From Neisseriaceae bacterium TC5R-5 (GTDB lineage Bacteria > Pseudomonadota > Gammaproteobacteria > Burkholderiales > Chromobacteriaceae): a DNA stretch of 36,291 nt. Below are positions 1 to 36,291 of the stretch, one piece after another. The notes beneath the pieces are model-generated. The model searched no databases, was not told where the DNA came from, and worked only from the letters and a program-made list of their open reading frames with translations. The DNA lies in NCBI GenBank assembly GCA_020830965.2, contig JACCFC020000028.1, forward strand, positions 1 through 36,291, written 5' to 3'. Made by a program: the position numbers and the translations under genes. Every line of letters begins with the position of its first letter. The stretch's first letter is position 1.

Positions 1-73
1 ACGGACTAAAAACAGACAATTACGGCACATATATCAGACATTTTTGGTACTTAAAAAACATTTAACGGACTAA
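1..73. repeat. Terminal direct repeat, copy 1 (circular overlap)
   Basis: Bases 1-73 are identical to 36219-36291. A perfect duplication at both ends of a contig is what a linearised circular assembly gives, so the molecule is probably a 36,218-bp circle opened between oriT and the traK-like operon. Inside it, CGGACTAAAA occurs at 2-11 and again just at its edge at 66-75. Confidence 0.93.
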
Positions 74-78
74 AAGCG

Positions 79-107
79 TTGACAAAAATACATAATCAGT
101 ACATACT
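79..107 (+). promoter_or_regulatory. Promoter of the traK/stbA-like operon
   Basis: TTGACA (79-84) is followed by a 17-bp spacer and CATACT (102-107). It lies 34 bp before the first gene of the operon. CGGACTAAAA repeats at 2-11 and 66-75 and a related GCGGACAG at 108-115 flank it. They could be binding sites for the first gene product, which by analogy with TraK of RP4 or StbA of R388 would bind oriT-proximal repeats and autoregulate. Confidence 0.65.
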
Positions 108-140
108 GCGGACAGTTTTAACCTGAAAAGGCGCGCAACA

Positions 141-560
141 ATGGATAGAAAAGCCATCGCTGAACGACTCCGCGCGCTTGCTTCTGATGATAAGAAACGC
201 TCTAAGGCCGCTAGATTGCGTGACGTGATTGATGATGTTGAAACCGCTTTAGCTGCCGGGGTTCCTCGATCTTCTGTGGTCGAGGAACTCGCTGCGCAAG
301 GTCTTCAAATGTCGCTTGCGACTTTTGAAACTACCTTGAAGCGGATTCGACAAAAACGCGGGAAACCGCAAATCACACCAATTGCGCCGGTTATCCCCTC
401 CCAGGAAAAACCGGCAAAGCAAAGCGAAGCCCCGCCAATTGTTGAGCTGGAATCTGATTCTGTTATTACCTCTCACAATCCAGCAGACTTAGACAAAATC
501 ATTGGTAGTAAGCCCGACCTTGCGGCATTAGCCAAACTCGCAAAAAGGAAGCCAAAATGA
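141..560 (+). CDS. TraK/StbA-like oriT-proximal DNA-binding protein
   Basis: 139-residue basic protein. A predicted helical DNA-binding region (about residues 20-70, with the pattern DVETALAAG...LATFETTLKRI) is followed by a proline-rich linker and a lysine-rich tail. Size, position beside oriT and order before an ATPase gene and a small membrane gene match traK-traL-traM of RP4 and stbA-stbB-stbC of R388. Known relatives bind repeats next to oriT and affect transfer and stability. The stop overlaps the start of the next gene by 4 bp (ATGA), indicating translational coupling. Assignment rests on pattern and synteny, not on alignment. Confidence 0.6.
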   Translation: MDRKAIAERLRALASDDKKRSKAARLRDVIDDVETALAAGVPRSSVVEELAAQGLQMSLATFETTLKRIRQKRGKPQITPIAPVIPSQEKPAKQSEAPPIVELESDSVITSHNPADLDKIIGSKPDLAALAKLAKRKPK

Positions 561-1264
561 AAGTAGCTGTTATGAATTTCTCTGGTAACGTTGGCAAAAC
601 CACGGTCGCCGGGCACTTGCTGAAACCCCGTATGGGTGACGCTCAGATTTTTTCCATTGAATCCATCAACTCGGGCGCTGACGCTGACGGCCTCGATGTG
701 GAGAAAATGAAGGGTAAAAAATTCGGTGAACTCGTTGACGAATTGATGCCCCTGGATTCGGCAATCATTGACGTTGGCGCGTCCAACGTCGAAGACTTCC
801 TGAAACTCATGCAGCAATATGACGGCTCCCATGAAGAATTTGATTTCTTCATCGTGCCGGTGGTCAAGGAAAAAAAGGTTCAGGCCGATACGGTGAATAC
901 CATTCGCGCCCTGCAAAAACTCGGCATCGAACGGAAGAAAATCCGCATGGTGTTTAATAAGGTCGAAGTGGATGAATGCGTAACGGATGAATTCGCAGCA
1001 CTGTTCGGCCTGGCTGAATCTGAAAAATCTTTCATCGTTCGACCCGAAGCGGTGATTTATGCGAACGAGGTTTTCGAGCGGTTGAAGACTGTCGGTAAAT
1101 CGCTTGGCGATATTACCGCTGACGAAACCGATTATCGGGCGCAGCTTCGCCAGGCAAAGGATGACGACGAAAAGGAAATGTGCGTTCGCATGGTGGCCTT
1201 GAAGCGCCTAGCGGTGACGGCCAACAAAAACTTGGACGATGTTTTCAAAGCTCTATTCAAGTAA
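557..1264 (+). CDS. stbB: StbB/TraL-like ParA-superfamily ATPase
   Basis: 235 residues. The N-terminus MKVAVMNFSGNVGKTTVAGH is a deviant Walker A (GNVGKTT, residues 10-16) of the ParA/MinD superfamily. A switch-like segment SAIIDVGASN (about residues 68-77) and a hydrophobic strand FFIVPVVKEKK follow. StbB and TraL proteins are encoded next to oriT in R388 and RP4 and act in plasmid positioning or transfer. It is distinct from the true partition ParA at 12934-13698, so the plasmid has two ParA-type ATPases. It is coupled to the gene before it and lies 9 bp before the next. Confidence 0.75.
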   Translation: MKVAVMNFSGNVGKTTVAGHLLKPRMGDAQIFSIESINSGADADGLDVEKMKGKKFGELVDELMPLDSAIIDVGASNVEDFLKLMQQYDGSHEEFDFFIVPVVKEKKVQADTVNTIRALQKLGIERKKIRMVFNKVEVDECVTDEFAALFGLAESEKSFIVRPEAVIYANEVFERLKTVGKSLGDITADETDYRAQLRQAKDDDEKEMCVRMVALKRLAVTANKNLDDVFKALFK

Positions 1265-1273
1265 GGCCACACC

Positions 1274-1735
1274 ATGAGCGCGCCACGAACTACCCGCGAA
1301 GCATTGATTGCCGAAATGCTCGGTGATTTAGATACGTTACTTGCCCGCGTCGAAGCTCTGCCCGACCTGGTATCCAGTTCCGAAAAAAAGATAACTGACA
1401 CTGTAGCTGCGCTGGAAGACGCTGGCGACAAATACAGAATGGCGGTCACTGCTTTCAATGAGCAAGCCAAGACCGATCTAGCAGAATATCTCGACCGCAA
1501 AACAGCCGAGATATCGTCAAAAACGGTAGAAGAACAACGGGCGGCGATTCAAGAAGCTGCGCGTTTAGCCTTCCGTTCCGAGGCTTCAGATAAGGCCACA
1601 AGTTTGGGCCTTGTCATGAGCGAAGCAGCGAAAGAATTTCGCCGCTCAATGTGGTCACGGCTAATTGAACATGCCGTTACCGCGCTGATTGCATCGGGCT
1701 TTACTGCAAGTTTGATATATGTGATTTTGAAGTAA
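1274..1735 (+). CDS. TraM/StbC-like protein with C-terminal membrane anchor
   Basis: 153 residues. Most of the chain is charged and probably coiled-coil (residues about 10-120, rich in Ala, Glu and Lys). A single hydrophobic segment near the C-terminus (HAVTALIASGFTASLIYVIL) would tail-anchor it in the inner membrane. It is third in the oriT-proximal operon, where RP4 has TraM (about 146 residues) and R388 has StbC. Its molecular role is not known from the sequence. The operon ends here, 50 bp before a perfect 48-bp palindrome. Confidence 0.55.
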   Translation: MSAPRTTREALIAEMLGDLDTLLARVEALPDLVSSSEKKITDTVAALEDAGDKYRMAVTAFNEQAKTDLAEYLDRKTAEISSKTVEEQRAAIQEAARLAFRSEASDKATSLGLVMSEAAKEFRRSMWSRLIEHAVTALIASGFTASLIYVILK

Positions 1736-1787
1736 AAGTTATGAAATCGGGAATGCAAATTTAAGCACTGACGCGCTCCGCTTGTCG

Positions 1788-1835
1788 CCTAGCTGTTTTG
1801 TGTTGCCCGCATGCGGGCAACACAAAACAGCTAGG
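1788..1835. repeat. Perfect 48-bp palindrome between convergent genes
   Basis: Two 24-bp arms meet with no spacer. The left arm begins CCTAGCTGTTTTGTG and the axis lies in CCCGCATGCGGG. It sits between the plus-strand traM-like gene and the minus-strand gene whose stop codon starts at 1836. It may act as a bidirectional terminator, since weak T-rich sequence (TTAATATTTT) follows on the plus side. Zero-spacer perfect palindromes of this length are uncommon because they are prone to deletion. Confidence 0.9.
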
Positions 1836-2060
1836 TTAATATTTTGCTGTAATCTTGGCTGCTAAAATATGCAATGAATGAGCGAAGGCATGAGGATTAA
1901 CCTGCATCGTCAATCCATCCCCTTCATAGATTTCTTCAAATAAAAATCCAACCGCTTTTCCAAAATTGCTAACCGCAACATCCGGCAATTTCAAGTCTGT
2001 AGCATCTGCTCTTATACTTTGAGCTACTTTCCTAAGCTCTGAAAAATCAATATCGTTCAT
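1836..2060 (-). CDS. Hypothetical 74-residue protein
   Basis: 74 residues beginning MNDIDFSELRKVAQSI, soluble and predicted mostly helical. I do not recognise a family. Upstream AAGAAAGATAAAT is a weak ribosome binding site. It is the last of three co-directional minus-strand genes between the traM-like gene and the first 298-bp repeat. Its stop abuts the 48-bp palindrome. The reading frame is intact and has no competing ORF of similar quality, so it is likely real but of unknown function. Confidence 0.5.
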   Translation of the reverse strand: MNDIDFSELRKVAQSIRADATDLKLPDVAVSNFGKAVGFLFEEIYEGDGLTMQVNPHAFAHSLHILAAKITAKY

Positions 2061-2144
2061 ATTTATCTTTCTTAGGCGAATGTGGCTTGTGGATACGATA
2101 TTTCATAATCAATAACTCCAATTAAATCTTTAGATAAGCATATA

Positions 2145-2516
2145 TTATATTGTCCTAATCATGTCCTGCGGCGAAAGTGCCATCAGCATAAAATCATATG
2201 TCCATGCAATCAGAAACGCTACAAAACTGATAATCCCAAACCCCCATACCATTGCGGGTTTATCAGGAAAAGCATACAAGACAAATAGCCAAGCTATTAA
2301 CATTGGAATAGATACCAGGTTACAAACGAAAATGACTGGCAAGCGAAGCCAGTACATAACGAAAAAAACTGGCAAGCGGACAATCAGGAAAAGCCAGGCG
2401 AAAGTAGCTTTCACCGTGGAACCCTTAGGTATTATTGCGGCCTTGATTTTATCGGCGTCGAGAACAAGCACACGCAACGATCGCTTTGGCTTCGGAAACT
2501 TAATAACGTTGCTCAT
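2145..2516 (-). CDS. Hypothetical membrane protein
   Basis: About 123 residues from the ATG at 2516 (MSNVIKFPKPKRSLRV), preceded by AAAGGATAGG at suitable spacing. A GTG at 2525 would add three residues. The basic N-terminus should be cytoplasmic. Three hydrophobic stretches follow: FAWLFLIVRLPVFFVMYWL, VIFVCNLVSIPMLIAWLFVLY and VWGFGIISFVAFLIAWTYDF. I do not recognise the family. It starts just downstream of a terminator at 2578-2618, so it may have its own promoter. An inner-membrane role in transfer or exclusion is possible but unsupported. Confidence 0.55.
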   Translation of the reverse strand: MSNVIKFPKPKRSLRVLVLDADKIKAAIIPKGSTVKATFAWLFLIVRLPVFFVMYWLRLPVIFVCNLVSIPMLIAWLFVLYAFPDKPAMVWGFGIISFVAFLIAWTYDFMLMALSPQDMIRTI

Positions 2517-2577
2517 GCTATTCACCTATCCTTTCGATGCAACTCTATCACATTGACGATATAAAATATCCATCATT

Positions 2578-2618
2578 AAAAAGACGGGGGTGACGGGCTT
2601 TCTCCCGAAAACCCCCGT
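2578..2618 (-). terminator. Rho-independent terminator after the 195-residue gene
   Basis: Read on the minus strand, ACGGGGGT and ACCCCCGT form an 8-bp stem (2611-2618 with 2584-2591). An inner CGGGAGAAAGCCCG can fold too, and a T-run CTTTTT follows. It lies 29 bp past the stop of the gene at 2647-3234 and separates it from the membrane-protein gene. Confidence 0.8.
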
Positions 2619-2646
2619 TAAAGGCCGCTGTCGCGGTTTGATCAGA

Positions 2647-3234
2647 TTAAGCGTATGCCGTCCACGAATCAGACGAAAACACCCTGACACCACCCACGTT
2701 CTTAGATTCGAGCTTACTCGCCCATGAAAAACTGTTGATTTTCACGCTACCGGATTCATCAGCACGCTTGCGCATCGGCTGGCCTATGTATGCACCAAGC
2801 CGCGGAACACAAATCCCCTGCATGGATTGTGTTTCTTCGGAAATACACGAAATTTCCCGAATCTCAACGGTGTGCTTGCCGATCAAAGCAGTTACTTCGT
2901 AGTAATCAATATTAGTTTGCTCATAGCCCCACATGCAGCGCAGCACATCACCTACTTTCAGCGGATTGGGCGCACCCTTGCGGGCCTCACGGCGATCAAT
3001 CTTTTCCTGATCGCTCTTTTTCAAATCCCCTAGCCAATCCGCAACGTACTGTTCTGCGCGAACCTTCTCCCCGAAACGAATGTGAAAGGTTGGCTTCTGA
3101 CGTTTTCCAGAAAAGGCCATCACTGTCAAACTATCCGCCGAAGCGAAAACAACCACACCAATTTCATCCATACGGTGAATTTCGGTGTAATTACTTGGGA
3201 TATAAAACTCTCTGGTTAAATTAGAGTTGCGCAT
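2647..3234 (-). CDS. Hypothetical plasmid protein (195 aa)
   Basis: 195 residues, soluble. The central segment LKVGDVLRCMWGYEQTNIDYYEVTAL, cited here by its parts VGDVLRCMWGYEQ and NIDYYEVTAL (about residues 92-117), looks like a small beta-barrel core seen in many hypothetical plasmid and phage proteins. No catalytic motif is evident. Its promoter (3307-3335) carries the same palindromic operator as the parA promoter, so it is probably co-regulated with partition and replication control. A terminator follows its stop. Function unknown; conservation of this family on mobile elements is from general memory. Confidence 0.6.
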   Translation of the reverse strand: MRNSNLTREFYIPSNYTEIHRMDEIGVVVFASADSLTVMAFSGKRQKPTFHIRFGEKVRAEQYVADWLGDLKKSDQEKIDRREARKGAPNPLKVGDVLRCMWGYEQTNIDYYEVTALIGKHTVEIREISCISEETQSMQGICVPRLGAYIGQPMRKRADESGSVKINSFSWASKLESKNVGGVRVFSSDSWTAYA

Positions 3235-3306
3235 TTTGTCGGTTTCCTTACTTACGTTGACTTGGCTGTTATTTGCTGGCGAATTATCTTTATCACCATG
3301 AATACA

Positions 3307-3352
3307 ATTATATTATTTTTCGGGCTTTTTGTAAAGCGTTTTTGCTTGTCAA
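3307..3352 (-). promoter_or_regulatory. Operator-controlled promoter of the 2647-3234 gene
   Basis: Minus-strand -35 TTTACA (3335-3330), a 17-bp spacer and -10 TATAAT (3312-3307). A palindrome with arms TTGTAAAGC and GCTTGTCAA separated by 6 bp (3329-3352) overlaps the -35. The same arrangement recurs at 13760-13805 and 15809-15854. The surrounding sequence 3265-3352 closely matches 15777-15854, so this regulatory segment itself is duplicated. Confidence 0.75.
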
Positions 3353-3399
3353 TTTATCGAATAAATAGCTATAATGCACGAACAAAATATAGTATATTG
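3346..3399 (+). promoter_or_regulatory. Plus-strand promoter with second operator type
   Basis: TTGTCA (3346-3351, in the right arm of the palindrome at 3329-3352), an 18-bp spacer and TATAAT (3370-3375) form a promoter divergent from the one at 3307-3335. Just downstream, 3383-3399 reads CAAAATAT-A-GTATATTG, a relative of the near-palindrome in front of both transfer operons (16361-16377 and 25172-25188). The transcript would run into the truncated 38-codon ORF at 3402. Confidence 0.5.
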
Positions 3400-3401
3400 C
3401 T

Positions 3402-3518
3402 ATGAAGAAACATACAACTTTACTTCAAGATAACCCTGGTGTTAGAAGTGTCCGTTTGGCCTGTCTGCCAAGCCAACGAGCGGGGCGGGTTTTTGGGAGG
3501 TTTGAGTGTCAAGGGTGA
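3402..3518 (+). pseudogene. Truncated gene start running into the 298-bp repeat
   Basis: A 38-codon ORF starting MKKHTTLLQDNPGV. After 15 codons it enters the 298-bp repeat and reads out of frame with anything recognisable until TGA at 3516-3518. It has promoter and operator sequences upstream but no clear Shine-Dalgarno. The simplest reading is a gene whose 3' part was lost when the repeat copy arrived or recombined. A real short peptide cannot be excluded. Confidence 0.35.
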
Positions 3519-3744
3519 AACCGGAAGCCGCAGCTAAGGGAGCGAAGCGAGTCTGAACGGGTGAGGATTTCAAGGCGAAGCCTGGCCCTTTATGCTCAAG
3601 CCGTGGGGCGTAGCCCCCTAAGCTCCGGGCAAAGCCGGGGAATGAAAGCCGTTAGGCGCACATCCCCCGGCTATGCCTAGCGGCGAGCGATGCTTTTGAC
3701 TTTGACTTTGGCTGTTGAATTTTCGCGGACGCGAAAATCTGTAC
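3447..3744 (+). repeat. 298-bp direct repeat, copy 1
   Basis: By eye identical to 16016-16313 in the same orientation (offset 12,569). It is GC-rich with many short hairpins (for example CCGTGGGGCGTAGCCCC and CCCCCGGCTATGCC) and ends in the TTTTCGCG-N2-CGCGAAAA palindrome. It codes for nothing recognisable on either strand here. In copy 2 its left part continues a minus-strand gene remnant. Recombination between the copies would split the plasmid. Confidence 0.93.
3720..3737. promoter_or_regulatory. TTTTCGCG-N2-CGCGAAAA palindrome, site 1
   Basis: TTTTCGCG-GA-CGCGAAAA, with one more matching pair outside (9-bp arms). It lies at the end of repeat copy 1. It is one of seven copies on the plasmid and is inferred to be a ParB/KorB-type binding site. 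Confidence 0.7.
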
Positions 3745-3777
3745 TTTTAGAGTTAGATAATTTAATCCATCAACCCA

Positions 3778-3807
3778 TCAAAACCCAACAGCCTAACGAC
3801 TGTTGGG
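3778..3807 (-). terminator. Terminator of the autotransporter gene
   Basis: On the minus strand CCCAACAG and CTGTTGGG form an 8-bp stem around an 8-base loop (3807-3784) and TTTTGA follows. It lies about 40 bp past the autotransporter stop codon. Confidence 0.75.
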
Positions 3808-3847
3808 ATTCATCGCCCTCCCCTGCGAGCCTTTAAAAAAACAGAAA

Positions 3848-6310
3848 TTAAAACAACCAGTTGAGATGCGCTGTGACAGCGTTTTCGCGGGAATTATTGC
3901 TATACAAACCACTGTAAACCAAGCTGACACTAGTTTTTTTACTTAGCTGCATGTCTGCGCCGAGTTCAAAAACAGCAGTATCTTTAGCAATTGGTGTACC
4001 AGCCGCAGTAAATTTGCTACTACCAACCAAGCTTTGTGTTGATTTCGATGTCGTATCACCAAAAGCATGCCGCCAACCAATTTGGCCGTTAATAGTCATT
4101 TTTTCATTGAATGGCTTAACAGCCCTTACCCCTAGAGTGGTGAAAGTGACATTGCTATTTTGGCTGTCAACGTTCAGCGCCGCGAGCTGACCTGCTTCAG
4201 TAAACTCGTTAGTGTGCAGATTAATATGGGTCAGGTTTAAGTAAGGTTCAGCATCTATACCGGCCCATTTTTGAGGTTTGGCCAACTCCCCAAAAACTTG
4301 CAAACTATTAGCCTTATAATTGCTACTTACAGCATCACTAAAACCCGGAAATTTTACGTCGCGCTCGATGTCGAGCTTGTGCAAGTTATAGATAAGACCT
4401 GAACGGAAAAGGATTTTTTCAAATTGAGTACCGGCGTAAACGCCCAGGTGATAATTATCACTAGAGCCACTAGAGTTGCGTGCGCTAGTTTCCATTGTCG
4501 AACGGCTATAACCCGAAAGAGCGCCAACACGCCAATCAGAAAATTGAGCATCACTACCCATCAGAAACCCGGATATGTCGCGGTTCATTTTGGCTGCATT
4601 GCTATTACCATCAATGCTACCAGCAGCACCAAAAGCTCGAGTCCAAAAAACCCGGTCAGGACTGTTAGCCGCGATCTTTTCACCTTTTGCGTTGTATGAT
4701 TTTTCACCAGCTCCGACATTGCCGGAACTTGAGCGTAAGCGATCATTAGCAGCATCACGAATAAAGTGGTTATCTTCGATTAGGCTGGATTTGACGGATG
4801 CGTACAGTTCGCCAGAAATAAGATCAAGAGCATTACGGATTTGATCGGCATTAGATAAGTTTGTAATAGCGTCATTTAGAGCATTGCCGCCACCTTTATC
4901 ATCAAGTGCTTTGCCAGAATTCTTCTGATTATCCGTATCAGCAAGATTATTAATCGGTTTTCCTGCTGCTTCACGCGAAACCGTCAAATAGACGTTGTTA
5001 GCGTCATAATCTAATGCTAGGTCAAGTAAAGGATAAGTATCATTCAACCCAACGAATTTCCCATTAACTCCACCAGCAGCACTTAGAATTTTGTAGGTAT
5101 ATGTATTTTTTGTGTAATCAACAGGTGTATTACCTAATAGATTAGCGTAGACAACACTGTTAGAGATAGTAGCTAATCCTCCTACTTTAAGCAGATCGGA
5201 TTGCTCAAGAGAGTTAACGTTAACTCTATAAGTAAGATTGTTTAAATTGACGCTTCCATCTATCTCTAGTGTATTTATACCTGACCCAGCAATGGCCAGT
5301 TGACTAACGCTATTCAGCGTTAATGAACCAAGGCGGCCGCGCGCGGCAAATTGGCCACCATTCACCGTAACATCGCCATTAAGGTCAGAAAAACCATTTA
5401 AAGTAAAATCACCAGCTCCTGTTTTAGTCAAATTACCACTACCCATCAATGCGCCCATTGCTAAATGACCATCATCGATTTGTATCGTTCCGCCCCCACT
5501 CTGCACCGATAAATTTCTAGGTGTATCAAAAGCATTAGTGACTTGCAGCTTACCTCCATTGAAGGAAATCGCGCCGGAGAGATCACCTAAGTTATTATCA
5601 GCAGATACTCTTATAGTACCTTCTTGAATCAGCGTACCACCGGAATAAGTATTAGCGCTATCAAGCACAAGCGTTCCTGTTCCGCTTTTACTTAATTTCC
5701 CGTCACCGATAACTCCGAATGGACTAGCAATAGAAAATACATTATCGGAAGTTACCTCAATTGTTCCACCAGCATTTAAAAGAGTAACATTTCTTAGCGT
5801 TTCAAAACTATTAGTCACCTGAAGTTTGCCACCGGCAAAATTGATAGCACCAGAGATATCACCTAAGTTATTGTCAGCAGAGACTCTTATAGTACCTTCT
5901 TGAATCAGCGTACCACCGGAATAAGTATTAGCACTATCAAGTACAAGGGTTCCTGTTCCACTTTTGGCTAATTGCCCTGGACCAGAGATGGCAGCACAAT
6001 TTTCATAATCACCAAATGTACAAGGGTTAATAATAGAAAACACATTATCATTAGTGATTTTAATGGTTCCTCTGACATCTTTAATTACAAACCATCTATC
6101 AGTAGTTGAAGATCCAGCCATTTCTGCTACACCTCCGGCTCCCGTAAATGTGGTTAAACAATCACCACCGGGATCAGAAGTACGAGTACACAAACCATAG
6201 TTAAATGCAGCAGAGGCTTCTGGTACGTGAGCCAACATCAGGCCGCCGAGAATGCAACTCCAGATGGCTTTGCGTTTGAAAGATGGGGTGCTAGTAATTT
6301 TATTACTCAT
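3848..6310 (-). CDS. Autotransporter (type V secretion) with PATR passenger
   Basis: 820 residues. A Sec signal (residues 1-34, cleavage after EASA) is followed by a passenger with autotransporter-associated beta-strand repeats: GTGTLVLDSANTYSGGTL occurs at about 118-135 and 210-227, within two near-identical units of about 92 residues. The C-terminal 270 residues form a predicted 12-strand beta-barrel ending in LNWLF, the usual terminal aromatic for BAM recognition. The passenger should be displayed on or released from the cell surface, most likely as an adhesin-like protein. No protease triad was identified. It is divergent from an XRE regulator and is cargo rather than transfer machinery. 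Confidence 0.9.
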   Translation of the reverse strand: MSNKITSTPSFKRKAIWSCILGGLMLAHVPEASAAFNYGLCTRTSDPGGDCLTTFTGAGGVAEMAGSSTTDRWFVIKDVRGTIKITNDNVFSIINPCTFGDYENCAAISGPGQLAKSGTGTLVLDSANTYSGGTLIQEGTIRVSADNNLGDISGAINFAGGKLQVTNSFETLRNVTLLNAGGTIEVTSDNVFSIASPFGVIGDGKLSKSGTGTLVLDSANTYSGGTLIQEGTIRVSADNNLGDLSGAISFNGGKLQVTNAFDTPRNLSVQSGGGTIQIDDGHLAMGALMGSGNLTKTGAGDFTLNGFSDLNGDVTVNGGQFAARGRLGSLTLNSVSQLAIAGSGINTLEIDGSVNLNNLTYRVNVNSLEQSDLLKVGGLATISNSVVYANLLGNTPVDYTKNTYTYKILSAAGGVNGKFVGLNDTYPLLDLALDYDANNVYLTVSREAAGKPINNLADTDNQKNSGKALDDKGGGNALNDAITNLSNADQIRNALDLISGELYASVKSSLIEDNHFIRDAANDRLRSSSGNVGAGEKSYNAKGEKIAANSPDRVFWTRAFGAAGSIDGNSNAAKMNRDISGFLMGSDAQFSDWRVGALSGYSRSTMETSARNSSGSSDNYHLGVYAGTQFEKILFRSGLIYNLHKLDIERDVKFPGFSDAVSSNYKANSLQVFGELAKPQKWAGIDAEPYLNLTHINLHTNEFTEAGQLAALNVDSQNSNVTFTTLGVRAVKPFNEKMTINGQIGWRHAFGDTTSKSTQSLVGSSKFTAAGTPIAKDTAVFELGADMQLSKKTSVSLVYSGLYSNNSRENAVTAHLNWLF
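5560..5990 (-). repeat. Two tandem passenger repeats in the autotransporter gene
   Basis: The segments around 5570-5690 and 5850-5970 are nearly identical at the DNA level (for example GTACCTTCTTGAATCAGCGT in both), with a spacing of about 276 bp. They encode the two PATR units. High DNA identity suggests recent duplication, and unequal recombination could vary passenger length. Confidence 0.8.
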
Positions 6311-6386
6311 AAATCATCCTTTTGTCATGTTATGAAGAACGTCATTGGGTGCTGTAAAATCATAAACAAATGCATCCAATCGGGAC

Positions 6387-6473
6387 AATTTAAACCCATT
6401 TGTATATTTTTGCAACTTTTTGGGTATATTTTTAACAAAAAAACACAATTTTACCCATTTGGTGGGTTTAAAT
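6387..6473. promoter_or_regulatory. Divergent promoters and XRE operator region
   Basis: A shared TTGCAA (6410-6415, self-complementary) can serve as -35 both ways. Minus: 17-bp spacer then TAAATT (6392-6387), toward the autotransporter. Plus: 17-bp spacer then TAACAA (6433-6438), toward the XRE gene. ACCCA half-sites occur at 6394-6398, 6421-6425 (inverted), 6453-6457 and 6463-6467 (inverted). An 11-bp inverted repeat ATTTAAACCCA (6388-6398 with 6463-6473) brackets both promoters. This suggests that the XRE protein represses itself and the autotransporter. Confidence 0.5.
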
Positions 6474-6493
6474 ACCGTTCAAATTTTGATTAA

Positions 6494-6901
6494 ATGGCGA
6501 CTATGGAAAATTTCAGAATTCGATTGAAACAAGCTGTGGAAAGCAATGGGCTGAGCGTTAAGCAATTTGCTGAAAAATCTGGTATGCCATACGCGACTTT
6601 GGCTAAATACATGAACGGGACACGGTCGCCAGGCATGGAGCAACTAGCAGCCATAGTCACTAGTCTGAATATTTCGGCTGACTGGCTACTGTTCGGGAAT
6701 GGGGAAAAAAACCCTGGTCATTCTTTGATGGCTATGAAAGCAGCTGTGAAGCAACTAGTAAAACTGAGGAAAGATGAAAAAATTTCTGATGAGAAACTTG
6801 AGAAAGCATTTTTGATAATGTATCGAGATGCTTTGCATTCCAGAGATTCTAAAATTGATGAAGCATTGGTTGATGAGTTATACGATTTTTTTAGCAGCTA
6901 A
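6494..6901 (+). CDS. XRE-family HTH transcriptional regulator
   Basis: 135 residues. The N-terminal Cro/CI-type helix-turn-helix (about residues 8-62) includes LSVKQFAEKSGMPYATLAKY followed by GTRSPGMEQLAAIVTSLNIS and the typical ADWLLFG ending. A charged helical C-terminus (about 75-135) may dimerise. No peptidase LexA-like domain is present. ATG at 6494 or 6503 is possible and neither has a strong ribosome binding site. It is divergent from the autotransporter with operator-like repeats between them, so local control of that gene is the likely role. Confidence 0.85.
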   Translation: MATMENFRIRLKQAVESNGLSVKQFAEKSGMPYATLAKYMNGTRSPGMEQLAAIVTSLNISADWLLFGNGEKNPGHSLMAMKAAVKQLVKLRKDEKISDEKLEKAFLIMYRDALHSRDSKIDEALVDELYDFFSS

Positions 6902-6992
6902 ATTTTATTTCTAACAGTTTTTGAACTTAAGTAAGCTTTTGGAATCTGTAGAGCTTTAACTCGAAAACAACCACGGAATAGTAAGGAAAAAT

Positions 6993-7499
6993 ATGTTAGC
7001 TCAATGTCTAAGATTAGAACTTCATCGTGTTAGTCAGGTTTTGGTAGAAATTCGCTTTTTAGCAGGTATAACAACTTCTATTGATAGTTATACGCCTATT
7101 GAAGAAGAAAGTATGGATTCTTTAATTAAATATTTGCAAAGAATATATGATTTAGCTGAACCTGTTTCTTATGTACCCGTTACTACAGCAGAAGGTTGTA
7201 ATGTAGAAAAATATTGTGATGCGCTCAATCTTGTTAGTGTAGTTTTGATAAGAATTTGTTATTTAGTAGATAAAAAAAATGTTTTTACTGATATACGAAA
7301 CACTAACCAACTTCAAAATATAGAAGAGTTTACTAATTCTTTGAAACAGATACATGATTTAGCTGATTCCGTGCATAATACTCTGCGTATCATAGCTGAT
7401 GATGCTATTAATTTAGAATGGCTGATGAAATCTGAAATAGAACGAGCTTCAAAAATATTTTTAGATAATAATTGGCCTATCGATATTAAGATCAGATAA
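6993..7499 (+). CDS. Unknown AT-rich gene with internal duplication
   Basis: 168 residues, no recognised family. The two halves resemble each other: VSQVLVEIRFLAG...SLIKYLQRIYDLAEPVS (about residues 13-62) and VSVVLIRICYLVD...FTNSLKQIHDLADSVH (about 83-128), so it may be a tandem helical repeat protein. A good ribosome binding site (TAAGGAAAAAT) precedes the ATG. Base composition is clearly more AT-rich than the backbone genes, suggesting separate acquisition. It follows the XRE gene by 91 bp and may be co-transcribed with it. Function unknown. Confidence 0.6.
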   Translation: MLAQCLRLELHRVSQVLVEIRFLAGITTSIDSYTPIEEESMDSLIKYLQRIYDLAEPVSYVPVTTAEGCNVEKYCDALNLVSVVLIRICYLVDKKNVFTDIRNTNQLQNIEEFTNSLKQIHDLADSVHNTLRIIADDAINLEWLMKSEIERASKIFLDNNWPIDIKIR

Positions 7500-7514
7500 A
7501 AAAAGGATGTTTAC

Positions 7515-7546
7515 CAAAAAAACGACCTACCCTCTAATGAGGTAGG
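7515..7546 (-). terminator. Minus-strand terminator after the 56-residue ORF
   Basis: On the minus strand CCTACC and GGTAGG (7546-7541 with 7531-7526) form a 6-bp stem with a 9-base loop, followed by TCGTTTTTTT. It supports transcription of the short minus-strand ORF ending at 7590. It also lies at the 3' end of the convergent plus-strand gene. Confidence 0.65.
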
Positions 7547-7589
7547 AGCGACACTTGCCAATTTTCATAAGACCTAATAGTAATTCAAG

Positions 7590-7760
7590 CTATCCACCTT
7601 GGGGCTTTGCCCCAAACCCCAATGCTCGCCGCATGGTCAGGGTTTGGGGTTGAACTTCACCCCAAACCTTCCCTCCAGCATTTATCACTTCAAGAGCGTC
7701 AAGCAGCTTTCGCGGCATATCCTCGCCGGTAAAACCGGTTCCGGTATTCCACGACTGCAT
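7590..7760 (-). CDS. Short ORF (56 aa), possible small gene or remnant
   Basis: 56 residues from ATG at 7760, beginning MQSWNTGTGFTGEDMPRKLL and ending in GFGAKPQGG. AAAGAGAG lies at ribosome-binding distance and an in-frame TAA precedes it, so it is a self-contained frame. A terminator follows on the same strand. Composition looks like coding sequence, but I recognise no family. It ends 50 bp before a Tn3-family end, so it could be the tail of a gene cut by that transposon. Too short for strong inference. Confidence 0.4.
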   Translation of the reverse strand: MQSWNTGTGFTGEDMPRKLLDALEVINAGGKVWGEVQPQTLTMRRALGFGAKPQGG

Positions 7761-7810
7761 TGACTCTCTTTACGTTCAAGTTGTCGGCATTGAAAAATCA
7801 ACTCTTATTA

Positions 7811-7848
7811 GGGGTCGTCTCAGAAAACGGAATTTAAAGTACGTTAAG
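7811..7848. mobile_element. Tn3-family 38-bp terminal inverted repeat
   Basis: A 38-bp stretch starting GGGGTCGTCTCAGAAAACGG and ending ACGTTAAG. It has the GGGG start and (A)CGYTAAG end typical of Tn3-family termini. It overlaps the stop codon of the tnpR remnant. No partner end or tnpA is present in the window, so this is a transposon scar. Confidence 0.8.
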
Positions 7849-8024
7849 GCTGCGCTGAGGCTGGTACCCAGCGGTACAACGTAGGAACGGACACCCCGAG
7901 GTTCTTGGCCACGTCCTTGGCAGGCACGCCGCTAGCCAGCAGCTTCTTGGCTGACTCGATCTTGCTCTCGGTCATCTTGGGCTTGCGACCACCCTTACGG
8001 CCAAGCTGACGGGTATTACTCTTA
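7844..8024 (-). pseudogene. tnpR: Tn3-family resolvase (TnpR) C-terminal remnant
   Basis: An open frame of about 60 codons with no start. Readable parts are RQLGRKGGRKPKMTE, KKLLASGVPAKDVAKNLGVS and VPTLYRWVPASAQP, ending at TAA (7846-7844). This is the hinge and helix-turn-helix DNA-binding domain of a Tn3-family serine resolvase. The catalytic N-terminal domain is absent. The break coincides with a 24-bp inverted repeat (8025-8048), so a later rearrangement removed the rest of the element. Confidence 0.8.
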
Positions 8025-8103
8025 AAACGGCCACCAGCGCGTTTTTATGGCCCGGTTAATGTCAAGGCATAGGCAAGCGATAAAAACGCGCTGGTGGCCG
8101 TTT
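8025..8103. repeat. 24-bp inverted repeat with 31-bp loop at tnpR break
   Basis: The left arm 8025-8048 (AAACGGCCACCAGCGCG...) is the exact reverse complement of 8080-8103. The 31-bp loop codes for nothing. It starts where the tnpR remnant becomes unreadable. It may be a small non-autonomous element, a foldback deletion scar or a regulatory hairpin. Confidence 0.85.
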
Positions 8104-8133
8104 CTGTGCGTTCTTGTGACTTCTAATGCTGAT

Positions 8134-8166
8134 GGCTACTGAACATCTTGATGTTATTAAGTAGCC
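8134..8166. repeat. Imperfect hairpin
   Basis: GGCTACT (8134-8140) pairs with AGTAGCC (8160-8166), and inside it AACATC pairs with GATGTT around TT. No T-run follows, so it is not a clear terminator. Role unknown. Confidence 0.5.
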
Positions 8167-8219
8167 GTTATCGTTGTGAGCTTTGTTGATTTGCCCGCAT
8201 TGGGTACATGTGAGCATTG

Positions 8220-8700
8220 AAAGTGACATCGATCAAGGGGACTCACTTTCCTGGTAGCAGCGCCGTAAGGCGCGGGTGGGGGGAGCCGCCGAAGGCGGGG
8301 GGAGGGCTTGCCCTCCCACAAGGGGGGCGAGTGCGCGACCGAAGCGAAGCGTAGGGAGGATGGGGGGAACGCAGTTCCCCGCGCACTTGTGAGGTTGATT
8401 TGTCACCGGCTGGCTTGCAAAGCCGATTGATTTATGGTTTTCAATCAGGTACGCCACATTGGTTTTCAGGTTTTGGCCTGAGCGAATCGGCTTGGTTGTT
8501 CATGGCCTGGACGGTTGTTCTGCGTCCGGGGGGCCATCTGCCCCTTTTGGGGCACATTATGGGGTGAGCGCATCGCGCGAGGGGCGTAAGCCCCTGGGGG
8601 ATGCCGGGCGGGGAGCGCCGAAGGCGCGGGCGAAAGCCCGCTTGCGGGCTGTAGGAGCTGGCGGGGGCGAAAGCCCCCAAGAGGCGGTGGGTTTGGTTTT
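8220..8700. other. GC-rich, hairpin-rich stretch without recognisable genes
   Basis: Dense short inverted repeats such as GCCGCCGAAGGCGG, GGGCTTGCCC and GAAAGCCCGCTTGCGGGC. Frames on both strands translate to low-complexity Pro/Arg/Gly-rich sequence with no domain. GAAAGTGA (8218-8225) and TCACTTTC (8243-8250) form a further inverted repeat at its left edge. Its texture (GAAGCGAAGCG and the like) resembles the 298-bp repeats at 3447 and 16016, without long identity. I see no gene here. Confidence 0.5.
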
Positions 8701-8779
8701 GGTTAAAAAATAGTTAAAAAACGGTTAGCGGGGCGAAAAAATCGCTGATTTTTTAGTAAAATCAATGTGTTAAAAAATC
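8697..8779. other. AT-rich segment of the origin
   Basis: A strongly A+T-rich stretch with repeated GTTAAAAAA-type runs just left of the first DnaA-like box and iteron. AT-rich blocks beside iterons are the usual unwinding elements of iteron-controlled origins. Confidence 0.55.
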
Positions 8780-9128
8780 TGTGGATAGGTCAAACGACAC
8801 GAAAACATAGGTCAAACGACACGAAAACATAGGTCAAACGACACGAAAACATAGGTCAAACGACACGCGGCATAGGTCAAACGACACGATTTGGCCTTGG
8901 CGCGGACTGAAAACATAGGTCATACGACACGTAACATAGGTCATACGACACGATGTCCGTTTTTCGTCAGTTTGACTTGCCAAGTTATCCACAATCGCGG
9001 ATGCAATCTGCATGATTGGGTGTCGTTTGACCTATGTTCTCGCTTTTGAGCGTAGGTCATACGACACGCCTTGTAGGTCATACGACACGCTTTCGGCTCG
9101 ACTAGGTCGGGTCGTGTCGTTTGACCTA
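8780..9128. other. oriV: oriV: 11 iterons and DnaA boxes
   Basis: A 16-bp iteron TAGGTCAAACGACACG occurs at 8786, 8808, 8830, 8852 and 8873 (spacing 21-22 bp). The variant TAGGTCATACGACACG occurs at 8916, 8937, 9053 and 9074. Inverted copies lie at 9019-9034 (one mismatch) and 9113-9128. A perfect DnaA box TTATCCACA lies at 8985-8993, and a one-mismatch box (TGTGGATAG, reverse strand) at 8780-8788 overlaps the first iteron. The helically phased iterons and nearby trfA mark the vegetative origin. Origin function is inferred. Confidence 0.92.
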
Positions 9129-9144
9129 TGCCTTAGAAACGCCA

Positions 9145-9171
9145 AAGGGCGCTTGCGCGCCCTTGTTTTTT
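9145..9171 (+). terminator. Terminator at the right edge of oriV
   Basis: AAGGGCGC and GCGCCCTT (9145-9152, 9157-9164) form a stem with loop TTGC, followed by GTTTTTT. It faces plus-strand transcription and would insulate sequence to its right from transcription through the iterons. Confidence 0.8.
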
Positions 9172-9189
9172 CTGGGGTGTAAGAACGAA

Positions 9190-10190
9190 TGTTATTTGCG
9201 ACTCAGGATCAGTTTCTGCGAATAAGGGTTGCTATTTGCGACTACTTTCTCACTCGGGGTAACTTTTGTAATGTTGGGTGTAGCCAGATGCATGTTTCCA
9301 TACTTAGGGGGAGGCTTAAGTCGCACAGAATGCTTTTCTGAGCAATTAAGCACCATAGAGTCCATAAACTTTCTCCACGGCCCACGCGGTTTTCTGGTAG
9401 ATAGCATGCTTCTAGTAAGCCGCTGATAGAGGTTTCCTCCAGATCATCTAGCATTCGGATTAAGCGCTCTCGGTGGCCGGGATGGTGTGGTGCAAAGCGA
9501 TATGACCAAAGAAACTGAATATTTTGTAGTAATCCCGTTCGAATTTGCTTCTCAGTAAAAATACGGAATTGCCAGCCGCGTTCATTTGCGTAAGCTCGAG
9601 CGGCTTTGAACTTTGGCTTTAAAGTTGACCAATTCAGCTTCAAGTCCTTTTGATACTTTACTTCACACAGCAAAGGCTTACGCGTGGAGCGTCCCACGGC
9701 TGAATGGTTGATGAAACTGACAAGTAGATCAGGGGTATAAGAGCGTGTGCGCCTGTCTGTGTCTTGAAATAAGATTTTTACCGGCTGAACTTGGAACCAG
9801 TCGAGCTCATCCTGCCAAGCCGTGAGCAGTATGAGGTCTCGTTCCAGTGATGACTCAAACTCTTTGCCTAGCAACTTACCAGTCAAACTGATGGTATTGA
9901 TTGGAATGCGGCGAGCAGCTTCGGGAGTACCCACGTTTAGCAACCAAGAAATAGATGCTCTCATCTTAAAATTACCCTCTTAATATGGCAAATCAGATGA
10001 AGGAGATGAGTGCCACAAAAAATGTTTTTGGCATGAGATAATGTTCTAGAATGCAGAGCACCGGACATTGTTAACGTCTTCGCCGTGTAGAAATACTCTG
10101 GCGGTGAAGTTTTTGGGAGGTGGAATACATTGTGTATCAAGGTAAGTCGCATATAATTCTCCTGTTTTCGGTGACTAGTCGCAAATAGCT
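9190..10190 (-). mobile_element. Mini Tn7-like element carrying only tnsA (candidate)
   Basis: Related motifs lie at both edges. Left: TGTTATTTGCGACT (9190-9203) and TGCTATTTGCGACTA (9230-9244). Right, read on the minus strand: AGCTATTTGCGACTA (10190-10176) and TATATGCGACTTACC. Multiple subterminal repeats in opposite orientation at the two ends are typical of TnsB-binding ends of Tn7-like elements. The only recognisable gene between them is tnsA, with no tnsB, tnsC or target selector. I find no clear 5-bp target duplication, so exact termini are uncertain. Confidence 0.5.
9242..9964 (-). CDS. tnsA: TnsA-family transposon endonuclease
   Basis: 240 residues against about 270 for Tn7 TnsA. The restriction-endonuclease-like core is visible: E41 in SSLERDLILL, D79 in SYTPDLLVSF, and E101/K103 in LLCEVKYQKDL, matching the Glu-Asp-Lys catalytic set. 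The C-terminal TnsB/TnsC-interacting region (WTLWCLIAQKSILCDLSLPL) is also present. In Tn7, TnsA cuts the 5' ends while TnsB cuts the 3' ends. Here TnsB and TnsC are absent, so it is orphaned, needs partners in trans or has been co-opted. It sits between end-like repeats and splits oriV from trfA. A short ORF at 9961-10203 overlaps its start by 4 bp. Confidence 0.85.
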   Translation of the reverse strand: MRASISWLLNVGTPEAARRIPINTISLTGKLLGKEFESSLERDLILLTAWQDELDWFQVQPVKILFQDTDRRTRSYTPDLLVSFINHSAVGRSTRKPLLCEVKYQKDLKLNWSTLKPKFKAARAYANERGWQFRIFTEKQIRTGLLQNIQFLWSYRFAPHHPGHRERLIRMLDDLEETSISGLLEACYLPENRVGRGESLWTLWCLIAQKSILCDLSLPLSMETCIWLHPTLQKLPRVRK

Positions 10191-10221
10191 GTCGGATTAA
10201 CATGGGGGGTTGCCGGGGGCG

Positions 10222-11139
10222 TCACTCGCGGACGCAACATATTTGGTCATCCTTGTTTAGCCTGGCCGCGTCTGCAATCTTGGCTTCCACCACTTCGGTG
10301 CAAGCGCGCTTGACGGTCTGCCGCCAGCTTGCCGTGTTTGAGTCGGACGAACCACACATTTGTCGGAACTTGGCCAAGGTCAGCGGGAAAGGGTGTTTGT
10401 GGCTCTCGATGTAGTCGGCCAGGCGGCGGGCAACCGGCGACAGGTCGCGGTAAATTTCCCATGAATGGCTTGTGAACGTGTTACCGGCGAACAAGACAAT
10501 TAGGTTCGGGTCAATCCACACACGGTATTGCGTGGGCTTGCCTTCCGAGTCGTTGACGACGGTGTAGTTCTGAATCAGCGAGATTGCGCCGCTCTTGCCG
10601 TATGCCTTGGAGTTGAGGGCCAACACTTCGTTGGCTTTTAACCTGGTAATGCACTCGCGGGCGCGGTCGTAGTTCCGGCCACTCTTTGACCAATTCACGT
10701 CGCGCACCAAGTCTTTGACGCTGAATTCAAAAGGTGCGCCTAAGGCTACGCTTTGGCCGTAGCTAAGAATTTGCAACCAAACAAGCTCGTCATCCTCGGC
10801 CCGTAGCTCGATGCCAGTGTAGAGGATAGAAACATGCTCGTTGTAGTGGAAAAGGCGCTCGTGCATGAGAGTCTTGCGCGGCTGGCGCTTGTTGCGGGCA
10901 GTGAAAAGCGAACTGCGCGCGTAGTCGTTCGGGATGTGCCGCAAGTCGTCACGATCTCCTATGGTGTCGGGAAAAATCAAGTCAAGCTGGAACTGGTCGC
11001 CGGGCTTCAGGCCCTTGCTGTTGAGGTAGGCGCGGCGCTGCAAACGTTCAAGCTGTGCGTCTGACTTCTTTTCGCCAGGCGCGGGCTTGCCTGGCTCGGT
11101 AGGCATGGCTTTTTGTATGTGTTCAAAGGCGGTTTTCAT
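10222..11139 (-). CDS. trfA: TrfA-type plasmid replication initiator
   Basis: 305 residues. The pattern FHYNEHVSILYTGIELRAED, WLQILSYGQ, VLFAGNTFTSHSWEIYRDLS and PVARRLADYIESHKHPFPL closely follows IncP-1 TrfA (winged-helix initiator domains, about residues 95-295). TrfA binds iterons and recruits host DnaA and helicase. Its length is nearer the short TrfA form (285 residues) than the long form (382). GGGGCC lies upstream at a plausible ribosome-binding distance. The iterons it should bind lie 1.1-1.4 kb away across the TnsA insertion. It follows korA, so control by KorA/KorB-type repressors is likely. Confidence 0.93.
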   Translation of the reverse strand: MKTAFEHIQKAMPTEPGKPAPGEKKSDAQLERLQRRAYLNSKGLKPGDQFQLDLIFPDTIGDRDDLRHIPNDYARSSLFTARNKRQPRKTLMHERLFHYNEHVSILYTGIELRAEDDELVWLQILSYGQSVALGAPFEFSVKDLVRDVNWSKSGRNYDRARECITRLKANEVLALNSKAYGKSGAISLIQNYTVVNDSEGKPTQYRVWIDPNLIVLFAGNTFTSHSWEIYRDLSPVARRLADYIESHKHPFPLTLAKFRQMCGSSDSNTASWRQTVKRACTEVVEAKIADAARLNKDDQICCVRE

Positions 11140-11227
11140 GGCGTTACGGCCCCTTTTCCTATAGAATTGCGCCTGTTAAGCGGCGATTGGTTCTTGTTGA
11201 CTGGTTTTCGCTTACGTTGACTTTTAC

Positions 11228-11259
11228 AAGCCCGGTGTCTCAAGCGCCGGGCTTTTTTA
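11228..11259. terminator. Hairpin between korA and trfA
   Basis: AAGCCCGG (11228-11235) and CCGGGCTT (11247-11254) form a stem. The T-run (CTTTTTTATTT) is on the plus strand, opposite to the direction of korA and trfA. It overlaps the korA stop. For minus-strand transcription it may only attenuate, leaving some read-through into trfA. Downstream lies AGTCAACGTAA, a leader motif also found before parA and the 195-residue gene. Confidence 0.6.
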
Positions 11260-11634
11260 TTTGTCTTTCGGCGGCTTTCTCGGGGTCTTCGGCTTGCGTT
11301 CCGGCTGCGGGCTTGCCTGGGCAATCTCCCCCCGGAACTTGTTTATCAAGTGGGTAGGAGCAATCAGAGTGACTTGCTCCCAGCCAGGCGGCAACAACGC
11401 GCCAGCGTTGGCCGCTGCGCGCTGTGATTCGTGGTAGCTCTGCAAGGTGCGCCAAACGGTGCTTACAGCATCGCCCACAGCTTGCCTTGACCATCCGAAG
11501 CGGTCGCCCACGGCTTGAAGTGTCTGACCTTCCACAAGGGCCGATCTTGCGGCCTCGATGCGGTCATCAGAGATTTTCAGCAACGGTCGAACGGCCTCAA
11601 ATTCGGCTGCGGTCATTCGCCTTTTGGATCTCAT
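11257..11634 (-). CDS. korA: KorA/TrfB-family transcriptional repressor
   Basis: 125 residues from ATG at 11634 (MRSKRRMTAAEFEAVRPLL), preceded by TGGAGAAGTGAGC. Longer in-frame starts would run into parB and lack a ribosome binding site. The region ARSALVEGQTLQAVGDRFGW plus SRQAVGDAVSTVWRTL (about residues 28-64) matches the TrfB/KorA helix-turn-helix, and PPGWEQVTLIAP matches the KorA segment after it. KorA of IncP-1 is a global repressor of replication, partition and transfer promoters. It is the obvious candidate for the palindromes overlapping the parA, 2647-3234 and 15269-15736 promoters. Confidence 0.85.
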   Translation of the reverse strand: MRSKRRMTAAEFEAVRPLLKISDDRIEAARSALVEGQTLQAVGDRFGWSRQAVGDAVSTVWRTLQSYHESQRAAANAGALLPPGWEQVTLIAPTHLINKFRGEIAQASPQPERKPKTPRKPPKDK

Positions 11635-11636
11635 GC

Positions 11637-11702
11637 TCACTTCTCCAGACATGCGGCGTCGATCAATTTCAATTTCAAGGTTGAATTGCTCTCGTTGTAC
11701 AT
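11637..11702 (-). CDS. 21-codon ORF between parB and korA
   Basis: Starts ATG at 11702 (MYNESN...) and ends TGA at 11637, two bases before the korA start. It has one of the best ribosome binding sites in the region, TAGGAGAAACAACG. The arrangement suggests a short translated leader that feeds ribosomes into korA. It could also be a real micro-protein. I recognise no similarity. Confidence 0.45.
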   Translation of the reverse strand: MYNESNSTLKLKLIDAACLEK

Positions 11703-11743
11703 CGTTGTTTCTCCTAAAAGTTGATCTGTCGCGCTTGGTCGTC

Positions 11744-12937
11744 TTACTCTTTTTTGACGCTGCCAAACACGTTGATAAGGCTAAATTTCGCTTCACTGTC
11801 TGCACCATGCAGGAAAGCGACAAGGGCAAAAGCGCCGTCTCCATCGCTGGAAAACTGGCCGTTGCGGAAACCTTGAATTACTGCACGACCTACATCTTTT
11901 GCCTGCTTGCCTGCGTCATAGTAAAAATGCAGCCAGGCTTCAGCAGTTTCTTTATCATCTGATGGCATCACGTCAAGAACGGTCTTCGGGCTGCTACCAT
12001 TTTCAAAGATGTTGATATACACGGTATTAAGAATTTGAGCTGGTGAAAGCGGCGACTCGCTACCGTCTTGCTGGCTTTCGCTGGTTGAGCTGTCGACGTC
12101 AGTTTTCACGCCAGTGAAGATGTCTATCTGGTCGTCACGCTTGCGTTGTTCTTCAAGCCATTTCGGTGTTCTCTCTCCATTAGCGTCCTTCTTCTTTTTA
12201 CTCGGCTTAACTTCTTCTTTAACCGCTGTGGCCTTATCACGAGCATTCACCTTACCTCGCGTTTTTTTGAGATCGTCTACCAATTCCTTAGCCGCCACAG
12301 GGTTAACCTTCTCCACTGTTTTAACGGTATTTATGACTTCAACGTCAGCGCTCACATTTTCCGTGACAAGACGTTTAGCCTGCTCGGGCAAATTCAGCAA
12401 AGAAAGCATCTTGGAAAGCCAAGGACGGCTTTTCTGGTGCTTTTCAAGCACAGCCTCAACGCTGCCCAACTTGTCAAGGTCGCGCTGAATCTTCTTTGCT
12501 TCCTCAATCTGAGTCAGGTTCTTGCGGTGGATGTTTTCGGCCATCTGGGCGTCTTCGGCTTCTTCATCCGACATTTCGCGGATATAAGCCGGAATTTGCT
12601 CAAGCCCCGCGAGCTTGGCCGCGCGGTAACGGCGTTCACCTGCGATCAATTGATAACCATCAGCAGTGGGGCGCAACAAAATAGGTTGCAACAATCCACG
12701 CACTTTGATGCTTGCAGCCAGGTCTTCAAGGGTATTTTCTTCGTCCTCAAAAGATTCGCGGATTTGGCGTTTCACTTCAACCATATCTAGAGGAATCAAT
12801 GAATACTGCGCGCCTTGGTCAGCAAACAAGGCATCAATGCCTGTACCCAAAGCGTCGGATGCACCCGAAAAAGCGTTTTCTTTTGTGTTGGCCATAGAAT
12901 CGTGTTCCTTGTTTTTGATAGTCTTAAACTGTGTCAT
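11744..12937 (-). CDS. parB: ParB/KorB-family partition protein
   Basis: 397 residues, or 383 if the second ATG at 12895 (MANTKENAF) is used. The ParB/Spo0J domain is clear: PILLRPTADGYQLIAGERRY and RAAKLAGLEQIPAYIRE with box II-type ENIHRKNLTQIEEA (about residues 90-160), then a helix-turn-helix (GSVEAVLEKHQKSRPWLSKM, about 168-190). A charged linker and a C-terminal domain follow, as in KorB. ParB binds centromere-like sites and, in KorB, also represses promoters. Its start overlaps the parA stop (ATGA). The seven TTTTCGCG-N2-CGCGAAAA sites are candidate targets. Confidence 0.93.
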   Translation of the reverse strand: MTQFKTIKNKEHDSMANTKENAFSGASDALGTGIDALFADQGAQYSLIPLDMVEVKRQIRESFEDEENTLEDLAASIKVRGLLQPILLRPTADGYQLIAGERRYRAAKLAGLEQIPAYIREMSDEEAEDAQMAENIHRKNLTQIEEAKKIQRDLDKLGSVEAVLEKHQKSRPWLSKMLSLLNLPEQAKRLVTENVSADVEVINTVKTVEKVNPVAAKELVDDLKKTRGKVNARDKATAVKEEVKPSKKKKDANGERTPKWLEEQRKRDDQIDIFTGVKTDVDSSTSESQQDGSESPLSPAQILNTVYINIFENGSSPKTVLDVMPSDDKETAEAWLHFYYDAGKQAKDVGRAVIQGFRNGQFSSDGDGAFALVAFLHGADSEAKFSLINVFGSVKKE

Positions 12938-13698
12938 TTGACGAGCCTACCCAAGATGGTTTCACAAGCTTTGCGCCATTCATGTGCGGCCTTCAAATGC
13001 CCTTCGCCTTTTGTGCTAGACCATACCGGTATTCGCTTAGCAATGGCTTTACGCACGGGGGCGCGCTCGGGTAGTACTTCTGATAAGATGGCGTCCCCAT
13101 AGCGTTGACGCAAGGCTACCAGCGCTTCGCGTTCCTCCGTACTGCGGTTATTTGTTTTCATGGGAAGAATGCCGATATGCTTCAAACGCGGGTTAAAACC
13201 CTGAGTTCGGACAACATGAATAGTTTGCATCAGGTCGGCCACACCCGCCAGTTCATAGAGACCTACGGAAACCGGGGTTACAACATAATCAGCAGCAGCC
13301 AGCGATGCCATGAGGCGAACACCCAACAATGGCGGGGTGTCTATCAAACAAAGGTCGAAACCAGCGGCTAAGCGACGCAATGCGTGTCCTGGGCGGCGGA
13401 TAACTTGATTTTCTGCCTTATCAATAGACAGCAAGCCGTTATCGGCGCGAATTATCGCCAATCTATCACTCAATCTTTGAGGTTCTTCACCGTCTGGCTC
13501 GGCATCGTACAACTTTGATGCAACGAGGCCAGCCGTTGCGCCATCCTTTGCCGAGAATGTCAGTGATGCGCTACCCTGCTTGTCCATATCGACCAGCAAA
13601 ACGTGTAAACCGGCTTCCATCGCGGCATAGGCAAGATGCACAGTCAAGGTGCTTTTGCCGACTCCGCCCTTTTGGTTTGCAACAGCGAGAATTTTCAT
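12934..13698 (-). CDS. parA: ParA/IncC-type partition ATPase
   Basis: 254 residues. Walker A ANQKGGVGKSTLTVHLAYAA (signature lysines K10 and K16), Walker A' region LLVDMDKQGSASLTF and Walker B FDLCLIDTPPLLG are intact. There is no long N-terminal helix-turn-helix, so it is a ParA of the short type and self-regulation is less likely than control by KorA/ParB. The ribosome binding site is GAAAGGAAACGAGAT. It is the first gene of the parA-parB-korA operon and has a strong promoter with an overlapping palindrome at 13760-13805. Confidence 0.95.
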   Translation of the reverse strand: MKILAVANQKGGVGKSTLTVHLAYAAMEAGLHVLLVDMDKQGSASLTFSAKDGATAGLVASKLYDAEPDGEEPQRLSDRLAIIRADNGLLSIDKAENQVIRRPGHALRRLAAGFDLCLIDTPPLLGVRLMASLAAADYVVTPVSVGLYELAGVADLMQTIHVVRTQGFNPRLKHIGILPMKTNNRSTEEREALVALRQRYGDAILSEVLPERAPVRKAIAKRIPVWSSTKGEGHLKAAHEWRKACETILGRLVK

Positions 13699-13759
13699 AT
13701 CTCGTTTCCTTTCAAATTTCGATTACGTTGACTAGATATTTGCTTTTGTTATGACATCA

Positions 13760-13805
13760 ACTTTAAAGATTCTGCTCCATTTTGTCAAGCAATTTTGCTT
13801 GTCTA
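13760..13805 (-). promoter_or_regulatory. parA promoter with palindromic operator
   Basis: Minus-strand TTGACA (13788-13783), 17-bp spacer, TAAAGT (13765-13760). The palindrome TTGTCAAGC-N6-GCTTGTCTA (13782-13805) overlaps the -35. The same design occurs at 3307-3352 and 15809-15854. KorA, or ParB/KorB, is the inferred repressor. Confidence 0.8.
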
Positions 13806-13823
13806 TATAGAAGATTAACCCGC

Positions 13824-13848
13824 AAAAAAATACCCGGCTAAGCCGGGC
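13824..13848 (-). terminator. Terminator after ssb
   Basis: On the minus strand GCCCGGC-TTA-GCCGGGT is followed by ATTTTTTT. It lies 23 bp past the ssb stop and separates ssb from the parA promoter. Confidence 0.85.
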
Positions 13849-13870
13849 ATTGTGTTCCCAATATTGACAA

Positions 13871-14302
13871 TCAGAACGGGCAATCGTCGCTCAGGTCAGC
13901 CGGGAGCGCATCGTCACGCGGCGCGCCCGCAACTTCATCCGCAACTTCATCCGCAACTTCATTTGATACCTTCTTCCCAAGCATTTGTATCTCTTGAGCA
14001 ACAATTTCCGTGGTATAGCGGTCAATGCCTTCCTTATCTGTCCATTTACGAGTGCGTAGCTTGCCTTCAATGTAAATTTGCGAACCCTTCTTGAGATATT
14101 TGAACGCGACTTCGGCCAATCCCTTAAAGAAAACAACGCGATGCCATTCGGTTTTTTCTTTCTTCTCGCCGCTAACTTTATCTTTCCACGTGTCGGTGGT
14201 CGCCACAGTCACAGTGACGGTCGGGGTTCCATCCGGCATGTAGCGCACATCCGGGTCTAAGCCCAAATTCCCGATAAGTTGTATTTTGTTAAGTGATGCC
14301 AT
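13871..14302 (-). CDS. ssb: Single-stranded DNA-binding protein
   Basis: 143 residues. The OB-fold (about 1-105) starts [20 protein letters not shown] with WHRVVFF and [15 protein letters not shown], the classic SSB pattern. The acidic tip ends DDCPF rather than the usual DDIPF, still able to bind SSB partner proteins. A 12-bp tandem repeat encodes [12 protein letters not shown] in the linker. It probably protects the transferred strand after entry. AAGGAG gives a strong ribosome binding site. It is 70 bp downstream of an unknown gene and may be co-transcribed with it. Confidence 0.95.
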
Positions 14303-14372
14303 TTTGAAAGCTCCTTGAGGTTGATTAGTTATTAATACTGCACTTCAATAGTTCTATTAAAGGGCTTAAAAA

Positions 14373-14909
14373 TCAATCAATCAAAATCCCCAGAATCATA
14401 GAACTTTTAAATGTAGCAACAATTGGTACAGAAAGACTAATAGCGTCAGCAGTGAATGGATTGTTTTTCCCACAATGTTTAATATGAGAACCAAACCAGC
14501 GAGAGCGTTTTGAGGCGATTTGATACGTTACGCCGTGTATCATACGAATGTTACCATCAGAGTCTTTTATAACTGACAAATCTTTGCATTTTTGATGTGC
14601 TTCTTTTTCATCAGAAACTTGAATAACAACATCATTATTGTTGGTAACTTTATTAATAGTCAAATGATCGCAATATTGCATCTGCCCGTCATTTGAATGT
14701 AGTTTCATGATACTAAGTTCTACATCATTAATTTTTAGTTCTCTGCCTGCCGATGCTGCTTCTCTTAAACGAAAACAATCATCTTGATTGTCTATTAAGT
14801 GAAATGCAGCTTCTGCCATCCCTGAGCGTTCCCATTCTTCTGAGCCACGAATTTGAAGAGCTGGCGCGAGTGAAGTAAGTGTTGGTGTAAATTTGATTAT
14901 CAATTTCAT
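14373..14909 (-). CDS. Hypothetical protein (178 aa)
   Basis: 178 residues from ATG at 14909 (MKLIIKFTPTLTSLAPALQI); GGAG lies 7 bases upstream. Starts at 14915 and 14975 are possible but fit the ribosome binding site less well. The protein is soluble with mixed alpha/beta pattern and ends in a hydrophobic stretch (LSVPIVATFKSSMILGIL). I recognise no family. The gene is AT-rich relative to parA-parB. It lies in a four-gene minus-strand run ending in ssb, whose first promoter carries the palindromic operator. Confidence 0.55.
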   Translation of the reverse strand: MKLIIKFTPTLTSLAPALQIRGSEEWERSGMAEAAFHLIDNQDDCFRLREAASAGRELKINDVELSIMKLHSNDGQMQYCDHLTINKVTNNNDVVIQVSDEKEAHQKCKDLSVIKDSDGNIRMIHGVTYQIASKRSRWFGSHIKHCGKNNPFTADAISLSVPIVATFKSSMILGILID

Positions 14910-14975
14910 TTTCATTCTCCAAAAATTAAAGGATTTTGCGCCATTGGTGCATTGGTGCATTGGCGCCAGTGGCAT

Positions 14976-15206
14976 TTAGTTTTGGGGCTGAGTGCCTCCG
15001 CGCCATACTTTCAGCATGTGGGTCATCCATTCTTCACCGATACGATCAACAGCGTAGGGAATGGAATCTGAGGGGCAGAGCTCGCGCATACGTCCAGATG
15101 CTACAGCGACGTATAGCCGCTCGCTGCTTGATAGCGGTCCCACTAAATCATAGTTACCAGCCCATGCCTGGTTGGCAATTTCATCTAGGTATTTAAGTCG
15201 TGTCAT
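14976..15206 (-). CDS. Hypothetical small protein (76 aa)
   Basis: 76 residues starting MTRLKYLDEIANQAWAGNYD. Short helical segments are present and no known motif. A weak ribosome binding site AAAGAAATCAAC precedes it. It lies 62 bp after the 15269-15736 gene and 66 bp before the next, in the same direction. An ATTGGTGC triplet repeat (about 14942-14965) fills the gap after it. Likely a real accessory gene of unknown role. Confidence 0.5.
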   Translation of the reverse strand: MTRLKYLDEIANQAWAGNYDLVGPLSSSERLYVAVASGRMRELCPSDSIPYAVDRIGEEWMTHMLKVWRGGTQPQN

Positions 15207-15268
15207 GTTGATTTCTTTCTATTAGTTTTTATGGAGCGCGTTTTTTTGCTAATACGACTTGGCCTAAA

Positions 15269-15736
15269 TCAAATTCGTGAAACAACTCTCCAATCACGAT
15301 CATCCTTAATTAAAAAATTATTGGCATCCCAACTATAAATACCCCTAGTATCTTTTGGTTCTAAACCTCCAAAAGTGGGCAAATCAGTAGTATCTAGGCC
15401 ATATTCTTCGTAATCAACTTCTACTGAGGCGTTTTCAATTAAACCATTTAATACATCTGCCAATTCACTCAAGCTTGTTATTACATCTGAAACAGAGATA
15501 CTCTTACCGTAAGGAATAGCAGACACTCCATACTTTTTTATTAGCGCTAATAATGTAATTGTGTCAACTTCGCCCGCATGAATACAGTCATCAGCAAATG
15601 AATCTTGCAAAAACTCATCTTGTCTAAGGATTACAATTTTAATTTTCTCACCAACACAGCCAGTTTCATAATCATGTAAGTTATCTACTAAGTAGATACC
15701 AGCAACAGGACAAGAATGAATTTTAAAGTGTTTCAT
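15269..15736 (-). CDS. Hypothetical protein (155 aa)
   Basis: 155 residues starting MKHFKIHSCPVAGIYLVDNL, acidic, with a central helical segment (SDVITSLSELADVLNGLIEN) and an Asp/Glu-rich part (EVDYEEYGLDTTDLP). No recognised domain. AAAGG precedes the ATG at suitable distance. It is the first gene after a promoter whose -35 is covered by the same palindrome as the parA promoter, so it is expected to respond to the plasmid's own repressor. The gene is AT-rich. Confidence 0.55.
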   Translation of the reverse strand: MKHFKIHSCPVAGIYLVDNLHDYETGCVGEKIKIVILRQDEFLQDSFADDCIHAGEVDTITLLALIKKYGVSAIPYGKSISVSDVITSLSELADVLNGLIENASVEVDYEEYGLDTTDLPTFGGLEPKDTRGIYSWDANNFLIKDDRDWRVVSRI

Positions 15737-15808
15737 TTTTAAATACCTTTATTTAAGTTAAATTAAACTTTTCTTTGCTGGCAAATTATCTTTACCACCA
15801 TGAATACA

Positions 15809-15854
15809 ATTATATTATTTTTCGGGCCTTTTGACAAGCGCTTTTGCTTGTCAA
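15809..15854 (-). promoter_or_regulatory. Promoter of the 15269-15736 gene with operator
   Basis: Minus-strand TTGTCA (15837-15832), 17-bp spacer, TATAAT (15814-15809). A perfect palindrome TTGACAAGC-N6-GCTTGTCAA (15831-15854) overlaps the -35. This is the best of the three copies. The segment 15777-15854 is nearly the same as 3265-3352. Confidence 0.82.
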
Positions 15855-15907
15855 ATAAACAAATAACCATAAACATTTATGCCAATTGACATAAGCATAA
15901 TGCTTTT

Positions 15908-16081
15908 TTATTTCTTCATGCTAATGTTGCGCTTGATTTCAAGCTCGGCCAGGGTGCAGGGCGTGAAATGCAAGTCAAGTTCAACGCCGCATTCGGTCAA
16001 TTCCTCGATGCTGATAGTGTCCGTTTGGCCTGTCTGCCAAGCCAACGAGCGGGGCGGGTTTTTGGGAGGTTTGAGTGTCAA
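15908..16081 (-). pseudogene. 3' remnant of an unknown gene
   Basis: An open frame without ATG ends TAA at 15910-15908. Its last residues read TISIEELTECGVELDLHFTP then CTLAELEIKRNISMKK. The composition is protein-like, but the upstream part lies in the 298-bp repeat and meets a TAG a few codons above 16081, so the gene is cut. In the other repeat copy (3447) the frame diverges at the repeat edge. The remnant shows that the repeat includes part of a former gene. No family recognised. Confidence 0.4.
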
Positions 16082-16313
16082 GGGTGAAACCGGAAGCCGC
16101 AGCTAAGGGAGCGAAGCGAGTCTGAACGGGTGAGGATTTCAAGGCGAAGCCTGGCCCTTTATGCTCAAGCCGTGGGGCGTAGCCCCCTAAGCTCCGGGCA
16201 AAGCCGGGGAATGAAAGCCGTTAGGCGCACATCCCCCGGCTATGCCTAGCGGCGAGCGATGCTTTTGACTTTGACTTTGGCTGTTGAATTTTCGCGGACG
16301 CGAAAATCTGTAC
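16016..16313 (+). repeat. 298-bp direct repeat, copy 2
   Basis: Matches 3447-3744 with no difference that I can see. It lies just upstream of the first transfer-operon promoter and ends with a TTTTCGCG-N2-CGCGAAAA palindrome (16289-16306). Non-coding apart from the left-edge gene remnant. Confidence 0.93.
16289..16306. promoter_or_regulatory. TTTTCGCG-N2-CGCGAAAA palindrome, site 2
   Basis: Same site as in repeat copy 1, with central GA. It lies about 35 bp before the promoter of the first transfer operon, so a protein bound here could silence that promoter. Confidence 0.7.
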
Positions 16314-16342
16314 TGTTTTTAGTCTTACACGCATTTGCAAAA

Positions 16343-16377
16343 TTGGTAGTTACGAACAAGCAAAATATGATATATTG
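16343..16377 (+). promoter_or_regulatory. Promoter of transfer operon 1 with -10 operator
   Basis: TTGGTA (16343-16348), 17-bp spacer, TATGAT (16366-16371). The near-palindrome CAAAATAT-G-ATATATTG (16361-16377) covers the -10 and recurs exactly at 25172-25188 before virB7. Upstream GCATTTGCAAAAT is also shared by both. A common repressor for both transfer units is inferred. Confidence 0.6.
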
Positions 16378-16414
16378 TGTGCGCGATTTCGCATTTTTTG
16401 AAAGAGAAAATAGC

Positions 16415-16906
16415 ATGAAATGGAGAGCTTTTTTCGTTACTCTCGCCATGTTGAGCCTCGGGTTAATTACAGCGAGTCCAGCGCAAGCGGCATCACAAGA
16501 CGAGTGTTCAATCTGGTTGTGTCTTCCCGGCGGATTTCCAAACGGCTGTGGTGCTGCTTACTCGGCAATGGTCAGCCGTGTCAAAGACCTCAAACCGCCT
16601 CTACCCAATTTTGAGGAATGCGCAGTCAATCCGCCACAAGGCAGTGGCTCACATATGACTTATACCAATACACTCGCTGCGCTCGTACCGGAACATCAAG
16701 AATGTACGCAATGGAGATACTGGAGTGATCGCCCCCAATGTTCGGCCTACCAAACTATTCCAACGCATTATGTCGAAAACACGACATGTCAAGTTGATAG
16801 GGACGGGGATGGGAGTTCATCTAATCCACCGTACTGTACTCAAACGGTGCGAAGCATCCGAGTCTTTGTTGATGGCAAACAAGTTGGAACTACATTTAGA
16901 TGGTGA
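16415..16906 (+). CDS. trbM: TrbM-like secreted cysteine-rich protein
   Basis: 163 residues from ATG at 16415, with AAAGAGAA upstream. A Sec signal (cleavage after ASPAQA, about residue 25) is followed by a Cys-rich periplasmic chain. DECSIWLCLPGG plus PNGCGAAYSAMVSRV and FEECA resembles the TrbM family of conjugation proteins (CxxxxC then a spaced Cys). The paired cysteines probably form disulphides. TrbM homologues are needed for or assist mating-pair formation, though the mechanism is not established. It is the first gene of transfer operon 1 and overlaps or abuts the virB1 start. Similarity is by eye only. Confidence 0.6.
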   Translation: MKWRAFFVTLAMLSLGLITASPAQAASQDECSIWLCLPGGFPNGCGAAYSAMVSRVKDLKPPLPNFEECAVNPPQGSGSHMTYTNTLAALVPEHQECTQWRYWSDRPQCSAYQTIPTHYVENTTCQVDRDGDGSSSNPPYCTQTVRSIRVFVDGKQVGTTFRW

Positions 16907-16908
16907 CA

Positions 16909-17529
16909 ATGGACTTTCTCGCACTTTCCCAAGAATGCGCGCCGTGGGTTGCTCCGCAAACTATGGCAGCGATCGTCAAAACTGAGTCTGCTTTTAAACC
17001 GCTATCTATCGGCGTAAATAGCGGTGCAAGGCTGATTCGTCAGCCCGACAACAAAGCCGAAGCGGTTTCCACTGCACGGTGGCTGATTGAGAAGGGCCAC
17101 AATGTTGATTTGGGGCTTGGCCAAGTTAATTCATCCAATTTGGCAAAAGTCGGCTTGAGCGTCGAAGATGCGTTTGATCCATGCAAAAACTTGGCTGCTG
17201 CTGCCACGATCTTGCATGGTAACTATAAAGCTGCCAAACGCCGGGTTCAAGACGACCAAGCGGCGCTTCATGCCGCGCTGTCTGCCTACAATACCGGCTC
17301 TTTTTCTAAAGGCTTCTCGAACGGATATGTTCAGAAGGTTCTTAATAATGCTGGTGCTGCTGTACCAGGCGTTGTCGCGAAAGCGGTGACGCCCATACCT
17401 TTGGTGGCTAAAACAGTCAAGCCAAATGTAAAGCGTTTACAATCCAGCCAGGTCGTGAAGTTGAAGGCCGTAGAAAGCTCGGACGCAAACGTGCACGGCA
17501 TCAACACCAATAGCGTGATGGTGTACTGA
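16909..17529 (+). CDS. virB1: VirB1-type lytic transglycosylase
   Basis: 206 residues from ATG at 16909. MDFLALSQECAPWVAPQTMA is the usual VirB1 start, and the upstream ATG at 16900 is less typical. The SLT fold is visible: catalytic E26 in IVKTESAFKPLSIGV, then GLGQVNSSN and ALSAYNTG. It cuts peptidoglycan so that the secretion channel can cross the periplasm. No classical signal peptide is seen, as in several VirB1 homologues. A variable C-terminal tail (about 150-206) rich in Val/Lys follows. The topoisomerase gene starts 1 bp after its stop. Confidence 0.9.
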   Translation: MDFLALSQECAPWVAPQTMAAIVKTESAFKPLSIGVNSGARLIRQPDNKAEAVSTARWLIEKGHNVDLGLGQVNSSNLAKVGLSVEDAFDPCKNLAAAATILHGNYKAAKRRVQDDQAALHAALSAYNTGSFSKGFSNGYVQKVLNNAGAAVPGVVAKAVTPIPLVAKTVKPNVKRLQSSQVVKLKAVESSDANVHGINTNSVMVY

Positions 17530-17530
17530 T

Positions 17531-19513
17531 ATGAAGCTAATGATTATTGAATCTCCCGGTAAGATAAAAAAGCTGGCGGCCATCCTAGGCGACGGCTGGA
17601 AAATCGCGGCCAGCATAGGTCATGTGCGGGATTTACCGCAAAAAGAAATGGGACTTGAAGCGCCTGATTTCAAACCTTCTTATGAACTAACGGAACGCGG
17701 TAAAAGCGTAGTGGCCAAGTTGAAAAACTTGGTCAAGCAAGCTGATAGCGTATATTTAGCAACTGACCCGGATAGGGAAGGTGAAGCTATAAGTTGGCAC
17801 TTGCAACAGTGCTTAAAGCTTTCTAATCCCCTACGCGTGACTTTCAACGGAATTACTGAGAATGACGTAAAAGCGGCTTTAATTGCTCCTAGATCGATTG
17901 ATGTGAAGCGAGTAGCCGCGCAAGAAGCGCGGCGCGTTCTTGACCGTTTGGTAGGCTATATGGTTAGCCCGGAATTAAGCCGTCAGACCGGGGAACGCCT
18001 GTCGGCTGGTCGAGTGCAAAGCCCAGCGGTGCGCTTGGTAGTGGAACGCGAGCGGGCAATAAAAGCGTTCAAGATAACGAATCACTTTGGCGCGGTGCTG
18101 TTTTTCGCGGACGCGAAAATTAGTGGCGAATGGTCGGCCGAATGGTTGACAAAACCAAATTTCGTCACTGAAGACAATCCGTACTTCATGGACAGGGCAT
18201 TTGCCGCTGCCGTGGCCGAAGTAAAAGAGGTAGTCGTTAAGTCATTTGATGAACGCGAAGCGAAGCGAGGCCCGCCACCGCCTTTTACTACCTCCACGAT
18301 GCAACAGGCGGCAAGCGTGGCCCTCGGGCTTGACCCCATGGCTGCTATGGATGCTGCGCAAAAGCTCTATGAGCAAGGCCACATCACCTATCACCGTACT
18401 GATAACCCGAACGTGTCCGATGATTCCCTAGGCGACATTTACGCGGTTTCCGTGAAGCTCGGTCTGGACATGGCCGACAAACCACGCACATTCATAGCAC
18501 CTCCTGGCGCGCAAGTCGGCCATCCAGCGGTGACTCCGACACATTGGGAAGTTGAAGAAGCGGGTGAGACAAGCGAACAACGGGCGCTTTACAAACTGAT
18601 TCGGCTTCGCGCTATTGCCTGTCAGTTGGCCGATGCGCGCTATGCTGTGCGGACAGTGCGGCTTGGGGCTACTCAGCTGGTCGAAGGTAAAGATGTTGAA
18701 TTTCAGGCAAGAGGCCGAGCACTGGTTTATCACGGTTGGCTCAAGCTGATTTCTGGTGATCAGACAGAAGAAGAAGACAGCAACAACAAAGAACCGCTGA
18801 ATCCGATCCCTGTCTGTCAACCTGGTGAACGCCTTGATGTAGAGCGCGGCAAGCTGCTGGAGAAGAAAACCAAGCCACTTAGCCGGTTTACACAAGCAAC
18901 GTTGATTGAGAAGCTGGAAAGCGAAGGCATAGGACGGCCAGCGACCTATGCCTCCATCATGGATAATATCGTTCGCCGCGAGTATGTGAAGACTAACAAA
19001 AGACATTTGATTCCCACTGAAACCGGCGAATTAATTGTTGATTCGCTGGTCGGAAAATTTCAATTTCTTGACTTGGGATTCACCCGCGAAATTGAAGAAA
19101 ACCTCGACCGTATCGCTCTAGGCGAAATGGGATACAAGGCCGTCATTACAAAGGTGCATGACCAATTAACGAGAGAGCTTTCAACATTACAAGTTTCGGC
19201 CACACCGAAACACCCCTGCCCGGAATGCGGTAAGCCGTTGCGTCGCATGACGGGAAAAAGCGGGCACTTTTGGGGATGTTCAGGGCATCCAGATTGTTCT
19301 GTGACGTTGCCGGATGAAAGCGGCAAACCGGGGCAGAAAAAGCCTGTAGAGGTATCTAATTTTGCTTGCGTGAAGTGTGGTAAGCCTTTGATTCATCGCA
19401 TTAAGAAGGGTAAAGGCGGGTATGACTTTTGGGGTTGTTCTGGCTATAAGGAAGGCTGCAAAGCGTCATATGAAGACAAAAAAGGGCAACCAGATTTTTC
19501 AAAAGCAAAGTAA
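17531..19513 (+). CDS. Type IA DNA topoisomerase (TopA-like)
   Basis: 660 residues. TOPRIM domain: LMIIESPGKIKKLAAILG at the N-terminus and DPDREGEAISWHL near 79-91. The catalytic tyrosine is Y287 in GHITYHRTDNPN. Two C-terminal zinc motifs follow: CPECGKPL...CSGHPDC (about 562-595) and CVKCGKPL...CSGYKEGC (about 613-643). It relaxes negative supercoils or unlinks single strands. Plasmid-borne copies occur in several conjugation operons (IncP TraE is a type IA enzyme). It is placed between virB1 and virB2, implying a role in transfer DNA processing. A TTTTCGCG palindrome lies inside codons 191-197. Confidence 0.94.
   Translation: MKLMIIESPGKIKKLAAILGDGWKIAASIGHVRDLPQKEMGLEAPDFKPSYELTERGKSVVAKLKNLVKQADSVYLATDPDREGEAISWHLQQCLKLSNPLRVTFNGITENDVKAALIAPRSIDVKRVAAQEARRVLDRLVGYMVSPELSRQTGERLSAGRVQSPAVRLVVERERAIKAFKITNHFGAVLFFADAKISGEWSAEWLTKPNFVTEDNPYFMDRAFAAAVAEVKEVVVKSFDEREAKRGPPPPFTTSTMQQAASVALGLDPMAAMDAAQKLYEQGHITYHRTDNPNVSDDSLGDIYAVSVKLGLDMADKPRTFIAPPGAQVGHPAVTPTHWEVEEAGETSEQRALYKLIRLRAIACQLADARYAVRTVRLGATQLVEGKDVEFQARGRALVYHGWLKLISGDQTEEEDSNNKEPLNPIPVCQPGERLDVERGKLLEKKTKPLSRFTQATLIEKLESEGIGRPATYASIMDNIVRREYVKTNKRHLIPTETGELIVDSLVGKFQFLDLGFTREIEENLDRIALGEMGYKAVITKVHDQLTRELSTLQVSATPKHPCPECGKPLRRMTGKSGHFWGCSGHPDCSVTLPDESGKPGQKKPVEVSNFACVKCGKPLIHRIKKGKGGYDFWGCSGYKEGCKASYEDKKGQPDFSKAK
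18102..18119. promoter_or_regulatory. TTTTCGCG-N2-CGCGAAAA palindrome, site 3
   Basis: Perfect 8-bp arms with central GA, located inside the topoisomerase gene and encoding part of FFADAKIS. An intragenic palindrome identical to intergenic ones points to binding by a plasmid protein rather than to a terminator. Confidence 0.7.
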
Positions 19514-19625
19514 CGATGATCGCAACGGCAAAATATAACATTTCGCTTAGCCATTCTAATATGTTTTGTGTTAATATTAGGCCGCTGTCAAAAGGTATGC
19601 GAGGTGTGAACTGCAAGGCACAAGC

Positions 19626-19895
19626 ATGAACACCATTAGTGAATCGGAATTGACCGACTTCGTGAGAAACAAAGCAATCAAGAGATTACACATTGTTCAA
19701 AACGAGGCCGGAAAATACGAAATTATCATAAACCTAACATGGAAAGAAGGAGATTGGAATTTAGCAACAACTCGCGGAAAGTCTCGCGAATGGGCGAGCT
19801 TGGATAGGCTGGCTCGACACATTCGCGAAAAGTATGAAGGCTCGTTGCCACCTATCAGCCTAAGCCTTAAGAGGCAAATGCAAGAGTGTTATTAA
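19626..19895 (+). CDS. Small conserved-looking plasmid protein (89 aa)
   Basis: 89 residues. The core TWKEGDWNLATTRGKSREWA followed by SLDRLARHIREKY (about residues 38-70) resembles short basic proteins of the pattern W-x-L-x-T-x-R-G-x-x-R-x-x-x-S-L-D encoded on many plasmids, but I cannot name a function. It lies 112 bp after the topoisomerase gene and 15 bp before virB2, so it is probably co-transcribed. A DNA-binding or regulatory role is a guess from its size and charge. Confidence 0.55.
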   Translation: MNTISESELTDFVRNKAIKRLHIVQNEAGKYEIIINLTWKEGDWNLATTRGKSREWASLDRLARHIREKYEGSLPPISLSLKRQMQECY

Positions 19896-19910
19896 CCCGG
19901 AGATTAAAAA

Positions 19911-20267
19911 GTGCAAATCCTTTCGTTGTATAAAAATTTCAAGTCAGCTATTGCCGCTAACCACATAGAGAAGACCGAGCAAAACAAGACCTTCCTGAAA
20001 GTTTTGATATTCTTCGGTTTTGTTGCTGCTGCTCTGTCTCCTCAAATCGCAATGGCGGCCCCGTGGGATTCTGCGGCTACACAAGTGTTGGGGATTTTCA
20101 CAAGTGGGCTGACACGTACCATTGCCATTATCGCGGTAATTGCCTGCGGTATTGCCGCACTCGCGGGCAAACTGTCTTGGGACTGGGCAATAAAAATCAT
20201 CATCGGCATCGTGCTAATTTTTGGATCAACTGCCATCGTTGATTATGTCATCTCGGCTTCTGCTTAA
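19911..20267 (+). CDS. virB2: VirB2 major pilin
   Basis: 118 residues from a GTG at 19911, preceded by CGGAGA. A long signal peptide (cleavage after SPQIAMA, about residue 46) leaves a mature chain of about 72 residues. It contains two hydrophobic segments, TRTIAIIAVIACGIAALAG and IKIIIGIVLIFGSTAIVDYV, separated by a short loop KLSWDWA. This is the standard VirB2 pilin layout. It polymerises into the conjugative pilus. The gene lies 2 bp before virB3. Confidence 0.92.
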   Translation: MQILSLYKNFKSAIAANHIEKTEQNKTFLKVLIFFGFVAAALSPQIAMAAPWDSAATQVLGIFTSGLTRTIAIIAVIACGIAALAGKLSWDWAIKIIIGIVLIFGSTAIVDYVISASA

Positions 20268-20269
20268 TC

Positions 20270-20590
20270 ATGAGCAACGACACGCAAGACATTGATACAG
20301 ACCCGTTGTTTGTCGGATTAACGCGTCCCGCAACCATGTGGGGGATTCCGTATTCGGCATTCGTCGTGGAATTCATGATGACGACGTTGATATTTCTAGC
20401 AGTGGGTAATCCTATTTACCTTGCGCTAGCATTGCCGATTCACGCGGTTTTGTACCTTATCAGTTCTAACGACCCAGGGGTGTTCAGTTCAATCTTCATG
20501 TGGATGAAGACGATTGGACGTTGTCGTAATTCTCGGTTTTGGGGGGCGGCGAGTTTTTCGCCTCTGACTACCCAGAAATGGACTAAGTAA
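20270..20590 (+). CDS. virB3: VirB3 inner-membrane protein
   Basis: 106 residues. The start DPLFVGLTRPATMWGIPYSA is the family signature. Two membrane segments follow: FVVEFMMTTLIFLAVG and LALALPIHAVLYLIS. The ending ...FWGAASFSPL is also typical. VirB3 works next to VirB4 at the base of the channel. It sits between virB2 and virB4; a palindrome and the virB4 ribosome binding site occupy the 41-bp gap after it. Confidence 0.92.
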   Translation: MSNDTQDIDTDPLFVGLTRPATMWGIPYSAFVVEFMMTTLIFLAVGNPIYLALALPIHAVLYLISSNDPGVFSSIFMWMKTIGRCRNSRFWGAASFSPLTTQKWTK

Positions 20591-20592
20591 AA

Positions 20593-20610
20593 TTTTCGCG
20601 GACGCGAAAA
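20593..20610. promoter_or_regulatory. TTTTCGCG-N2-CGCGAAAA palindrome, site 4
   Basis: Perfect palindrome (9-bp arms counting the outer A/T) with central GA in the virB3-virB4 gap. It lies just upstream of the strong virB4 ribosome binding site AGAAGGAGATAT. In RNA it could form a hairpin, but no T-run follows. Confidence 0.7.
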
Positions 20611-20631
20611 TAACTAGAAGGAGATATTTAT

Positions 20632-23079
20632 ATGGGTGCCGCACTCAAGTACGCTGGTGCGTTAAAGAATGAAGAATTGACAGCCGCATTCATTCCCTAT
20701 TCCAGCCATGTCACTAAAAGTATCATCAAACTGGCAAATGGGGATTACATCGCAACCATTCGGATGCAAGGTGCGGCACACGAAAGCGCAGACGTGCAAG
20801 ACATTAACTCGTGGCACAACCAGCTTAATGGGTTTATGCGAAATATTGCATCACCTAATACGGCCGTTTGGTCGCATATAGTGAGACGTGCTTATGGCGA
20901 ATATCCTGGCGGGGAATTCTGTCCCGGTTTTTGCCATGACTTCAATGAGAAGTATCGAAAACACATGGCAGACGACAGGATGCTTGTTAACGAGCTGTAT
21001 CTAACCATTGTTTATCGACCACATCCGGTTAAGGCGGTCAAACTGCTGGACATATTTAGCAAGAAAAACCTTAAGGAATTACAACAACGCCAAACCGAAG
21101 AATTGGAGGTTGTTGAAGACCTAATTGGCGTTGCGCTAGCCTCACTCGATCGTTACGAACCGGAATTGCTCGGTTGCTACGAATACAAAGGAAATATGTT
21201 CTCGGAAGTACTGGAATTTCTCGCATTTCTTGTTGACGGTGAGTGGAGACGGTTTCCACTTCCACGTTCTGAAATCCGTGAAATCCTGTCAACTTCGCGG
21301 CCTTTCTTCGGGAAGGGTGGCTTAATGTCGTTCAAAGGCCCCTCAACAACGCAATTCGGCGCAGCTGTGACAATTCAGGAATATCCGTCGATTACTTGCT
21401 CGGGTATCTTGAATGAATTGCTTGGAATGTCTTTTGAATTCGTCTTGACTCAATCATTCAGTTTTCTTTCCAAGCCTGTAGCAGAGGCACGGATGAAGCG
21501 CCAAAAAGGGCGCATGGTCAATTCTGGCGACGTGGCAGGTAGCCAGATCGACGATATTGACGACGCTCTTGACGATTTGGTTTCAAACCGCTTTGTTATG
21601 GGCGCACATCACTTCTCTATGGTGATTCGCGCTCACGATCAAAAGTCACTAAATGAACACATTAGCGAGACCGGCGCGGTTCTATCTGATGGGGGTATGA
21701 AGTGGGCTCGCGAGGAGGCAGGCATTGCGGGTGCTTTTTGGTCACAACTACCTGGCAACTTTGATTACCGGGTTCGTGTTGGCGACATCACCAGCCGAAA
21801 CTTTGCGGGTTTCTCCAGTTTCCATAACTTCCCAATTGGCCGAATTCGTAATAATCAGTGGGGCGATGCTGTAACGATGTTTAAGACGACTTCTGGCGCT
21901 CCGTTCTATTTCAATTTCCACAAAGGAGAAGAAGGAGCAGACGCCAAAAAATCGGCCAAACTCGACCCAAATCACAAAGACCTTGCAAACACGGTTGTAA
22001 TTGGCAAGTCCGGCACAGGTAAGACCGTGCTAGAAATGATGCTGCTGGCTCAAACCCAAAAATTTGAACAACCGCAATTCGACAAGAAACTTTCTTGCGT
22101 CTTGTTCGATAAAGATTTGGGCGCATCAGTTGGAGTAAGGGCTATGGGTGGTCGTTACTACCCGCTAAAAAACGGTGTTCCTTCGGGATTCAACCCATTT
22201 CAAATGGAACCCACGCCCAACAATTTGACGTTCCTTGAGTCGCTTATCAAGCAGCTCGTGAAACATGAAAGTTTACCACTTACGCCTCGCCAAGAACGTG
22301 AAATTAGCGAGGCTATTACAGGTGTGATGGGTGCTGCCAAGCACAAGCGGCGTATCGGTGCAGTGTTGGAGTTTCTTGACCCAACAGATGACAACGGATT
22401 GCACCCGCGTCTAGCGCGTTGGTGTCGTGGTGGTGCGCTTGGCTGGCTGTTCGATAACGCAGAAGACACGTTGCAACTGGATAACTGTACGATGGTCGGC
22501 TTTGACGTGACAGAATTCCTAGACAACGATGCCACACGAACCCCAACAATCATGTATTTGTTCCATCGAATTGAAAGCATGATTGATGGCAGACGCATTC
22601 CGATTTTCTTAGATGAATTCTGGAAACTGTTGAATGACCCTGCCTTTGAAGACCTTGCACAAAACAAATTGGTGACGATTCGTAAGCAAGACGGTTTCTT
22701 GGTGATGTTTACGCAATCGCCTAAGCAAGTTCTTCAGTCACCCATTGCTTACGCCATTATTGGACAAACGGCAACAAAGATTTTTTTACCGAACCCAGAA
22801 GCAGACTATGACGATTACGTCAATGGTTTCAAACTGACTCAACGTGAGTATGAGATTGTGAAAAGTTTGGGCGAGAAATCACGTCAATTTCTAATTAAGC
22901 AAGGTCAAAACTCCGTTGTCGCTGAATTGAACCTTCGTGGGTTCGATGATGAATTAGCGGTTCTTTCAGGAAATACCGCGACGTCATTATTAGCCGAAAA
23001 ACTTGTAGCTGAATTGGGCGACGATCCCGCTATTTGGTTACCAGAATTTCATCGTATTCGTAAAGGAGCAATTGTATGA
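20632..23079 (+). CDS. virB4: VirB4 secretion ATPase
   Basis: 815 residues, normal for VirB4. Walker A is IGKSGTGKTVLEMM (about residues 457-470) and Walker B IPIFLDEFWKLL (about 654-665). The arginine/glutamine region TQSPKQVLQSPIAYAII follows. The N-terminal CagE/TrbE domain spans about 170-400. VirB4 powers pilus assembly and substrate transfer at the inner membrane. AAGGAGATAT gives an unusually strong ribosome binding site, useful for a large cytosolic subunit. Its stop overlaps the virB5 start (ATGA). Confidence 0.96.
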   Translation: MGAALKYAGALKNEELTAAFIPYSSHVTKSIIKLANGDYIATIRMQGAAHESADVQDINSWHNQLNGFMRNIASPNTAVWSHIVRRAYGEYPGGEFCPGFCHDFNEKYRKHMADDRMLVNELYLTIVYRPHPVKAVKLLDIFSKKNLKELQQRQTEELEVVEDLIGVALASLDRYEPELLGCYEYKGNMFSEVLEFLAFLVDGEWRRFPLPRSEIREILSTSRPFFGKGGLMSFKGPSTTQFGAAVTIQEYPSITCSGILNELLGMSFEFVLTQSFSFLSKPVAEARMKRQKGRMVNSGDVAGSQIDDIDDALDDLVSNRFVMGAHHFSMVIRAHDQKSLNEHISETGAVLSDGGMKWAREEAGIAGAFWSQLPGNFDYRVRVGDITSRNFAGFSSFHNFPIGRIRNNQWGDAVTMFKTTSGAPFYFNFHKGEEGADAKKSAKLDPNHKDLANTVVIGKSGTGKTVLEMMLLAQTQKFEQPQFDKKLSCVLFDKDLGASVGVRAMGGRYYPLKNGVPSGFNPFQMEPTPNNLTFLESLIKQLVKHESLPLTPRQEREISEAITGVMGAAKHKRRIGAVLEFLDPTDDNGLHPRLARWCRGGALGWLFDNAEDTLQLDNCTMVGFDVTEFLDNDATRTPTIMYLFHRIESMIDGRRIPIFLDEFWKLLNDPAFEDLAQNKLVTIRKQDGFLVMFTQSPKQVLQSPIAYAIIGQTATKIFLPNPEADYDDYVNGFKLTQREYEIVKSLGEKSRQFLIKQGQNSVVAELNLRGFDDELAVLSGNTATSLLAEKLVAELGDDPAIWLPEFHRIRKGAIV

Positions 23080-23756
23080 AACTGTTTAAGAAACACTTTG
23101 GTGCATTTATCTTAATGTTTGGTTTGGGTATGGGGAATGTAGCTCACGCAGGTATTCCGGTTATAGACACTTCAAATTTAGCTCAAGCTGTTTTGCAAGT
23201 GCAGGCTTGGGCACAGCAGTATGCTCAAATGGCACAGCAAGTTCAGCAACTACAACAGCAATACAATTCGATAACTGGTAATCGCAATATGGGAAGTCTG
23301 GTTAATAATTCGGCTTCTCGTCAATATCTTCCTGCTGACTACGCAACAATCTTGAATCAAGGTGTTGGGAATTGGGCTGCTATCCGACAAGCCGCGCAAA
23401 AATTTGATACGTCAATGACTAGCCTTGCTGCAAATAGCGATACCGCGCAAGCTTTTCAGCAAGCTGCTAAACAAGCGGCTTTGAATCGAGCAACAGCTGA
23501 AGCAGCCTACTCGACGGCCAGCAAACGCTTTTCAGACATTCAAGTTTTGCTAGACAAGGTGAACAACGCACCGGATTTAAAAGACATCGCTGACTTGCAA
23601 GGTCGCATTCAAGCTGAGCAAGTGATGATGCAAAACGAAGCAAACAAATTGCAAATGCTGCAACAGTTGGCGTCTGCGCAACGTGACTTGCAAATTCAGC
23701 AAAATAAAGAAATCAGTATGAAATCCAGTAAGGGCGGCATGCCATCCGGCTGGTAA
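23076..23756 (+). CDS. virB5: VirB5 minor pilin/adhesin
   Basis: 226 residues. Signal peptide MKLFKKHFGAFILMFGLGMG with cleavage after NVAHA (about residue 25). The mature chain is rich in Gln and helical (VQAWAQQYAQMAQQVQQLQQ), as expected of VirB5/TraC three-helix bundles at the pilus tip. It ends SSKGGMPSGW, a tail echoed by the next gene's TKGGLPKGW. It is coupled to virB4. A hairpin with a T-run follows its stop. Confidence 0.88.
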   Translation: MKLFKKHFGAFILMFGLGMGNVAHAGIPVIDTSNLAQAVLQVQAWAQQYAQMAQQVQQLQQQYNSITGNRNMGSLVNNSASRQYLPADYATILNQGVGNWAAIRQAAQKFDTSMTSLAANSDTAQAFQQAAKQAALNRATAEAAYSTASKRFSDIQVLLDKVNNAPDLKDIADLQGRIQAEQVMMQNEANKLQMLQQLASAQRDLQIQQNKEISMKSSKGGMPSGW

Positions 23757-23763
23757 ATAACCA

Positions 23764-23792
23764 GGTCGCTCCCTCTCGGGAACGACCATTTT
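23764..23792 (+). terminator. Weak terminator or attenuator between virB5 and eexN-like gene
   Basis: GGTCG-C-TCCC-TCTC-GGGA-A-CGACC forms a bulged stem (23764-23787) followed by ATTTTT. Inside an operon this would lower rather than stop transcription of the genes downstream. Confidence 0.5.
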
Positions 23793-23804
23793 TGGAGGAA
23801 AGCA

Positions 23805-24044
23805 ATGAAAAAACCAATTGGGCTTCTGCTTCTCACAGTGATAGTTCTACTTTCCGCTTGCGGTGATGGAGTACCCAAAGTAGCTGACGCGCATAACCCG
23901 CTTGATGCCGATGGTAACGCAATCAAGGGTACAGAATTTTTGCAAAAGTATTGCGCGGGCAAACCCACTAATGAAGATTGCGTAAAAGTTCAGAAAGCTG
24001 TCAGCTCCGATTCTACTAAAGGCGGACTTCCGAAGGGATGGTGA
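23805..24044 (+). CDS. EexN-like entry-exclusion lipoprotein
   Basis: 79 residues. Signal peptide II with lipobox LSAC (Cys at about 19). The segment TEFLQKYCAGKPTNEDCVKV resembles EexN-type exclusion lipoproteins, in which two cysteines frame an NP- or KP-containing loop. Its position between virB5 and virB6 is where pKM101 has eex. Such proteins block redundant transfer into cells that already hold the plasmid. The C-terminus TKGGLPKGW nearly copies the VirB5 tail (SKGGMPSGW). The ribosome binding site GGAGGAAAG is strong. Confidence 0.72.
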   Translation: MKKPIGLLLLTVIVLLSACGDGVPKVADAHNPLDADGNAIKGTEFLQKYCAGKPTNEDCVKVQKAVSSDSTKGGLPKGW

Positions 24045-24047
24045 TCT

Positions 24048-25085
24048 ATGGCAGCGAGTAACTTCCATTTTTACTCGCGCATGTTCACTGAGTTGAGCAA
24101 TGCGCTGAGTACATACGTTAACGATACCGCCACAAACATCATTGGGGCCATTACGCCAGTCGCAACGACTCTGCTCACTATCTACGTGATCTTGTGGGGT
24201 TGGTCGATGTTGCGAGGGGTAATTGCCGAACCCATTACCGATGGGTTAGGGCGGATTGTACGACTGGCGTTAATTTGTGGAATTGCTCTACAAATTGGTT
24301 ATTACAACGGGTTAATTTCCAATTTTCTTTGGAATGCTCCCGATGCGATGGCTAGCTACCTCGGCGGGTCTACCGGAACGAGCAACGCAGAATTTCTCGA
24401 CGCGCTTATGTCACAAATGTACGACTTTGGCGATGCTTTTTATCAAAAAGCCCAAGCAAATTCAACTATGGGAATACCTGACCTTGGGCTTCTATTCATG
24501 GCGTATGTAATTTGGGCGGTCGGGGTAATCTCAACAGGCTATGGTGCGTTTCTTTTGTCACTCGCCAAAATGGGATTGGCTATTACGCTCGGAATCGGCC
24601 CGCTGTTCGTTTTGCTCATCATGTTTGAACCGACAAAACGGTTCTTTGATGCGTGGCTAGGTCAGGCTTTAAACTATGTTTTCTTGGTGATGCTTACAGC
24701 TGCGGCCATCAAGTTGATTATGTCAATTCTTCAAACCTATCTAACCGCCGCAAGCGGTGTTGTTAGTGATCCCTCGCTTGACCAAGCATTGCCCGCTATT
24801 GTTTTTGCAATTATTGGAGCGTTGGTCATGGTGCAAATGCCCTCGAAAGCATCGGCCCTAGGTGGTGGTGTCGCAATTGGCACACTTGGCGCTGTAGGTT
24901 GGGCCTACGGGAAAACAAAAGGTGGCATGAGTTCAATGCGACCTACCAATATGCGTAGGTCGCTCAATAAGGCTCGTTCGGATGTTCGCCTTGCAAAGGG
25001 AGCGGTACGAGCATCTGCTGGCATGCCAATGGCTATCTATCGTAAAGTAACGGGGGGGAATAAGAACAAAGTTGCTAAAGGATAA
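24048..25085 (+). CDS. virB6: VirB6 polytopic channel protein
   Basis: 345 residues with several membrane segments, for example AITPVATTLLTIYVILWGWS, LALICGIALQIGYYNGLISN, LLFMAYVIWAVGVISTGYGA, LGIGPLFVLLIMFEPTKRFF (the TrbL/VirB6 signature) and ALPAIVFAIIGALVMVQMPS. A basic cytoplasmic tail follows (about 285-345). VirB6 forms part of the inner-membrane channel. It is the last gene of transfer operon 1 and a strong terminator follows 7 bp after its stop. Confidence 0.93.
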   Translation: MAASNFHFYSRMFTELSNALSTYVNDTATNIIGAITPVATTLLTIYVILWGWSMLRGVIAEPITDGLGRIVRLALICGIALQIGYYNGLISNFLWNAPDAMASYLGGSTGTSNAEFLDALMSQMYDFGDAFYQKAQANSTMGIPDLGLLFMAYVIWAVGVISTGYGAFLLSLAKMGLAITLGIGPLFVLLIMFEPTKRFFDAWLGQALNYVFLVMLTAAAIKLIMSILQTYLTAASGVVSDPSLDQALPAIVFAIIGALVMVQMPSKASALGGGVAIGTLGAVGWAYGKTKGGMSSMRPTNMRRSLNKARSDVRLAKGAVRASAGMPMAIYRKVTGGNKNKVAKG

Positions 25086-25091
25086 ATGATT

Positions 25092-25138
25092 AAAAATGGC
25101 ACATTTTCGCGTCCGCGAAAATGTGCCATTTTTTTCGC
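25092..25138 (+). terminator. Strong terminator of transfer operon 1 (contains palindrome site 5)
   Basis: Two perfect 20-bp arms (25092-25111 and 25114-25133) separated by TC form a very stable stem. A T-run closes the right arm. Its core is TTTTCGCG-TC-CGCGAAAA, so terminator and protein-binding palindrome coincide. The flanking AAAAATGGCACA and TGTGCCATTTTT parts make the T-tract. Confidence 0.9.
25104..25121. promoter_or_regulatory. TTTTCGCG-N2-CGCGAAAA palindrome, site 5
   Basis: Core of the terminator stem, with central TC (the complement of the GA centre, so it is the same site in inverted orientation). It lies about 50 bp before the virB7 promoter region. Confidence 0.7.
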
Positions 25139-25159
25139 CTTGTTATGTCAAAATAGCGT

Positions 25160-25188
25160 TATTTGCATTTGCAAAATATGATATATTG
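25160..25188 (+). promoter_or_regulatory. virB7 operon promoter region and operator
   Basis: CAAAATAT-G-ATATATTG (25172-25188) is identical to 16361-16377. It includes TATGAT as probable -10 and is preceded by GCATTTGCAAAAT, also shared with the first operon. No good -35 is seen at 17 bp, so the promoter may be weak or need an activator. Confidence 0.5.
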
Positions 25189-25224
25189 CTGCTTTGATCT
25201 GAACATTTAAGAGAAAGGATGTTT

Positions 25225-25413
25225 ATGCGTTTCATGCTCTACGGCTTTAGCATATTTTTCACCTGCTTTTTGGTCGGATGCGCGGGTTCCCCTACTAAAC
25301 CGCCAGAACCAAAGGGCGAATATCGCCCCATTAACCATCGAGTTGAACTTCACACAACAAATCAACAGCTAGGCGACATGGGCAACCTATCACCTGTCCC
25401 TGCTTTTAAATAA
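25225..25413 (+). CDS. virB7: VirB7 outer-membrane lipoprotein
   Basis: 62 residues from ATG at 25225, set at good spacing from AGAAAGGA. An in-frame ATG at 25219 would add two residues. Lipobox LVGC within the hydrophobic N-terminus, then a proline-rich chain (AGSPTKPPEPKGEY) and a short VELHTTNQQLGD segment. Size and position before virB8 fit VirB7/TraN, which stabilises VirB9 in the outer-membrane core. It is the first gene of transfer operon 2. Confidence 0.8.
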   Translation: MRFMLYGFSIFFTCFLVGCAGSPTKPPEPKGEYRPINHRVELHTTNQQLGDMGNLSPVPAFK

Positions 25414-25423
25414 GGAAATTAGA

Positions 25424-26245
25424 ATGAGAAACAACAACGTCGAGAAAAAAGACTTCGATAACTATTTGAAGGAAGCAAAGTCGTGGGAAACCGATAAGGT
25501 GAAAGAACTTTTACGTTCTCGCACAGTTGCTTGGATAGTGGCGGGCGGGTTTGGTTTAATCGCTTTTTCCGCTGTCGTAGCCTTAGCAGGTTTAACCCCT
25601 TTGAAGTCTATAGACCCTTTTATGGTTCGTGTCGATAACACAACAGGAGCAGTTGATGTAATCAAAGCATTAAAAGATGGAAAAACAAATTATGACGAAA
25701 CCATTAACAAGTATTTTGTTCAATGGTACGTGCGATACCGCGAAGGTTATTCTAAGGAGTTAGCACAAGATTACTATTCATATGTTGGCATCTTGTCAAG
25801 TGGCGTTGAACAGCAAAAATACTTTTCTGCTTTCAACCCGAAAAATCCGCAATCGCCACTTAATATCTATGGTTCTTATGCCAAAGTCAAAGTTGATATT
25901 CAAAGCACCTCATTCATCAATTCAAACGTTGCTCTCGTTCGCTACACGCGGAAGGTAGAACGCGGCCTAGATCAGCCTCAAATCAGCCATTGGGCTGCAA
26001 CAATCACATTCAAGTATTTGGGTACGCCCATGAAGGAAAAAGACCGGGGTATTAACCCGCTCGGTTTCCAAGTGATCGAATATCGCAATGACCCAGATGC
26101 TGCGGTGAATAATATCAATGCGACGAATCAGGACAGCCAAACATCGCCTCAAACATTAGCGCCTGCCGCGGTCGTTCCTAGTGTTTCCGCGTTTCCCACG
26201 ACAACCGGGGCAACCACCGCGCCGGTAGTGCCTTCCGTTCAATAG
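25424..26245 (+). CDS. virB8: VirB8 inner-membrane scaffold
   Basis: 273 residues. A single membrane helix TVAWIVAGGFGLIAFSAVVA (about 33-55) follows a charged cytoplasmic N-terminus. The NTF2-like periplasmic domain (about 60-235) includes the family signature KYFVQWYVRYREGYS and VRYTRKVERG. The Pro/Thr/Ala-rich tail after 240 is an extension not required by the fold. VirB8 contacts VirB4, VirB6 and VirB10. The gene lies 10 bp after virB7 and 11 bp before virB9. Confidence 0.94.
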   Translation: MRNNNVEKKDFDNYLKEAKSWETDKVKELLRSRTVAWIVAGGFGLIAFSAVVALAGLTPLKSIDPFMVRVDNTTGAVDVIKALKDGKTNYDETINKYFVQWYVRYREGYSKELAQDYYSYVGILSSGVEQQKYFSAFNPKNPQSPLNIYGSYAKVKVDIQSTSFINSNVALVRYTRKVERGLDQPQISHWAATITFKYLGTPMKEKDRGINPLGFQVIEYRNDPDAAVNNINATNQDSQTSPQTLAPAAVVPSVSAFPTTTGATTAPVVPSVQ

Positions 26246-26256
26246 CAAGGGGTGAT

Positions 26257-27093
26257 ATGAAACATTTTCTTTTGATTGCTCTGCTGGTGCCAACTCTAGC
26301 TCTGGCCGAGTTGACTCCACAGAAAGGCGAATTTGACCCACGTGTTCGCATCGTCGATTACAACCCATTTAACGTAGTAAGACTCTCCACGTTTTACGGG
26401 GTATCAACTCATGTGCAGTTTTCCGATGACGAGACCATTAAAGCCGTTGCGGTAGGCGACGACCAGGCTTGGAAAGTGATTCCTCGTGGGAATCATCTTT
26501 TTATCAAGCCAGAAGCAATGAAAGCGGACACTAATGTAACGGTAGTGACTGACCGCCGCACCTATCAATTCGCTCTAGTTGTTCAGCCGCGAAAGCCCAG
26601 GGACTCGAAAGCTTGGGCTGACCCAAATCTTATTTTTTCGCTGAGTTTTCGCTATCCAAAGGAAGAAGCCGCTAAAGCCGAAGCCCATGCTAAACAATTG
26701 GCTTTGACTTCAAAGCTTGGCGAAGTCAAAAGCAAGCTATCGGATGCGTCAAAATTTGGAGAAAACAAAGATTATTGGGTAGCCGGCTCAGAAGCGATTA
26801 GCCCGACTTCCGCGCGAGATGATGGGCGCTTCGTTTATCTAACTTTTACAAATAACCGTGATATGCCCGCTGTTTATGAAGTAGATGAAAAGGGCAATGA
26901 AGCACTGATAAATACCAACGTGATTGACGGTAACACCATCGTTGTTCAACGACTTGTTCGGCAATTAATGCTTCGTAAGGGTGATTCCGTGGCCTCCGTC
27001 ATTAACAAATCTTTTGACTTGAACGATAGTATTGATAACACCACTGGCACCGTTGCGCCGGACGTGGAACGTGTAATTAAAGGAGCGCAATAA
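26257..27093 (+). CDS. virB9: VirB9 outer-membrane complex protein
   Basis: 278 residues. Signal peptide MKHFLLIALLVPTLALA. The N-terminal domain has FDPRVRIVDYNPFNVVRL and GDDQAWKVIPRGNHLFIKP. The C-terminal beta domain includes DDGRFVYLTFTNNRDMPAVY and RQLMLRKGDSVASVIN, both typical of VirB9/CagX. It forms the outer-membrane core with VirB7 and VirB10. Its TAA shares an A with the virB10 ATG. Confidence 0.94.
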   Translation: MKHFLLIALLVPTLALAELTPQKGEFDPRVRIVDYNPFNVVRLSTFYGVSTHVQFSDDETIKAVAVGDDQAWKVIPRGNHLFIKPEAMKADTNVTVVTDRRTYQFALVVQPRKPRDSKAWADPNLIFSLSFRYPKEEAAKAEAHAKQLALTSKLGEVKSKLSDASKFGENKDYWVAGSEAISPTSARDDGRFVYLTFTNNRDMPAVYEVDEKGNEALINTNVIDGNTIVVQRLVRQLMLRKGDSVASVINKSFDLNDSIDNTTGTVAPDVERVIKGAQ

Positions 27094-28406
27094 TGGGCTT
27101 TTTGGAAAAAATAAAAGGTAGCAGGAAAGTCGAAGACGAAACGACTGGTGACGGTCTACCAGACATGAACACAGAACAGATTTCATTGGCTGATGCTGCT
27201 CGAAAAATCAAGACTCAGCAAAAGGAATTTCGCGCCCGCGAAAATGCAGCGATTGCTGCCGCCGAAAACGAGGGATTGCCCTCAGTCAATCGCAAGCGTG
27301 GAAATAATAAATTGGTCACAATTCTTGGATTTATCTTCATCCTAGGAGCTGCTACTGCAATGATCGTTGCGGTAAACGGCAATAAGACCCCAAATAAGAA
27401 AAAAGAGTCAGGGCCACAAGAACAAATTGCCAACCATTTGCCGCCAATTGCTGTACCGGCTGCGCCGCAGCCTATCAGCACAGCTTCACCCGTGCCATTG
27501 GGCGCCCAGCCCACGCTTGCAGAAGTCCCCCCAATCAACCCCGGCCCCACCGTGGCTCAACCTATCCCGCAGGCAGGTAGCAATCACCAACAAGTCAATA
27601 GTAAGCCCGCTCAAACTTGGCTAGAACGCAAAATGGGCGGTAAGTTGCTAGTGGACTTGAATGCTGCCAATGGTGGTGCTGTGCAACCTGTTGTAATGCA
27701 GGGTGATAGCACACCAGGGCAGCAAATGGCTTTGCCCGGTTCTGATGGTGGTCGGACTTCTAATCAAAACGAATTGGCTACCAAACTGGAACCAACAATT
27801 ACTAAGGGTGTTTCGGCATCGTTGCTTCCTGATCGCAATTTTTTGATGACTAAAGGTACTACATTGGATTGCGCGCTTGAAACTGCGCTTGATAGCTCTG
27901 TACCAGGCTTGACGACTTGCCGCCTCACTCATGACATTTATTCAGATAACGGCCAAGTACTTTTACTTGATCGGGGTTCTCAGTTGGTCGGCGAGTATCA
28001 AGGCGGAATGAAGCAAGGCCAGGTGCGTCTTTTTGTTCTATGGACTCGTGCTAAAACACCCAATGGCGTAGTCGTCTCATTAAACTCACCAGGCACGGAC
28101 GCCCTAGGTCGTTCGGGTTTTGATGGATGGGTTGACAATCATTTTGCTGAACGATTCGGAGCAGCAATCCTTATGAGCTTCGTTCAGGATTCAGTTAAGG
28201 CATTGCTAAACAACAATAACAATGGAGGGACAACAAATGTTTTCGGGAGCACGATCAGCGGTGGGGAAAAGATCATTGAGAAAATCCTTGAATCCACGGT
28301 AAATATTCCACCAACCATCGTCAAAAACCAAGGCGATCACATTCAGGTCATGGTTGCCCGCGATTTAGATTTCTCGGGTGTTTATGGCTTGCGGGTGAAA
28401 AAATGA
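27093..28406 (+). CDS. virB10: VirB10 energy-sensing core protein
   Basis: 437 residues. Cytoplasmic N-terminus (about 1-70), one membrane helix KLVTILGFIFILGAATAMIV (about 73-92) and a Pro-rich periplasmic linker. The C-terminal TrbI barrel domain (about 235-437) has MTKGTTLDCALETALDSSVP and LLDRGSQLVGEYQGG as signatures. It spans both membranes and transmits ATPase state. A TTTCGCG-N2-CGCGAAAA site lies in codons 46-51 (FRAREN). Its end overlaps virB11 by 4 bp. Confidence 0.95.
   Translation: MGFLEKIKGSRKVEDETTGDGLPDMNTEQISLADAARKIKTQQKEFRARENAAIAAAENEGLPSVNRKRGNNKLVTILGFIFILGAATAMIVAVNGNKTPNKKKESGPQEQIANHLPPIAVPAAPQPISTASPVPLGAQPTLAEVPPINPGPTVAQPIPQAGSNHQQVNSKPAQTWLERKMGGKLLVDLNAANGGAVQPVVMQGDSTPGQQMALPGSDGGRTSNQNELATKLEPTITKGVSASLLPDRNFLMTKGTTLDCALETALDSSVPGLTTCRLTHDIYSDNGQVLLLDRGSQLVGEYQGGMKQGQVRLFVLWTRAKTPNGVVVSLNSPGTDALGRSGFDGWVDNHFAERFGAAILMSFVQDSVKALLNNNNNGGTTNVFGSTISGGEKIIEKILESTVNIPPTIVKNQGDHIQVMVARDLDFSGVYGLRVKK
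27228..27244. promoter_or_regulatory. TTTCGCG-N2-CGCGAAA palindrome, site 6
   Basis: TTTCGCG-CC-CGCGAAAA inside virB10, with 7-bp perfect arms. It encodes FRAREN, as does site 7 in an unrelated gene in the same frame. Confidence 0.6.
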
Positions 28407-29434
28407 CTCAATTGACTGTCCTAAAAAAAGATGAAGGGCAGTCATCAGAAATGCTCGCAGAGTATCTAGAACCTCTGCGAGCGTTCCTTGATGACACAAG
28501 CCTGAATGAGATTTGTATCAACAGACCTGGTGAAGTCTGGACAGAAGGCAGCAATGGATGGCAACGCTTTGACGTTCCTTCTTTAACTTTCACACATTGC
28601 CGACAATTGGCTACCTTAATCGCTAGCTACAACGGTAAGTCAATTGTTTCTGACAAGCCGGTATTATCGGCGGCACTGCCTAACGGCGAGCGTGTGCAGG
28701 TTGTGATTCCTCCCGCCTGCGAACCGCGCACGGTTTCTATCACTATTCGTAAGCCATCGATGGTAGACAAAACCCTTGATGAACTAGAAGCCGAAGGCGC
28801 TTTCGATCAGGTGGATGATGTTGACGCTTCCGGCACTCTGCATCCGTATGAGATCGAGTTGCTTGCACTCAAGGAAAGCAAGCGTATCAAGGAGTTTTTG
28901 CAGCTCGCCATGGAACACGGCTTAACGTTGGTGATTGTGGGAAAGACTGGTTCAGGCAAGACCACTATCGGCAAAAGCATCACGAATTGCATTCCTACGA
29001 ACGAACGCTTGGTAACGGTTGAAGATGTGCATGAAATGTTCTTGAACCATCACCCTAACAAAGTCCATTTGTTTTATTCACGGGATGATGAAGGTGGCTC
29101 GAAGGTCAATCCAAAGCAAGCCATTGCATCGTGCCTAAGAATGAAGCCTGATCGCATTTTGTTAGCTGAAATGCGAGGCGATGAAGCCTGGGAATTCGTC
29201 AAGGCCGTAGGTTCCGGGCATCCTGGCATCAGTACGGCCCACGCAGGCGGGGCATTGGAAGCATTTGATCAAATTGTAGCCCTTATCAAAGACAGCCCTA
29301 CCGGCGCACATCTGGATGCCGCGTATATCAAGAAACGAGTCTTTGAAACAGTAGATATCGTGCTTTATTACGTTCACCGCAAACTACGTGAGGTTTACTA
29401 TGACCCTAAATTTAAGCGAAAACAATTGGGTTAA
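28403..29434 (+). CDS. virB11: VirB11 hexameric ATPase
   Basis: 343 residues. The N-terminal domain contains LNEICINRPGEVWTEG, Walker A is VIVGKTGSGKTTIGKSI (about 177-193), the Asp box is VTVEDVHEMF, Walker B is RILLAEMRGDEAW and the His box is GSGHPGISTAHA. All catalytic boxes are intact. It switches the machine between pilus assembly and DNA transfer. It overlaps virB10 by 4 bp, and its last 35 bp overlap the start of virD4. Confidence 0.95.
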   Translation: MTQLTVLKKDEGQSSEMLAEYLEPLRAFLDDTSLNEICINRPGEVWTEGSNGWQRFDVPSLTFTHCRQLATLIASYNGKSIVSDKPVLSAALPNGERVQVVIPPACEPRTVSITIRKPSMVDKTLDELEAEGAFDQVDDVDASGTLHPYEIELLALKESKRIKEFLQLAMEHGLTLVIVGKTGSGKTTIGKSITNCIPTNERLVTVEDVHEMFLNHHPNKVHLFYSRDDEGGSKVNPKQAIASCLRMKPDRILLAEMRGDEAWEFVKAVGSGHPGISTAHAGGALEAFDQIVALIKDSPTGAHLDAAYIKKRVFETVDIVLYYVHRKLREVYYDPKFKRKQLG

Positions 29435-31412
29435 GGCCGTGGTCATTGCCGCGCTGCTTGCAGCGGCAATTGGCTTTTGGGCTTACCTCGCCGGTGGCAT
29501 CTTCCTTATGGCGTTCGGCCATAAATTTGAAGATGCCACACCTTTGACCTTGTATCAGTATTGGTTCTATTACGGAGCTGAAAAACAAGCGCAAAAATGG
29601 CTCTATATTTCAAGTGGCGTTTCGCTAGCTGTATTGCTAGCTCCGCTGCTTTTCTTTTTCTCGCCCACAAAAAGAAGTCTTTTCGGTGACGCTCGCTTTG
29701 CCAAGTTCAAAGAGATTAAAGACGCGGGCTTGATGGGAACAACAAGGGGCATCATTCTCGGCTTCTACTCGGATACTTACTTGTTGTTCGGCGGTAGCCA
29801 GCATGTCAGTATTTCAGCTCCAACTCGCTCGGGTAAGGGCGTTGGCATTGTGATTCCTAACCTGTTGTCGTGGCCAGATAGCGTTGTTTGTAGCGACATC
29901 AAGATCGAAAATTTTTCCATCACAAGCGCCTACCGTAAAAAGCACGGCCAAGAATGCTATCTTTTCAATCCAGTTTCTACTGAATACAAAACGCATCGGT
30001 ATAACCCATTAGCGTACATTAGCGAAGACCCTCATTTTCGCATTGATGACATTCAAAAAATCGGGAGCATGCTTTTCCCTGATGTGCCTGGAACTGACGT
30101 AATTTGGACGGCTACACCTCGAAGTCTGTTCTTGGGTATCGTTTTGATGCTGCTTGAAACGTCTGGAAAAATGGTCACACTCGGCCAAGTTTTACGTGAA
30201 ACATTGCAAGACGGGGACGGCTCGGCGTACTTCGGAAAGATCGTCAACGAACGGGCCAAGGCGGGCAATCCGTACTCTGGTGCATGTGTTCGCGCACTTA
30301 ATAGCTATATTTCGATTGCCTCTGAAAACACCCGTTCCGGTGTGATGACCTCGTTCCGGTCGAAGTTGGAACTATGGATGAATCCGATTGTTGACGCGGC
30401 CACAAGCGGTAATGATTTCGACTTGCGCGACTTGCGGAAAAAACGCATGACCGTATTCGTCGGCGTCACGCCGGATAATTTGAAGCGCTTGGCTCCACTA
30501 TTGAACCTCTTTTATCAACAATTGATTGACCTGAATACTCGGGAACTACCTGAACACAATCAGGCATTGAAATATCAATGCCTGCTGATGATGGACGAAT
30601 TTACTGCCCTCGGAAAACTCGATTGCCTAGCCGATGGCATCAGCTTCATTGCTGGTTATGGCTTGCGTCTGCTGCCGATTTTCCAAAGTCCGGCGCAGAT
30701 CGTCGATAAATACGGCGAAGCTGCCGCTGAAACTTTCTCAACCAATCACGCGGCGCAAATTATTTATCCACCCAAGGTTTCCGAAATTAAAACGGCTCGT
30801 GAAATTTCAGAATGGCTTGGATTTCAGACCGTCAAAGGCGTTTCCGAATCGAAAGGGAAGGGTATTTTTACCAAAAAATCAGAATCTCAAAGTCTTTCTG
30901 ACCAACGGCGCGCGCTATTGCTTCCTCAAGAAATTACTAGCCTTGGTTCTAAACGCGCATTAGTGGTTGTCGAAGACTGTCCGCCAATTTTAGCGAAGCG
31001 CATTCGCTACTTCCGCGAGCATGTCTTTATGGACAGGCTCAAGAGCATTTCGCCTAGTCTGGCTAAGTTTGGTCGCAAGCTCCCGAATGAAAAGCAATTG
31101 AAAGCAATCATCAATTCTGGCGAACTGGCAGTTATGGTCCCTGTGATTGATATTGAAGCTCATTTGCACCTAGTCTCTGGTACTACTGCCGCCCCGATAA
31201 CGGTAGCAGTACCGTCGAATGAGAAAACAGAAGTTCAAGTTATTGAACGTCCGGTTGCTCCTGCTGATATCCCGAATCTAGCCAAGATGACCTTGGCTAA
31301 ATTCAGCGTCGATTTTTCGACAGTCGAAAAACCCAAGTCAGGCGAATTCGATGAAGCTGCGCTTCATGCCTACGCCGACAATCTCTGTAAACAAGCTGGC
31401 ATCAACGTGTGA
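29400..31412 (+). CDS. virD4: VirD4/TraG-type coupling protein
   Basis: 670 residues from ATG at 29400, which has GAGG six bases upstream; a GTG at 29388 is less likely. Two N-terminal membrane segments (about 12-35 and 60-83) precede the ATPase domain: Walker A SAPTRSGKGVGIVIPNLL (about 139-156) and Walker B CLLMMDEFTALGKLD (about 395-409). The T4SS-DNA transfer motif LFLGIVLMLLE lies between. It brings the relaxosome to the channel. Lying just after virB11 rather than beside the relaxase gene is a PromA/VirB-like arrangement. Confidence 0.95.
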   Translation: MTLNLSENNWVKAVVIAALLAAAIGFWAYLAGGIFLMAFGHKFEDATPLTLYQYWFYYGAEKQAQKWLYISSGVSLAVLLAPLLFFFSPTKRSLFGDARFAKFKEIKDAGLMGTTRGIILGFYSDTYLLFGGSQHVSISAPTRSGKGVGIVIPNLLSWPDSVVCSDIKIENFSITSAYRKKHGQECYLFNPVSTEYKTHRYNPLAYISEDPHFRIDDIQKIGSMLFPDVPGTDVIWTATPRSLFLGIVLMLLETSGKMVTLGQVLRETLQDGDGSAYFGKIVNERAKAGNPYSGACVRALNSYISIASENTRSGVMTSFRSKLELWMNPIVDAATSGNDFDLRDLRKKRMTVFVGVTPDNLKRLAPLLNLFYQQLIDLNTRELPEHNQALKYQCLLMMDEFTALGKLDCLADGISFIAGYGLRLLPIFQSPAQIVDKYGEAAAETFSTNHAAQIIYPPKVSEIKTAREISEWLGFQTVKGVSESKGKGIFTKKSESQSLSDQRRALLLPQEITSLGSKRALVVVEDCPPILAKRIRYFREHVFMDRLKSISPSLAKFGRKLPNEKQLKAIINSGELAVMVPVIDIEAHLHLVSGTTAAPITVAVPSNEKTEVQVIERPVAPADIPNLAKMTLAKFSVDFSTVEKPKSGEFDEAALHAYADNLCKQAGINV

Positions 31413-31420
31413 GGTAAAAA

Positions 31421-32509
31421 ATGGACGCACAAATTCAGAACAAAGGCGGCAATTCTCAAGAACTGCATGACGACCACAAGGCGACAGTGCAGGGGACTAA
31501 CCCTGGAGAAGTCACTGGCGAGAAAAACGAAACCATCACGCTTGACCATGCTGCATTGGAACGTATCGCAGCAGCGAGAGCGCAGGACTCGGCGCAAGCA
31601 CGTGAATTGCTCGGTATTAATGCTATTGAGCCGAATATTGAACGACAACAACAACATCTTCCCGCCGAAGAAGACGCTAAGCGGTCGGCGTGGGTCAATA
31701 AGGCTGAACCCGTCCAGCTGGTTACATCTGAAAAAACGGCTACAGACAATAAAGTTGAATCGGACGAGATTTTTACGGCGAGTCAACAAGACGTTAAACC
31801 AGTAGTGCCGCCTGATATTGAAAAACAATACCTGCGTGTTGGGGATATGTTCTATCACCCTAAAAATACTGATTTGATAGCTTTTGAAGACAAGGGCAAT
31901 AAGTTGGAAACCAAGTCCAACAGCGAAGCAATTGCTCAATCTATGGTTCAGATTGCTGAATCAAGAGGGTGGGACGAAGTCAAGGTTAGCGGTTCCGAAG
32001 CTTTCCGCAAACAAGTTTGGCTTGAAGCAGCCTCACGCGGCATTCATGTCAAGGGTTATTCGCCTTCTGAACAAGATAAGGCTGAACTGATAAAGCGTAG
32101 CAGCAATCTCGAAGCTAATAAGGTTGAACAAGACAACAAACCGTTTCGCGCCCGCGAAAACGAGGCAGATAAAGCAGCAGTAAAGTCTGTTGACGCACCG
32201 AAGGCAGAAACTGAAAAACCAGAAAATCCCCACAAAAAGTTGGCGCAAGTGTTCTCCGCTGAAACTGCCGTTGATGCTGTCAATAAGCATCCTGAGTTGG
32301 CCGGTGCTGTGGCTGCTATCGCAGCAATGGAAAAAAAAGCAGAGGCAGACGGTTTAACCCCCGAGCAACGCGCAGTAGTCACAGCTCGCGTTCATAAAAA
32401 TGTCATGAACAGCATAGAGCGTGGTGAGATTCCGCAAGTGAAAATCAAGGAAGAAATCGAAGTTCAGATTAAGCGCGATGCCAGGGAAGACAAGGAGTTC
32501 ACACGATGA
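31421..32509 (+). CDS. LPD7-type polyvalent protein
   Basis: 362 residues. The central segment (about 130-220) YLRVGDMFYHPKNTDLIAFE, KSNSEAIAQSMVQIAESRGW and DEVKVSGSEAFRKQVWLEAA matches the LPD7 domain found at the ends of large conjugative relaxases and primases. Flanking regions are charged and low complexity. Stand-alone LPD7 proteins occur in transfer operons; a role in handling the incoming strand or in DNA binding is inferred. Codons 242-247 contain palindrome site 7 (FRAREN). It overlaps the next gene by 4 bp. Confidence 0.7.
   Translation: MDAQIQNKGGNSQELHDDHKATVQGTNPGEVTGEKNETITLDHAALERIAAARAQDSAQARELLGINAIEPNIERQQQHLPAEEDAKRSAWVNKAEPVQLVTSEKTATDNKVESDEIFTASQQDVKPVVPPDIEKQYLRVGDMFYHPKNTDLIAFEDKGNKLETKSNSEAIAQSMVQIAESRGWDEVKVSGSEAFRKQVWLEAASRGIHVKGYSPSEQDKAELIKRSSNLEANKVEQDNKPFRARENEADKAAVKSVDAPKAETEKPENPHKKLAQVFSAETAVDAVNKHPELAGAVAAIAAMEKKAEADGLTPEQRAVVTARVHKNVMNSIERGEIPQVKIKEEIEVQIKRDAREDKEFTR
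32144..32160. promoter_or_regulatory. TTTCGCG-N2-CGCGAAA palindrome, site 7
   Basis: TTTCGCG-CC-CGCGAAAA inside the LPD7 gene, with 7-bp perfect arms. The coding frame gives FRAREN, as at site 6. Confidence 0.6.
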
Positions 32510-32865
32510 AATTGAAAGCGTGCTGCATCATCATTTTACTGGCGTCTAGTGCGGTTTTATCATCCTGCGCCTATGTACCTCCTAACCAAGCCGATACACG
32601 CCGTGTAAGCTCTGATTACACGGCTAGCGGGAGCCTTGATAATGTCCGCGCTTATGTTTATGGCAATCACACTATTATCGAGTTTGAAAAGATTAAACCG
32701 GCTTTTTTGATTGTCAGAGACCAAACTGGTGAAGCGGTAAAAATCGAGAAAATAGGGCACTTTTACCGCCTTGATCGTCCCCTTGACTCGTTCACAGTTT
32801 GGCTCAACGGGTCTTCTTCAACTTTCAAGCTAGTCGAGAAAGGGCGCGTCTTTGAAAACCCCTGA
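32506..32865 (+). CDS. Conjugation-associated lipoprotein
   Basis: 119 residues. Signal peptide II with lipobox LSSC (Cys at about 21). The mature part (ASGSLDNVRAYVYGNHTIIE, then FLIVRDQTGEAVKIEKIGHF and YRLDRPLDSFTVWLNG) looks like a small beta-sandwich, similar in feel to the N-terminal domain of VirB9. It could be an outer-membrane accessory of the channel. It is coupled to the genes on both sides by overlap. Exact family not recognised. Confidence 0.6.
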   Translation: MKLKACCIIILLASSAVLSSCAYVPPNQADTRRVSSDYTASGSLDNVRAYVYGNHTIIEFEKIKPAFLIVRDQTGEAVKIEKIGHFYRLDRPLDSFTVWLNGSSSTFKLVEKGRVFENP

Positions 32866-33538
32866 AGGCTTCCGTGTTTCCGATGGCACGATTGAAGCCC
32901 TCAAATGGCTTGCCCTAGTCTTAATGACACTCGATCACATCAACAAGCACTTATTTGCTGAGAAGTTGCCTGGTGTTTTCGAGATGGGCCGTATTGCCAT
33001 GCCACTGTTCGCTTTTGTTCTCACGTATAACCTTGCCCGACCTAGTACGCTTTCTAATGGCACCTACATCCGAACCATGAAACGCCTAGCATTATTTAGC
33101 GCAATCGCAACACCTTTTTTCATCGGCTTTGGCGGACTTGCTTTCGGCTGGTGGCCGCTAAACATCATGTTCATGCTTCTAGTAGCAACAGCGATCTTAT
33201 ACCTAGTAGAGCAGGGCGGCGCGGCTTACATATTGACTGCTGTATTAGTTTTTCTGGTCGGCGGTGCATTCGTTGAATTTTGGTGGTTTGCTTTGGCCTT
33301 TTGTATCTGCTCTTGGTGGTACTGCAAGACGAACAGTAAAGCGGCGCTGGTTGCCTGTCTGTTAGCTGCTGCATCCCTGTATGTCGTGAACCGCAATTTT
33401 TGGGCACTTGCCGCAATGCCTCTCATTCTGGTCGCTCCACTATTAGACATTCGGATTCCACGCTTTCGCTATCTTTTCTATGCCTACTATCCAGCGCATT
33501 TAGCGGTTTTATTGCTCCTCAAACAATGTAGGCATTAA
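32852..33538 (+). CDS. traX: TraX-family membrane acyltransferase-like protein
   Basis: 228 residues from a TTG at 32852 preceded by AAAGGG; a GTG at 32874 is an alternative. The start (SDGTIEALKWLALVLMTLDH then INKHLF and GRIAMPLFAFVLTYNLAR) is the TraX signature, including the DH motif. About seven membrane helices follow. F-plasmid TraX acetylates the pilin N-terminus, but TraX-like proteins are widespread and may act on other substrates. It overlaps the lipoprotein gene by 14 bp. Confidence 0.85.
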   Translation: MKTPEGFRVSDGTIEALKWLALVLMTLDHINKHLFAEKLPGVFEMGRIAMPLFAFVLTYNLARPSTLSNGTYIRTMKRLALFSAIATPFFIGFGGLAFGWWPLNIMFMLLVATAILYLVEQGGAAYILTAVLVFLVGGAFVEFWWFALAFCICSWWYCKTNSKAALVACLLAAASLYVVNRNFWALAAMPLILVAPLLDIRIPRFRYLFYAYYPAHLAVLLLLKQCRH

Positions 33539-33549
33539 GGAATAACATT

Positions 33550-34038
33550 ATGAAAAATCATGATTTAAAAGGAAATTTTAGTGTATTAGAAGCTGCTTTT
33601 AATTTGCTAGATAAACATACAAGTAATCATGAAAAGCATCCGGCAGTTAAATATTTATGTGATTGGTGGAATGTAAACGCTCCTGAAGAAATGCGTCATG
33701 CTGCTTTTTTTCATTCTTACTTTTGGGATAAATGGGCTGATATTTTTATTCCTGAAGATATTTTTGGACCAAAATTTTCAACAGAGAAAATGTCTAAAAT
33801 TTCTAGTCATGCTATTTTTCAAAGGGAAAATGAAAAATTTGCATTAATTTTTTTTAGGGGTAAAGAATTTAATAAAAGATTACCTGTTGGGAATGGTTTG
33901 TTTTTTACTCAGTTATATTTTGCTAACGGGGACGTTTGCACAGACCTTTGTTGTGATGAAGGTGATGTTGATGATTGCCTTATTTCATTTTTTGGGTTTG
34001 AATGTGGCTTGGGGTATTTGAGACAATGTTTATATTGA
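33550..34038 (+). CDS. Unknown AT-rich gene at the end of transfer operon 2
   Basis: 162 residues, soluble, rich in aromatic residues (WDKWADIF, HSYFW) with a Cys/Asp-rich C-terminus (DVCTDLCCDEGDVDDC). No recognised family. Strongly AT-rich third positions set it apart from the transfer genes just upstream, so it was probably acquired separately. TAAGGAATAACATT precedes the ATG. It lies 11 bp after traX in the same direction. An immunity or accessory role is possible, but nothing shows it. Confidence 0.55.
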   Translation: MKNHDLKGNFSVLEAAFNLLDKHTSNHEKHPAVKYLCDWWNVNAPEEMRHAAFFHSYFWDKWADIFIPEDIFGPKFSTEKMSKISSHAIFQRENEKFALIFFRGKEFNKRLPVGNGLFFTQLYFANGDVCTDLCCDEGDVDDCLISFFGFECGLGYLRQCLY

Positions 34039-34154
34039 GCGGGGCTTATTTAAGGAAGTTAGGCATTTAGAGTACGTTCGCGTTACTGAAATTGAAGGTA
34101 ATAATTCACGTTTTTATTGTGCAGGATTATATTGAATATAAACGTATACAAATT

Positions 34155-35576
34155 TTAACGCTCCAAGTCCTTTTCTCCTGTCTTTCGCGCGGTTTCTTCC
34201 GCGCCATTTTTTTGCCCTTTGCTCGGCGCTTCCTGTACCGGCGTCAACTGCACGGTCTTGTCGTGAATCTGCTCGGTCTGCTTCGTGAATTGCCGCGCCA
34301 AATCTCGCTTGATCTGGTGCCGCTCTGTGTCGATGCTCGGCATAGCCTCTACAAATCCCCGGATACGGGCAGCAAGCGCCTTGTTTTCCTCCGCCGTAGG
34401 TTTGTAGGTTTCTAGTCGTTTTGAGCCTCTGTCAGCGCAATTAAGGCCAGTTCCCGTCCGTCGCACTTCAGAACCGGGTCTTCCGTTCCGTCCCACACGA
34501 TCAGGTGCATTCGGCTGCAAAAACACTTTAGAACTTGATCGGTGCTGAACCACACCGAGGCCGGACACGTTTCGCAAGCTGGCGACGGTTCCGGGCGGTG
34601 CTTGGCGTCCAGATTTTTCAAGGTGGGACTGATATACAGCGGCGGCTCGCTGGCCTGGCCTAGCTCGTTCGGTGCTGATTCGGTCGTAATTGGGTCGGTC
34701 ATTTTTGGCTTCCTTCTGGTTAAAAGTCTTTCGGGTGTTCTCTCGCTCAAGCTCGGCTGCCGCAGTCAGCCAGGCTCGGCGTATTTCGCTCTGACGTGTC
34801 TTGATAGCTTTCTCCCAAGGCCTCGGCGGCACTGGCAAGCCCTTGGATTCGGCTATTAGCTCCTGAGTGGCTTCCTTGACCTTGGCGGCTTTGACTTTGG
34901 AAACGCGGGGTTCATGGGTCTTGTCACCTCGCTCGATGTGCCGGATTACGTTCGGCTCGGCCTTCTTCACCACCCCCCGGCTTCGCCTCGGGGTGGCCTC
35001 GGCATCTACGCCCTGGTCACGCAATTTGTCTGCGAAACCTTCGCGCCACTGCTGCAAATCCGCCTTGCGCGGATTTAACCTTGTGCCGTCAAAACCAAGG
35101 CATTTGACGGTAAGGTGACAATGCGGGTGCGGTTCATCTGTATGCAACGCAAAAACATATTCATGGTTTTTGCCGAATGTCGCTTTGGCGAATTCGCGCA
35201 CGGCTTTCTTGACTGATTCCGGGTCTGTAGTTTCCGGCATTGAAAGAACCATATGCATCGTGTCACGCTGGTTTTTATGCCGCTTGCTGTCGCCAAAATC
35301 CTTTTCCCAATCTTTGAAAAGGTCTTTGACTTCCTCTTTGCCGTTGAATATCTCGCCCCGGTCGTTCTCCATTTCTAACTTGCCGTTCCGGGTGATGTAA
35401 TCCAAATGCGCCTTGACGTGGCCCGCACCTTTACCGAAGCCAGTAACCTTAACCATGACTTCGGACGAACCGCCAGTTACCCGCTTGGCTGTTGATCGTA
35501 GTTTCTTGGTGTTATTGCCTTTGCGTTTTACAGCCGGGCTTAACGCGCCGTCTAATTCGCCCTCGATGATGCTCAT
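34155..35576 (-). CDS. MOBP-type relaxase
   Basis: 473 residues. Motif I candidate is Y60 in VKAHLDYITRNGK. Motif III is HTDEPHPHCHL (H145, D147, H150, H152, H154), the metal-binding histidines. These mark a VirD2/TraI-type relaxase (PF03432 class). It nicks oriT, stays on the 5' end and is exported. The basic C-terminal half (about 230-473) lacks a helicase or primase domain and shares its DNA with another gene read in a second frame (34412-34702). It starts within the stop of the accessory gene (ATGA). Start and length are plausible without change. Confidence 0.9.
   Translation of the reverse strand: MSIIEGELDGALSPAVKRKGNNTKKLRSTAKRVTGGSSEVMVKVTGFGKGAGHVKAHLDYITRNGKLEMENDRGEIFNGKEEVKDLFKDWEKDFGDSKRHKNQRDTMHMVLSMPETTDPESVKKAVREFAKATFGKNHEYVFALHTDEPHPHCHLTVKCLGFDGTRLNPRKADLQQWREGFADKLRDQGVDAEATPRRSRGVVKKAEPNVIRHIERGDKTHEPRVSKVKAAKVKEATQELIAESKGLPVPPRPWEKAIKTRQSEIRRAWLTAAAELERENTRKTFNQKEAKNDRPNYDRISTERARPGQRAAAVYQSHLEKSGRQAPPGTVASLRNVSGLGVVQHRSSSKVFLQPNAPDRVGRNGRPGSEVRRTGTGLNCADRGSKRLETYKPTAEENKALAARIRGFVEAMPSIDTERHQIKRDLARQFTKQTEQIHDKTVQLTPVQEAPSKGQKNGAEETARKTGEKDLER
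34412..34702 (-). CDS. Gene nested in the relaxase gene (Cys-rich, 96 aa)
   Basis: 96 residues from ATG at 34702 (MTDPITTESAPNELGQ), preceded by AGAAGGAAGCCAAAA, a good ribosome binding site. It lies wholly inside the relaxase gene in another frame. ACETCPASVWFSTDQVLKCF plus CSRMHLIVWD and LKCDGRELALIAL gives a Cys-x2-Cys / Cys-x-Cys / Cys pattern that looks like a small metal-binding or redox fold and reads as a real protein. In RP4 a gene (traH) is likewise nested in traI. Both frames are protein-like here. Function unknown. Confidence 0.7.
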   Translation of the reverse strand: MTDPITTESAPNELGQASEPPLYISPTLKNLDAKHRPEPSPACETCPASVWFSTDQVLKCFCSRMHLIVWDGTEDPVLKCDGRELALIALTEAQND

Positions 35577-36106
35577 TGATCTTTATCAGCCTCCCATGCG
35601 TTTTGACTGGCCCGGACTAATGCACGAATCGCTGCCCGATTTTCAACAAGCACCCGGTGCAACTCGGCCAGCTTGTCAAGCCTGACGCGCTCGGTTTCAT
35701 GGAAAGCCGAATTAAGAACGTGGGCAATCTGGTTGATGTTTCTACCGATGGCGGCAAGCTCCCGATTACTTGCCAGCAATACCTTGATTTCTTCCTCGGT
35801 GATTACTGGTTGCTTGGTCATATTTGATTGCACGAGCGCGGCAACGTATCGGCTTGGTGCCATTCCTTTCGACCTGGCGCGCTCCTTTGTTGCCTCCAAC
35901 AAAAAGCGAGCCATCCTGACCGTCATACGGTCAATCTCCACCTTCTCCGCATCCGGCTCTGTGGGCGTGTCCGTGTCGCTGTCCTGGCCGGTCACGGTCA
36001 AGACAACCGCCCGAAGTAGCTCGGACTCCGATAGACCTCGCGCCTTCGCCATGCTGCGAAAGCGCGTCTTGGTTTCAGGCTCAACTACTGTTTTCAGTAC
36101 GGGCAT
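35573..36106 (-). CDS. Relaxosome accessory protein (TraJ/MobC-like)
   Basis: 177 residues. A ribbon-helix-helix-like N-terminus (TKTRFRSMAKARGLSESELL, about 12-32) and a second such region (RMARFLLEATKERARSKGMA then PSRYVA) are followed by the MobC motif NRELAAIGRNINQIAHVLN (about 113-131). It should bind the inverted repeat next to nic and help the relaxase. Its start codon lies inside the left arm of the large oriT inverted repeat. The sequence before it is pyrimidine-rich (CCTCCCTT), with no Shine-Dalgarno. It is coupled to the relaxase gene. Confidence 0.85.
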   Translation of the reverse strand: MPVLKTVVEPETKTRFRSMAKARGLSESELLRAVVLTVTGQDSDTDTPTEPDAEKVEIDRMTVRMARFLLEATKERARSKGMAPSRYVAALVQSNMTKQPVITEEEIKVLLASNRELAAIGRNINQIAHVLNSAFHETERVRLDKLAELHRVLVENRAAIRALVRASQNAWEADKDQ

Positions 36107-36203
36107 AAGGGAGGGGAAGGGGGTCTATTTGGGTACATTGTACCAAATAGCGGCGCGTTCGCCTATCCTGCCCTAGATTTAAACCCTCCCCCTCCCTTAT
36201 GCC
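36102..36203 (+). other. oriT: oriT with IncP-type nic site
   Basis: GCCTATCCTGCCC (36162-36173) matches the RP4 nick region CACCTATCCTG/CCC; nicking is predicted between 36170 and 36171. A bulged inverted repeat CTATTTGGGTAC...GTACCAAATAG (36125-36150) lies 11 bp before that sequence, as the TraJ site does in RP4. Both are enclosed by a larger inverted repeat, GGCATAAGGGAGGGG (36102-36116) against 36189-36203. Flanking genes (accessory protein and relaxase to the left, traK-like to the right across the junction) also follow RP4. The nic position is inferred from similarity. Confidence 0.85.
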
Positions 36204-36218
36204 TTTATGGTACATAAA

Positions 36219-36291
36219 ACGGACTAAAAACAGACAATTACGGCACATATATCAGACATTTTTGGTACTTAAAAAACATTTAACGGACTAA
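36219..36291. repeat. Terminal direct repeat, copy 2 (circular overlap)
   Basis: Identical to bases 1-73. Dropping one copy joins oriT directly to the promoter of the traK-like operon. Confidence 0.93.

Follow-up and report, generated by a model that had tools for sequence, protein, structure and literature searches.

The described systems closest to the locus reported here are the Tn6022/AbaR backbone of Acinetobacter and the mini-transposons used in the laboratory. The former is a comM-type Tn7-like transposon with TnsA, TnsB, TnsC and TniQ (PMC10293859, partial text), while the latter are constructs of about 1 kb in which two ends without the full transposase set are mobilized by a helper in trans (PMC8188705, partial text). 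TnsA decides between cut-and-paste transposition and cointegrate formation (same partial text), and of the Tn7-like transposons collected in one survey 20% lie in plasmids, some of them without an identifiable tnsE (PMC8649781, consulted as an incomplete copy). Deletion derivatives that keep their ends are known for transposons generally; the Tn7-like form was unseen in the searched literature, and a search in which subscription journals were mostly outside the coverage returned no description of a solo-tnsA Tn7-like mini-element.

The window, that is, the whole stretch of 36,291 nucleotides that was analysed, is one entire contig (C70) of the 148-contig assembly of the host, Neisseriaceae bacterium TC5R-5 (G000). 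Since its two ends (1-73 and 36219-36291) are identical over a 73-bp overlap, it most likely represents a closed circular plasmid of about 36.2 kb. It carries trfA, a KorA-family gene, a VirB4-type transfer gene and iterons. An 820-aa autotransporter gene with PF03797 and PATR repeats is also present at 3848-6310 on the minus strand, adjoined by a Cro/C1-type regulator gene whose resemblance to RstR falls below the cut-off. Between the origin and its initiator gene lies what is, with good confidence, a natural non-autonomous two-ended Tn7-like element, derived from a comM-type parent by internal deletion and transposed into the plasmid. The features of the locus are as follows.

8785-9130, no strand: oriV iterons of the ATAGGTCAAACGACACG type in both orientations
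9145-9164, no strand: hairpin GGGCGC-NNAA-GCGCCC, also found between trfA and the iterons of G178
9173-9177, no strand: target-site duplication copy 1, TGGGG, abutting the terminus
9178-10202, minus strand: whole mini-element, 1025 bp, with TGT..ACA termini, TnsB-type sites and TGGGG flanks
9178-9266, plus strand: far (right) end, terminal TGT at 9178, sites at 9193-9203, 9213-9223 and 9233-9243
9242-9964, minus strand: tnsA, 240 aa, PF08722 (E 3e-17) and PF08721 (E 7e-8), both over cut-off
9965-10202, minus strand: tnsA-proximal (left) end and leader, terminal TGT at 10202, sites at 10187-10177 and 10155-10145
10203-10207, no strand: target-site duplication copy 2, TGGGG, abutting the terminus
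10222-11139, minus strand: trfA, intact initiator gene, PF07042 (E 8e-70)

The element is 1025 bp long (9178-10202), with its tnsA-proximal end at 10202 and its far end at 9178. An earlier note, made from the letters alone, had described opposed repeats on both sides of tnsA, and these are present. The sequence TATTTGCGACT occurs three times exactly in the window, at 9193-9203 and 9233-9243 on the plus strand and at 10177-10187 on the minus strand, against a shuffle expectation of 0.02, and none of 100 shuffles reached three copies, which rules out chance repeats. A fourth copy, at 10145-10155 on the minus strand, differs at one position; when two mismatches are allowed the count (13 found, 12.7 expected) is not above chance. 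The near, tnsA-side end thus has two predicted TnsB-type sites and the far end three, the latter spaced 20 bp apart with a degenerate middle site, TTTCTGCGAAT, at 9213-9223. The composite TGT-N12-TATTTGCGACT, with one mismatch allowed, is found only at 9178 on the plus strand and at 10202 on the minus strand, both exact (expectation 0.02). An edge at 9190, as first proposed, was rejected: the TGT there is part of the first site, while the TGT at 9178 gives the same 17-nt spacing at both ends and matching flanks, so that the edges were corrected to 9178-10202. A 5-bp flank match at the spacing of the element occurs at 29 of 35,255 window positions (0.0008), and among TGT..ACA pairs 700-1500 bp apart in 11 of 5088 (0.002), the element itself being included in both counts. 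TGT..ACA termini with predicted TnsB-type site arrays at both ends, a 5-bp target-site duplication (TGGGG on both sides) and a TnsA endonuclease of the PD-(D/E)XK type together place it among the Tn7-like elements.

The gene between these ends is the full-length-looking tnsA that the note had recognized, with both TnsA families (PF08722 and PF08721) over 240 aa, and it is the only recognizable gene of the element. As the open reading frames confirm, tnsB, tnsC and a target-selection gene are missing from the interior: the frames between the ends are all too short for tnsB, tnsC or tniQ, and the one other frame of at least 80 codons, an 80-codon frame upstream of tnsA, has no family match. The element therefore lacks the internal tnsB, tnsC and tniQ/tnsD of an autonomous Tn7-like transposon, and with its intact 240-aa TnsA it is not a MITE, which has no coding capacity. 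Residues E41, D79, E101 and K103 are invariant across the aligned TnsA sequences; from this conservation, the product is expected to retain 5'-end cleavage once TnsB and TnsC are provided. A PDB profile search with the TnsA alignment gave no match, and a single-sequence PDB search (E up to 10) listed 9bw1, by its entry title a TnsABCD-DNA complex, at E 0.15 and, with the same query, an unrelated capsid protein at E 0.84.

A search for full Tn7-like elements with matching ends, as had been suggested, yielded three, and all of them split comM. A TnsA match of some kind was found in 18 of 61 relatives and a strong one in 10 of 61 family genomes (overlapping sets, host included in both). The nearest genes are those of Vogesella oryzae (G078; 78% identity) and of G030 and G031 (V. 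margarita; 75%), with 73-78% over the full alignment. Their elements measure 28.2 kb in V. oryzae, 17.9 kb in G030 and 27.2 kb in V. margarita, and are bounded by 5-bp duplications (GGCGG, CTCCG and CCGCC, respectively). The tnsB domain PF09299 is present in all three (G030, G031 and G078), and in G030, the only one so tested with Pfam, tnsC (TniB) and tniQ follow tnsB. In Formivibrio citricus tnsA is 60% identical and the tnsA-side end lies in comM (frame recognized by eye). In a tree of 15 TnsA rows the window gene clusters with G030, G031 and G078 (99/99) and with Formivibrio (97/99), the order among the four not being settled by it.

The ends tell the same story of descent. A terminus of the form TGT, 17 nt, then GCGACT or GCGAAT (GCGAMT) is common to the window element and the three complete relatives. 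The far-end layout of three sites at 20-bp spacing recurs in G030 and V. oryzae, the latter with the same degenerate core in its middle site, and the two near-end sites recur in G030, V. margarita and V. oryzae. The first 57 nt of the tnsA-proximal end are 81% identical to the V. oryzae end, and the rest of the leader is mostly unconserved. The second near-end site overlaps an ATG, which is the tnsA start in G030 and Formivibrio; in the window a 63-codon open frame runs from there, with no recognizable relationship past its first residues. By the descent of tnsA and ends (clade at 99/99, end alignment) the element is thus of comM type; it does not share the insertion in comM, since it lies 19 nt past trfA on a plasmid.

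Two further observations were made on the complete elements. In both Vogesella elements a 163-codon gene lies between the near end and tnsA and starts inside the second TnsB-type site:

L024 17752-18243, with a V. oryzae counterpart: 163-aa near-end gene (open frame)

The comM elements also have a single TniQ of 518-522 aa (L022 15575-17131 and L045 13465-15033; the Pfam test covered G030). In G030 it is not followed on its own strand by any gene of TnsF size. This TniQ is possibly a TniQ-TnsF fusion, as in a single case in PMC10293859, as far as the accessible text of that paper goes.

Judged from its sequence, the window element is an internal-deletion derivative of such a transposon. Nucleotide homology of its tnsA to that of V. 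oryzae can be followed to element position 936 (window 9267), which leaves 23 nt (9244-9266) up to the innermost far-end site, and the tnsA stop codon (9242-9244) overlaps the site at 9233-9243 by 2 nt. The C-terminal codons read KLPRVRK, compared with ADAPANENN and ADDAGDED in G030 and G031, and these residues come from the deletion junction. The missing region runs from the last tnsA codons to the far end, and in the relatives it holds tnsB, tnsC, tniQ and cargo. The note's suggestion of a non-autonomous mini-transposon is accordingly well supported by the end architecture, the 5-bp duplication and this junction as compared with complete elements.

The host assembly contains no PF09299 protein by a search that finds the domain in three of three relatives, an absence that is not absolute across 148 contigs, and it gave no match with the G030 TnsB as query. 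Its comM, with the N-terminal half as query, is a single match in a 538-aa open frame that looks uninterrupted. The 10-base end pattern (TGT, 14 nt, TTTGCGA) occurs seven times in the host; a control pattern occurs 18 times, so single hits are meaningless, and the only copies that converge on one contig are the two on C70. No second copy of the element was found by protein in the 61 relatives or the 61 family genomes (overlapping sets, both with the host), by end pattern in the host, where no other converging end pair of the TGT/TTTGCGA form exists, in genome_contigs beyond the three complete-type relatives, or in viral_contigs. No parent of tnsA nearer than 78% was found, and third-position GC of the gene is 0.47 against 0.59-0.77 in the relatives; the true parent therefore most likely belongs to another lineage and is none of the compared elements. 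Overall GC is 0.448 in the element; the remainder of the plasmid has 0.468 and the G030 element 0.627.

These observations suggest the following course of events. The parent would have been a comM-type element with tnsA, tnsB, tnsC, tniQ and cargo, about 18-28 kb in the relatives. An internal deletion from the last tnsA codons to the far end spared both ends with their TnsB-type sites, tnsA most likely being kept as the gene that adjoins a retained end. By its sequence, the element entered between trfA and oriV through Tn7-type transposition, leaving the 5-bp duplication. Since it encodes none of tnsB, tnsC and a selector, and no tnsB was found in the host assembly, movement would depend on a complete relative in the same cell to provide TnsB, TnsC and a target selector. 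Several points count against this reading: the mini-element is known in a single copy, no parent of tnsA nearer than 78% turned up, the related trfA loci are too diverged to give a letter-exact empty site, and the insertion lies outside comM, where the near relatives sit.

The strongest alternative changes the order of the last steps: a full-length element would have entered the plasmid, for instance by a TnsE-like plasmid route, and been deleted in place, so that the mini-form never moved. We give this close to, if slightly under, an even chance. It predicts the same termini and 5-bp duplication, nothing specific speaks against it, and there is no second copy to decide. It draws on a conserved gene of about 620 aa (620-629 aa) that the three complete relatives carry immediately inside their far end, in a position and on a strand like those of tnsE in Tn6022, which also lies just inside the far end (PMC10293859, in the portion available). 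The gene is 53% identical between G030 and G031 and 56% to V. oryzae; its Formivibrio counterpart is a more diverged 566-aa frame. The rows for this far-end gene are:

L023 8035-9897, minus strand
L034 2928-4817, minus strand
L061 1555-3414
L045 15958-17658, minus strand

It has no Pfam match (G030 and G031) and its structure model was unusable. BLASTP found no similarity to the one A. baumannii far-end hypothetical protein compared in this way, out of two, and a profile comparison with both gave a probability of 15.7 and E 0.0017, these proteins being taken as Tn6022-type TnsE by position alone. The gene is only a weakly supported candidate for a TnsE-like plasmid target selector, and given this weak test the plasmid route is a lead only.

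A different question is why tnsA is still intact. It may have been kept by selection, supplying TnsA to a helper in which it is absent or weak and so giving cut-and-paste products instead of cointegrates, the choice that TnsA sets (PMC8188705, from the part at hand). The full length of the gene, its four invariant residues and, in the comparison with V. oryzae, a strong skew of changes towards silent positions (pN 0.13, pS 0.82) are in keeping with this. The skew shows past constraint on the gene but may date only from the time in full elements: for all window tnsA pairs pS is saturated or nearly so (0.80-0.84, against pN of 0.13-0.29), which makes the recent branch unreadable, and the host assembly yielded no TnsB-type helper with or without tnsA. 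We regard selective retention as quite unlikely. Its more elaborate form, in which the element is a TnsA-donating mini-transposon, stripped to its ends and the subunit that cuts the donor, that parasitizes whatever co-resident TnsB/TnsC machinery has compatible ends and, through its own TnsA, obtains cut-and-paste even from a replicative helper, is likewise held to be very unlikely.

The insertion between oriV and trfA that the note had reported holds, the iterons (8785-9130) lying on one side of the element and trfA (10222-11139) on the other. In Nitrosomonas eutropha p1 (TrfA 77%) and in the G178 contig (TrfA 68%) the iterons follow trfA with no inserted gene, so two related trfA-oriV loci lack the segment; a letter-exact empty site was not found, the related trfA loci being too diverged. 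When the window flanks are joined, they share with G178 the hairpin GGGCGC-NNAA-GCGCCC right after trfA; it is now on the oriV side of the element (9145-9164), which separates it from the trfA stop codon. As the hairpin scored terminator-like on the plus strand only, loss of a trfA terminator is not claimed. A blastn search of the locus against 72,556 plasmids returned nothing, and a gonococcal plasmid (TrfA 48%) has no tnsA by trfA, according to its annotation table alone. No close sister plasmid turned up, and among 399 genomes of the order a similar trfA (E 1e-30) is present in only two, one of them the host. The note had named in advance two observations that would speak against its reading, a fixed backbone gene in related plasmids and the lack of intact ends; neither was made, since the related loci that were read lack the gene and both ends are intact.

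An effect on copy control, which the note had raised, appears weak. TrfA acts in trans, the complete trfA is intact, and the insertion lies after its stop codon, at a distance of 19 nt. A domesticated plasmid endonuclease, with the flanking repeats as coincidence or relics, is highly improbable: tnsA is intact and, sharing the strand of trfA, may be expressed by read-through from it, but the terminal architecture and duplication are those of a transposon, the two related trfA-oriV loci lack tnsA, and no sign of a new role was seen. Only one promoter-like site was called in the region, immediately ahead of tnsA, against a chance expectation of 2.2.

The rarity of the arrangement was assessed in 399 genomes of the order. 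PF08722 gave 78 rows, of which seven under the cut-off were dropped and 71 kept; five are TnsA-B fusion-sized (>900 aa), 52 are followed by PF09299 within 5 kb, and 14, including the window, are unpaired. Among the other 13 unpaired loci, tblastn gave a TnsB match for eight (that for G169 being weak, E 3e-4), the locus of G234 has a TniB gene downstream, that of G283 is of the NUMOD3 homing-endonuclease type, and those of G428 and G043 are fragments of 149 and 134 aa. Hence, out of 66 unfused TnsA-family genes, only the window gene and that of G349 are intact with no tnsB, tnsC or other assignment found within about 5 kb, and among such solo genes in the 399 genomes two ends were seen for the window tnsA alone. 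The G349 gene (L048 4539-5685) lies directly downstream of glmS (recognized by eye) with no recognized tnsB; it has one end, with three 15-bp sites at 20-bp spacing, a second end not being found, and has the appearance of a dead remnant left by a glmS-type Tn7-like element.

The locus indicates, from its sequence, that Tn7-like ends with a duplication can exist in nature around a single tns gene, and it provides a short natural pair of ends for the comM-type family. Surveys that start from tnsB, as does PMC8649781 to judge from its partial text, miss such elements, and Tn7-like elements of the non-autonomous kind may therefore be undercounted.

Compared with its comM relatives (G030, V. margarita, V. 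oryzae and Formivibrio), the element shares TnsA at 75-78% (60% in Formivibrio), the TGT+17+GCGAMT ends, the 20-bp far-end spacing and 5-bp duplications where both ends are known, only the tnsA-side end having been seen in Formivibrio. It differs in being 1 kb, with tnsA only and on a plasmid, whereas the relatives with both ends known span 18-28 kb. Tn6022/AbaR belongs to a different tnsA clade, albeit on long branches, has a separate TnsF gene and is of full size; the window TnsA has 31% identity to the one from an A. baumannii plasmid element. The solo tnsA of G349 is similar in being intact, with no recognized tnsB and with three sites at 20 bp in one end, but it sits beside glmS and has a single detected end. 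The element is best seen as a natural counterpart of laboratory mini-Tn7-type constructs: where those carry foreign cargo, the cargo here is its own tnsA.
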